From positions 1 to 38,096 of the forward strand of contig CALUXI010000015.1 in the NCBI GenBank assembly GCA_944324705.1: DNA of 38,096 nucleotides, written 5' to 3'. Shown one piece after another: positions 1-38,096 of this stretch. The notes beneath the pieces were generated by a model. That model worked only from the letters and a program-made list of their open reading frames with translations, made no database searches and had not been told where the DNA came from. The position numbers and the translations under genes were made by a program. How positions within the stretch are numbered: the stretch's first letter is position 1; every line of letters begins with the position of its first letter. Source of the DNA: an uncultured Acholeplasmatales bacterium (GTDB taxonomy: Bacteria; Bacillota_I; Bacilli_A; Acholeplasmatales; Anaeroplasmataceae).

Positions 1-1
1 A

Positions 2-1057
2 CCTTATTTTAATGCAAGTAGTATAAAAGAATTAAATGAAGAAGGTAATGTAAAAGTTACAGTTTTAGAATCAATTCATGCTGTTAAAACTACAATTAAA
101 GTAGATGAAAACGAACAAGAAGCAAATCGGTATGTTGCTAGTTATACTTTTTACTTAGAAGATTTTAAAGATTTTGATTTTAATGGTGTTGATACTAATG
201 GTACAGTTAGTAATTATGCTAGAGTGGAATTTTATAATGGTGATAAATCATTAGTCTATTATTTTAATGATCCTATTACTGCTTCCTCAGCTAATGCAGA
301 TGGTGTTAATCGTTATTATACTGATTATGCCGCTAATTTAGATTTTATTGAAATTGACTTACCTATTAGTGATATTGAAGAAAAACTAGATGGATCAATT
401 ACAAGTTTAAGAGTATATGATAGTAAGGCTGCTGATTCTACAGCAACCCCTAAGTTAGAAATTAGTTTTGATGCATTAAATATTGAAACAGACTTCTTTA
501 CTTTAGCTAATGAACTTGTTGATAATTGGAATACCTATTTAGATGATTTAGATGCTGATAAATTCAATAATTTCTTTGATCCTGCTGAAGGAGAAGGTTG
601 GATAGATCGTTTTGATGCAAATGGAAACTATCGCAAAGGTATTAATGGATATGATGAATTAATTGGCAATAGTGCTATTATTAAAACAGTCATTGTTATG
701 GTTGTTTATTTAGCTGTTTGTGTTGGCTTAGGTTTCCTACTTTTAAGAAAGAAAAATGCAATGCCAAAACCGTATTTAAGAGATCAATACAAGAAACAAA
801 TGGTTAGTGCTAATGCCATTAAGGCTGAGGTTAAAGAAGTTGAAAAAACTACCTTAAATAACAATGACGAAAAGACAGAAACTTCAATTGTAGAAGAATC
901 TCAAAATGAATCTAATAAGGTTGAGGTAATAGAAACTTCAACTACTGAAGAGAATCAAGATGAACCTAACAATGTTCAAGATGATTTATCTGAAGTAAAT
1001 GAAGATGTGAAAACTACAAGTGAAGAAAAAGGCGAAGATTCAGTAAAGACGGAATAA
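2..1057 (+). CDS. Surface protein with C-terminal membrane anchor, 5'-truncated by the window edge
   Basis: The reading frame is open from base 2, so this is the 3' part of a longer gene; the in-frame GTG at 224 is not a believable start because coding sequence continues upstream without a break. The visible part is a long Asp/Asn/Tyr-rich segment without membrane helices, then one hydrophobic helix (about bases 680-752, ending in LLLRKK), then a highly acidic, Glu/Thr/Asn-rich tail of about 100 residues. Positive charges right after the helix suggest that the tail is cytoplasmic and the large part is outside. The tail carries an imperfect 18-codon tandem repeat (ETS..EE.Q.E.N.V, bases 878-928 and 932-982). 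I do not recognise the family; a cell-surface or adhesin-like role is only an inference. A terminator follows directly. Confidence 0.75.
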   Translation, partial: PYFNASSIKELNEEGNVKVTVLESIHAVKTTIKVDENEQEANRYVASYTFYLEDFKDFDFNGVDTNGTVSNYARVEFYNGDKSLVYYFNDPITASSANADGVNRYYTDYAANLDFIEIDLPISDIEEKLDGSITSLRVYDSKAADSTATPKLEISFDALNIETDFFTLANELVDNWNTYLDDLDADKFNNFFDPAEGEGWIDRFDANGNYRKGINGYDELIGNSAIIKTVIVMVVYLAVCVGLGFLLLRKKNAMPKPYLRDQYKKQMVSANAIKAEVKEVEKTTLNNNDEKTETSIVEESQNESNKVEVIETSTTEENQDEPNNVQDDLSEVNEDVKTTSEEKGEDSVKTE

Positions 1058-1061
1058 TATT

Positions 1062-1088
1062 AACCTTCCTATTATGGGAAGGTTTTTT
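1062..1088 (+). terminator. Intrinsic terminator after the surface-protein gene
   Basis: Perfect 8-bp stem AACCTTCC/GGAAGGTT (1062-1069 with 1077-1084) with a 7-nt loop, running into a T tract. Confidence 0.85.
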
Positions 1089-1104
1089 AAAAGAGGATTT
1101 TAAG

Positions 1105-1863
1105 ATGTTAACAAATAAAAATAAAATATATGAAATAGTTTTGTTTTCAGCTCTCACAGCTTTATGTTATATTGCTACATTCATTATGATTCCTTTACCT
1201 ACGGGAGGCAAAATTCATTTAGGAAATTTAGTGTGCATTTTGGCCTCATTATTAGTTGGTGGAATTAAAGGCGGTTTAGTTGGTTCTATAGGAATGGGAT
1301 TAAATGATCTTCATTTTTATTTAGATAGTCCATCAACAATTATTAGGACAATAGTTTTAAAGTTTATTATGGGTTTTGTTTGTGGTACATTATTTAATTT
1401 GTTTAAAAAGAAGCAAGTTAATTCATTAAAATGTAGTGTTGTTTTGTTTATATTAGGTACTTTATTTTTAGGTTTAGGTATTTATTCATTAGTTGTTTAT
1501 TTAAATAATGGTGTATATTTTAGTGACACTTTGATTGAATTTAATGTTTTAGTACCGATAGGTTTATTTATATTTGCTTTTATATTTTATTTATTTGGCT
1601 TTTTATTTATTAGGAAAATCAATGTATTTAATTATTTATTAGTTGCAGTTAGCATAAGTACAATTATTAATATATTAGGTGAATTTATTTTTAGAGCAGT
1701 TTTATATATTTGTATTGATAGAATGGGCTTTTTACCAAGTATAACTTTATCAATTAGTAAGATTCCAGCTTCTATTTTAACAGGTGTACTAACATCAGTT
1801 TTAGTAGTAATTATTTACCCACCTTTAGAACATAGTTTGTTAGAAAAAACTAATATTAGCTAA
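1105..1863 (+). CDS. ECF transporter S component (substrate-binding membrane subunit)
   Basis: This 252-residue, very hydrophobic protein has an N-terminal segment typical of S components of energy-coupling-factor transporters: a first helix, then a PLPTGGKIHLGN motif, then a Gly-rich helix (LVGGIKGGLVGSIGMGLNDL). S components bind a vitamin or other micronutrient and associate with a shared EcfAA'T module, which is not in this window. It looks most like the PF07155-type group (riboflavin and related transporters). The substrate cannot be read from the sequence, and no riboswitch was seen upstream. The ATG at 1105 has the Shine-Dalgarno GAGG at 1094-1097. Two or three extra helices in the middle (residues about 110-175) make it longer than the usual 170-200 residues. 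It stands alone between a terminator and a new promoter. Confidence 0.75.
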   Translation: MLTNKNKIYEIVLFSALTALCYIATFIMIPLPTGGKIHLGNLVCILASLLVGGIKGGLVGSIGMGLNDLHFYLDSPSTIIRTIVLKFIMGFVCGTLFNLFKKKQVNSLKCSVVLFILGTLFLGLGIYSLVVYLNNGVYFSDTLIEFNVLVPIGLFIFAFIFYLFGFLFIRKINVFNYLLVAVSISTIINILGEFIFRAVLYICIDRMGFLPSITLSISKIPASILTGVLTSVLVVIIYPPLEHSLLEKTNIS

Positions 1864-1870
1864 TCTAGTA

Positions 1871-1899
1871 TTGAAAACAAGATGAACTAGTTGTATAAT
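1871..1899 (+). promoter_or_regulatory. Sigma-A-type promoter for the hemolysin III-like gene
   Basis: TTGAAA (1871-1876), 17-bp spacer, TATAAT (1894-1899). The predicted start is about 30 bp before the ATG at 1938. No terminator was seen between the ECF gene and this promoter, so some read-through is possible. Confidence 0.8.
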
Positions 1900-1937
1900 A
1901 AATATGGAAACAATTTACTTTAAAGATGAGGTAAAAT

Positions 1938-2594
1938 ATGGAAAATAAAGTAACTTTAAAAAAAACACGAAGAAATCAAACCTTAGGGGAAGAAATAGGT
2001 AATAGTATAACTCATGGGGTAATGGCCTTATTTGCGATAATTGCGACTATTTTTATGTATTTAAAATGTGAAACAACAAGAGAATACGTAGGTGTTTCAA
2101 TCTATGGCTTTTGTATGTTAATGTTATATTTAATGAGTTGCTTATATCATAGTTTCAAAAACGGTTCAACAGTCAAAAAGGTTTTTAGAATTTTTGATCA
2201 TACATCAATTTTCTTATTAATAGGGGGAACTTATGCGCCTATTTTACTAGTAGCAGTTCATGAAGTTAATCCATTGATTGCTAATATCTTTTTTGTTGTT
2301 CAATGGGCTATTATTGGTTTAGGAATAATCGCTAAAGTTTTAATTAAACAAAAGACTACAATTTTACATACAATAATTTGTGTTATATTAGGATGGAGTG
2401 GTATTTTAATTTTACCAATAGTTTATAATTATAATACAACATTTTTCTATCTAATATTAGCTGGTGGTATTGCTTATATGTTAGGCATTATCTTTTTTGC
2501 ATCTACTTTTAAATATGCTCATTTTATTTGGCATTTCTTTTGTATTTTTGGTACTATTTTACATTTTGTAGCCATTTATTTATATGTTTTATAG
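1938..2594 (+). CDS. trhA: Hemolysin III / PAQR family membrane protein (TrhA-like)
   Basis: The 218-residue protein matches the hemolysin III family in length and motifs: the N-terminal GEEIGNSITHG motif with its histidine, SCLYHSFK, FDHTSIFLLIGGTYAP, and the C-terminal FIWHFFCIFGTILHF. These carry the conserved histidines, serine and aspartate that form the metal site of PAQR proteins. Seven hydrophobic segments are expected. Family members affect membrane homeostasis, and the hemolysin name is historical, so it gives no evidence for toxin activity. It has its own promoter just upstream, with GAGG at 1927-1930 before the ATG. The next gene starts 10 bp after the stop, so the two are likely co-transcribed. 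Confidence 0.88.
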   Translation: MENKVTLKKTRRNQTLGEEIGNSITHGVMALFAIIATIFMYLKCETTREYVGVSIYGFCMLMLYLMSCLYHSFKNGSTVKKVFRIFDHTSIFLLIGGTYAPILLVAVHEVNPLIANIFFVVQWAIIGLGIIAKVLIKQKTTILHTIICVILGWSGILILPIVYNYNTTFFYLILAGGIAYMLGIIFFASTFKYAHFIWHFFCIFGTILHFVAIYLYVL

Positions 2595-2604
2595 TGAGGT
2601 ATAT

Positions 2605-3237
2605 ATGATTAAATATGTATTTTTTGATTTTAATGGGACCATATTAGATGATGTTGATTTATGTTTAGATTTATTAAATGAAATATTAATTAAACAAGGT
2701 AAAAAAACTTTAAATTTATCGGAATATAAAGAAATTTTTACTTTTCCAGTTAGAAAATATTATGAATTAGCTGGGGTAGACTTTAAACAAGATAGTTTTG
2801 AAGATTTATCTAAATTTTTCATTAGTAAATATCAGCCATTATCATTTAAATGTTCTTGTTATCCTAATGTAAAAGAATTAATTAAAATATTAAAAGAAAA
2901 AGGAATAATTGTAGGAATTTTATCTGCTAGTCAAATAGATAATTTAAAAGAACAATTAGAAGTATTAGATTTAAAAGATGAATTTTCTTTTGTTCTAGGT
3001 TTAGATAATATCTATGCCGTTAGTAAAGAAAATATTGCAAGAGATTTCTTATTAAATAATAAGATTGTTCCTGAAACTTGTTTGATGTTAGGTGATACTT
3101 TACATGATTATGAAGTAGCTGAAAATTTAGGTATGAATTCAATTTTATTTAGTGGTGGGCATCAAAGTAAGAATATATTGAAGAAGGCTAAAAGACCTAT
3201 AATTGATGATTTATTAGAATTGATTAATTATATTTAG
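2605..3237 (+). CDS. HAD-superfamily hydrolase (phosphoglycolate phosphatase-like)
   Basis: A 210-residue haloacid dehalogenase-fold protein. Motif I is FFDFNGT (nucleophile Asp8), with Asn10 where most phosphatases have a second Asp. Motif II is ILSAS, followed by a conserved-region lysine, and motif III/IV is MLGDTLHDYEVA. The helical cap between residues about 15 and 85 fits subclass I, as in PGP/GmhB/beta-phosphoglucomutase relatives. The substrate is unknown. An in-frame ATG at 2584 overlaps the previous gene, but the ATG at 2605 has GAGG at 2596-2599 and gives the standard N-terminus MIKYVFFDFNGT, so I chose it. The D-to-N change at motif I also occurs in some HAD groups, so the enzyme need not be inactive. 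Confidence 0.85.
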   Translation: MIKYVFFDFNGTILDDVDLCLDLLNEILIKQGKKTLNLSEYKEIFTFPVRKYYELAGVDFKQDSFEDLSKFFISKYQPLSFKCSCYPNVKELIKILKEKGIIVGILSASQIDNLKEQLEVLDLKDEFSFVLGLDNIYAVSKENIARDFLLNNKIVPETCLMLGDTLHDYEVAENLGMNSILFSGGHQSKNILKKAKRPIIDDLLELINYI

Positions 3238-3250
3238 GCATTAGCCTTTT
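3236..3250 (+). terminator. Short putative terminator after the HAD gene
   Basis: AGGC/GCCT stem (3236-3239 with 3244-3247), ATTA loop, then TTTTT. The stem is only 4 bp and begins inside the stop codon, so it may be weak. Confidence 0.4.
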
Positions 3251-3281
3251 TATGTTAAATTATGTGATTTACTTTAAATAC

Positions 3282-3310
3282 TTTACTTAGTAAACTAATT
3301 GTAATAAAAT
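3282..3310 (+). promoter_or_regulatory. Promoter of the marR-ABC operon with an overlapping palindromic operator
   Basis: TTTACT (3282-3287), 17-bp spacer and TAAAAT (3305-3310) form a reasonable promoter. The -35 box is the left half of a perfect palindrome, TTTACT-T-AGTAAA (3282-3294). A repressor binding there would block RNA polymerase. A MarR-family regulator is the first gene downstream, so autoregulation is the simplest reading (inference). Confidence 0.6.
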
Positions 3311-3332
3311 ATTTTTACTTTGGGGTGAAGAA

Positions 3333-3767
3333 ATGGAAAATAAGGAATTAATAAATTATTTTTATAAAATGCAAAAGTTGTTTAGTACGCAAAATGAAAA
3401 GATTAAACAAAATACGGGTTTAAATAATTTACCTAGTAAAGTACTAAGACAAATCTATTTGCATGACAATCAAGCCTCAGCTAGTTACTTATCTAAAATG
3501 AATGGTACGACGATTGCGGCTATGATGCATATATTATATTCTTTAGAAGAAATGGGGTATTTATATAAAGAAATAAATCAATCAGATAATAGGCAAAAAA
3601 TGTATGTCTTAACTTTAGCTGGTAAAGAACAGGCTAGAAAAGTAATTAGAGAGTTTGAATATCAATGGAATAATTACCTAAATTGTTTAAATGAAAAAGA
3701 TAAAGAAGCTTTAGCAAAGATATTAGAAAAAACTATTAAATATATGGAGGCCAAAAATAATGCTTAA
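3333..3767 (+). CDS. MarR-family transcriptional regulator
   Basis: At 144 residues this has the size and layout of MarR regulators: an N-terminal helix for dimerisation, a winged helix-turn-helix in the middle (SYLSKMNGTTIAAMMHILYSLEEMGY), a wing with the basic stretch SDNRQKMYVLTLAGKE, and a C-terminal dimerisation helix. These proteins usually repress their own operon and release DNA when bound to a small aromatic or amphipathic ligand. The start has a GGGGTG Shine-Dalgarno at 3322-3327. The gene overlaps the next one by 8 bp, which ties it to the downstream ABC exporter pair, most likely as its repressor. The inducer is unknown. Confidence 0.9.
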   Translation: MENKELINYFYKMQKLFSTQNEKIKQNTGLNNLPSKVLRQIYLHDNQASASYLSKMNGTTIAAMMHILYSLEEMGYLYKEINQSDNRQKMYVLTLAGKEQARKVIREFEYQWNNYLNCLNEKDKEALAKILEKTIKYMEAKNNA

Positions 3768-5556
3768 ATTATTTAAACATATGAAAAAGATTTATTGGTT
3801 AGTTTTATTTTTAATAATAGCATTAGTAGTAACTCAGGTATTATGTGATTTAAGTATGCCGAACTATTTACAAAAAATATTGACAGAAGCAAGTTATGCT
3901 TCCTCATTGAGGGAGAATAATTTGCTTACTGATGAGATATTGATGAACTCAAAAAATGAAATTATTATGAGTGCTGTATATATGGGGTTATTAGCTTTAG
4001 GTAGTGTTTCTTCAACAATTATTGTTTGTTTTTTAAGTGCTAAGTTTGCCGCTAATTTCTCATATGGCGTTAGAAAAGCAGTATATCAAAAGGTATCTAA
4101 TTTTAGTTTAGCTGAAATAGATAAATTTAGTACAGCATCATTAATCACTAGATCAACTAATGATATAACTCAAGTACAAATGGTAGTAAATATGGTCTTA
4201 AGAATGGCAGTAGCCGCTCCGATTTATGCAATATACGGAATTATTAAAGTTGCACGCATTCAGGCTGCTGCACAATTAAGTGTAATTGTTATTGTAGCTA
4301 TTGTTGCTTTAGTGTTACTAGTAGTTTCAATATTTATAACTGTATTACCAAAATTTAAGATGATTCAAAAATTAACAGATAGATTAAACTTAGTTACTAG
4401 AGAAAATTTAACAGGTTTAAGAGTTGTTAGAGCATGTGATGCTGAAGCTGAAGAAGAAGATAAATTTAGAGAAGCTAATAATAACATAACTAAAAACAAT
4501 ATTTTTGTTAATAGAGTATTCTCCATTTTTATGCCTGGTATGCAAATAATTATGAATTATGCTTCACTATTAATTTTATGGATAGGTGCTTATATTGTTT
4601 TATCATTTACTACAATGAAGGAACAAGCAGATATGTTGGGGTCTATTTTTACTTTCCAACAATGTACAATGTTCATTGTAATGGGCTTTATGCAACTAAC
4701 AATGATTATTGTATTAGTTCCTCGTGGTATTGTTTCAGGTAATAGAATTAATGAAATATTAGAATCTAAAACAGCTATTAATGATCCTTATAATGTAATT
4801 AAAGCTAAAGAGGTTGGAACTATTGAATTTAAGAATGTAAGTTTTTCCTATAATAAAACAGAAGAAAATGTTTTAGATAATATTAGTTTTAAGATTAATA
4901 AGGGTGAAACATTAGCTATCATTGGTGGTACAGGCTCAGGTAAGACTAGTTTAGTAAACTTAATTACAAGATTTTATGATGCATCACAGGGTGAAGTTTT
5001 GGTTGATAATGTTAATGTTAAAGATTACACACAAGAAGAATTAAGAGATAAAATTGGTTTAGTTCCCCAAAAAGCTGTATTATTTAGTGGTACTATTAGA
5101 ACAAATTTGGCTTTTGGTAAATCTGATTTAACTGATGATGATATAGCCTGGGCACTTGATATTGCGCAAGCTTCTGACTTCGTTAAAGAAATAGGTTATG
5201 ATGCTAATGTAGCCCAAGGTGGTGCTAATTTCTCAGGTGGGCAAAAACAAAGATTATGTATTGCTAGAGCGGTTATTAAAAAACCGGAAATATTTATATT
5301 TGATGATTCATTTAGTGCTCTTGATTTAAAGACTGATCAAAAATTAAGAGAAGCACTAGCAAATAAAACTAAGGGTATAACTAATGTTATAGTAGCCCAA
5401 AGAATTGGTACTATTTTACATGCTGATAAAATAATAGTTTTAGATGAAGGAAAAGTAGTTGGTTATGGTAATCATAAAGAATTAATTAAGAATTGTAAGG
5501 TTTATCAGGAAATAGCCTATTCACAATTATCAAAGGAGGAATTAGAAAATGCCTAA
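3760..5556 (+). CDS. ABC exporter half-transporter with degenerate ATPase site
   Basis: The 598-residue protein has an N-terminal six-helix exporter domain (residues about 1-330) and a C-terminal nucleotide-binding domain. Walker A is GGTGSGKT from residue 389 and the signature FSGGQKQR is intact. The Walker B catalytic Glu is replaced by Asp516 (FIFDDSFSALD), and the switch His is Gln547 (IVAQRIGTI). Loss of both catalytic residues is known from the non-hydrolysing site of heterodimeric exporters such as TM287/288 and BmrCD. The partner gene overlaps by 8 bp and supplies the intact residues. GGAGG at 3746-3750 precedes the ATG. The likely role is multidrug or lipid export; the substrate is not determinable. 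Confidence 0.9.
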   Translation: MLKLFKHMKKIYWLVLFLIIALVVTQVLCDLSMPNYLQKILTEASYASSLRENNLLTDEILMNSKNEIIMSAVYMGLLALGSVSSTIIVCFLSAKFAANFSYGVRKAVYQKVSNFSLAEIDKFSTASLITRSTNDITQVQMVVNMVLRMAVAAPIYAIYGIIKVARIQAAAQLSVIVIVAIVALVLLVVSIFITVLPKFKMIQKLTDRLNLVTRENLTGLRVVRACDAEAEEEDKFREANNNITKNNIFVNRVFSIFMPGMQIIMNYASLLILWIGAYIVLSFTTMKEQADMLGSIFTFQQCTMFIVMGFMQLTMIIVLVPRGIVSGNRINEILESKTAINDPYNVIKAKEVGTIEFKNVSFSYNKTEENVLDNISFKINKGETLAIIGGTGSGKTSLVNLITRFYDASQGEVLVDNVNVKDYTQEELRDKIGLVPQKAVLFSGTIRTNLAFGKSDLTDDDIAWALDIAQASDFVKEIGYDANVAQGGANFSGGQKQRLCIARAVIKKPEIFIFDDSFSALDLKTDQKLREALANKTKGITNVIVAQRIGTILHADKIIVLDEGKVVGYGNHKELIKNCKVYQEIAYSQLSKEELENA

Positions 5557-7339
5557 AGCAAATAATATGACAATTCCTTATGGTAAAGCCCGTGATACTA
5601 AAGGTACTTTAAAGAAATTAGTTGTTTATTTAAAACCACATTTAAAATGGATTATTATTGCAATAAGTTTATCAATCATTGGAACAATTTCTATGATTTT
5701 AGGGCCTAAGTTTTTAGGGGATATAACAAAATATACTCAAAAATTTGTAGCAGATAATAGTTATAATCCGCGCCCTGATATTATTAGAACCGCCATTATC
5801 CTTTTGATACTTTATGCTACAAGTGCTATATGTTCATATTTTTCAGGTTTTTTCATGACAGGAGTTACGCAAAAAATCACTAATAAAATGCGTGGTGATA
5901 TAAGTTTAAAAATCAATACTTTACCTTTTTCATACTTTGATTCAAGAAGTATTGGTGATGTTTTAAGTAGAGTTACAAATGATATTGATATGATTGGTCA
6001 AAACTTAAATCAAAGTTTAAGTCAAGTGATTGCCGCTATTATCCAATTTATTGGTGTCTTTGTTATGATGTTAGTTTTATCACCAACTATGACTTTAATT
6101 GCGGTTGTAACAATTCCATTATCCTTAATCTTATTGATTATAATTGTTAAAGTAAGTCAAAAATATTTTAGAGCTCAACAAAAAGCTTTAGGTCAATTAA
6201 ATGGTCATATTGAAGAAGCTTATGCAGGTCAAAATGTTATTAAAGCTTTTAATCAAGAAGATGAAGAATATGCTAAATTTGATAAAATGAATGTAACTTT
6301 AAAATATTCAGCTTGGAAAAGTCAATTTTTATCAAGTATGTTAATGCCTTTGATGTCTTTTGTTGGTAATATTTCTTATTTATCAATATGTGTTGTAGGG
6401 GGTCTTTTAATTTTAGATGGCAGATATGGTCTTGAAATTATTCAAACTTTCATCCAATATACAAGGCAATTAAATCAGCCAATGCAACAAGTAGGGCAAA
6501 TGGGAACAATTATGCAACAATGTATAGCTGCTTCTGAAAGAGTATTTGACTTCTTAAATGAGACAGAGATGCCTAAAGAAGAAAATAAGTTAGTTTTGGA
6601 ACCTAAAAATGTTGTTGGTAATGTAATATTTGATAATGTCAATTTTGGATACACACCAGAAAGACAAATTATATTTAATTTTAATTGTAGTGTAAAAGCT
6701 GGTCAAAAGATAGCTATAGTAGGTCCGACAGGAGCAGGTAAGACGACAATAGTTAACTTATTGATGAGATTTTATGAAACAAATAGTGGTAATATTTTGA
6801 TTGATGGAGTTAATACTAAAGATATTACAAGACAAAATGTAGCTAAATTGTTTGGAATGGTTTTACAAGATACTTGGTTATTTGAAGGAACTTTAAGAGA
6901 CAACTTAACATTTGGTAAAAAAGATGCGACAGATGAAGAAATTTGGACAGCCTTAAAAGCTTGTCATATCGACCATTTTGTTAATTCGTTACCAGGTAAT
7001 TTAGATTATGTTTTCAGTGAAACAGCTAATGTTTCCGCTGGTCAAAAACAATTATTAACAATTGCTAGAACTATGATTGAAAATGCACCTATGTTGATTC
7101 TTGATGAAGCAACATCATCAGTTGATACTAGAACTGAAATTTTAATTCAAAAAGCTATGGATAAGTTAATGGAAGGTAGAACAAGTTTTGTTATTGCACA
7201 TAGACTTTCAACAATTAAGAATGCAGATTTAATTTTAGTTTTAAAAGATGGTAATGTTATTGAACAAGGTAATCACGAAACCTTGCTAGCTAAAAATGGT
7301 TTTTATGCCACTCTATATAATAGTCAATTTGCTTTATAG
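5549..7339 (+). CDS. ABC exporter half-transporter with catalytically intact Walker B and H-loop
   Basis: This 596-residue protein is the partner of the preceding half-transporter. It has six membrane helices (residues about 30-330) and a nucleotide-binding domain with Walker A GPTGAGKTT from residue 392, Walker B LILDEATSSVD with catalytic Glu520, and switch His551 (VIAHRLSTI). Its signature motif is VSAGQKQ instead of SGGQ. In a head-to-tail dimer, its Walker A/B pairs with the intact signature of the other subunit to form the active site. Its own altered signature faces the degenerate Walker B. The complementary losses support an obligate heterodimer. AGGAGG precedes the ATG. A terminator follows, so the operon is marR plus the two ABC genes. 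Confidence 0.92.
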   Translation: MPKANNMTIPYGKARDTKGTLKKLVVYLKPHLKWIIIAISLSIIGTISMILGPKFLGDITKYTQKFVADNSYNPRPDIIRTAIILLILYATSAICSYFSGFFMTGVTQKITNKMRGDISLKINTLPFSYFDSRSIGDVLSRVTNDIDMIGQNLNQSLSQVIAAIIQFIGVFVMMLVLSPTMTLIAVVTIPLSLILLIIIVKVSQKYFRAQQKALGQLNGHIEEAYAGQNVIKAFNQEDEEYAKFDKMNVTLKYSAWKSQFLSSMLMPLMSFVGNISYLSICVVGGLLILDGRYGLEIIQTFIQYTRQLNQPMQQVGQMGTIMQQCIAASERVFDFLNETEMPKEENKLVLEPKNVVGNVIFDNVNFGYTPERQIIFNFNCSVKAGQKIAIVGPTGAGKTTIVNLLMRFYETNSGNILIDGVNTKDITRQNVAKLFGMVLQDTWLFEGTLRDNLTFGKKDATDEEIWTALKACHIDHFVNSLPGNLDYVFSETANVSAGQKQLLTIARTMIENAPMLILDEATSSVDTRTEILIQKAMDKLMEGRTSFVIAHRLSTIKNADLILVLKDGNVIEQGNHETLLAKNGFYATLYNSQFAL

Positions 7340-7348
7340 AATTTATAT

Positions 7349-7382
7349 AAGAGTTTGAATTTAAAAGTTTAAACTCTTTTTT
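7349..7382 (+). terminator. Intrinsic terminator of the marR-ABC operon
   Basis: AAGAGTTT (7349-7356) pairs with AAACTCTT (7371-7378). The stem can extend inward through G-T pairs, and a run of T follows. Confidence 0.8.
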
Positions 7383-7390
7383 GTTTTGTT

Positions 7391-7407
7391 CTGTCAAAAT
7401 TTGACGG
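7391..7407. promoter_or_regulatory. Palindrome upstream of the DUF1508-repeat gene, candidate operator
   Basis: GTCAAA-A-TTTGAC (7393-7405) is a perfect inverted repeat with one central base, and an outer C-G pair follows one mismatch. It lies about 30 bp upstream of the -35 box of the next promoter and after the terminator, so it is not part of the terminator. The binding protein is unknown. Confidence 0.4.
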
Positions 7408-7436
7408 ATTTTAAAGTAAAAATAAATTTATAAATG

Positions 7437-7465
7437 TTGTTAAATAAGCAAAAATAAGATATAAT
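7437..7465 (+). promoter_or_regulatory. Promoter for the DUF1508-repeat gene
   Basis: TTGTTA (7437-7442), 17-bp spacer, TATAAT (7460-7465), with an expected transcript start about 22 bp before the ATG at 7495. Confidence 0.8.
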
Positions 7466-7494
7466 ATAGGTGATTAAGAAAGCGGAGGTAAATC

Positions 7495-8856
7495 ATGGAT
7501 TTAGGATTATTTTTATTCTCATTGAGTGACTTTAAAACTGTCGATATTATCTTTCTATCTTGTTTTTTAGTTTTATTATTAATACTTATTGTTTTGTTAA
7601 TTTTCAAAAAAATACAAGATAAAAAGACAGCTAAAATTTTAAAGGAAGAATTCGAAAAATTAGATCAAAACGAAAAGCAAGAAGTAGAGAAAGTTGCTTT
7701 AGAAGCTAATCCATCTGAAGAAACAGAACCAGAAATGGTTGAACCGGCTCTTGCTGAAGAAGTAGAAGAGAAAGCAGCACCAATTGCTCAAACTACTCCA
7801 GTAGAAGAAAAAGCTGAAGAAGAACCAACAGAGGAAGTATTAGCTGAAGAACCTGTTGTAGAAGAGCCTGAAGTTAAGGAAGAAAATGTTGAAGTAGAAG
7901 AAACAAAAGAAGAGGTTGAAGAACCGTCAGAAGATGTTAGTGAGGAAGTTTCAGAACCAGTTCAAGAACCTACTGAAGAAGTTAATGAATCTGAAGTTGA
8001 GGAAGAGCCTGTAGTTGAAACTGAATCACCAGATGAGGAAAATGATATGGGAGAAGAAAAAGGAAGAGTATATCGCGGAAAATATGAAATATTCCAAGAA
8101 AACAATTATTATCGTTATCGTTTAAAAGCTTCTAATGGTGAAATTTTATTCGTATCTGAGATGTATGCGTCTAGATTAACAGTATTAAAATCAATTGAAG
8201 CTGTAAAACGTAATTTAGAAACTGGTAAGACACAAATCATAGTTGATAAGAAGAAAAATTATAAATTTAAACTTACTGCTGCTAACCATCGTGTATTAGC
8301 AATTAGCGCTAATTACCCTACAGAAAAAGGTGCTCAAAGTGCTTTAGAATCATTTAAACGTTTTGCTATTACTGATGATATTGTTGATATTGAAATTCCA
8401 GCCGAAGCTATTGATAATCAACTAGTAGAAATCTCTAAAGTTAAAGAAGAAGATAAAAAAGGCGGTAAATTTGTAATCCGTAAAGATATTAATGGTGAAT
8501 TCTCTTGGGAATTAAAGGCTAATAACGGAGAAATCTTATGCCAATTATCTGGTTATAGTTCAAAAAATAGTGTAGAAAATGCAATTTTAGCGTTTAAAGA
8601 AAATACTTCAACAGGTAAATTTTATTTATCAAAAGATAAGAATAACAATTATCAATTCAAATTATATTCACAATCAGGTCGATTAAGTGTTGTTGGTGAA
8701 TCATATGATTCAAGCAATGCAGTTTATAGTGTAGTTACTTCAATTCTTAACTTTACTGAACTTGCTACAATAAGTGATAGAACTAATCAAGTAGCTCAAG
8801 CCAAGAAAACTACTAAGAAATTAAAAACACGTAAAGCTAGTACTACAACAAATTAA
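7495..8856 (+). CDS. Membrane-anchored acidic protein with four DUF1508 (YegP-like) repeats
   Basis: The 453-residue protein has three parts. Residues about 17-40 form one transmembrane helix followed by lysines. Residues about 50-190 are a low-complexity, strongly acidic linker rich in Glu, Val and Pro. From residue about 195 to 445 there are four related units starting near residues 195, 245, 323 and 376. Units 1 and 3 have the DUF1508/YegP pattern: a GK[YF] strand, a second strand with Y/F, then KA.NGEI and a Ser-rich helix start. Units 2 and 4 are more diverged. The function of YegP domains is not established. The Lys after the helix suggest that the repeats face the cytoplasm. GGAGG lies just before the ATG. 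The gene is monocistronic, with its own promoter and terminator. Confidence 0.8.
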   Translation: MDLGLFLFSLSDFKTVDIIFLSCFLVLLLILIVLLIFKKIQDKKTAKILKEEFEKLDQNEKQEVEKVALEANPSEETEPEMVEPALAEEVEEKAAPIAQTTPVEEKAEEEPTEEVLAEEPVVEEPEVKEENVEVEETKEEVEEPSEDVSEEVSEPVQEPTEEVNESEVEEEPVVETESPDEENDMGEEKGRVYRGKYEIFQENNYYRYRLKASNGEILFVSEMYASRLTVLKSIEAVKRNLETGKTQIIVDKKKNYKFKLTAANHRVLAISANYPTEKGAQSALESFKRFAITDDIVDIEIPAEAIDNQLVEISKVKEEDKKGGKFVIRKDINGEFSWELKANNGEILCQLSGYSSKNSVENAILAFKENTSTGKFYLSKDKNNNYQFKLYSQSGRLSVVGESYDSSNAVYSVVTSILNFTELATISDRTNQVAQAKKTTKKLKTRKASTTTN

Positions 8857-8865
8857 TATTATCTA

Positions 8866-8895
8866 GGGATCTCAAAATTTTGAGATTCCTTTTTA
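8866..8895 (+). terminator. Strong intrinsic terminator after the DUF1508-repeat gene
   Basis: A 12-bp stem with one G-T pair (8866-8877 with 8878-8889, the innermost A/T pairs probably forming the loop) is followed by six T. Confidence 0.88.
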
Positions 8896-8899
8896 TAAT

Positions 8900-8922
8900 A
8901 AAAAAACTCTACAAAAGTAGAG
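8900..8922 (-). terminator. Intrinsic terminator of the pectinesterase gene (minus strand)
   Basis: Read on the minus strand, CTCTAC/GTAGAG (8917-8922 with 8907-8912) with a TTTT loop is followed by seven T. It starts 2 bp after the stop codon and lies tail-to-tail with the plus-strand terminator. Confidence 0.85.
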
Positions 8923-8924
8923 AG

Positions 8925-9875
8925 CTATTTAAGAAGATAATTATTAAATTCTTTTAAATATGAATCAGCTTTGTCTTCAGTTAACTTATTGAGAAAGTAA
9001 ATACGATTATAATTTTCTTTACTAAATTCATAGAAGCGACAAGTTTTATCTCTATTACTATCATTCCATTTATTAAAACCTTCCTCTAAGATTCCTTTAT
9101 CATAACGGCAATTGATGAAATATGCTAAACCGTAATCGCGCCAAGGTCTAGCTAAATAAAAGGCTGCATTATTTTCAGTTTTAATATCACAATTTAAAAA
9201 TAGATAACCATATTCTAATTCTTTAGGATGACTTGGGGCACTTAAAAAACCACGTTTGCCTAAACAAATTAACTCACAATTTTTAAATAAAGCTGTTGCA
9301 CAACCAAATATAAAGTCTACATCACCGATAATTTTAGTATTTTCATATATTTGTTTAGAATTACCAGCTTTAATAACATCATTCTTCAAGAAACCTTGAT
9401 AACGAATTTTTAAATCAGCAGGTAAAGGTCCGGTAAATAAAGTATCTTGCTCGCTTTTAATTATTGAATTGCAACATTTAAAATGATCACCATAAACAGC
9501 TAAGGCTACTGCTTGTCCATAAGTTTTAGAATCACAAGTATTTTCAATTGTTATATTAGATAGATAATTATTATCTCCTAATAATTCTAGAGTATAAGTT
9601 CTAAAGGTATTACATTCATTATAATCATTCATTATTTTATGATAATGATCATTGTTAGTAATAATAGTTTTTTCTTTATCTTCACCTATAATTTTTAAAT
9701 TATTTAGATTTAAACTTAATTTTAATTTATAAACCCCTTCTTTAAAAAATAGTTCATCATTATCTTTTAACTTAGCTAATAGATCTTCAAGAATAGTATT
9801 TTTATCTATAATATAACGCATATAAATCGCTAGTATAATTAAAATGTACTTAATAATTATACTTACTCCTTTCAT
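8925..9875 (-). CDS. Pectin methylesterase (pectinesterase, CE8 family)
   Basis: The protein has the full CE8 catalytic set. Numbered from the ATG at 9875, these are Gln121 (GQAVAL), Gln143-Asp144 (EQDTL), Asp187 in GDVDFIFG (nucleophile), and Arg243 and Trp245 in LARPW. It hydrolyses methyl esters of galacturonan, releasing methanol and pectate. The start is unclear. The first ATG (9875) has no ribosome site. The only good one, AAAGGAG (9866-9872), lies just inside the frame and would serve an ATA or ATT codon at 9860 or 9857. The next ATG (9821) has no Shine-Dalgarno but gives the plain N-terminus MRYIIDKN. The 18 extra residues are hydrophobic but lack a clear cleavage site, so the enzyme may be cytoplasmic or N-terminally anchored. 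It fits the uxaBAC operon at 22897-27261. Confidence 0.88.
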   Translation of the reverse strand: MKGVSIIIKYILIILAIYMRYIIDKNTILEDLLAKLKDNDELFFKEGVYKLKLSLNLNNLKIIGEDKEKTIITNNDHYHKIMNDYNECNTFRTYTLELLGDNNYLSNITIENTCDSKTYGQAVALAVYGDHFKCCNSIIKSEQDTLFTGPLPADLKIRYQGFLKNDVIKAGNSKQIYENTKIIGDVDFIFGCATALFKNCELICLGKRGFLSAPSHPKELEYGYLFLNCDIKTENNAAFYLARPWRDYGLAYFINCRYDKGILEEGFNKWNDSNRDKTCRFYEFSKENYNRIYFLNKLTEDKADSYLKEFNNYLLK

Positions 9876-9888
9876 TTAGTTGTTTTAT

Positions 9889-9935
9889 AGTTATGAGTAC
9901 ACATAACTTTTATATCATTAAATTAATATGATATA
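9889..9935 (-). promoter_or_regulatory. Two stem-loops in the pectinesterase leader
   Basis: Two inverted repeats lie between the minus-strand promoter and the gene: AGTTATG/CATAACT (9889-9895 with 9902-9908, 6-nt loop) and TATATCAT/ATGATATA (9911-9918 with 9928-9935, 9-nt loop). No T run follows, so they are not terminators. They could be operators or RNA structures near the ribosome site. Confidence 0.45.
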
Positions 9936-9973
9936 CTATTAATAACGCTGTAGTCTGTTAACTAATAATCACT

Positions 9974-10001
9974 AGTATAATATATTTGTATAAAGTGTTA
10001 A
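9974..10001 (-). promoter_or_regulatory. Putative promoter for the pectinesterase gene
   Basis: On the minus strand, TTAACA (9996-10001), a 16-bp spacer and TATACT (9974-9979). This would give a leader of about 90 nt containing the two stem-loops. The 9876-10147 gap holds these elements, a weak AAGATA/TATCTT inverted repeat (10019-10038), the rpiB promoter and no gene. Confidence 0.55.
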
Positions 10002-10110
10002 TGGATAAATAACCAATTAAGATATTATAGATTATCTTATTACATAACATATAAATTCTAGCACAATTTAAGAAAAAAGACTATTAATTATTTAATTTAT
10101 TGTTAATAAA

Positions 10111-10119
10111 TGTTATAAT
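10111..10119 (+). promoter_or_regulatory. Extended -10 promoter for rpiB-upp
   Basis: TG-T-TATAAT (10111-10119) is an extended -10 element, and no good -35 box is visible. A 15-bp motif AAAAAAGACTATTAA lies upstream at 10073-10087 and recurs before pulA. Confidence 0.65.
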
Positions 10120-10147
10120 TAAAGAAATGAAATAGGAGTGAAAAACG

Positions 10148-10591
10148 ATGAAAATAGCAATGGCTTGTGATCATGGCGCATTAGTGTTAAAAATGCGTTT
10201 AAAAGAATATTTGATTAATTCAGGAAATGAAGTAATTGATTGTGGTACTAATACATTAGATAGTTGCGACTACCCTGATTATTGTATTCCAGCTTGTAAT
10301 TTATTAGTTGAAGGTAAAGTAGATAGAACTATAGTAATGTGCACAACAGGCATTGGTATGTCTATTTGTGCTAACAAGATTCATGGAATTAGATGCGCTC
10401 TTGTAGATAGACCAGAAATAGCTAAATTAGCTAGAGAACATAATAATGCTAATACATTAGCTATTGGGGCATGTCTAGTTGATTTTGAAACATGTAAAAA
10501 AATAGTTGATATTTTCTTACAAACCCCATTTTCAACAAGTGAAAGACACCATAGAAGAGTAGATAAAATTATGGCATTAGAGGGAAAGTAA
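10148..10591 (+). CDS. rpiB: Ribose-5-phosphate isomerase B
   Basis: The 147-residue protein has the normal length and motifs of RpiB: ACDHG at residues 6-10, DYPDY, the catalytic loop MCTTGIGMS with Cys65, and the HNNAN segment followed by LAIG. It interconverts ribose 5-phosphate and ribulose 5-phosphate in the pentose phosphate pathway. The residue after the catalytic cysteine is Thr where many RpiB proteins have Gly (CGTG). LacA/LacB subunits are related, but a single gene next to a nucleotide salvage gene favours RpiB. GGAGTG at 10135-10140 precedes the ATG. The stop shares one base with the upp start, so the two genes are translationally coupled. Confidence 0.88.
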   Translation: MKIAMACDHGALVLKMRLKEYLINSGNEVIDCGTNTLDSCDYPDYCIPACNLLVEGKVDRTIVMCTTGIGMSICANKIHGIRCALVDRPEIAKLAREHNNANTLAIGACLVDFETCKKIVDIFLQTPFSTSERHHRRVDKIMALEGK

Positions 10592-11214
10592 TGGCTAAAT
10601 TAGAAATAATAAATAATCCTTTAATTAAGACAAAATTAACCTTGATTAGAGATAAAAGGACTACTAGTAAAGATTTTTATAGTAATTTGACCGATATTGC
10701 TATGTTGATGTCTCCTTTTGTTTTTAAGGATATAAATTTAGAAGAAGTAAAAGTAGTTACTCCGATTTGTGAAACAGCAGGTTATGAAGTTAAAGATAAA
10801 ATATTATTAGTAGTTATTTTAAGGGCTGGTTTAGGTTTTTTAGAAGGATTTAGAAAAACGATTCCAGAAGCTAAAATTGGTTTTTTAGGAATGTATAGAG
10901 ATGAAGAAACTCTTTTACCTCATGAATATTATAAACGATTACCTAAAGACCTGAGTAATTATAAGATATATATCTTAGATCCAATGTTAGCTACTGGTGG
11001 TAGTGCGGTAGATGCTTGTAATAGTTTAGTTAAATATGGGGCTAAAGACATTAGTTTTGTCGGTTTAGTTGGGGCTCCTGAAGGTATTGAAAAACTTAAT
11101 AAAGAATATCCCCAAGTTAATATTTATTTAGCTAGTTTAGATGAAAAACTAAATGAATCAGGCTACATAGTCCCAGGTTTAGGCGACTGTGGTGACAGGG
11201 TGTTTGGAATGTAA
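10591..11214 (+). CDS. upp: Uracil phosphoribosyltransferase
   Basis: This 207-residue enzyme makes UMP from uracil and PRPP in pyrimidine salvage. It shows the conserved VVILRAGLGFLEG region, the MYRDEETLLPHEYYKRLP loop, the PRPP-binding motif DPMLATGGSAVDA, and the C-terminal PGLGDCGDRVFG that contacts uracil. The length is normal. It follows rpiB with a one-base overlap, a logical pairing because RpiB helps supply ribose 5-phosphate for PRPP. A bidirectional terminator follows. Confidence 0.95.
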   Translation: MAKLEIINNPLIKTKLTLIRDKRTTSKDFYSNLTDIAMLMSPFVFKDINLEEVKVVTPICETAGYEVKDKILLVVILRAGLGFLEGFRKTIPEAKIGFLGMYRDEETLLPHEYYKRLPKDLSNYKIYILDPMLATGGSAVDACNSLVKYGAKDISFVGLVGAPEGIEKLNKEYPQVNIYLASLDEKLNESGYIVPGLGDCGDRVFGM

Positions 11215-11215
11215 A

Positions 11216-11240
11216 AAAGAGATCCTTAAAGGATCTTTTT
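11216..11240. terminator. Bidirectional intrinsic terminator between upp and yigZ
   Basis: AGATCC/GGATCT (11220-11225 with 11231-11236) with a TTAAA loop has A-rich left and T-rich right flanks, so it works for both converging genes. It reaches into the stop codon of the minus-strand gene. Confidence 0.85.
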
Positions 11241-11841
11241 ATATTAAATCAAAATTAGAAGTATATTCTAATTCAATTTTATTCTTAAAAATAGATTCTA
11301 AATCTTTTTCTAATTGTTTTTTATGAATCTCTTTTATTTTAGCAATCAATATAATTTCTTTTTGAAAAGAAGCATTAATAATATTTAAATAATTTAATTT
11401 AATAAGTTTATTATATTCTTTATAATCACAAACTAAGTTAAACGTTAAAGTAAGCTCTTTAGTAGCTAATTTAGCTAAATTTAAAGCTTCTAAAACAGAA
11501 TCACTGTAAGCTCGTATAAGGCCTGAAGCCCCTAGTAGTGTTCCCCCGAAATATCTAGTCACAACAGCCAAAACGTCTGTTACCTCTCTTTTTTTAAGAG
11601 CCTCTAACATTGGGCTCCCAGCTGTTTTTTGTGGTTCGCCATCATCAGAACATTTTTGAATATTTAAATTGTCTCCTAAAATATAGGCATAACAATTATG
11701 AGTAGCATCAAAGTATTTTTTTCTAATTTGATTTAAATAAAGATTAGCTTCATCTACATTTTTTATGGGTATTAAATTACAAATGAATTTAGATTTATTT
11801 ATAATTAAAGTATTAGAAATAATTTCTTTCAAATAGAACAT
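11239..11841 (-). CDS. yigZ: YigZ/IMPACT family protein (UPF0029)
   Basis: The 200-residue protein has the UPF0029 core: NKSKFI near the N-terminus, ATHNCYAYI, SDDGEPQKTAGSPMLEAL and VVTRYFGGTLLGASGLIRAYS. The remaining C-terminal part matches the usual second small domain of bacterial YigZ/YvyE proteins. Eukaryotic IMPACT proteins regulate Gcn2, but the bacterial function is not established. AGGTGA lies 6 nt before the ATG. The gene is monocistronic and divergent from pulA. Confidence 0.9.
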   Translation of the reverse strand: MFYLKEIISNTLIINKSKFICNLIPIKNVDEANLYLNQIRKKYFDATHNCYAYILGDNLNIQKCSDDGEPQKTAGSPMLEALKKREVTDVLAVVTRYFGGTLLGASGLIRAYSDSVLEALNLAKLATKELTLTFNLVCDYKEYNKLIKLNYLNIINASFQKEIILIAKIKEIHKKQLEKDLESIFKNKIELEYTSNFDLI

Positions 11842-11856
11842 ATAATCACCTTGAAA

Positions 11857-11865
11857 ATTATATCA
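11857..11865 (-). promoter_or_regulatory. Extended -10 promoter for yigZ (minus strand)
   Basis: Minus-strand TG-A-TATAAT at 11857-11865, about 16 bp before the ATG. The leader would therefore be very short. No good -35 box was seen. Confidence 0.55.
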
Positions 11866-11902
11866 TTATTTTTAAAAAAAGACTATTAAAAAGCTAAAAT
11901 TA

Positions 11903-11911
11903 TGATATAAT
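11903..11911 (+). promoter_or_regulatory. Extended -10 promoter for the pulA operon
   Basis: TG-A-TATAAT at 11903-11911, divergent from the yigZ promoter. The AAAAAAGACTATTAA motif shared with rpiB occupies 11875-11889. The expected transcript start is about 11918, ahead of the GGAG at 11927-11930. Confidence 0.65.
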
Positions 11912-11938
11912 CAAGGGGCGAGAATTGGAGTGATTTTT

Positions 11939-14011
11939 ATGATATTTAATGCTTTTTTAGATGCTGTTGATACTATAACAGTATTAGTTGATAAAAATAT
12001 CATAATTGAAAATAATTTTGCTTTAAATAACGATGAACAATTAATTTCATTAGAAATAATAAATCGTTATGAAGAAGAAAGTTGGTATAAATATAGTTTA
12101 AAATGTCCTATTATATTAGATATGACTAAATATATTTATATAACTAATGGTGAATATAAAACATTGTTGGTCACTGGTTCTTTTGTAAGAGATCCAAGAT
12201 TTGATGAATATTATAGTTATGATGGTAAACTTGGAGTAACTTATACTAAAGAAAGAACAACTTTTGATATTTGGTCTCCGGTAGCAAGATCACTTGTTTT
12301 AGAGTTAATTACTAAGAATGGTAAATTAATTAATAAAGAACTAACTTATTGCGGTAGGGGACATTATACTATCACTTTAGATGGTGATTATGAATGTTCT
12401 AAATATCGCTATAGAATTAAAATTTTTGAAGAAGAATATAAAATAGCAAACGATCCATATGGCATAGCTAGTGATGCTAATGGGAATTTTAATTATGTTG
12501 TAGATCCTGCTAAATTTAAAAAATTTATTTATTCAAAACCATATTTTTCAGGAAATTATACCGATAGTGTGATTTATGAAGCATCTATTAGAGATATGAC
12601 TAGTAAATTGCCGGTCAAACACCCAGGTACTTTTGCTGGATTATGTGAAAGAGTATTAACTAGCAAAGGAAAAATTACCGGCCTTGATTATGTAGCAAGT
12701 TTAGGTATAACTCATTTACAATTAATGCCAATATTTGATTTTTATGGTATATCTGATTTAAATCCACAAAGGTATTACAATTGGGGATATAATCCACATC
12801 AATATTTTGTTCCTAAAGGAGCGTATTCAACAGATCCTAATGATCCTTATGCAAGAATTAATGAGTTAATTAATTTAATTGATTTGTGTCATGCATATGG
12901 CTTACTTGTTAATATGGATGTGGTATTTAATCATGTCAATGATGCTCAAAAATTCCCTTTTGATATTTTAGTCCCTGGATATTACTTCCGAGCTAACAAT
13001 GGTTATTTAACTAATGTCTCAGGTTGTGGTAACGATCTAGCTACTGAGAAAAAAATGTGTCAAAAATTTATTGTTGATAACTTAGTTTATATGACAAATA
13101 CATATCATTTTAGTGGTTATCGTTTTGATTTAATGGGATTACTTGACATACCTACTATGGAATTAATTGAGAAAAATTTACGGGAAATTGAACCTAAAAT
13201 TATGTTATATGGTGAAGGATGGAACATGCCAAATACTTTACCTGAAAGTATGAGGCCATGTAGTCAAAACGCTAGATTATTGCCTAATTACGCCTTTTTT
13301 AATGATACATTTAGGGATATTATTAAAGGTTCACAATGGGGTGATAGTTCAGGTTTTATCACAGGTAAAAAAGTTAATGAATATGATTTGCTTCATATTT
13401 TAACTGGTTCAGTTTTAGATAATTATAAATTTGTAACTCCTAGTCAATCTATAAATTATATTGAATGCCATGATAATTATACAGTATATGACTTTATTAA
13501 AGCCCATTTGAGAAAAATTAAGGAAAGAGATGTTTATATAGCTGTTAAGTTAGGTTTATCATTAGTAATTCTTGCTCAAGGTGTTCCATTTATTCACAGT
13601 GGCCAAGAGTTTTTAAGAACTAAAAATGGAGTTGAAAATTCATACAATGCTGGTGATGATGTCAATGGTATTGACTGGGATAGAAAAGACTCATATCTTA
13701 ATATGGTTCAAATGACAAGAGATTTAATCACTATACGTCGACAATATGATGTTTTTAGATTAGAAAATGTTGATGAAATTAAATTAAGAGTTAATTATTT
13801 ACCTGAATATTCTGATGATTCAACTTTTGTTTTCTTGCTGAAGGAAAAGAAATGTGATTTATTCATTGTATTAAAGAATAAAAGAGGTCGTTTTGATTTA
13901 AAAAATCAACAGGCTAATTTAATTTTTGATGGTGAAAGATTATTAAATACACCAGTTAAAAAAATTAGTCTAAAAGATCGTGGGGTTTATATTTATAGGA
14001 GGGATAAATAA
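11939..14011 (+). CDS. pulA: Type I pullulanase (GH13, alpha-1,6-debranching enzyme)
   Basis: The 690-residue enzyme hydrolyses alpha-1,6 branch points in pullulan, glycogen or limit dextrins. An N-terminal part and a CBM48-like domain (residues about 75-180) precede the GH13 barrel. The barrel has the pullulanase signature YNWGYNP, the region VNMDVVFNH, nucleophile Asp397 (GYRFDLMG), acid/base Glu426 (YGEGW) and Asp512 (ECHDN). No signal peptide is present, so it acts in the cytoplasm, probably on stored glycogen or imported maltodextrins. An upstream in-frame GTG at 11930 overlaps the GGAG ribosome site; the ATG at 11939, 8 nt after that site, is the better start. The last A of its stop is the first base of yhaM. 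Confidence 0.93.
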   Translation: MIFNAFLDAVDTITVLVDKNIIIENNFALNNDEQLISLEIINRYEEESWYKYSLKCPIILDMTKYIYITNGEYKTLLVTGSFVRDPRFDEYYSYDGKLGVTYTKERTTFDIWSPVARSLVLELITKNGKLINKELTYCGRGHYTITLDGDYECSKYRYRIKIFEEEYKIANDPYGIASDANGNFNYVVDPAKFKKFIYSKPYFSGNYTDSVIYEASIRDMTSKLPVKHPGTFAGLCERVLTSKGKITGLDYVASLGITHLQLMPIFDFYGISDLNPQRYYNWGYNPHQYFVPKGAYSTDPNDPYARINELINLIDLCHAYGLLVNMDVVFNHVNDAQKFPFDILVPGYYFRANNGYLTNVSGCGNDLATEKKMCQKFIVDNLVYMTNTYHFSGYRFDLMGLLDIPTMELIEKNLREIEPKIMLYGEGWNMPNTLPESMRPCSQNARLLPNYAFFNDTFRDIIKGSQWGDSSGFITGKKVNEYDLLHILTGSVLDNYKFVTPSQSINYIECHDNYTVYDFIKAHLRKIKERDVYIAVKLGLSLVILAQGVPFIHSGQEFLRTKNGVENSYNAGDDVNGIDWDRKDSYLNMVQMTRDLITIRRQYDVFRLENVDEIKLRVNYLPEYSDDSTFVFLLKEKKCDLFIVLKNKRGRFDLKNQQANLIFDGERLLNTPVKKISLKDRGVYIYRRDK

Positions 14012-14928
14012 TGATTATTGATGGTATTATAGAAACTTCTAATAGTAATGACAATTATATTAATTTAGTTATTAAAAGTTCTAATAATACAATGTACAAT
14101 GTAAAAACTAGTAAGGCTTTAGCAAATAGTTTAAAAGAAAACCATGTTTATCGTTTCGTTGTTGATGAAGTTATTAGTAACAGAAAAAAGTATGTTTTGC
14201 ATGAGGTTATTGACTTAAGTAAGATTAATGATTTCAAAAGAGATGAAATATTAAGAGATTTTTTACCACATAAAGAAATGGATGCTAAAGAGGCTAAAAA
14301 TAAATTGTTTAATTATATAAATAATATAACTAATCCTATATTACAGGATATCACTAAAACATTAGTTGAAAGGAATGCCATTGATTTTCTAACCTATCCA
14401 GCTGGAACTAGAATTCATCATAATTTTTTAGGTGGTTTAGTTTATCATACCCTAGGGATGTTAGATTTGGCCAAATGTTGTTTAAATGTTTACCCTTATT
14501 TAAATCAAAGTTATTTATATGCTGGTATTATTTTACATGATTTAGCCAAAATTAAAGAATTTACGGATGTACAAAGTCCAGAATATAGTTTAGAAGGTCA
14601 AATGCTTGGACATTTAGTAATGGGGGCAATCTTAGTCAATCAAGTAGCTAAAGAAAAGGGATACGAAGGCACTGAAGAAGTTTTAATTTTAGAACACATT
14701 TTAATATCTCATCATGGTCAATTACAACTTGGATCAGCTAAAAAGCCTTTAACTGCTGAAGCTTTATTGATTTGGTATTTAGATACTATAGATTCTAAGT
14801 TTCAAGTTATTGGTGACGAATTAGCTAAGACAGCTGTTGGTACTTTTACCGATACTATTCCGATTATTGATCGTATGAAATTATATAAAGTAAAGGAAGA
14901 TAATAGTGATAAAGTTAAAGAAAAATGA
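14011..14928 (+). CDS. yhaM: 3'-5' exoribonuclease YhaM
   Basis: The 305-residue protein has a short N-terminal OB-like beta segment (residues about 1-75), then an HD-domain phosphohydrolase core. The metal-binding motifs are visible as IHHNFLGGLVYHTLGM, ILHDLAKI, GHLVMGAI and ISHHGQLQLGS. This pattern is that of YhaM/Cbf1 exonucleases of Bacillota, which trim RNA 3' ends and can act on DNA. It is slightly shorter than the Bacillus protein (about 314 residues). AGGAGGG at 13997-14003 precedes the ATG, whose first base is shared with the pulA stop. TGA is the stop codon. The following small gene overlaps its end. Confidence 0.92.
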   Translation: MIIDGIIETSNSNDNYINLVIKSSNNTMYNVKTSKALANSLKENHVYRFVVDEVISNRKKYVLHEVIDLSKINDFKRDEILRDFLPHKEMDAKEAKNKLFNYINNITNPILQDITKTLVERNAIDFLTYPAGTRIHHNFLGGLVYHTLGMLDLAKCCLNVYPYLNQSYLYAGIILHDLAKIKEFTDVQSPEYSLEGQMLGHLVMGAILVNQVAKEKGYEGTEEVLILEHILISHHGQLQLGSAKKPLTAEALLIWYLDTIDSKFQVIGDELAKTAVGTFTDTIPIIDRMKLYKVKEDNSDKVKEK

Positions 14929-15220
14929 CATTATTAACATGCTATTAGATAAAAATAATTTAGATGACTTAATTATTAATGATAATTATGGTTGTGATGT
15001 AGTTTTTGAGCAAATAGCTACTATTCCTTATTATGATAAATACTTAGATAAGGAAGATATTTATTGTATATTACATCCTAAGACTAAATCTAAAGAATTT
15101 AATCCTAACTATGTCTATCCTTTCTTGGTAAAAAAAGAAGGTAATGACTATAGTCTTGAAGCTTGTGATGATCCAGATATTTTAGCTGAATTAGATAAAA
15201 TATATAACGAATTAAATTAG
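14906..15220 (+). CDS. Small acidic protein of unknown family
   Basis: This 104-residue ORF starts at GTG 14906 with GGA of AAAGGAAG about 8 nt upstream, and it overlaps the yhaM end by 23 bp; the alternative ATG at 14939 has no ribosome site. The protein is rich in Asp, Asn, Tyr, Leu and Lys, with no membrane helix and no motif I recognise. Two parts look well formed: YYDKYLDKEDIYCILHPKT in the middle, and a C-terminal acidic segment (EACDDPDILAELDKIYNEL) that is probably helical. Tight coupling to yhaM and a terminator that begins inside the stop codon argue that it is a real gene. A link to RNA decay is only suggested by position. Confidence 0.65.
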   Translation: MIKLKKNDIINMLLDKNNLDDLIINDNYGCDVVFEQIATIPYYDKYLDKEDIYCILHPKTKSKEFNPNYVYPFLVKKEGNDYSLEACDDPDILAELDKIYNELN

Positions 15221-15243
15221 ACTGCTCTGCCAGTCTTTTTTTT
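15219..15243 (+). terminator. Intrinsic terminator of the pulA-yhaM operon
   Basis: AGACTG/CAGTCT (15219-15224 with 15231-15236), 6-nt loop and eight T. The stem starts inside the TAG stop codon. Confidence 0.88.
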
Positions 15244-15508
15244 AATAGATTACTATATTTGTAAGTTTATAAGAATAATATAAATAAATTACACTTTAAA
15301 AGCGACAATCCTTTAACTTTATTATTGAATACTATATTTTAAAATAATTTCTTATGGTATCTATAATAAGTATATTGAGTGGGAAGGAGTAGATACTCTA
15401 ATTGTCATACTAGAAAAGGCTACCTTAAATTTGAACTTTATTTTTGATGTTTATATTGTTATTAGTCTCTATAAACTATAAGTATTGGTATTACAAGAAA
15501 AAAATGTA
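15244..15508. other. Gene-poor gap, no confident feature
   Basis: This stretch lies between two converging operons. The longest notable open frame is 50 codons on the plus strand (15329-15481). It has no ATG, GTG or TTG start near its beginning and no recognisable family. A GGAAGGAG sequence at 15381-15388 is not followed by a usable start. No repeat, tRNA or transposon end was recognised. It may be decayed sequence. Confidence 0.5.
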
Positions 15509-15580
15509 GTCTTCTTATAAAGACAAAAAAGGTGTCTGAGGTCAACAAAGGTTTAAAAACCTAGGACTTTTAGACACCTT
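15509..15580 (-). terminator. Tandem terminators of the lipoprotein operon (minus strand)
   Basis: The minus strand shows AAGGTGTCT/AGACACCTT (15572-15580 with 15529-15537). This 9-bp outer stem encloses a smaller AGGTTT/AAACCT hairpin (15549-15554 with 15557-15562) and is followed by six T. A second hairpin, GTCTT/AAGAC (15509-15513 with 15520-15524), follows, with another T run beyond it. Confidence 0.8.
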
Positions 15581-15587
15581 AATTAGT

Positions 15588-18296
15588 TTATCTATTCCAA
15601 TTTATAGAACCATCTAAACTATACCAACTTAAATATTCTGATTCAGGATCATAAGATTCATTTTGATTCATTAAATAAGTCATGTAGAAGTTGTAATCAA
15701 AGTTACCAACTTTTTCTGCATTATTTACTGTTATTTCACCAAGACGGCGATATAAAGCAAATTTTTGGAAGTTTGAAGTTTGATAATGAGAAATTACATC
15801 ATCTAACAAGTCACTTAAATCACTTTCAATGCTACTTGGGAATGAAGTAACATCACCATCAGTATATTCTACATAATATACTAATACTTGTGCTAAAGTA
15901 GGACGTTTTTTATCTTCGTTGTTAATATTCACATTAATATAAACATCATCATTCTCATCATCTGCTTCATTTTCATCTAAAATAACTTTAATATCTGAAT
16001 AATCTTCGTCATCCAAACTAAAGTCTAAAGTATTTTCAGATTGTTTCTCATATGTGTTTACACTTAATAAATGGAAACCATAATTAGTTTGACATAAAGT
16101 AGAAGAAGTTTCAGCATTATCAAAGTCTACCTCAACAAAAGTGTCATTATTAACAGGTCCATTAGGGCTGTAGAATATACCTTTGTCTTCATCATCTTCA
16201 TCAATTTCTACATTATCTTCAACAATTTTATTATACAAATCATGTAAATAATTTTGGAATGGTTCAACATAATTACTAACAGAATCGTTAGTAACTTCAC
16301 CTAATGATTCGGCAGTCAATATGAAGTTATATGTTTTATAATCGGCCCAAGTCTTATCGGAAATATGAGTAGGTAAATCACGATTAAATGCATCTACTAT
16401 ATAGCTTAATTTATCCATATTAGTATGATCATTAATTGCTAGAGCCTCACTTAAAATAGCTTTAGCTAGATCATTTAGAGCTTTTTGGAAATCTTCTTTT
16501 TGTTCAAGTGTTAAATCAGCTAAAAATGCATCCATATCATCAGGGCTACCATCAGCATTATTATCTATAGAAATTAAAATATGATCAACAGTTATATCAA
16601 TATATTCATCATTTCCATAATTAGCAAGAGCAGTATTTAGTAGATTACTTAAGATATTCAATTTAGAATCTTCGCTCATTTGATGATCAGCAGTACCCCA
16701 ATTATTTGAAATATAATCTGCTAAATAAGCTGTTTGAATATCACTTGCTAATTGACTATTTATTACTTCATCAAAAGTATAGTAACCATAGTTATAGAAT
16801 AAGTAATTAGATTCACCATAGGCTTTGTTAAGAGCTGTTTTTCCTTTTTTGAAGGCTTTAATGTTGCTATTAACAGCATTTTCCTTTTCTTTTCTAGCAT
16901 CTTCATCTAAATAACTAGATTCTTCATTTAATAATAATTGATTAACTAATAAAGTTATTACTGTCTCATTAATGTTATAAGTAGTTAAATCATTATAGAA
17001 ATCATCTACTGAATAAGAAATATCAGAGTTTGTAGAGAAAATTAAATCATTGCTAGAAGTAGTAGTATATTCATAATCAGTATAAGCATTAGCAAAGCTA
17101 TTTTCTAAGAAAGGATCATAGATTTTTAAGTCTAAAGCCATTATACGATCAGTAAATACTGTAGTATTAACAGAACTTGCATTTGATTCAATAATATCTG
17201 CTTTACATAATTCATCAATTTCAGCTTTCTTTTCAGCGCTTAAATCATTATATTCAACGATTTCATTAGTACCGGAAACATTATAATGTACACTATCACG
17301 ATAAATTAAATAATATTTATCACCAATATTACGTGGTTTTGATAAGCCCTCTCCATCTTCTAAAGCGTCAAAGAAGAAGTCGGTTACAGAAGAGGAAATA
17401 TTATCTAAACCAATATTATCTTTATCAGTAATGAAAGTTGTATTTTCATTTTCATCTAAGGCTTCAGTTAATGGTGTGTCATATTTATAATAAGCATTAT
17501 AAATCTCAATATACTTTTGTTTAATATTATCAGTAGTTATACCACCAACTAGATTAATATAGCGTTCTGCTTCTTTTAATGAATTGAATTTAAGAACAAT
17601 ACCATAAGCAGTATTATATTCTTTATATGTTTCATTATATTTATCTTCTAAATCTTTTTCATCAATATAGTAAGTATTTTCAGTTTCTATATTGCTATCT
17701 TCTTCATCAATAATAAACTCATCATCAGCAATATCGTTTAAATAAGCTATACTTGCTTTTTCTTTAGCTAAAGAAGTAGCGTAGAATTTAATTATTTCAT
17801 CATTTAGATGAGAAAAACTAATATCTTCAGTATCCTTAGTTATAGGATCAAAGTTTAACATACTTTTATCAGTAATAATTAAGCCTTGATTAGCAATGTT
17901 ATCAACATAAGTATTAACACTTTTTTCTAAATCTTTTGTGGTTTTAACTTTTAAAGTATTAATATCAGAAGAACCATAAACGGCTTCAGCTACAGCCTTA
18001 TCAATTTCAACTTTAGCTTCACCATTAGCTTTATATTCTTCAATTACATCAGTATATTCATCTTCATAAACTATGTCATTTAATTTATTAGTTAAAACAG
18101 TGTAACCATAAGAATATTTTAAGCGATTATATAATTGTTTTTCAGTAACATTATAATTACCTGCAGTAACAACAGCATTGTCACTAAGACTGCCATAAGG
18201 AACCTGTTGATTACGAGTATCTTCCTTACATGCAGCTAAGGTACAAATTGAAACAGCAGCTAAGGATAAACCTAAGAATCTCTTAATATTTTTCAT
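15588..18296 (-). CDS. Large lipoprotein, PrsA/SurA-like, second gene of a tandem pair
   Basis: The 902-residue protein starts with a lipoprotein signal: basic MKNIKR, a hydrophobic stretch and lipobox LAAC with Cys23. The mature part opens with a segment (VTAGNYNVTEKQLYNRL) like the N-terminal helix region of SurA/PrsA foldases. Two stretches resemble the end of parvulin domains: one near residue 300 (EDGEGLSKPRNIGDKYYLIY) and one near 780 (CQTNYGFHLLSV). A central VDHILISIDNNADGSPDD combines a parvulin-like first strand with an Asp-rich, calcium-loop-like motif. It would be anchored outside the membrane and might help fold secreted proteins, which is an inference. Known PrsA proteins are about 300 residues, so this is unusually large. 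It shares one base with the upstream gene's stop. Confidence 0.65.
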   Translation of the reverse strand: MKNIKRFLGLSLAAVSICTLAACKEDTRNQQVPYGSLSDNAVVTAGNYNVTEKQLYNRLKYSYGYTVLTNKLNDIVYEDEYTDVIEEYKANGEAKVEIDKAVAEAVYGSSDINTLKVKTTKDLEKSVNTYVDNIANQGLIITDKSMLNFDPITKDTEDISFSHLNDEIIKFYATSLAKEKASIAYLNDIADDEFIIDEEDSNIETENTYYIDEKDLEDKYNETYKEYNTAYGIVLKFNSLKEAERYINLVGGITTDNIKQKYIEIYNAYYKYDTPLTEALDENENTTFITDKDNIGLDNISSSVTDFFFDALEDGEGLSKPRNIGDKYYLIYRDSVHYNVSGTNEIVEYNDLSAEKKAEIDELCKADIIESNASSVNTTVFTDRIMALDLKIYDPFLENSFANAYTDYEYTTTSSNDLIFSTNSDISYSVDDFYNDLTTYNINETVITLLVNQLLLNEESSYLDEDARKEKENAVNSNIKAFKKGKTALNKAYGESNYLFYNYGYYTFDEVINSQLASDIQTAYLADYISNNWGTADHQMSEDSKLNILSNLLNTALANYGNDEYIDITVDHILISIDNNADGSPDDMDAFLADLTLEQKEDFQKALNDLAKAILSEALAINDHTNMDKLSYIVDAFNRDLPTHISDKTWADYKTYNFILTAESLGEVTNDSVSNYVEPFQNYLHDLYNKIVEDNVEIDEDDEDKGIFYSPNGPVNNDTFVEVDFDNAETSSTLCQTNYGFHLLSVNTYEKQSENTLDFSLDDEDYSDIKVILDENEADDENDDVYINVNINNEDKKRPTLAQVLVYYVEYTDGDVTSFPSSIESDLSDLLDDVISHYQTSNFQKFALYRRLGEITVNNAEKVGNFDYNFYMTYLMNQNESYDPESEYLSWYSLDGSINWNR

Positions 18297-21200
18297 TAGT
18301 TATTACCTCCAGCCACAAATAATTCTTGTAAACTAGTCCACCAACCAGCAAAATTATTATATAAATCATCATTGCCATAATCGATATATTCATCGGCCGC
18401 TCTTTGATTTATTTCTAATAATAAAGCAATACGACTATTATTTTCAGCATCACTGAATTGTAATTTTGTAATATCACCATTTGCAATATAATTTAAGATT
18501 ATTTCAAATTGAGTTCCATTATCTTGGAATCTAGTTAAAACAGGGCTTAAATAATTTGTAATACTATCTGATATATCACTAGGTAATAAATTAGAAGTAG
18601 AACTTGCAATATATTCTAGTAAGTAAGCTTTAATTTGATTTTGATTTAAAGTATCTCCATCATTATAAACATTATCTACTTTTATTACATTTTCATTGTA
18701 CATATAATAAATATCTTTATATAAACCATAAGTATCACTATCTTCTTCATATTTAGCAGAAGAAGGAGCAGTAGCACCAGTTATAATGAAATAGTTAATA
18801 CTATCATTAGCTTCTACAGTAGTTGTATCTACATTAGGTAAGTAAGCTGTAGGGAAGTTATTATTAACTTGGAAATCTTCACTGTTATATATATCACGAA
18901 TTGTATCTTTAATAGCTAAATCAACATCAGTAGATGAGTTAGTAACTGTAATTTCTGAAGTTGTAATAGCAAAGCCTAGTTTTTTATAAATTGAGAAATC
19001 CCATTCATTACCGATAGGATCGTAATAGCCATCATTGTCAAATTGATTACCTTCATGTGGATTATAACGACTTGAAGAATTATAGTTTTCAACAATAGTA
19101 GTTAGGGCATCAGTATGAGTATCAGAAGAAGCACTAATTAATTCATTAATTTTAGTAATTAAATCAATAGCAACATCTTTATAAGTTTTTTCTTCTCCAT
19201 TTACAGTAACCAGTTTATCTTTCCAATTATTAATGTCGTCAGCCACACCATCTTCATCTATATCTAAGTATACGGCTAGATTTTGAGCTGTTACACTGAA
19301 GTAATTTTCATAAGCTTTTGTACTAAATTCATGGAAAAAGTTAATCCATTTATCATTACTATAATCTACTAATTGTTGTTGTGAAACATAAGAAATTTTA
19401 TAAACATCATTAACAATTTCATCAATATCAGAAGTATGGTAATAAAGCATTAAGAAATTATATTTACCAATAGAAGCAGGATAACCACTAGAAGATAGAC
19501 CATCATTAGCAAAACTTGCAAGTAATATTTCAATTGTACTATAGAATGCATCAACTATATCTTGAGGAATGTTTTTATAGGCTTCAGTATCTTTCATCAT
19601 TTGATGACTAATTAAATTAGCAGCAACAGTAATACCAGAACGATATTCTAATATGTCATATAAGCCTTTTCCATCTTCAGTAGTAACATAAGCATTTAAT
19701 GTTCTATCATCATAAGTAAATGTTGCAACTGTATTATTATCAGGAGCACCAGATAGAGTTCTATTATAGTCAGTGTTATTTACAGCATAAGATATTTCAA
19801 TAGCACTATCAAAAATTTTAACTTTAACTTCATTAGTAGCTTCAGTTAATTTTTCAGAAATATAAGAACTTGTTAAATCTTCATCTGTTAAGTCCTTAAT
19901 AATTCGATCATATAAACTAACACCATCAACAGAGCTTGTTGAATCTAAAATATTTTGATAAACTTCATCAGTAGTTAAAGTGTCATCAATGATTCCATTT
20001 TCATTTTGATTAGGTTTGTCGTCATCAGTATATTGTTGACTAATCTTATAAACCATATATTGATAATTTTCATTAGAATATTTATCCTCAGTAGTAGAGA
20101 AACGATTATATTCTAAACTCTCATCTTCAGGACTAGGAGTATTAAGAGTTTCATACACATAATCATATAGCCCTGAATCTAAATCATTTAACTCTTCAGC
20201 TGTGTAAGTAATATATTCACTATTAACAGCAGTTTTAGCAGCATCAGTAATAGCTTTAATTCTAGCATCATCACTAGCAGCATCATATACTAAATTTTCT
20301 TGATTATAGTAATCTATAATAGCTTTAGTAGTGGCTCTTTGGTCAATAATGTTTTGATTTTCAAAAGTACTGCCTTCACTCTTGTAATTAGGAATAGGAT
20401 TACGATAAGTATATATGTAATTGTACATAGCAATATATAATTGTAAGATTATAGAGTGACCATAGTTAGAATCTAAATTGAAGTATTCACTAGTATCAGC
20501 TTCATCAAAGTCAAAGTCTTCATAATAAGAGATGTATTCATTATATGATTCTGGGGTTTTAGGTAAATAATAGAAAGACCCATCTTCAACTTTAATACCA
20601 AATGCTCTTAAAGTATTATTCATTTCATCTTCAGAAGCAAATTTAATCATTATTAAATCAACATCACCTTGATTTAAATAATTGTCTTCATATTTAGTGA
20701 CGATTTCTGATTTGCTAAAGTATCCTACAGTATTATCGTCATCATCATTTTTAGCTTCTTCATTTTTCTTATCAATTTCTTCTTGCAATTTTTCTCTAGC
20801 GTATAATTCGCTAGCAAAATCATTGTAATAGACTTCATATAAAGGGCTTAAACTAGCATAGTCATAATTAGTTAAAGCATTTTTAATTTCATCTATAGAA
20901 ATATTAACCCTATAAGTAGTATAAATATCATCAGCATACTTAGTGATTTTTTGTTCTTTATCAGTATCAGATAAATCTTCAATTTCCTCATCATGATTTT
21001 CTAAAGAAAAGTCAAAATCATAAGCATCTTCAATGATATAATTTTGTAATCTTTCGACATAATAATTATAGTTAGCATTATTTTTGTCATTTAAAACATT
21101 TTTAATATCATCAATTTGATTTTGTAAGACAATTTGTTCTTTATAATCAGCAAATAAATCGCTTGCTTGCCATCTTAATTCGTTCCATACATCACCTTTA

Positions 21201-21358
21201 GTAACTTGGTAGTTACCAACTGTCAAATATGAATCAGAACTATTAGCAGGGGCAATGTCAGAATTGCTACAAGAACTTATTGTTATAGCTATAATATGTG
21301 CTAGACCTAGGGTTAGAAGTCGGCGCCCATTTCGTTTAAATTTAGTAAGTTTAGACAT
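18296..21358 (-). CDS. Large lipoprotein, PrsA/SurA-like, first gene of a tandem pair
   Basis: The 1020-residue protein has a basic N-terminus (KFKRNGRR), a hydrophobic stretch and a lipobox ISSC with Cys30. The mature part starts with LTVGNYQVTKGDVWNELR, matching the same place in the downstream gene (V.AGNY.VT), and the two continue in parallel: a KSEIVTKYEDNY...LIMIKF segment, a DEVKVKIFDSAIEISYA-like segment and a central LDIDEDGVADD Asp-rich loop. They are therefore distant paralogues. The composition is very acidic, rich in Asp, Asn, Tyr and Ser, as expected for exported proteins of low-GC Gram-positives. AAGGAG lies 7 nt before the ATG. A foldase or surface role is inferred from the weak SurA/PrsA resemblance only. 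Confidence 0.6.
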   Translation of the reverse strand: MSKLTKFKRNGRRLLTLGLAHIIAITISSCSNSDIAPANSSDSYLTVGNYQVTKGDVWNELRWQASDLFADYKEQIVLQNQIDDIKNVLNDKNNANYNYYVERLQNYIIEDAYDFDFSLENHDEEIEDLSDTDKEQKITKYADDIYTTYRVNISIDEIKNALTNYDYASLSPLYEVYYNDFASELYAREKLQEEIDKKNEEAKNDDDDNTVGYFSKSEIVTKYEDNYLNQGDVDLIMIKFASEDEMNNTLRAFGIKVEDGSFYYLPKTPESYNEYISYYEDFDFDEADTSEYFNLDSNYGHSIILQLYIAMYNYIYTYRNPIPNYKSEGSTFENQNIIDQRATTKAIIDYYNQENLVYDAASDDARIKAITDAAKTAVNSEYITYTAEELNDLDSGLYDYVYETLNTPSPEDESLEYNRFSTTEDKYSNENYQYMVYKISQQYTDDDKPNQNENGIIDDTLTTDEVYQNILDSTSSVDGVSLYDRIIKDLTDEDLTSSYISEKLTEATNEVKVKIFDSAIEISYAVNNTDYNRTLSGAPDNNTVATFTYDDRTLNAYVTTEDGKGLYDILEYRSGITVAANLISHQMMKDTEAYKNIPQDIVDAFYSTIEILLASFANDGLSSSGYPASIGKYNFLMLYYHTSDIDEIVNDVYKISYVSQQQLVDYSNDKWINFFHEFSTKAYENYFSVTAQNLAVYLDIDEDGVADDINNWKDKLVTVNGEEKTYKDVAIDLITKINELISASSDTHTDALTTIVENYNSSSRYNPHEGNQFDNDGYYDPIGNEWDFSIYKKLGFAITTSEITVTNSSTDVDLAIKDTIRDIYNSEDFQVNNNFPTAYLPNVDTTTVEANDSINYFIITGATAPSSAKYEEDSDTYGLYKDIYYMYNENVIKVDNVYNDGDTLNQNQIKAYLLEYIASSTSNLLPSDISDSITNYLSPVLTRFQDNGTQFEIILNYIANGDITKLQFSDAENNSRIALLLEINQRAADEYIDYGNDDLYNNFAGWWTSLQELFVAGGNN

Positions 21359-21396
21359 CTAAAAAACTCCTTTTCTGAAAAACTTTAGCGTTTTAT

Positions 21397-21425
21397 ATGA
21401 TATCATTTTTACATTATAAAATCAA
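21397..21425 (-). promoter_or_regulatory. Promoter of the lipoprotein operon (minus strand)
   Basis: On the minus strand, TTGATT (21420-21425), 17-bp spacer, TATCAT (21397-21402). The expected start is about 30 bp before the ATG at 21358. Confidence 0.65.
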
Positions 21426-21456
21426 TATAAATATGTGTTTTAAACGGTATAAATTC

Positions 21457-21484
21457 TTGATTTAAAAATATTTAATGTTATAAT
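21457..21484 (+). promoter_or_regulatory. Promoter of walJ-rlmH
   Basis: TTGATT (21457-21462), 16-bp spacer, TATAAT (21479-21484) with an extended TG at 21476-21477. The -10 box overlaps the in-frame ATG at 21483, so that codon cannot be the start of the mRNA made from here. Confidence 0.8.
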
Positions 21485-21503
21485 GACAAAAGGTGAAAAG
21501 ATT

Positions 21504-22313
21504 ATGCTTATAAAAGTTTTAGCTAGTGGTTCTAGTGGCAATTCTTGTTTTATAAAAACAAAACATGCAAAATTTTTAATTGATGTGGGAATAACTAAAA
21601 AAAAGATAGAAGATGAGTTAAATAAAATTAATGAAAGTATTGTTAATCTTGATTTTATTTTAATAACTCATGAGCATATAGACCATATAAAAGGATTGTT
21701 AATGGTATTAAAATATTCAAAAGCTTTAGTTTATTTAACATTAGGGACTTTAGAAGGATTATTTGAAAGAGAAGATTTTGTTAAATTTTATAATTTAAAT
21801 AAAGAAAGATTTATTATATTAAGTAAAAATGGTAATGATTATTATGAATTTAATTTACTTGATTTAAATATAAAACCTCTAATTGCTTTTCATGATGCAA
21901 AAGAACCAGTTGGTTTTTTGATATGCAATGAAAATAAAAAAGTAACATATTTGACGGATACAGGTTATATTCATCAAGATGTTATGAATTTAATTAAAGA
22001 TTGTACATGTTATATTTTTGAAACCAATCATGATCCGGAAATTCTTATGAATTCAAGTAGACCTTATCAACTTAAAATGCGAATTTTATCAGATTATGGA
22101 CATTTGTCTAATGCTGATAGTTTATATGCTTTGGCTAATTTAGTTGGTAAAAATACTAAATATATTATATGTGCACATATATCTAGTGAATGTAATTTGC
22201 GAGAAATAATATTATTAACTTACAAAAAAATATTTCAAAAATTAGGTATTGATAATACTAATATTAAACTGGTAATGTCCTTACCTAATGCACTTGAGGC
22301 TATTGAACTATGA
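21504..22313 (+). CDS. walJ: WalJ/YycJ-type metallo-beta-lactamase-fold hydrolase
   Basis: The 269-residue protein begins with MLIKVLASGSSGNS, the usual start of WalJ, and has the metal motif THEHIDH. Further metal ligands are in LTDTG, ETNHD and CAHIS. WalJ (YycJ) is an MBL-fold nuclease-like protein usually encoded with the WalRK cell-wall two-component system, and it has been linked to DNA replication or repair and wall control. An in-frame ATG at 21483 would add seven residues, but it lies in the -10 box, and AGGTG at 21491-21495 suits the ATG at 21504. The next gene is rlmH, as in Bacillus, but the walRK-yycHI genes and the HtrA-like protease gene that normally sit nearby are absent. It overlaps rlmH by 4 bp. 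Confidence 0.9.
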   Translation: MLIKVLASGSSGNSCFIKTKHAKFLIDVGITKKKIEDELNKINESIVNLDFILITHEHIDHIKGLLMVLKYSKALVYLTLGTLEGLFEREDFVKFYNLNKERFIILSKNGNDYYEFNLLDLNIKPLIAFHDAKEPVGFLICNENKKVTYLTDTGYIHQDVMNLIKDCTCYIFETNHDPEILMNSSRPYQLKMRILSDYGHLSNADSLYALANLVGKNTKYIICAHISSECNLREIILLTYKKIFQKLGIDNTNIKLVMSLPNALEAIEL

Positions 22314-22774
22314 AAATAAGTGTTATATGTGTAGGTCAAATTAAAGAAAAGTATTTAAAAGAAATGAATGATGAATATTTAAAAAGATTAAACAAGTATG
22401 TAAACATTAATATTATTGAATTACCAGATAAAGCTATTAATAAAGATGAAAATAAAATAAAAAAACAAGAAGGAGAAGAAATAATTAAAAAAATCCCTAA
22501 CAATTCTTATGTTATTTGCTGTGATGAGCATGGAAAAATGTTTACTAGTATAGAATTTGCTGAAGAAGTAGATAGAATATTCAGTTTAAAGTCAGGCCAT
22601 ATATGTTTTATTATAGGTGGAAGTTTAGGTTTGAGTGATGAAGTATTAGAGTTAGCTAATCTAAAATTAAGTTTTTCAAAAATGACTTTAATACATCAAT
22701 TTGCTAGAGTTTTTTTACTTGAACAGGTTTATCGTGCCTTTAAAATTAACCATAATGAAACATATCATAAATAA
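22310..22774 (+). CDS. rlmH: 23S rRNA (pseudouridine1915-N3)-methyltransferase RlmH
   Basis: This 154-residue SPOUT-class methyltransferase modifies Psi1915 in helix 69 of 23S rRNA, using S-adenosylmethionine. It has the standard length and motifs: KEKYLKEMNDEYLKRL near the N-terminus, VICCDEHGK, the knot region FIIGGSLGLSDEV, and the C-terminal SFSKMTLIHQFARVFLLEQVYRAFKI. The start ATG overlaps the TGA stop of walJ (ATGA), so translation is coupled. A terminator follows. Confidence 0.96.
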   Translation: MKISVICVGQIKEKYLKEMNDEYLKRLNKYVNINIIELPDKAINKDENKIKKQEGEEIIKKIPNNSYVICCDEHGKMFTSIEFAEEVDRIFSLKSGHICFIIGGSLGLSDEVLELANLKLSFSKMTLIHQFARVFLLEQVYRAFKINHNETYHK

Positions 22775-22781
22775 TAAAATT

Positions 22782-22808
22782 GCTTTCAGTTTATGAAAGC
22801 CCTTTTTT
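22782..22808 (+). terminator. Intrinsic terminator after rlmH
   Basis: GCTTTC/GAAAGC (22782-22787 with 22795-22800), 7-nt loop, then CC and six T. Confidence 0.85.
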
Positions 22809-22812
22809 GTTT

Positions 22813-22840
22813 TTGTTAGGCTAAAAATTATCTATATAAT
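22813..22840 (+). promoter_or_regulatory. Distal promoter of the uxa operon
   Basis: TTGTTA (22813-22818), 16-bp spacer, TATAAT (22835-22840). Confidence 0.6.
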
Positions 22841-22842
22841 AA

Positions 22843-22871
22843 TTGACTGAAAGAGTGTTAAGTGCTAAAAT
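22843..22871 (+). promoter_or_regulatory. Proximal promoter of the uxa operon with a candidate operator
   Basis: TTGACT (22843-22848), 17-bp spacer, TAAAAT (22866-22871), giving a start near 22878 just before the AGGAGG at 22886-22891. An imperfect inverted repeat TGTTA-AGTGC-TAAAA (22856-22870) overlaps the -10 box and could be a repressor site; no regulator gene is nearby. Confidence 0.65.
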
Positions 22872-22896
22872 GACAATAGATATTTAGGAGGACATT

Positions 22897-24351
22897 ATGG
22901 AAAAATTAAACAAAAAAATTCATGACAAACCAAATCGTCCTGTAAAGGTGCTTCAATTTGGTGAAGGAAACTTCTTAAGAGCTTTCGTTGATTGGATTAT
23001 TCAAAAAATGAACGAAAAAGGAGTTTTTAATGGGGGGGTGTGTGTTGTTCAACCAATGCCTTTTGGCCGTGTTAAAGAATTAGCTGAACAAGATGGTCTA
23101 TATACTTTAATACTTCAAGGTAGACAAAATGGTCAAGATATTAGACAACCACAAATAATAGATGTTTTAGAAGATTTCATTAACCCTTTTGAACAATATG
23201 ACAAATATTTAGAATATGCAAAGAGTGAAGATTTAGAATTCATTATTTCTAACACTACTGAAGCTGGTATAGCTTATGATCCTAATGATACAGATCTAAC
23301 AGTTACTCCAAAAAGCTATCCAGGTAAATTGCTTGCTTTCTTAAAGAAAAGATATGAACATTTTAATGGTTCTAAGGAAGCAGGTTTAGATATTATTCCA
23401 TGTGAACTAATTGATTATAATGGTGATACTTTAAAAGAAGTATTAGTTAAATTAGCTAATCACTTAAATTTAGATCAAAAATTTATTACATGGTTAACAG
23501 ATGCAAATAGATACTACAATACATTAGTAGATCGTATTGTACCAGGTTATCCACGCGGCGAAGATAAGAAATTATGGGAAGAATTTGGCTATGAAGACAA
23601 TAATATGGTTGTAGGAGAAATCTTCCATTTATGGGTTATTCAAGGTCCTAAAGGATTAGAAGCTAAATTACCTGCTCCTAAAGCTGGCTTAGAGGTATTA
23701 TTTGTTGATAACATTAAACCATACAAAGAAAGAAAAGTTAAGATTTTAAATGGTTCACATACTTGTTTAGTTCCAGTATCTTATTTAGCTGGTATTGATA
23801 CAGTTAGAGAAACAATTGAAGATCCACAATTAGGTAAATTTGTTAAAGAATTCATTTTTAATGAAGTAGTACCTACAATTAATATCCCACGTGATCAAAT
23901 GGTATCATTCTCAAATTCTGTATTAGAAAGATACTCAAATCCATTTGTTCGCCATGAATTAATGAGCATTGCTTTAAATAGTGTTACTAAATTTAAAACA
24001 AGAGTATTACCTACTATTGTTGAAAACATTCGTGATTTAAAACACTTCCCAACTCATGCTTTATTTAGTTTAGCTGCCTTAATGGTATTCTATCGTGGCA
24101 AACGTGGTGATGAAGATATTGCTTTACAAGATAATCCTGAATTCTTAGATTTATTCAAGAAATTATGGAGTGAATATGAAAATACACAATTAGGTGCTAG
24201 AAAACTTGTAGAACAAGTATTAGGTTTAAAAGAACATTGGGAAATTGATTTAAATGAACTAGAAGGTGTAACTGATTTTGTTGCAAGTTCATTATATGAA
24301 ATTGTAAATAAACCAATGCGTGAAGCTTTAGTTAATAAAGTGGGTTGCTAG
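22897..24351 (+). CDS. uxaB: Tagaturonate reductase (altronate oxidoreductase)
   Basis: The 484-residue enzyme, close to the E. coli UxaB length of 483, belongs to the long-chain mannitol dehydrogenase family and reduces D-tagaturonate to D-altronate with NADH. The N-terminal Rossmann region has LQFGEGNFLRAFVDWI. The catalytic set Lys280-(4)-Asn285-(2)-His288 lies in RKVKILNGSHT and has the family spacing. UxaB is preferred over fructuronate reductase (UxuB) because uxaA and uxaC follow directly. TAGGAGG sits 5 nt before the ATG. It is first in the uxaB-uxaA-uxaC operon and is separated from uxaA by one base. Confidence 0.93.
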   Translation: MEKLNKKIHDKPNRPVKVLQFGEGNFLRAFVDWIIQKMNEKGVFNGGVCVVQPMPFGRVKELAEQDGLYTLILQGRQNGQDIRQPQIIDVLEDFINPFEQYDKYLEYAKSEDLEFIISNTTEAGIAYDPNDTDLTVTPKSYPGKLLAFLKKRYEHFNGSKEAGLDIIPCELIDYNGDTLKEVLVKLANHLNLDQKFITWLTDANRYYNTLVDRIVPGYPRGEDKKLWEEFGYEDNNMVVGEIFHLWVIQGPKGLEAKLPAPKAGLEVLFVDNIKPYKERKVKILNGSHTCLVPVSYLAGIDTVRETIEDPQLGKFVKEFIFNEVVPTINIPRDQMVSFSNSVLERYSNPFVRHELMSIALNSVTKFKTRVLPTIVENIRDLKHFPTHALFSLAALMVFYRGKRGDEDIALQDNPEFLDLFKKLWSEYENTQLGARKLVEQVLGLKEHWEIDLNELEGVTDFVASSLYEIVNKPMREALVNKVGC

Positions 24352-24352
24352 T

Positions 24353-25831
24353 ATGAATGATTATATTATCATAAATCAAAAAGATAATGTAGCCGTTTGT
24401 TTACGTGACTTTAAAAAGGGTGAAAAAATATTAGATGTTACTTTATTAGAAGATATACCACGTGCTCATAAAGTGGCATTAGTAGATATTAAAAACGGCT
24501 CAGATATAATAAAATATGGTTATCCAATTGGTCATGCAACATCTGATATTAAGGCAGGTATGCATGTACATGTAAATAACACTAAAACTAATTTAAATGA
24601 TTTGTTTAATTATGAATATCATCCACATTTTAATAAAGTACATACCATAAAAAAAGATGCTACTGTTGATGTTTATGTAAGAAAAAATGGCGAATGTGGT
24701 ATTCGCAATGAATTATGGATTGTTCAAACTGTAGGTTGTGTATCAGGTATAGCTCATAACATTATAAATGAATTTAAAAAACGCTATGACACATCAAAAA
24801 TAGATGGTATTTATACATTTAATCATCCTTTTGGTTGTTCACAAATGGGTGATGATCATACTATGACACGTACAATTTTACAAGATATGGTAAAACACCC
24901 TAATGCTGGTGGGGTACTAGTTTTAGGTTTAGGTTGTGAAAATAATCAAGTTCCTGTTTTTAAAGAAACATTAGGTTCATATGACGAAGAAAGAACACGT
25001 TTTATGATTTTACAAGAATCAAAGAATGAAATCGAAGATGGTGTTAGATTATTAAAAGAGTTATATGATAAGATGGCTAATGATAAGAGAGAAACTAAAC
25101 CTATCTCTGTATTACGAGTTGGTTTAAAATGTGGTGGTAGTGATGGTATGTCTGGTATTACTGCTAACCCATTATTAGGGGCATTCAGTGATTACATGGC
25201 TTTAAATGGTGGTACTACAGTTTTAGGTGAGGTTCCTGAAATGTTTGGGGCTGAACAAATTCTTATGGCTAGGGCTAAAAATGAAACAATTTTCAATAAA
25301 ACAGTTTCATTAATTAATGATTTTAAAGCTTATTTTAAATCACATAATCAAGTAATATATGAAAACCCAAGTCCAGGTAATAAAAAAGGTGGTATTACAA
25401 CTTTAGAAGATAAATCTTTAGGCTGTACACAAAAATCAGGTCATAGTGAAGTTTGTGATGTTCTAAAAATGGGTGAAAGAATTAAAGAGCACGGACTAAA
25501 CTTAATTTCAACTCCTGGTAATGATTTAGTTGCTACAACTACACTAGGTGCTGCTGGGTGTCAAATGGTTTTATTTACAACTGGCCGTGGTACACCATTT
25601 GGCGGGTTTATTCCTACTGTTAAAGTTGCAAGTAATACTAATTTAGCATTAGCAAAACCTGAATGGATTGATTTTAATGCTGGTGCCTTAGTTGGTGAAA
25701 AGACTATGGATGAATTATTAGCTTCATTTATAGATTTAATATGTGATATTGCAAGCGGTAGAAAATTAGCTAATAATGAAAAAAATAATTTTAGAGAAAT
25801 ATCAATATTTAAAGATGGCGTAATGCTATAA
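24353..25831 (+). CDS. uxaA: Altronate dehydratase
   Basis: The 492-residue enzyme dehydrates D-altronate to 2-keto-3-deoxygluconate. An N-terminal SAF-like domain (residues about 1-85, with GYPIGHATSDIKAGMHVHVNNTKTNL) precedes the large dehydratase domain containing RNELWIVQTVGCVSG, HPFGCSQMGDDH, LGLGCENNQ and GLKCGGSDGMSGITANP. The cysteines in these motifs are the likely ligands for the metal or Fe-S centre of this family. The length matches E. coli UxaA (495). The start is one base after the uxaB stop, so translation probably depends on coupling. Confidence 0.94.
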   Translation: MNDYIIINQKDNVAVCLRDFKKGEKILDVTLLEDIPRAHKVALVDIKNGSDIIKYGYPIGHATSDIKAGMHVHVNNTKTNLNDLFNYEYHPHFNKVHTIKKDATVDVYVRKNGECGIRNELWIVQTVGCVSGIAHNIINEFKKRYDTSKIDGIYTFNHPFGCSQMGDDHTMTRTILQDMVKHPNAGGVLVLGLGCENNQVPVFKETLGSYDEERTRFMILQESKNEIEDGVRLLKELYDKMANDKRETKPISVLRVGLKCGGSDGMSGITANPLLGAFSDYMALNGGTTVLGEVPEMFGAEQILMARAKNETIFNKTVSLINDFKAYFKSHNQVIYENPSPGNKKGGITTLEDKSLGCTQKSGHSEVCDVLKMGERIKEHGLNLISTPGNDLVATTTLGAAGCQMVLFTTGRGTPFGGFIPTVKVASNTNLALAKPEWIDFNAGALVGEKTMDELLASFIDLICDIASGRKLANNEKNNFREISIFKDGVML

Positions 25832-25848
25832 TAAAAGAGGTAAAAGAA

Positions 25849-27261
25849 ATGAAAAAATTTATGGATAAAGACTTTTTATTGACAACTGAAACTGCAAAAA
25901 AGTTATTTCATGAACATGCAGAAAAAATGCCTATTATTGACTATCATTGTCATTTACAACCAAAAGAAATTTATGAAGATAAGAAATTCCGTAATTTAAC
26001 TGAAGTTTGGTTAGGTGCTGGTGATAGATATGGGGATCACTATAAATGGCGTTCTTTAAGAGCTAGAGGTTATTGCGAAGATAGTATTTCTGGTCCATGG
26101 GATGATAAAGAAAAATATCTACAATTTGTTGAAAGTATGCCATATTTTGTAGGTAATCCTTTATATCATTGGTCTCACTTAGAAATGCAAAGATACTTTG
26201 ATATTTATGATATTATTTGTCCAAAAAATGCAGAAAAAATTTGGAATGAAGCTAATAAAAAATTAGAAACTTTAACAGCTAGACAAATGATGTATAAATT
26301 CAATGTAAAGACTGTATGTACTACAGATGATCCAGTTGATGATTTACATTATCATAAATTAATGAATGAAGATAAAACATTAAAGACAGTAGTAAGACCT
26401 GCCTTCCGTCCGGATAAGGCTATTAACTGCGAAGCTAGTTGGTATGTTGATTGGGTTAACCAATTAGCAAAAGTAGTTGGATATGAAATTAAATCAATTA
26501 GTGATTTTTGTAAGGCTTTAGCTAGTCGTATTGATTTCTTCCATTCAATGGGTTCACGTTTGTCAGACCATGCTTTAGATGTTGTTCATTTTGTTAAAGC
26601 AAGTGAAAAAGAAGCTAATGAAGTTTTCTTAAAAGCAATGCAAAAACAAGCATTAACAGATCATGATTTAGATGTATATAAAGGTTATATTTTAGTATTC
26701 TTAGGTAAAGAATATAATAAACATGGTTGGGTACAACAATATCATATTGGTGCTTTACGTAATAATTCAGAAAAAATGTTAAAAGCTATTGGTCCTGATA
26801 CTGGTTTTGATGCTATTGAAGATGCTGTTTATATGGAAAAATTATCAGCATTATTACGTGAACAAGATGCAACTGATGAATTACCAAAAACTATTTTATA
26901 TTGCTTAAATCCTCGTGATAATTATGCTTTAACAGTTTTAGCAGGTTGCTTCCAAAAAGAAGGAGTTAAATCAAGAGTACAAGTTGGTACAGCTTGGTGG
27001 TTCCTTGATCAATTAGATGGTATGAGACAAAATTTAGAAACATATATGCAAGTTGGTTTATTAAGTCAATCTGTAGGTATGTTAACTGATTCTCGTTCAT
27101 TCCTAGCTTATCCTCGTCATGAATATTATCGTCGTTTACTTTGTGAAATGTTAGGTAATTTAGTTGAATCAGGTCAATACCCTGTTGAAGAATTAGATAC
27201 TTTAGGTAAAATTGTAGAAGATATTTGTTACAATAATGCTAAAGAATTCTTTGGTTTTTAA
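25849..27261 (+). CDS. uxaC: Glucuronate/galacturonate isomerase
   Basis: At 470 residues this has the same length as E. coli UxaC. It converts D-galacturonate to D-tagaturonate and D-glucuronate to D-fructuronate, the first step of the pathway although it is the last gene of the operon. Recognised motifs are the amidohydrolase-type metal site IDYHCHLQP near residue 30, TVCTTDDPVDDL, FRPDKA, QYHIGALRNN, and the C-terminal LTDSRSFLAYPRHEYYRR. AGAGG lies before the ATG, 17 bp after uxaA. No uxuA or uxuB is seen, so galacturonate is the more likely substrate here. A terminator follows. Confidence 0.95.
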   Translation: MKKFMDKDFLLTTETAKKLFHEHAEKMPIIDYHCHLQPKEIYEDKKFRNLTEVWLGAGDRYGDHYKWRSLRARGYCEDSISGPWDDKEKYLQFVESMPYFVGNPLYHWSHLEMQRYFDIYDIICPKNAEKIWNEANKKLETLTARQMMYKFNVKTVCTTDDPVDDLHYHKLMNEDKTLKTVVRPAFRPDKAINCEASWYVDWVNQLAKVVGYEIKSISDFCKALASRIDFFHSMGSRLSDHALDVVHFVKASEKEANEVFLKAMQKQALTDHDLDVYKGYILVFLGKEYNKHGWVQQYHIGALRNNSEKMLKAIGPDTGFDAIEDAVYMEKLSALLREQDATDELPKTILYCLNPRDNYALTVLAGCFQKEGVKSRVQVGTAWWFLDQLDGMRQNLETYMQVGLLSQSVGMLTDSRSFLAYPRHEYYRRLLCEMLGNLVESGQYPVEELDTLGKIVEDICYNNAKEFFGF

Positions 27262-27281
27262 TGATTAATTAAGATATTTAT

Positions 27282-27313
27282 AATCCCTTTATTTACTAAT
27301 GAAGGGATTTTTT
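27282..27313 (+). terminator. Intrinsic terminator of the uxa operon
   Basis: AATCCCTT/AAGGGATT (27282-27289 with 27302-27309), 12-nt loop and six T. The loop also holds the -35 box of the next promoter. Confidence 0.88.
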
Positions 27314-27320
27314 GTATAAT
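27292..27320 (+). promoter_or_regulatory. Promoter for the small membrane protein-leuS-pdxY operon
   Basis: TTTACT (27292-27297, in the terminator loop), 17-bp spacer, TATAAT (27315-27320), followed by a strong AAGGAGG at 27334-27340. Confidence 0.7.
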
Positions 27321-27349
27321 TTAGTGTCGATAGGAAGGAGGAAATAGTT

Positions 27350-27766
27350 ATGTTACTAAGAAAAAGTCAATGTGTTTATTTTGCTTTATTAGCATTGTTA
27401 TTGATTGGTAATGTTATATTTTTAGTTTTAAATAATTTTAAGATTTCATCTTATTATTTTTTAACGGCTAGTCTATTTATTATCTTTCCTTTTATTAGTT
27501 TATTTTATATTTTATTTTTAAATATTAAAAAAGTTAATTATAAAGCTAGAAAATATGATGAAACTGGTTTAATTAGTCACATTATATTTGGTTCATTATG
27601 GCTTTTTATATTTTCTAAAGTTAATATTTATTTAGATTTATATATATGCTATCTAATAAGTATAATAAGTTTTATTATTATTTGTATTATTTTTACTTAT
27701 TTAAATATCAAAAAGGGTGAAGTGACAACGGATCCTAAAATAATTAGTAATAAATGGAGGCAATAA
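27350..27766 (+). CDS. Small integral membrane protein of unknown function
   Basis: The 138-residue protein has four predicted membrane helices (residues about 8-28, 34-58, 72-90 and 95-117) and a short basic C-terminus. I recognise no conserved motif. A strong ribosome site (AAGGAGG) and a promoter precede it, and leuS starts one base after its stop, so it is expressed together with the tRNA synthetase. Linkage to leuS may only reflect operon packing. Confidence 0.7.
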
Positions 27767-27767
27767 A

Positions 27768-30173
27768 ATGCGAAATTATGATTATCAAGCAATAGAGAAA
27801 AAGTGGCAAAAATACTGGGAAGATAATAATACATTTTATACTGATGTATGGGATTTTTCTAAACCAAAATATTATGTTTTAGATATGTTCCCTTATCCAT
27901 CAGGCCAAGGATTACATGTAGGGCACCCAGAAGGTTATACAGCTACAGATATTATAGCTAGGATGAAGAGAATGCAAGGTTATAATGTTTTACACCCAAT
28001 GGGTTGGGATGCTTTTGGTTTACCAGCTGAACAATTTGCTATTAAAACAGGTAATCACCCAGAAACATTTACTTATCAAAATATAGCTAATTTTAAAAGA
28101 CAATTAAAAATGCTAGGTCTTTCTTTTGATTGGTCAAAAGAATTAGCTACTTGTGATCCTAAATATTATAAATGGACGCAATATTTATTTATTAAATTAT
28201 TTGAAAAAGGTTTAGCTATTAATAAAGATATGCCTGTAAATTGGTGTGAAGAACTAGGTACAGTTTTAGCTAATGATGAAATAGTTGATGGCAAATCAGA
28301 ACGCGGTGGTTATCCAGTAGTAAGAAAGAATATGAAACAATGGTCAATTGATATTGTTAAATATGCTGATAAATTATTAGAAGGACTAGATAAAGTAGAT
28401 TGGCCAGAATCAACTAAAGATATGCAAAAAAATTGGATTGGTAAATCAATTGGTGCAAATGTTAAATTTAAAGTCGCAGGTACAAATGAAGAATTTGTAG
28501 TTTTCACGACTAGACCTGATACTCTTTTTGGGGCAACTTATTGTGTTTTAGCTCCTGAACATGATTTAGTTTTAAAAATAACTACTAAAGATAAATTAAT
28601 AGAAGTTAAAGATTATATAAATAAATGTCAATCTAAGTCAGAGTTAGAAAGAACGGATCTAAATAAAACGAAAACTGGGGTATTCACAGGGGCTTATGCT
28701 ATTAATCCGGTTAATGACAAAAAAATACCAATTTACATTGCGGATTATGTTTTAATGGGATATGGTACAGGTGCTATTATGGCAGTTCCGGCTCATGATA
28801 CTCGTGATTATGAATTTGCTAAAAAATTTAATATAGCTATAATTCCAGTTTTAGAAGGTGGGGATATTTCTAAAGAAGCTTACACCGAGGATGGATTACA
28901 TATAAATTCAGATTTCTTGAATGGCCTAAATAAAGAAGATGCCATAAATAAAATGATAAATTATTTAGAAGAACATAAAATTGGTAATAAGAAAGTTCAA
29001 TTTAGATTAAGAGAATGGATTTTTGCAAGACAAAGATATTGGGGAGAACCAATTCCAATTGTTCATTACAATGATCACGATGAAGCTTTAAATTTAGATG
29101 AATTACCTTTGATTTTACCAGAAGTTAAAGAATATGTACCAAAACATGCTTGTTCTAGTCCATTAGCTAATAATGAAGAATGGGTAAAAGTAAATAAAGA
29201 TGGCAAAATTGGTTATAGAGAGACTAATACAATGCCTGGTAGTGCTGCCTCATCATGGTATTTTATGCGTTATATTGATCCAAATAATGATAACGAATTT
29301 GCAAATTATGAATTGTTAAAACATTGGTTACCTGTTGATTTATATGTTGGTGGTAGTGAACATGCGGTAGGTCATTTGTTATATTCTAGATTTATGACTA
29401 AATTCTTATATGATTTAGGATTGAGTCCTGTTGATGAACCATTTAAAAAATTATTCCATCAGGGTTTAATATTAGGTGAAAATGGCGAAAAAATGTCTAA
29501 ATCACGCGGTAATGTTGTTAATCCTGATGATATAGTTAGAGATTATGGTGCCGATTCATTAAGACTTTATGAAATGTTTATGGGACCACTTGAAGCTAGT
29601 CTTCCATGGGTTTCAAAAAATGTTGATGGCGCTAAGAAATTCTTAGATAGGGTATGGCGTTTAGTAAATGATTTAGAATATAGTCAAAAAATTAGTTTGA
29701 CAAATGATACAAAGTTAGATGAAGTTTATAATAGAACAGTTAAAAAAGTAACAGAAGATTTCTCTAATTTAAAATTTAATACAGCCATTTCTCAAATGAT
29801 GATTTTTGTTAATGAGTGTTATAAAGCGGACACAATTTATAAGCCTTACTTAGAAGGTTTAATAAAAATGTTAAGTTGTATTTGTCCGCACATTGGTGAG
29901 GAATTATGGCAAATATTAGGACATAATGACTCTATTACTTATGAAACTTGGCCAACTTATGATAGTTCTAAATTAGAAAAGAATGAGTTTAAAATGATGG
30001 TTCAAGTTAATGGCAAATTAAGAGATGAGATATTAGTTTCTTTAAATGAAACGGAAGAGGATATAAAAAATAAAGCTTTAAATGCTCCTAAAGCCTTAAA
30101 ATTTATTCAAGATAAAGAAGTAGTTAAAATTATTGTTGTAAAACAAAAAATTGTTAATATAGTTGTTAAATAA
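27768..30173 (+). CDS. leuS: Leucyl-tRNA synthetase
   Basis: The 801-residue class I synthetase charges tRNA-Leu. It has the HIGH motif as HVGH in [21 protein letters not shown], the long CP1 editing domain (with [13 protein letters not shown] and the [19 protein letters not shown] signature), the KMSKS motif in [15 protein letters not shown], the anticodon-binding helices and a C-terminal domain ending in VNIVVK. The length agrees with Bacillus LeuS (about 804). GGAGG precedes the ATG. No T-box leader was seen upstream, and expression appears to come from the promoter before the small membrane protein. Confidence 0.98.
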
Positions 30174-30174
30174 A

Positions 30175-30999
30175 ATGAAAAGAATTCTTGCTATTAATGA
30201 TTTGACAGTTAGATCTAAAGCGGCTATTAGTATTAGTAGTAACATTATCCCTTTATTTGGTTTTGAGTTAGATATTTTACCTACTATGCTTTATTCAAAT
30301 CATTTAGGTTTTAAAGAAGTTGCTAAATTAGACACTAGTAGTTTTATAAAAGATACTTTAGATATATACGCTAAGGATAATTTTTATTATGATTATATTT
30401 ATCTAGGTTTATTATTAAATAAAGAAAATATTAATACTATATTAAAATATATTAAACCAAATACTATTATTTATTTTGATCCTATTATGGGTGATAATGG
30501 TAGGTTATATAATAGTATTGATGTTAATTACCCTAATTACATTAAAGAATTAATTTATAAGTCTGAGGTTATAACTCCTAATTTATTTGAAGCTTGTTTG
30601 ATTTTAAATAAAGAATATAAAACAAATTTAGATGAGTTAGAAATTAAAAATATTTTAAAAGAATTAAGTTCATTAGGTCCGAAAATAGTTATTATTACAA
30701 GCGTTACTTTAAACAATTTATACGGTGCTTATTTATATGATAAAAAAAATAATGAATATTATTTTTATGGCTTACCTAAATTAGATTACAATGCTCATGG
30801 AACAGGAGATTTATTTAGTTCTTTGTTTATGGGGTATAATTTAACATTAAATGATTGTAAATTAGCTTTATGTAAAACAATAGATATTCTATATGAAATA
30901 TTAAAATATAATCAAAAGAGTAATGAAAATGTTTTTAAAAATGGTTTAGATTATGAAAGATTTTTATCTAAAATAATATATGATAGTAAAAGGGATTAG
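30175..30999 (+). CDS. pdxY: Pyridoxal (pyridoxamine) kinase, PdxY/PdxK-like
   Basis: The 274-residue ribokinase-fold enzyme phosphorylates B6 vitamers. Visible motifs are RSKAAISISSNIIPLFGFELDILPT with the usual FSNH-like segment (LYSNHLGF), the DPIMGDNGRLY motif, TPNLFEACLI and the anion-hole HGTGDLFSSLFMGY. These match pyridoxal kinases better than ThiD (HMP-phosphate kinase), which is the main alternative. The ATG at 30175 lies one base after the leuS stop. An in-frame TTG at 30163 inside leuS is less likely, and neither has a clear ribosome site, so translation is probably coupled to leuS. The terminator starts inside the coding end. Confidence 0.85.
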   Translation: MKRILAINDLTVRSKAAISISSNIIPLFGFELDILPTMLYSNHLGFKEVAKLDTSSFIKDTLDIYAKDNFYYDYIYLGLLLNKENINTILKYIKPNTIIYFDPIMGDNGRLYNSIDVNYPNYIKELIYKSEVITPNLFEACLILNKEYKTNLDELEIKNILKELSSLGPKIVIITSVTLNNLYGAYLYDKKNNEYYFYGLPKLDYNAHGTGDLFSSLFMGYNLTLNDCKLALCKTIDILYEILKYNQKSNENVFKNGLDYERFLSKIIYDSKRD

Positions 31000-31021
31000 G
31001 AAATAAAACCTAATCTTTTTT
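30994..31021 (+). terminator. Intrinsic terminator after pdxY
   Basis: GATTAGG/CCTAATC (30994-31000 with 31009-31015), 8-nt loop and six T. The TAG stop codon (30997-30999) is part of the stem. Confidence 0.9.
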
Positions 31022-31050
31022 ATATAATTGTTTTACATAATTTATAGGTT

Positions 31051-31077
31051 TAATTGCTAGCATTTAATTAGCAATTA
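31051..31077. promoter_or_regulatory. Inverted repeat at the suf promoter, candidate operator
   Basis: TAATTGCTA/TAGCAATTA (31051-31059 with 31069-31077) is a perfect 9-bp inverted repeat with a 9-bp centre. It ends 3 bp before the -10 box and covers where a -35 box should be. No T run follows, so it is not a terminator. A repressor or activator of suf could bind here. Confidence 0.55.
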
Positions 31078-31080
31078 TTG

Positions 31081-31086
31081 TATAAT
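31081..31086 (+). promoter_or_regulatory. -10 box of the suf operon
   Basis: TATAAT at 31081-31086 sits 27 bp before the sufC start. No consensus -35 box is present at 16-18 bp; the position is occupied by the inverted repeat, which hints at regulated or activator-dependent transcription. Confidence 0.6.
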
Positions 31087-31112
31087 TGCAAAGTAAGAAA
31101 TGAGGGAAAAAT

Positions 31113-31940
31113 ATGACAAATATTTTAGAGATAAAGAATTTAGAATGTAGGGTACCAGAAAAGGAAATTTTAAAAGGTCTTAACTTAACAATTAAGACTG
31201 GGGAAATACATGCTATTATGGGGCCTAATGGAACTGGTAAATCAACACTTGCTTCAGTTATTATGGGGAAAGAAAATTATGAAGTAACAGGTGGTGACAT
31301 CTTATTTGATGGGGAGTCTATTCTTCCTTTAAAAGTAGATGAAAGAGCTCGTAAAGGCATTTTTTTAGCCTATCAAAACCCAGAAGAAGTTAGTGGAGTT
31401 ACTAATTCTGATTTTGTTAGACAAGCTATGAAAGCTACTAGTGGTAAAGATATTAATTTATTTTCATTTATTAAAAAATATGAAAAAGCTTGTAAAGAAC
31501 TTAAAATGCGTGAAGATTTAGCTCATCGTTATTTAAATGAAGGTTTTTCAGGCGGTGAAAAGAAAAGAAATGAAATATTACAAATGAAAATGTTAGAACC
31601 TAAATTTGCTATACTTGATGAAATAGATTCTGGACTTGATGTTGATGCATTAAGAATAGTTGGGGAAAATGTTTATAATATGGTTAATGAAAATTTGGGC
31701 GTTTTATTAATTACGCATTATGAAAGATTATTAGACTATATAAAACCTGACTATGTTCATGTAATGATTGGTGGTAAAATTGTTAAAACAGGTGGTCGTG
31801 AATTAATTGAAAAAATTGATCGTGAAGGTTATGACTGGGTTAAAAGTGAATTAGGTTTAGAGCTTGAAGATGAAGAATATGACAATCAAAAACATGTTAT
31901 TTTAGGCTCATGTGCACACGCAGGTAGTAATAATGAATAA
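31113..31940 (+). CDS. sufC: Fe-S cluster assembly ATPase SufC
   Basis: SufC is the ABC-type ATPase of the SufBCD scaffold. The 275-residue protein has Walker A GPNGTGKST (residues about 36-44), the SufC-specific YQNPEEVSGV Q-loop, signature FSGGEKKRNEI, Walker B AILDEIDSGLDVDAL and switch ITHYERLL. It is about 15-25 residues longer than typical because of a C-terminal tail ending GSCAHAGSNNE, part of which overlaps the sufD start. TGAGGG lies before the ATG. It is the first gene of an operon with sufD, sufS, sufU and sufB. Confidence 0.96.
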   Translation: MTNILEIKNLECRVPEKEILKGLNLTIKTGEIHAIMGPNGTGKSTLASVIMGKENYEVTGGDILFDGESILPLKVDERARKGIFLAYQNPEEVSGVTNSDFVRQAMKATSGKDINLFSFIKKYEKACKELKMREDLAHRYLNEGFSGGEKKRNEILQMKMLEPKFAILDEIDSGLDVDALRIVGENVYNMVNENLGVLLITHYERLLDYIKPDYVHVMIGGKIVKTGGRELIEKIDREGYDWVKSELGLELEDEEYDNQKHVILGSCAHAGSNNE

Positions 31941-32592
31941 GATTATTATAGAAAAAGATTCTAATGATGTTAATTTAGAAATAAGTGCTAATACAGAAGT
32001 TACTTATATTGCTTTAAAACCTAATTTGAAAAGAGAATTTACTATTCATGAAGATGCTACATTAACATTATATTATATTAATTTTAGTCCAATTAAAAAT
32101 CAGTTAGATGTTAAATTAGTAGGTAAAAATGCCAATTTTATTGGTAATACTTTAACTATTGGTCAAAATGATAATTATGATTATATTCAAAATATTACGC
32201 ATTTAGCTAAAAATACTAAATCTAATATAGTTAATTTAGCAATATCTTTAGGAAATAGTGATATTAATTTTACTACAACTAGTCACATTTTAAATAAAAT
32301 GACTAAATCTGAGTGTCGTCAATTAGCAAAAGGCATCATTATTAGTAAAGATTCTAGCATTTCAGCTAAGCCTATTTTATTGATTGATGAAAATGATGTT
32401 TTTGCTTATCATGGGGCAGCTATTGGTAAAATGAGTGATGATTCTTTATTTTATTTGATGAGCCGAGGATTAACTCAAGAAGAGGCTTTAAAATTGATAA
32501 TAGGTGGTATGATTAATCCATTTGTTGATGCTTTACCAACTGATTTACAAAAAGATATTAATATAGAGATAGAAAAGAGAATTAAGCTATGA
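31933..32592 (+). CDS. sufD: Fe-S cluster assembly protein SufD, unusually short
   Basis: The protein has the C-terminal SufBD signature: SAKPILLIDENDVFAYHGAAIG, with the conserved His of SufD, then [28 protein letters not shown]. It is only 219 residues, about half of a normal SufD (around 420-440), and lacks the N-terminal helical region; the remaining residues 1-150 should form a short beta-helix. The ATG at 31933 has AGG at 31922-31924 and overlaps the sufC stop. A GTG at 31912 is possible but less likely. There is no sign of a frameshift, and its place between sufC and sufS identifies it as the SufD partner. The stop is TGA, overlapping the sufS start. Confidence 0.85.
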   Translation: MNKIIIEKDSNDVNLEISANTEVTYIALKPNLKREFTIHEDATLTLYYINFSPIKNQLDVKLVGKNANFIGNTLTIGQNDNYDYIQNITHLAKNTKSNIVNLAISLGNSDINFTTTSHILNKMTKSECRQLAKGIIISKDSSISAKPILLIDENDVFAYHGAAIGKMSDDSLFYLMSRGLTQEEALKLIIGGMINPFVDALPTDLQKDINIEIEKRIKL

Positions 32593-33806
32593 TTGATGTT
32601 AATGAGATAAGGAAACATTTTGCAGTTTATGATAAATATCCTAATTTATGTTATTTAGATAGTGCAGCTTCAGCTTTAAAATTAAAAGAAGTAAATGAAT
32701 CTTTATTTAATTATATGGCTTATAACGGTACTAATGTTCATAGAGGTGTATATAAATTATCTTATGAAGCGACTAATGAATATGAAGAAACTAGAGAAAT
32801 AGTAGCTAAATTTATTAATGCTAAAACTGAGGAAATAGTATTTACAAGAGGTGCTTCGGCCGCTTTAAATTTAGTAGCTTTAAGCTATGGCCTTAACTTT
32901 TTAAAACCTGGTGATGAAATTATATCTAGTGAATTAGAACACCATTCAAGTCAAATGCCTTGGCTTAATGTAGCTAATAAAACAGGTGCTAAAATTAATT
33001 ATATTGAATTAGATGCAGAATCTAAAATTACGATTGAAAATTTTAAGAAATTATTAAATAAAAATACCAAAGTAGTAGCATTAACTCATGTATCTAATGT
33101 AATGGGTTATTTGACACCAATTAAGGAAATTATTAAATTAGCTCATGAAGTTGGAGCTGTTGTAATAGTAGACGGGGCTCAGAGTGTTCCGCATTTAAAG
33201 GTGGATGTTAAAGAATTAGATTGTGATTTTTTAGCTTTTTCTGGCCATAAATTAATGGGTCCGACTGGAGTTGGTGTTTTATATGGTAAGAAAAAAATCT
33301 TAGATAAAATGCCACCTGTTGAGTTTGGTGGGGATATGGCTGAAGATGTTTACGTTGATCATATGTCATATAAAGATACACCTTATAAGTTTGAAACAGG
33401 TACCCCAATGATAGCTGAAGTTATTGCCTTAAAAGAAGCAATTAAATTTATTAATAAAGTGGGAATTGATAGAATTTATGAACATGAAAAAGAATTATTT
33501 AATTTAGCTATTAAGGGTTTAGAAAAAATACCTAATGTTATTATTTATAATAAGTCTGCTGAAACGGGTATTATAAGCTTTAATATTAAAGGTACTCATC
33601 CTCATGATGCTGCCTCAGTGTATGACAAAAATAATGTTTGTATTAGGGCTGGTCACCATTGTGCTGAACTTATAATGCATCATTTAAATGTAGTTGGTAC
33701 AGTAAGAGCTTCTTTTTATCTTTATAATGATGAAGAGGATGTTAAAACTTTCTTAAAAGCGACAAAAGAAGCAGCTGAATTCTTTCAAATGTTTATGGAG
33801 GATTAA
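32589..33806 (+). CDS. sufS: Cysteine desulfurase SufS
   Basis: This 405-residue PLP enzyme takes sulfur from cysteine for cluster assembly. The PLP lysine is Lys221 in AFSGHKLMGPTGVGVLYG, the substrate region shows LDSAASALK and ELEHHSSQMPWLN, and the catalytic cysteine is Cys358 in IRAGHHCAELIMHH. This is the group II (SufS) arrangement, with the RAGHHCA loop typical of this type. It starts in an ATGA overlap with sufD. The next gene, sufU, encodes its sulfur acceptor in Bacillota. Confidence 0.96.
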   Translation: MIDVNEIRKHFAVYDKYPNLCYLDSAASALKLKEVNESLFNYMAYNGTNVHRGVYKLSYEATNEYEETREIVAKFINAKTEEIVFTRGASAALNLVALSYGLNFLKPGDEIISSELEHHSSQMPWLNVANKTGAKINYIELDAESKITIENFKKLLNKNTKVVALTHVSNVMGYLTPIKEIIKLAHEVGAVVIVDGAQSVPHLKVDVKELDCDFLAFSGHKLMGPTGVGVLYGKKKILDKMPPVEFGGDMAEDVYVDHMSYKDTPYKFETGTPMIAEVIALKEAIKFINKVGIDRIYEHEKELFNLAIKGLEKIPNVIIYNKSAETGIISFNIKGTHPHDAASVYDKNNVCIRAGHHCAELIMHHLNVVGTVRASFYLYNDEEDVKTFLKATKEAAEFFQMFMED

Positions 33807-33807
33807 T

Positions 33808-34251
33808 ATGAAATTAGAAGATTTATATCGTCAAGTTATTATGGATCATTATAAAAATCCACGTAATAAAGGTTTAGTTAAAGATCCAAATTATAAAGAA
33901 ATTCATCTTCATAATCCTTCTTGTGGTGATGATATTACAATTGAAGTTAAATTAAATGGTGATATTATTGAAGATGTGTTACAAGATGGTACAGGTTGTT
34001 CAATTTGTTGTTCATCTGCATCTGTAATGTCTGAAACTTTAAAGGGTAAAACAATTGAAGAAGCTAAAGAAATTATTGCTGATTTTTTCAATATGATTCA
34101 AGGAGAACCTTTAAATGAAACTAAAGAAGAAGAATTAGGTGAGGCTTTAGCTTATAAGGGGGTTTCGCAATTTCCAGCACGTATTAAATGTGCTACTTTA
34201 GCTTGGAAGGCATGTGAAAAAGCCTTAGAAGATGGTGAAGAAGATGAATGA
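33808..34251 (+). CDS. sufU: Zinc-dependent sulfurtransferase SufU
   Basis: The 147-residue protein accepts sulfur from SufS. The zinc ligands of Bacillus SufU are present as Cys39, Asp41 (NPSCGDD), Cys64 (GTGCSI) and Cys128 ([13 protein letters not shown]). It opens with the typical [18 protein letters not shown]. The segment after Cys64 reads SICCSSAS, so it has two extra cysteines (67 and 68) where Bacillus has SISMASAS. The C-terminus is acidic. GGAGG lies before the ATG. The gene ends in TGA, overlapping the sufB start region. Confidence 0.95.
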
Positions 34252-35638
34252 TAAGATTATAGATGAAGAATATAAATATGGTTTTAAAACGGATGTAAAT
34301 CCATATCTAACCTCAGGAAAAGGTTTAAATGAAGAGGTAATTAAGTTTATCTCTCATGCTAAAGGCGAACCAGATTTTATGCTAGAATATCGCCTTAAAA
34401 GTTATGAACAATTCTGTAAATTAGAAAACCCTAAATGGGGACCAGATTTATCAGGCATTAATTTTGATGAATATACTTATTATGTAAAAAGTACGGAAAA
34501 ACAAGCTCATAATTGGGAAAATGTTCCTACTAAAATTAAAGATACTTTTGCTAAACTTGGGATTCCAGAGGCAGAAGCTAAATATCTTGCCGGGACTTCA
34601 ACTCAATTTGAATCAGAAGTAGTTTATCATAAAAATTTAAAGGAATTAGATGATTTAGGAGTTATATTTTGTGACACTGATACGGCATTAAAAAAATATC
34701 CTGAATTATTTAAAAAATATTTTGGTACAATTGTTCCTAAAAGTGATAATAAATATGCGGCTTTAAATAGTGCAGTATGGTCTGGTGGTTCGTTTATTTA
34801 TGTTCCTAAAGGAGTAAAGGTGCCTAAACCAGTTCAATCATATTTTAGAATTAACTCTGAAAAAGTAGGACAATTTGAAAGAACTTTAATCATTGTTGAT
34901 GATGATGCAGATATTCATTATGTAGAAGGCTGTACAGCCCCTATTTATTCAAAAGATAGTTTACATGCCGCAGTAGTAGAAATTTATGTTGGTAAAAATG
35001 CTAAATGTCGTTATTCAACAGTTCAAAATTGGTCTAATAACATCATTAATTTAGTTACTAAACGAGCTAAAGTTATGGATAATGGTCATATGGAATGGAT
35101 AGATGGTAATGTTGGTTCTGGTCTAAATATGAAATATCCAGCTTGTATTTTAGCAGGCGATTATGCTAAAGGTACAACTATTAGTATTGCCTTTGCTTCA
35201 AAAGATCAATACCAAGACACAGGAGCCAAAATGATTCATTTAGGTAAAAACACTACATCTACAATTATTTCAAAATCAATATGTAGAGCTGGTGGTGTTG
35301 TTAATTATCGTGGCCTTGTAAGTTGTGGCAAAGAAGCTACAGGAGCTAAGAGTCATATAGAATGTGATACTTTAATTTTAGATAATGTTTCAAAAAGTGA
35401 CACTATTCCTACTAACATAGGGAAAAATAATGATATGTATATTGAACATGAGGCAACAGTGTCTAAAGTTAATGAAGATCAATTATTTTATTTAATGAGT
35501 AGAGGTTTAACAGAGGAAGAAGCCACAGAAATGATTATTATGGGCTTTATTGAGCCATTTTCTAAAGAATTACCAATGGAATATGCTGTTGAATTAAATC
35601 GTTTAATTAAACTTGAAATGAAGGACGCTATCGGCTAG
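34244..35638 (+). CDS. sufB: Fe-S cluster assembly scaffold SufB
   Basis: SufB is the core scaffold on which the cluster forms, together with SufC and SufD. It starts with the short [13 protein letters not shown] segment and contains the family motifs [79 protein letters not shown], and [23 protein letters not shown]. Its length of 464 residues matches Bacillus SufB (465). The ATG at 34244 is preferred; an in-frame ATG at 34232 would add four residues. Both lie inside the sufU end, so translation is coupled. Confidence 0.96.
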
Positions 35639-35647
35639 GAGGATAAA

Positions 35648-36364
35648 ATGGAACTAATTTATGAAGCTAACTATCGGATGCGTACTAATGATTTTACTTG
35701 CCATGATTTAATAAGCCCTACTTCAATTTTAGACTCTTTTCAAGATGTGGCTGGTAATCATGCTAGTATACTTGGTATGGGTTTTAATGATATGGTAAAA
35801 AAAGGTTACTACTGGGTTGTATCAAGAGAAAAAGTTTCTATTTTAAATACAATAGAACCTGGATCAACTATTAAAGTAATTACTTGGCCAGAAAAGAAAA
35901 AAGGTGCTAGTTTTACTAGAAACTATAAAATAATTAACGACAGGAATGAAGTAGCCGTGGTAGGATCTTCAATATGGTGTGTTATAAATACAACTACTAG
36001 AAGACTTGAAAGAGCTAGAGATGTTGATTATGAAGGTGAAATTCATGATGAGGTAATCTATGATAAAATAAATAAATTAGATGAAAATATAAATTATCAA
36101 AATGAATATGGATATTTAATAAAATTTTCTGACTTAGACCATAATAAACATATGAATAACTCTAAATATATGGATGTCTTTTTAGATATTATGAATTTAA
36201 AAGAAAATGAAAAGATAGTAGATTTTCAACTTGATTTTGTTCATGAAGGAAAATTAGATGAAATATTAAAAGTTAAATATACTAAAATAGATAATAAATA
36301 TTATTTTGCTGGTTTCATAAATGATATTTTAGCTATTAGATCTGAGGTGACATTAAGTGAATAA
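35648..36364 (+). CDS. Acyl-ACP thioesterase
   Basis: This 238-residue hotdog-fold protein resembles bacterial acyl-ACP thioesterases (PF01643 type), which release fatty acids from acyl carrier protein. It has two hotdog halves: residues about 1-130 with SFQDVAGNHA and WVVSREKVSI, and residues about 150-238 with SDLDHNKHMNNSKYMD, which contains the conserved Asp, Asn and His of the family. AGGAGG precedes the ATG. It follows sufB by 9 bp and overlaps the next gene by 8 bp, so it belongs to the suf transcript. A direct link to Fe-S assembly is not known. Confidence 0.88.
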   Translation: MELIYEANYRMRTNDFTCHDLISPTSILDSFQDVAGNHASILGMGFNDMVKKGYYWVVSREKVSILNTIEPGSTIKVITWPEKKKGASFTRNYKIINDRNEVAVVGSSIWCVINTTTRRLERARDVDYEGEIHDEVIYDKINKLDENINYQNEYGYLIKFSDLDHNKHMNNSKYMDVFLDIMNLKENEKIVDFQLDFVHEGKLDEILKVKYTKIDNKYYFAGFINDILAIRSEVTLSE

Positions 36365-37616
36365 TTTTCTAAACTTTATGCGTGAAAGTGTTACAAATTA
36401 TCATGCTTGTTTAAATATAGAAAAGATATTAATTAAGAATAATTTTATTAAATTAGAAGAAAATAACTATTGGAAATTAGATTATAATAAAAAGTATTAT
36501 ATAGTTAGAAATGATACATCTATTATAGCTTTTACTACTCCAATTAAAAAAACTTTAAAGGGTTCAAATATAATAGCAAGTCATTTAGATTCTCCTACTT
36601 TTAAAATAAAACCGAATAATTTAATTAATGATGGTCATTATATTAGATTAAATACAGAGGTTTATGGTGGCCCGATCCTTTCTAGTTGGTTTGATAAGCC
36701 ACTAACTATTGCAGGTAAAGTAATAGTTAAAGAAGAAGATAAAATAATTACTAAACTTCTGTATATTGATCGTGACTTATTAATCATCCCAAATTTACCA
36801 CCTCATTTAGAAAGTAAGGTAAGTAAAGGTATGGAATATAATTTAAGAATAGACTTATTACCACTTTTAGGTATTGAAGGAAGCCTTACTTTACCAGAAA
36901 TAATTAGTAAAGAATTAAACATTAATTATCATGATATTCTAGATTTTGATTTAATGTTGGTCAATAGACAAAGAGCTAGGTTAGGTGGTTATAACAATGA
37001 ATTTGTTTTCTCACCGCAATTAGATGACTTATCTTCAAGTTATGCAACTTTAGAAGGTTTTATTAAATCTAATAACAATAATACTTTTAATTTCTATATA
37101 GCTTTTGATAATGAAGAAATAGGTAGTATGACACCTCAAGGGGCTGATTCACCGTATTTTAAAGATATAATGACAAGAATTTATAATAATTTAAATTATT
37201 CTATAGAAGAAGAATTAATCCTTAAAAATAATTCTTTTGTTCTATCTTGCGATAACGCTCATGCTTTAAATCCTAATCATCCCGAATTATTTGATCAAAA
37301 CAATAGACCATATTTAGGTAATGGTGTAGTTCTAAAATATAATGCTAATTATCGTTATACTACAACACCTACTTCAGCAAGTTATATTAAATTATTAGCT
37401 CAAAAAGCTAAGATAAACCTACAAACTTATACAAATAGAAGTGATTTAAGAGGTGGTTCAACATTAGGGGCTTTATTAATTAGTCAAGTAGCTATTAATA
37501 GTGCTGATATTGGTTTACCTCAACTAGCAATGCATTCAAGTTTAGAAGTTTGTGCAACTAAAGATATAATAGATTTAGTTAAATTAAGTGAAGAATTTTA
37601 TAATAATGTAAGATAA
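36357..37616 (+). CDS. M18 family aminopeptidase
   Basis: The 419-residue enzyme belongs to the dinuclear zinc M18 aminopeptidases (aspartyl aminopeptidase and bacterial ApeB relatives). Metal and catalytic motifs are visible: SHLDSP (His and Asp), QLDDLSS, DNEEIGS (Glu-Glu), SCDNAHA and MHSSLEVC (His). RGGSTLG is the conserved RxGST-type segment. The length fits the family (about 420-480). It would trim peptides in the cytoplasm. The start overlaps the thioesterase gene by 8 bp, and a terminator starts inside the stop codon, so it closes the suf operon. Confidence 0.92.
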   Translation: MNNFLNFMRESVTNYHACLNIEKILIKNNFIKLEENNYWKLDYNKKYYIVRNDTSIIAFTTPIKKTLKGSNIIASHLDSPTFKIKPNNLINDGHYIRLNTEVYGGPILSSWFDKPLTIAGKVIVKEEDKIITKLLYIDRDLLIIPNLPPHLESKVSKGMEYNLRIDLLPLLGIEGSLTLPEIISKELNINYHDILDFDLMLVNRQRARLGGYNNEFVFSPQLDDLSSSYATLEGFIKSNNNNTFNFYIAFDNEEIGSMTPQGADSPYFKDIMTRIYNNLNYSIEEELILKNNSFVLSCDNAHALNPNHPELFDQNNRPYLGNGVVLKYNANYRYTTTPTSASYIKLLAQKAKINLQTYTNRSDLRGGSTLGALLISQVAINSADIGLPQLAMHSSLEVCATKDIIDLVKLSEEFYNNVR

Positions 37617-37633
37617 GGCAGCAATGCCTTTTT
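37615..37633 (+). terminator. Intrinsic terminator of the suf operon
   Basis: AAGGCA/TGCCTT (37615-37620 with 37625-37630), GCAA loop and a T run. It begins within the TAA stop codon of the aminopeptidase gene. Confidence 0.85.
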
Positions 37634-37658
37634 CTTTTTCGTAAAATTTAGATTTATA

Positions 37659-37686
37659 TTGAATAAAAATAGAAATATGTTATACT
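37659..37686 (+). promoter_or_regulatory. Promoter upstream of a decayed or unrecognised ORF
   Basis: TTGAAT (37659-37664), 16-bp spacer, TATACT (37681-37686) with an extended TG at 37678-37679. No intact gene follows on the plus strand before the window end. Confidence 0.6.
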
Positions 37687-37760
37687 TTAATTAAAGAATG
37701 AACGAATCAATTTAAATTTTTGTGAATTTTTATTAATATACATTTTTAAATTTAAAACAG

Positions 37761-37893
37761 AAAGGGGATTTTAATAATTAGCTAACAATAAATATACTAG
37801 AAAGCCTACTATAAATAAATCAAGCTGATTTCAAAAAAATATAAAAATGAATTTTATCCAAGCTTAAAAAACCTTAAAGCTGACTATTTTTAA
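37761..37893 (+). pseudogene. Possible remnant of a small plus-strand gene
   Basis: A strong ribosome site AAAGGGG (37761-37767) lies about 75 bp after a good promoter, but no start codon follows at the right distance. At 37781 a frame reads ANNKYTRKPTINKSS and stops at 37828. From 37828 a second frame continues with SKKYKNEFYPSLKNLKADYF and stops at 37893. This looks like a gene that lost its start and was frameshifted. I do not recognise the family. The second part overlaps the likely terminator of the minus-strand gene, so chance open frames remain possible. Confidence 0.3.
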
Positions 37894-37914
37894 AAAAGTT
37901 TACACATTAAGGTT
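37866..37914 (-). terminator. Putative intrinsic terminator of the minus-strand gene at the window end
   Basis: On the minus strand, AACCTTAA (37907-37914) pairs with TTAAGGTT (37870-37877) around a 29-nt A/T-rich loop that can fold further, then a T run. It resembles the long-loop terminator after the lipoprotein operon. Confidence 0.55.
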
Positions 37915-37959
37915 AAAATAGCTTTTGTATATATCTTGATCTTTGAAGATTTTATATAG

Positions 37960-38096
37960 TTAATTTTGTGGAGTATATGCTTTATTCTTTTCATCTAAGA
38001 ACTTTAAAGTTTTAATTGTTTGTTCTAAAGAAAAAGAAAGATATGGAGAATCATTACCAATTGAATTTTTAGCAGCTAAAATAACACTTTCAGCTG
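37960..38096 (-). CDS. 3' end of an unidentified minus-strand gene, truncated by the window edge
   Basis: The minus strand is open from the window edge to a TAA at 37960-37962 and encodes 44 residues (AESVILAAKNSIGNDSPYLS... ending KAYTPQN). The codon choice, a balanced amphipathic pattern and the terminator downstream suggest real coding sequence. It looks like the C-terminal helices of a soluble protein, but the piece is too short to name a family. Confidence 0.6.
   Translation of the reverse strand, partial: AESVILAAKNSIGNDSPYLSFSLEQTIKTLKFLDEKNKAYTPQN

Follow-up and report, generated by a model that had tools for sequence, protein, structure and literature searches.

Two adjacent genes of an uncultured Acholeplasmatales bacterium encode lipoproteins of 1020 and 902 amino acids (here B and A, in order of transcription), and the locus raises the question of what lipoproteins of this size are for. 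The window, the whole stretch of 38,096 nucleotides that was analysed, makes up contig 15 of a genome of 1.64 Mb, and the host, a gut bacterium, seems to be without a cell wall. We put at about 0.78 the probability that this lineage has in the pair its extracytoplasmic secretion foldase (PrsA) system, with a two-component chaperone as the favoured mechanism. A literature search, outside which most subscription journals fall, turned up no description of these giants.

Gene layout and paralogy of the pair

Gene B (18296..21358, minus strand, as are all coordinates given for the two genes and their parts) lies upstream of gene A (15588..18296), and the two overlap by one base in a TAATG sequence that supplies both the stop codon of B and the start codon of A. 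An AGGAG/GGAGG ribosome site precedes each gene, and the two form a translationally coupled lipoprotein pair. Positions, sizes (902 and 1020 codons) and overlap are exactly as an earlier sequence-only reading of this DNA had given them, and the lipobox that it saw on both proteins is present in 19 of 19 A proteins, 18 of 18 B proteins and 16 of 16 single-copy relatives. A and B also head the window's list of genes by size, as had been claimed, with LeuRS (801 aa) in third place. The regulatory elements proposed for the pair fared less evenly. A terminator-like hairpin 3′ of A (15515..15590, minus strand; −19 kcal/mol, z −3.5) with a UUUUUU run after it ends the pair, but in the second half of the supposed double terminator (15219-15236) the T-tract lies on the plus strand, which suits the opposing gene. 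The promoter ascribed to the pair has weak consensus matches that are not clearly above chance. No Rfam RNA was found within the window.

BLASTP aligns A with B (E 2e-06) over the N-terminus and a second stretch, so that the V..GNY.VT opening noticed in both is a real shared feature. Comparison of the A family profile with that of B gives an alignment of 840 columns (E 2.8e-68), which makes full-length paralogy secure and bears out the old duplication that had been suspected. A single gene of ~950-1090 aa that matches both A and B is found in the sister families f3 and f5, and family f4 has two genes, adjacent to each other. Judged by sequence comparison, B and A are paralogues of the gene that stays single in the sister families; on the tree, the A/B split may lie inside the window's family or earlier in the order. 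Within the window's family B is followed directly by A in all 38 loci whose length could accommodate both, in agreement with the expectation that the pair is always adjacent in relatives. The B-A spacing runs from −64 to +17, mostly from −1 to +2 and commonly −1 or +1, and none of the loci examined has a broken B beside an intact A. A related-locus search with A alone as the query returned no relative. Viral contigs searched for relatives held none, and nothing therefore points to a phage origin.

Domain architecture of A and B

On the combined evidence of profiles and predicted models, each protein is two consecutive PrsA-like modules in one chain, which would account for the large size of both. 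Module 1 of A (residues 37-406, 17079..18188) resembles a whole PrsA unit whose parvulin domain lacks the histidine pair. Module 2 (residues 412-902, 15591..17063) resembles a second unit with the parvulin histidines intact, and its parvulin domain (residues 564-748, 16053..16607) matches Pin1 (1zcn, Z 6.0, 99 residues aligned). In B, module 1 (residues about 38-520, 19799..21247) is assigned as a PrsA-like N-terminal unit by homology to module 1 of A, its direct match to PrsA being weak. Module 2 of B (residues 539-983, 18410..19744) is again a PrsA-like unit, and contains a degenerate parvulin domain (residues 686-864, 18767..19303) with Asn693 and Asn855 at the histidine positions.

The canonical PrsA profile combines 23 of the class's shorter PrsA-like proteins, which are mostly 320-360 aa long. 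In hhalign it matches module 1 of A without the signal peptide over nearly its full length (E 3e-8), module 2 of A with E 5.7e-12 and module 2 of B with E 2.5e-5; for module 1 of B the E-value is 6.7e-7 with the signal peptide and 0.0016 without it, and reversed-profile controls gave E about 0.5. Modules 1 and 2 match each other weakly (E about 1e-3), so the two-module claim rests on the match of each to PrsA. When a module 2 profile (A and the single-copy relatives) was compared with the PDB, 11 of the 12 matches were PrsA, SurA or parvulins (best E 0.024), a result that counts for its consistency, as a lone match of that weakness would not. The module 1 profile had no match among PDB sequences. 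Single-sequence searches of Pfam, NCBIfam and the PDB with A and B gave no match, and neither protein has Pfam Rotamase or SurA_N above the curated cut-off. Relatives of 760-778 aa (family f12) carry Rotamase_3 in their second half (49.8 and 51.1 bits, Pfam cut-off 22.5), and one single-copy relative (L041) matches the NCBIfam PrsA model with E 3.5e-6.

The AF2 models, computed from input alignments of 40-41 sequences, have pLDDT 87.5 and pTM 0.76 for A and pLDDT 84.0 and pTM 0.77 for B. Residues 37-406 of A superimpose on PrsA of B. subtilis [4wo7, VIA Z 7.8, 247 of 256 residues aligned] and of pneumococcus [5tvl, Z 7.7, 259 of 270], and residues 539-983 of B on the whole of E. faecium PpiC/PrsA [9ibn, VIA Z 6.5, 256 of 275]. 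By these whole-PrsA alignments and by hhalign, the NC (SurA_N-type) foldase domain is present. The best Foldseek and VIA rows for both models are SurA, PrsA or parvulin proteins, and trigger factor (3gu0) aligns with the A model at Z 2.7 over 107 residues. With VIA Z-scores of a modest 6 to 9.5 and Foldseek E-values above 0.7 for B, the structural case rests on its agreement with the profile results. The AlphaFold check that the sequence-only reading had recommended thus finds solved PrsA structures matching both models. Together with the profile matches to both halves of A this upholds its PrsA/SurA-like foldase assignment, with better support than the ‘weak’ foldase features on which it had drawn.

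Parvulin histidines and recurrent duplication

Strand 1 of a parvulin bears a histidine (HILI-like), and so does the last strand (GxH). The equivalent residues of A, His572 (DHILI, 16581..16583) and His742 (GFHLL, 16071..16073), are invariant in 40 of 40 A sequences. The module 2 pair is kept in 19/19 A proteins and 16/16 single-copy proteins and in 0/18 B proteins, where it is absent at both sites; the second site of B (Asn855) is Asn in at least 90 percent. In module 1 none of the proteins has the pair. These residues predict an isomerase in A and a pseudo-isomerase in B; lacking the pair, B is classed as PrsA-derived rather than as an active PrsA. The histidines are helpful, and not strictly required in all parvulins, so that the inactivity of B is a prediction. 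In 14 of 15 genomes the sequence of B shows stronger conservation than that of A, so B is not decaying, and such conservation of a histidine-less protein argues for selection on something other than catalysis.

Following parvulin strand β1, A has an acidic DxNxDGxxDD loop (16536..16565) that resembles a calcium loop. The strict motif DxDxDGxxD occurs in 16 of 19 A, 11 of 18 B and 9 of 16 single-copy proteins, and the acidic loop is kept in the window's order, in f24 and in most of f9. The loop was not found in f16 or in nearly all of f19, and calcium binding was therefore abandoned as a trait common to the whole family.

Relatives occur in 129 of the 296 class genomes sampled, the weakest matches among which may be ordinary parvulins. 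Single-copy members across the class are mostly His/His, with exceptions at one or both sites (L241, L246, L249). Every locus examined in f9 has an adjacent pair, the long copy Asn/His and the short copy with neither histidine; in f23 the long copy is His/His and the short copy lacks both histidines (L147) or the first (L229). The members of the pair flank the metallo-hydrolase gene on either side in part of f19, and here the first histidine is present in exactly one copy in 6/6 pairs (the long copy in four, the short in two; the pairs are in part close relatives and do not amount to six independent events), so that in this family either copy may be the histidine loser. A quick tree, limited by the divergence of the proteins, groups the pairs within their families and needs eight label changes. 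A common origin of all histidine-poor copies was rejected by the AU test (log-likelihood difference 691, p 2e-47), in which the ‘live’ class included the f9 long copies, which keep the second histidine only. The grouping of pairs within families and the rejection of a single origin indicate that duplication and loss in one copy were repeated; by sequence, the pairs in other families of the class arose by independent duplication, and in most cases one member is richer in these histidines than the other.

The loss of both histidines, and a PrsA match much weaker than that of A, could also mean that B is a surface protein of another function (an adhesin or a binding protein, for example) built on a re-used PrsA scaffold, with A alone as the foldase; the lipobox would anchor both at the surface, as would suit such a protein. 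We regard this as unlikely, because B is coupled to A at all 38 loci, still has the acidic loop, with its modules in the same order, and is conserved above A, and because histidine-poor partners arose anew in other families. Adhesins usually diverge faster, which counts against an adhesin in particular. The architecture could be read in another way, to which we give a lower probability still: a SurA-type chaperone, with one N-domain and two inserted parvulins of which the first is inactive and the second active, in place of two PrsA modules. SurA of the Gram-negative periplasm does, like A, have more than one parvulin with the activity signatures in the later one, and SurA 2pv3 aligns over residues 38..859 of the A model (274 residues). 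However, the two parvulins of the model are separated by a further N-domain hairpin with helices (strands 418-421 and 427-429, helices 430-526), canonical PrsA aligns from its own N-domain into module 2, and almost the whole of PrsA is matched within module 1. SurA is moreover soluble with a single N-domain, whereas A and B are lipoprotein chains with an N-domain in each half. Least probable is relaxed selection after tandem duplication, with one copy heading for loss and the histidine pattern devoid of functional meaning: duplications do recur and the f9 long copy also lacks the first histidine, but histidine-less B is kept family-wide and is more conserved than A, and the six f19 pairs hold the first histidine in exactly one copy, whichever copy that is.

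Neighbourhood, clients and proposed mechanism

The PrsA reading of the pair draws further support from its neighbours. A YhaM-like 3′-5′ exoribonuclease (14011..14928, plus strand; NCBIfam YhaM E 7.7e-60) lies on one side. On the other are a divergent metallo-beta-lactamase-fold hydrolase (21483..22313, plus strand; assigned by Pfam, WalJ/YycJ-like by context), whose cluster is found in 71 loci of the neighbourhood set, and RlmH (22310..22774, plus strand; NCBIfam). All three are conserved neighbours by synteny or clustering, and many single and paired loci have the metallo-hydrolase and RlmH on one side and YhaM on the other. The yhaM gene adjoins prsA2 of Listeria and prsA of S. aureus and lies near prsA of B. 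subtilis (PMC3921577), so that the shared neighbourhood supports orthology with prsA over mere resemblance.

The distribution of the giants points the same way. Among 100 class genomes, 31 have strong giant matches and 50 have canonical Rotamase_3 matches, and none has both; weak giant matches coincide with Rotamase_3 in 14, mostly f12 and f15. Across 100 relatives from the window's order nothing was found for Rotamase, and nothing above the cut-off for SurA_N_3, which leaves the giants as the sole PrsA candidates found there. With PrsA of Bacillus, Listeria and Staphylococcus and PpiC of E. faecium, A and B share the lipoprotein anchor, the NC foldase domain with a parvulin and the yhaM neighbour; the histidine pair of PrsA is common to A and not to B. 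PrsA has one module of about 270-340 aa and is a domain-swapped homodimer, whereas A and B have two modules in each chain of 902-1020 aa. Unlike PrsA they also have a second gene with a histidine-less parvulin, the acidic loop after parvulin β1 and no Pfam-detectable domain. Listeria likewise has two PrsA-type lipoproteins per cell, PrsA1 and PrsA2, which play separate roles. Each of these consists of one module, and each has demonstrated PPIase activity (PMC12826049), whereas in the present pair the two genes are coupled and B is without the histidines.

The essential role of B. subtilis PrsA has been linked to penicillin-binding proteins (PBPs) (PMC6858329). A PBP transpeptidase was found in 0 of 8 genomes of the window's genus, all 8 of which have the pair; PBPs do occur in certain other genera of the family. 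The folding of PBPs is the best-known task of PrsA, and a PrsA-type system kept so strictly in a genus without PBP transpeptidases must serve clients that are not, or not only, PBPs. These would probably be other exported proteins, such as lipoproteins, transporter binding proteins and hydrolases.

Canonical PrsA is a domain-swapped dimer that forms a client crevice (PMC12826049, PMC12524980). In the mechanism that we favour, A and B would be lipidated and positioned at the Sec exit on the outside of the membrane, and the two modules of each chain would imitate the domain-swapped dimer in cis, giving one large client-binding crevice. A would bind emerging polypeptides and isomerise prolyl bonds through its second parvulin, and B would hold clients without isomerising them, or scaffold A. 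Coupling at TAATG would yield near-equal amounts of the two proteins, suggesting a stoichiometric A-B complex or a hand-over pair.

If the PrsA assignment is correct, it supplies the missing PrsA for a wide range of gut bacteria and relatives of the Mollicutes where curated domain models detect no such protein, and accounts for two of their largest unannotated genes. The two modules in each protein, the histidines kept by A and lost by B and the single gene of the sister families go beyond what the sequence-only reading had seen.

The giant lipoproteins of Mycoplasma (DUF3713, such as Mpn444), often in tandem arrays, are reminiscent of A and B and similar to them in size, and Mpn444 is essential. 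A sequence link was not accepted: the signal lies in the signal peptide alone, mature profiles give E 0.17, and the PF12506 profile of DUF3713 has no match in this genome or order. The Mpn444 structure (9gn0) matches the B parvulin with Z 4.2 and A with Z 3.8, both weak. That the DUF3713 giants are extreme derivatives of this double-PrsA system is a speculation to which we give little credence; if true, wall-less bacteria would generally rely on giant, often duplicated PrsA-derived chaperones, many copies of which lack catalysis.

The repeated split into histidine-bearing and histidine-poor members is a natural replicated experiment on whether every subunit of a foldase needs isomerase activity, a question that cultured Anaeroplasma and Acholeplasma make testable. 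The cultured strain Anaeroplasma bactoclasticum ATCC 27112 (L097) belongs to the window's family.

Penicillin-binding transpeptidases and presumed loss of the wall

A search across the relatives identified no penicillin-binding transpeptidases in the genus of the window's organism or in the sister families f3 and f5; such enzymes were found in another related family, f4, and in several genera of the organism's own family. Because they are missing from some genera and families and present in others, wall loss within the order seems to be patchy.

Further genes in the window

The window holds a cluster for pectin and uronate use (8925-9875 and 22897-27261) that comprises a pectinesterase, a mannitol/fructuronate-type dehydrogenase, an altronate/galactarate dehydratase and a glucuronate isomerase; its host is a gut bacterium that presumably lacks a cell wall. 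A 453-aa protein with three DUF1508 repeats is encoded at 7495-8856, and its N-terminal stretch is weakly SieB-like.

Giant lipoproteins in related genomes

Family f24 (loci L230-L237) has two giants, of ~870 and ~1120 aa, at chromosomal sites apart from each other; in some genomes glutamine replaces the first of the two parvulin active-site histidines of module 2 in the longer one. The giant foldase was not found in the small genome G094 (g23), where a 1041-aa open frame at locus L104 (G094:C40:2775-3074) resembles SurA_N_3 weakly, its score of 23.2 bits falling short of the cut-off. The DUF3713 giant lipoproteins (loci L148-L178), of which we take Mpn444 to be the member with a solved structure, reach six or more copies per genome in one Mycoplasma-like family, frequently in tandem.
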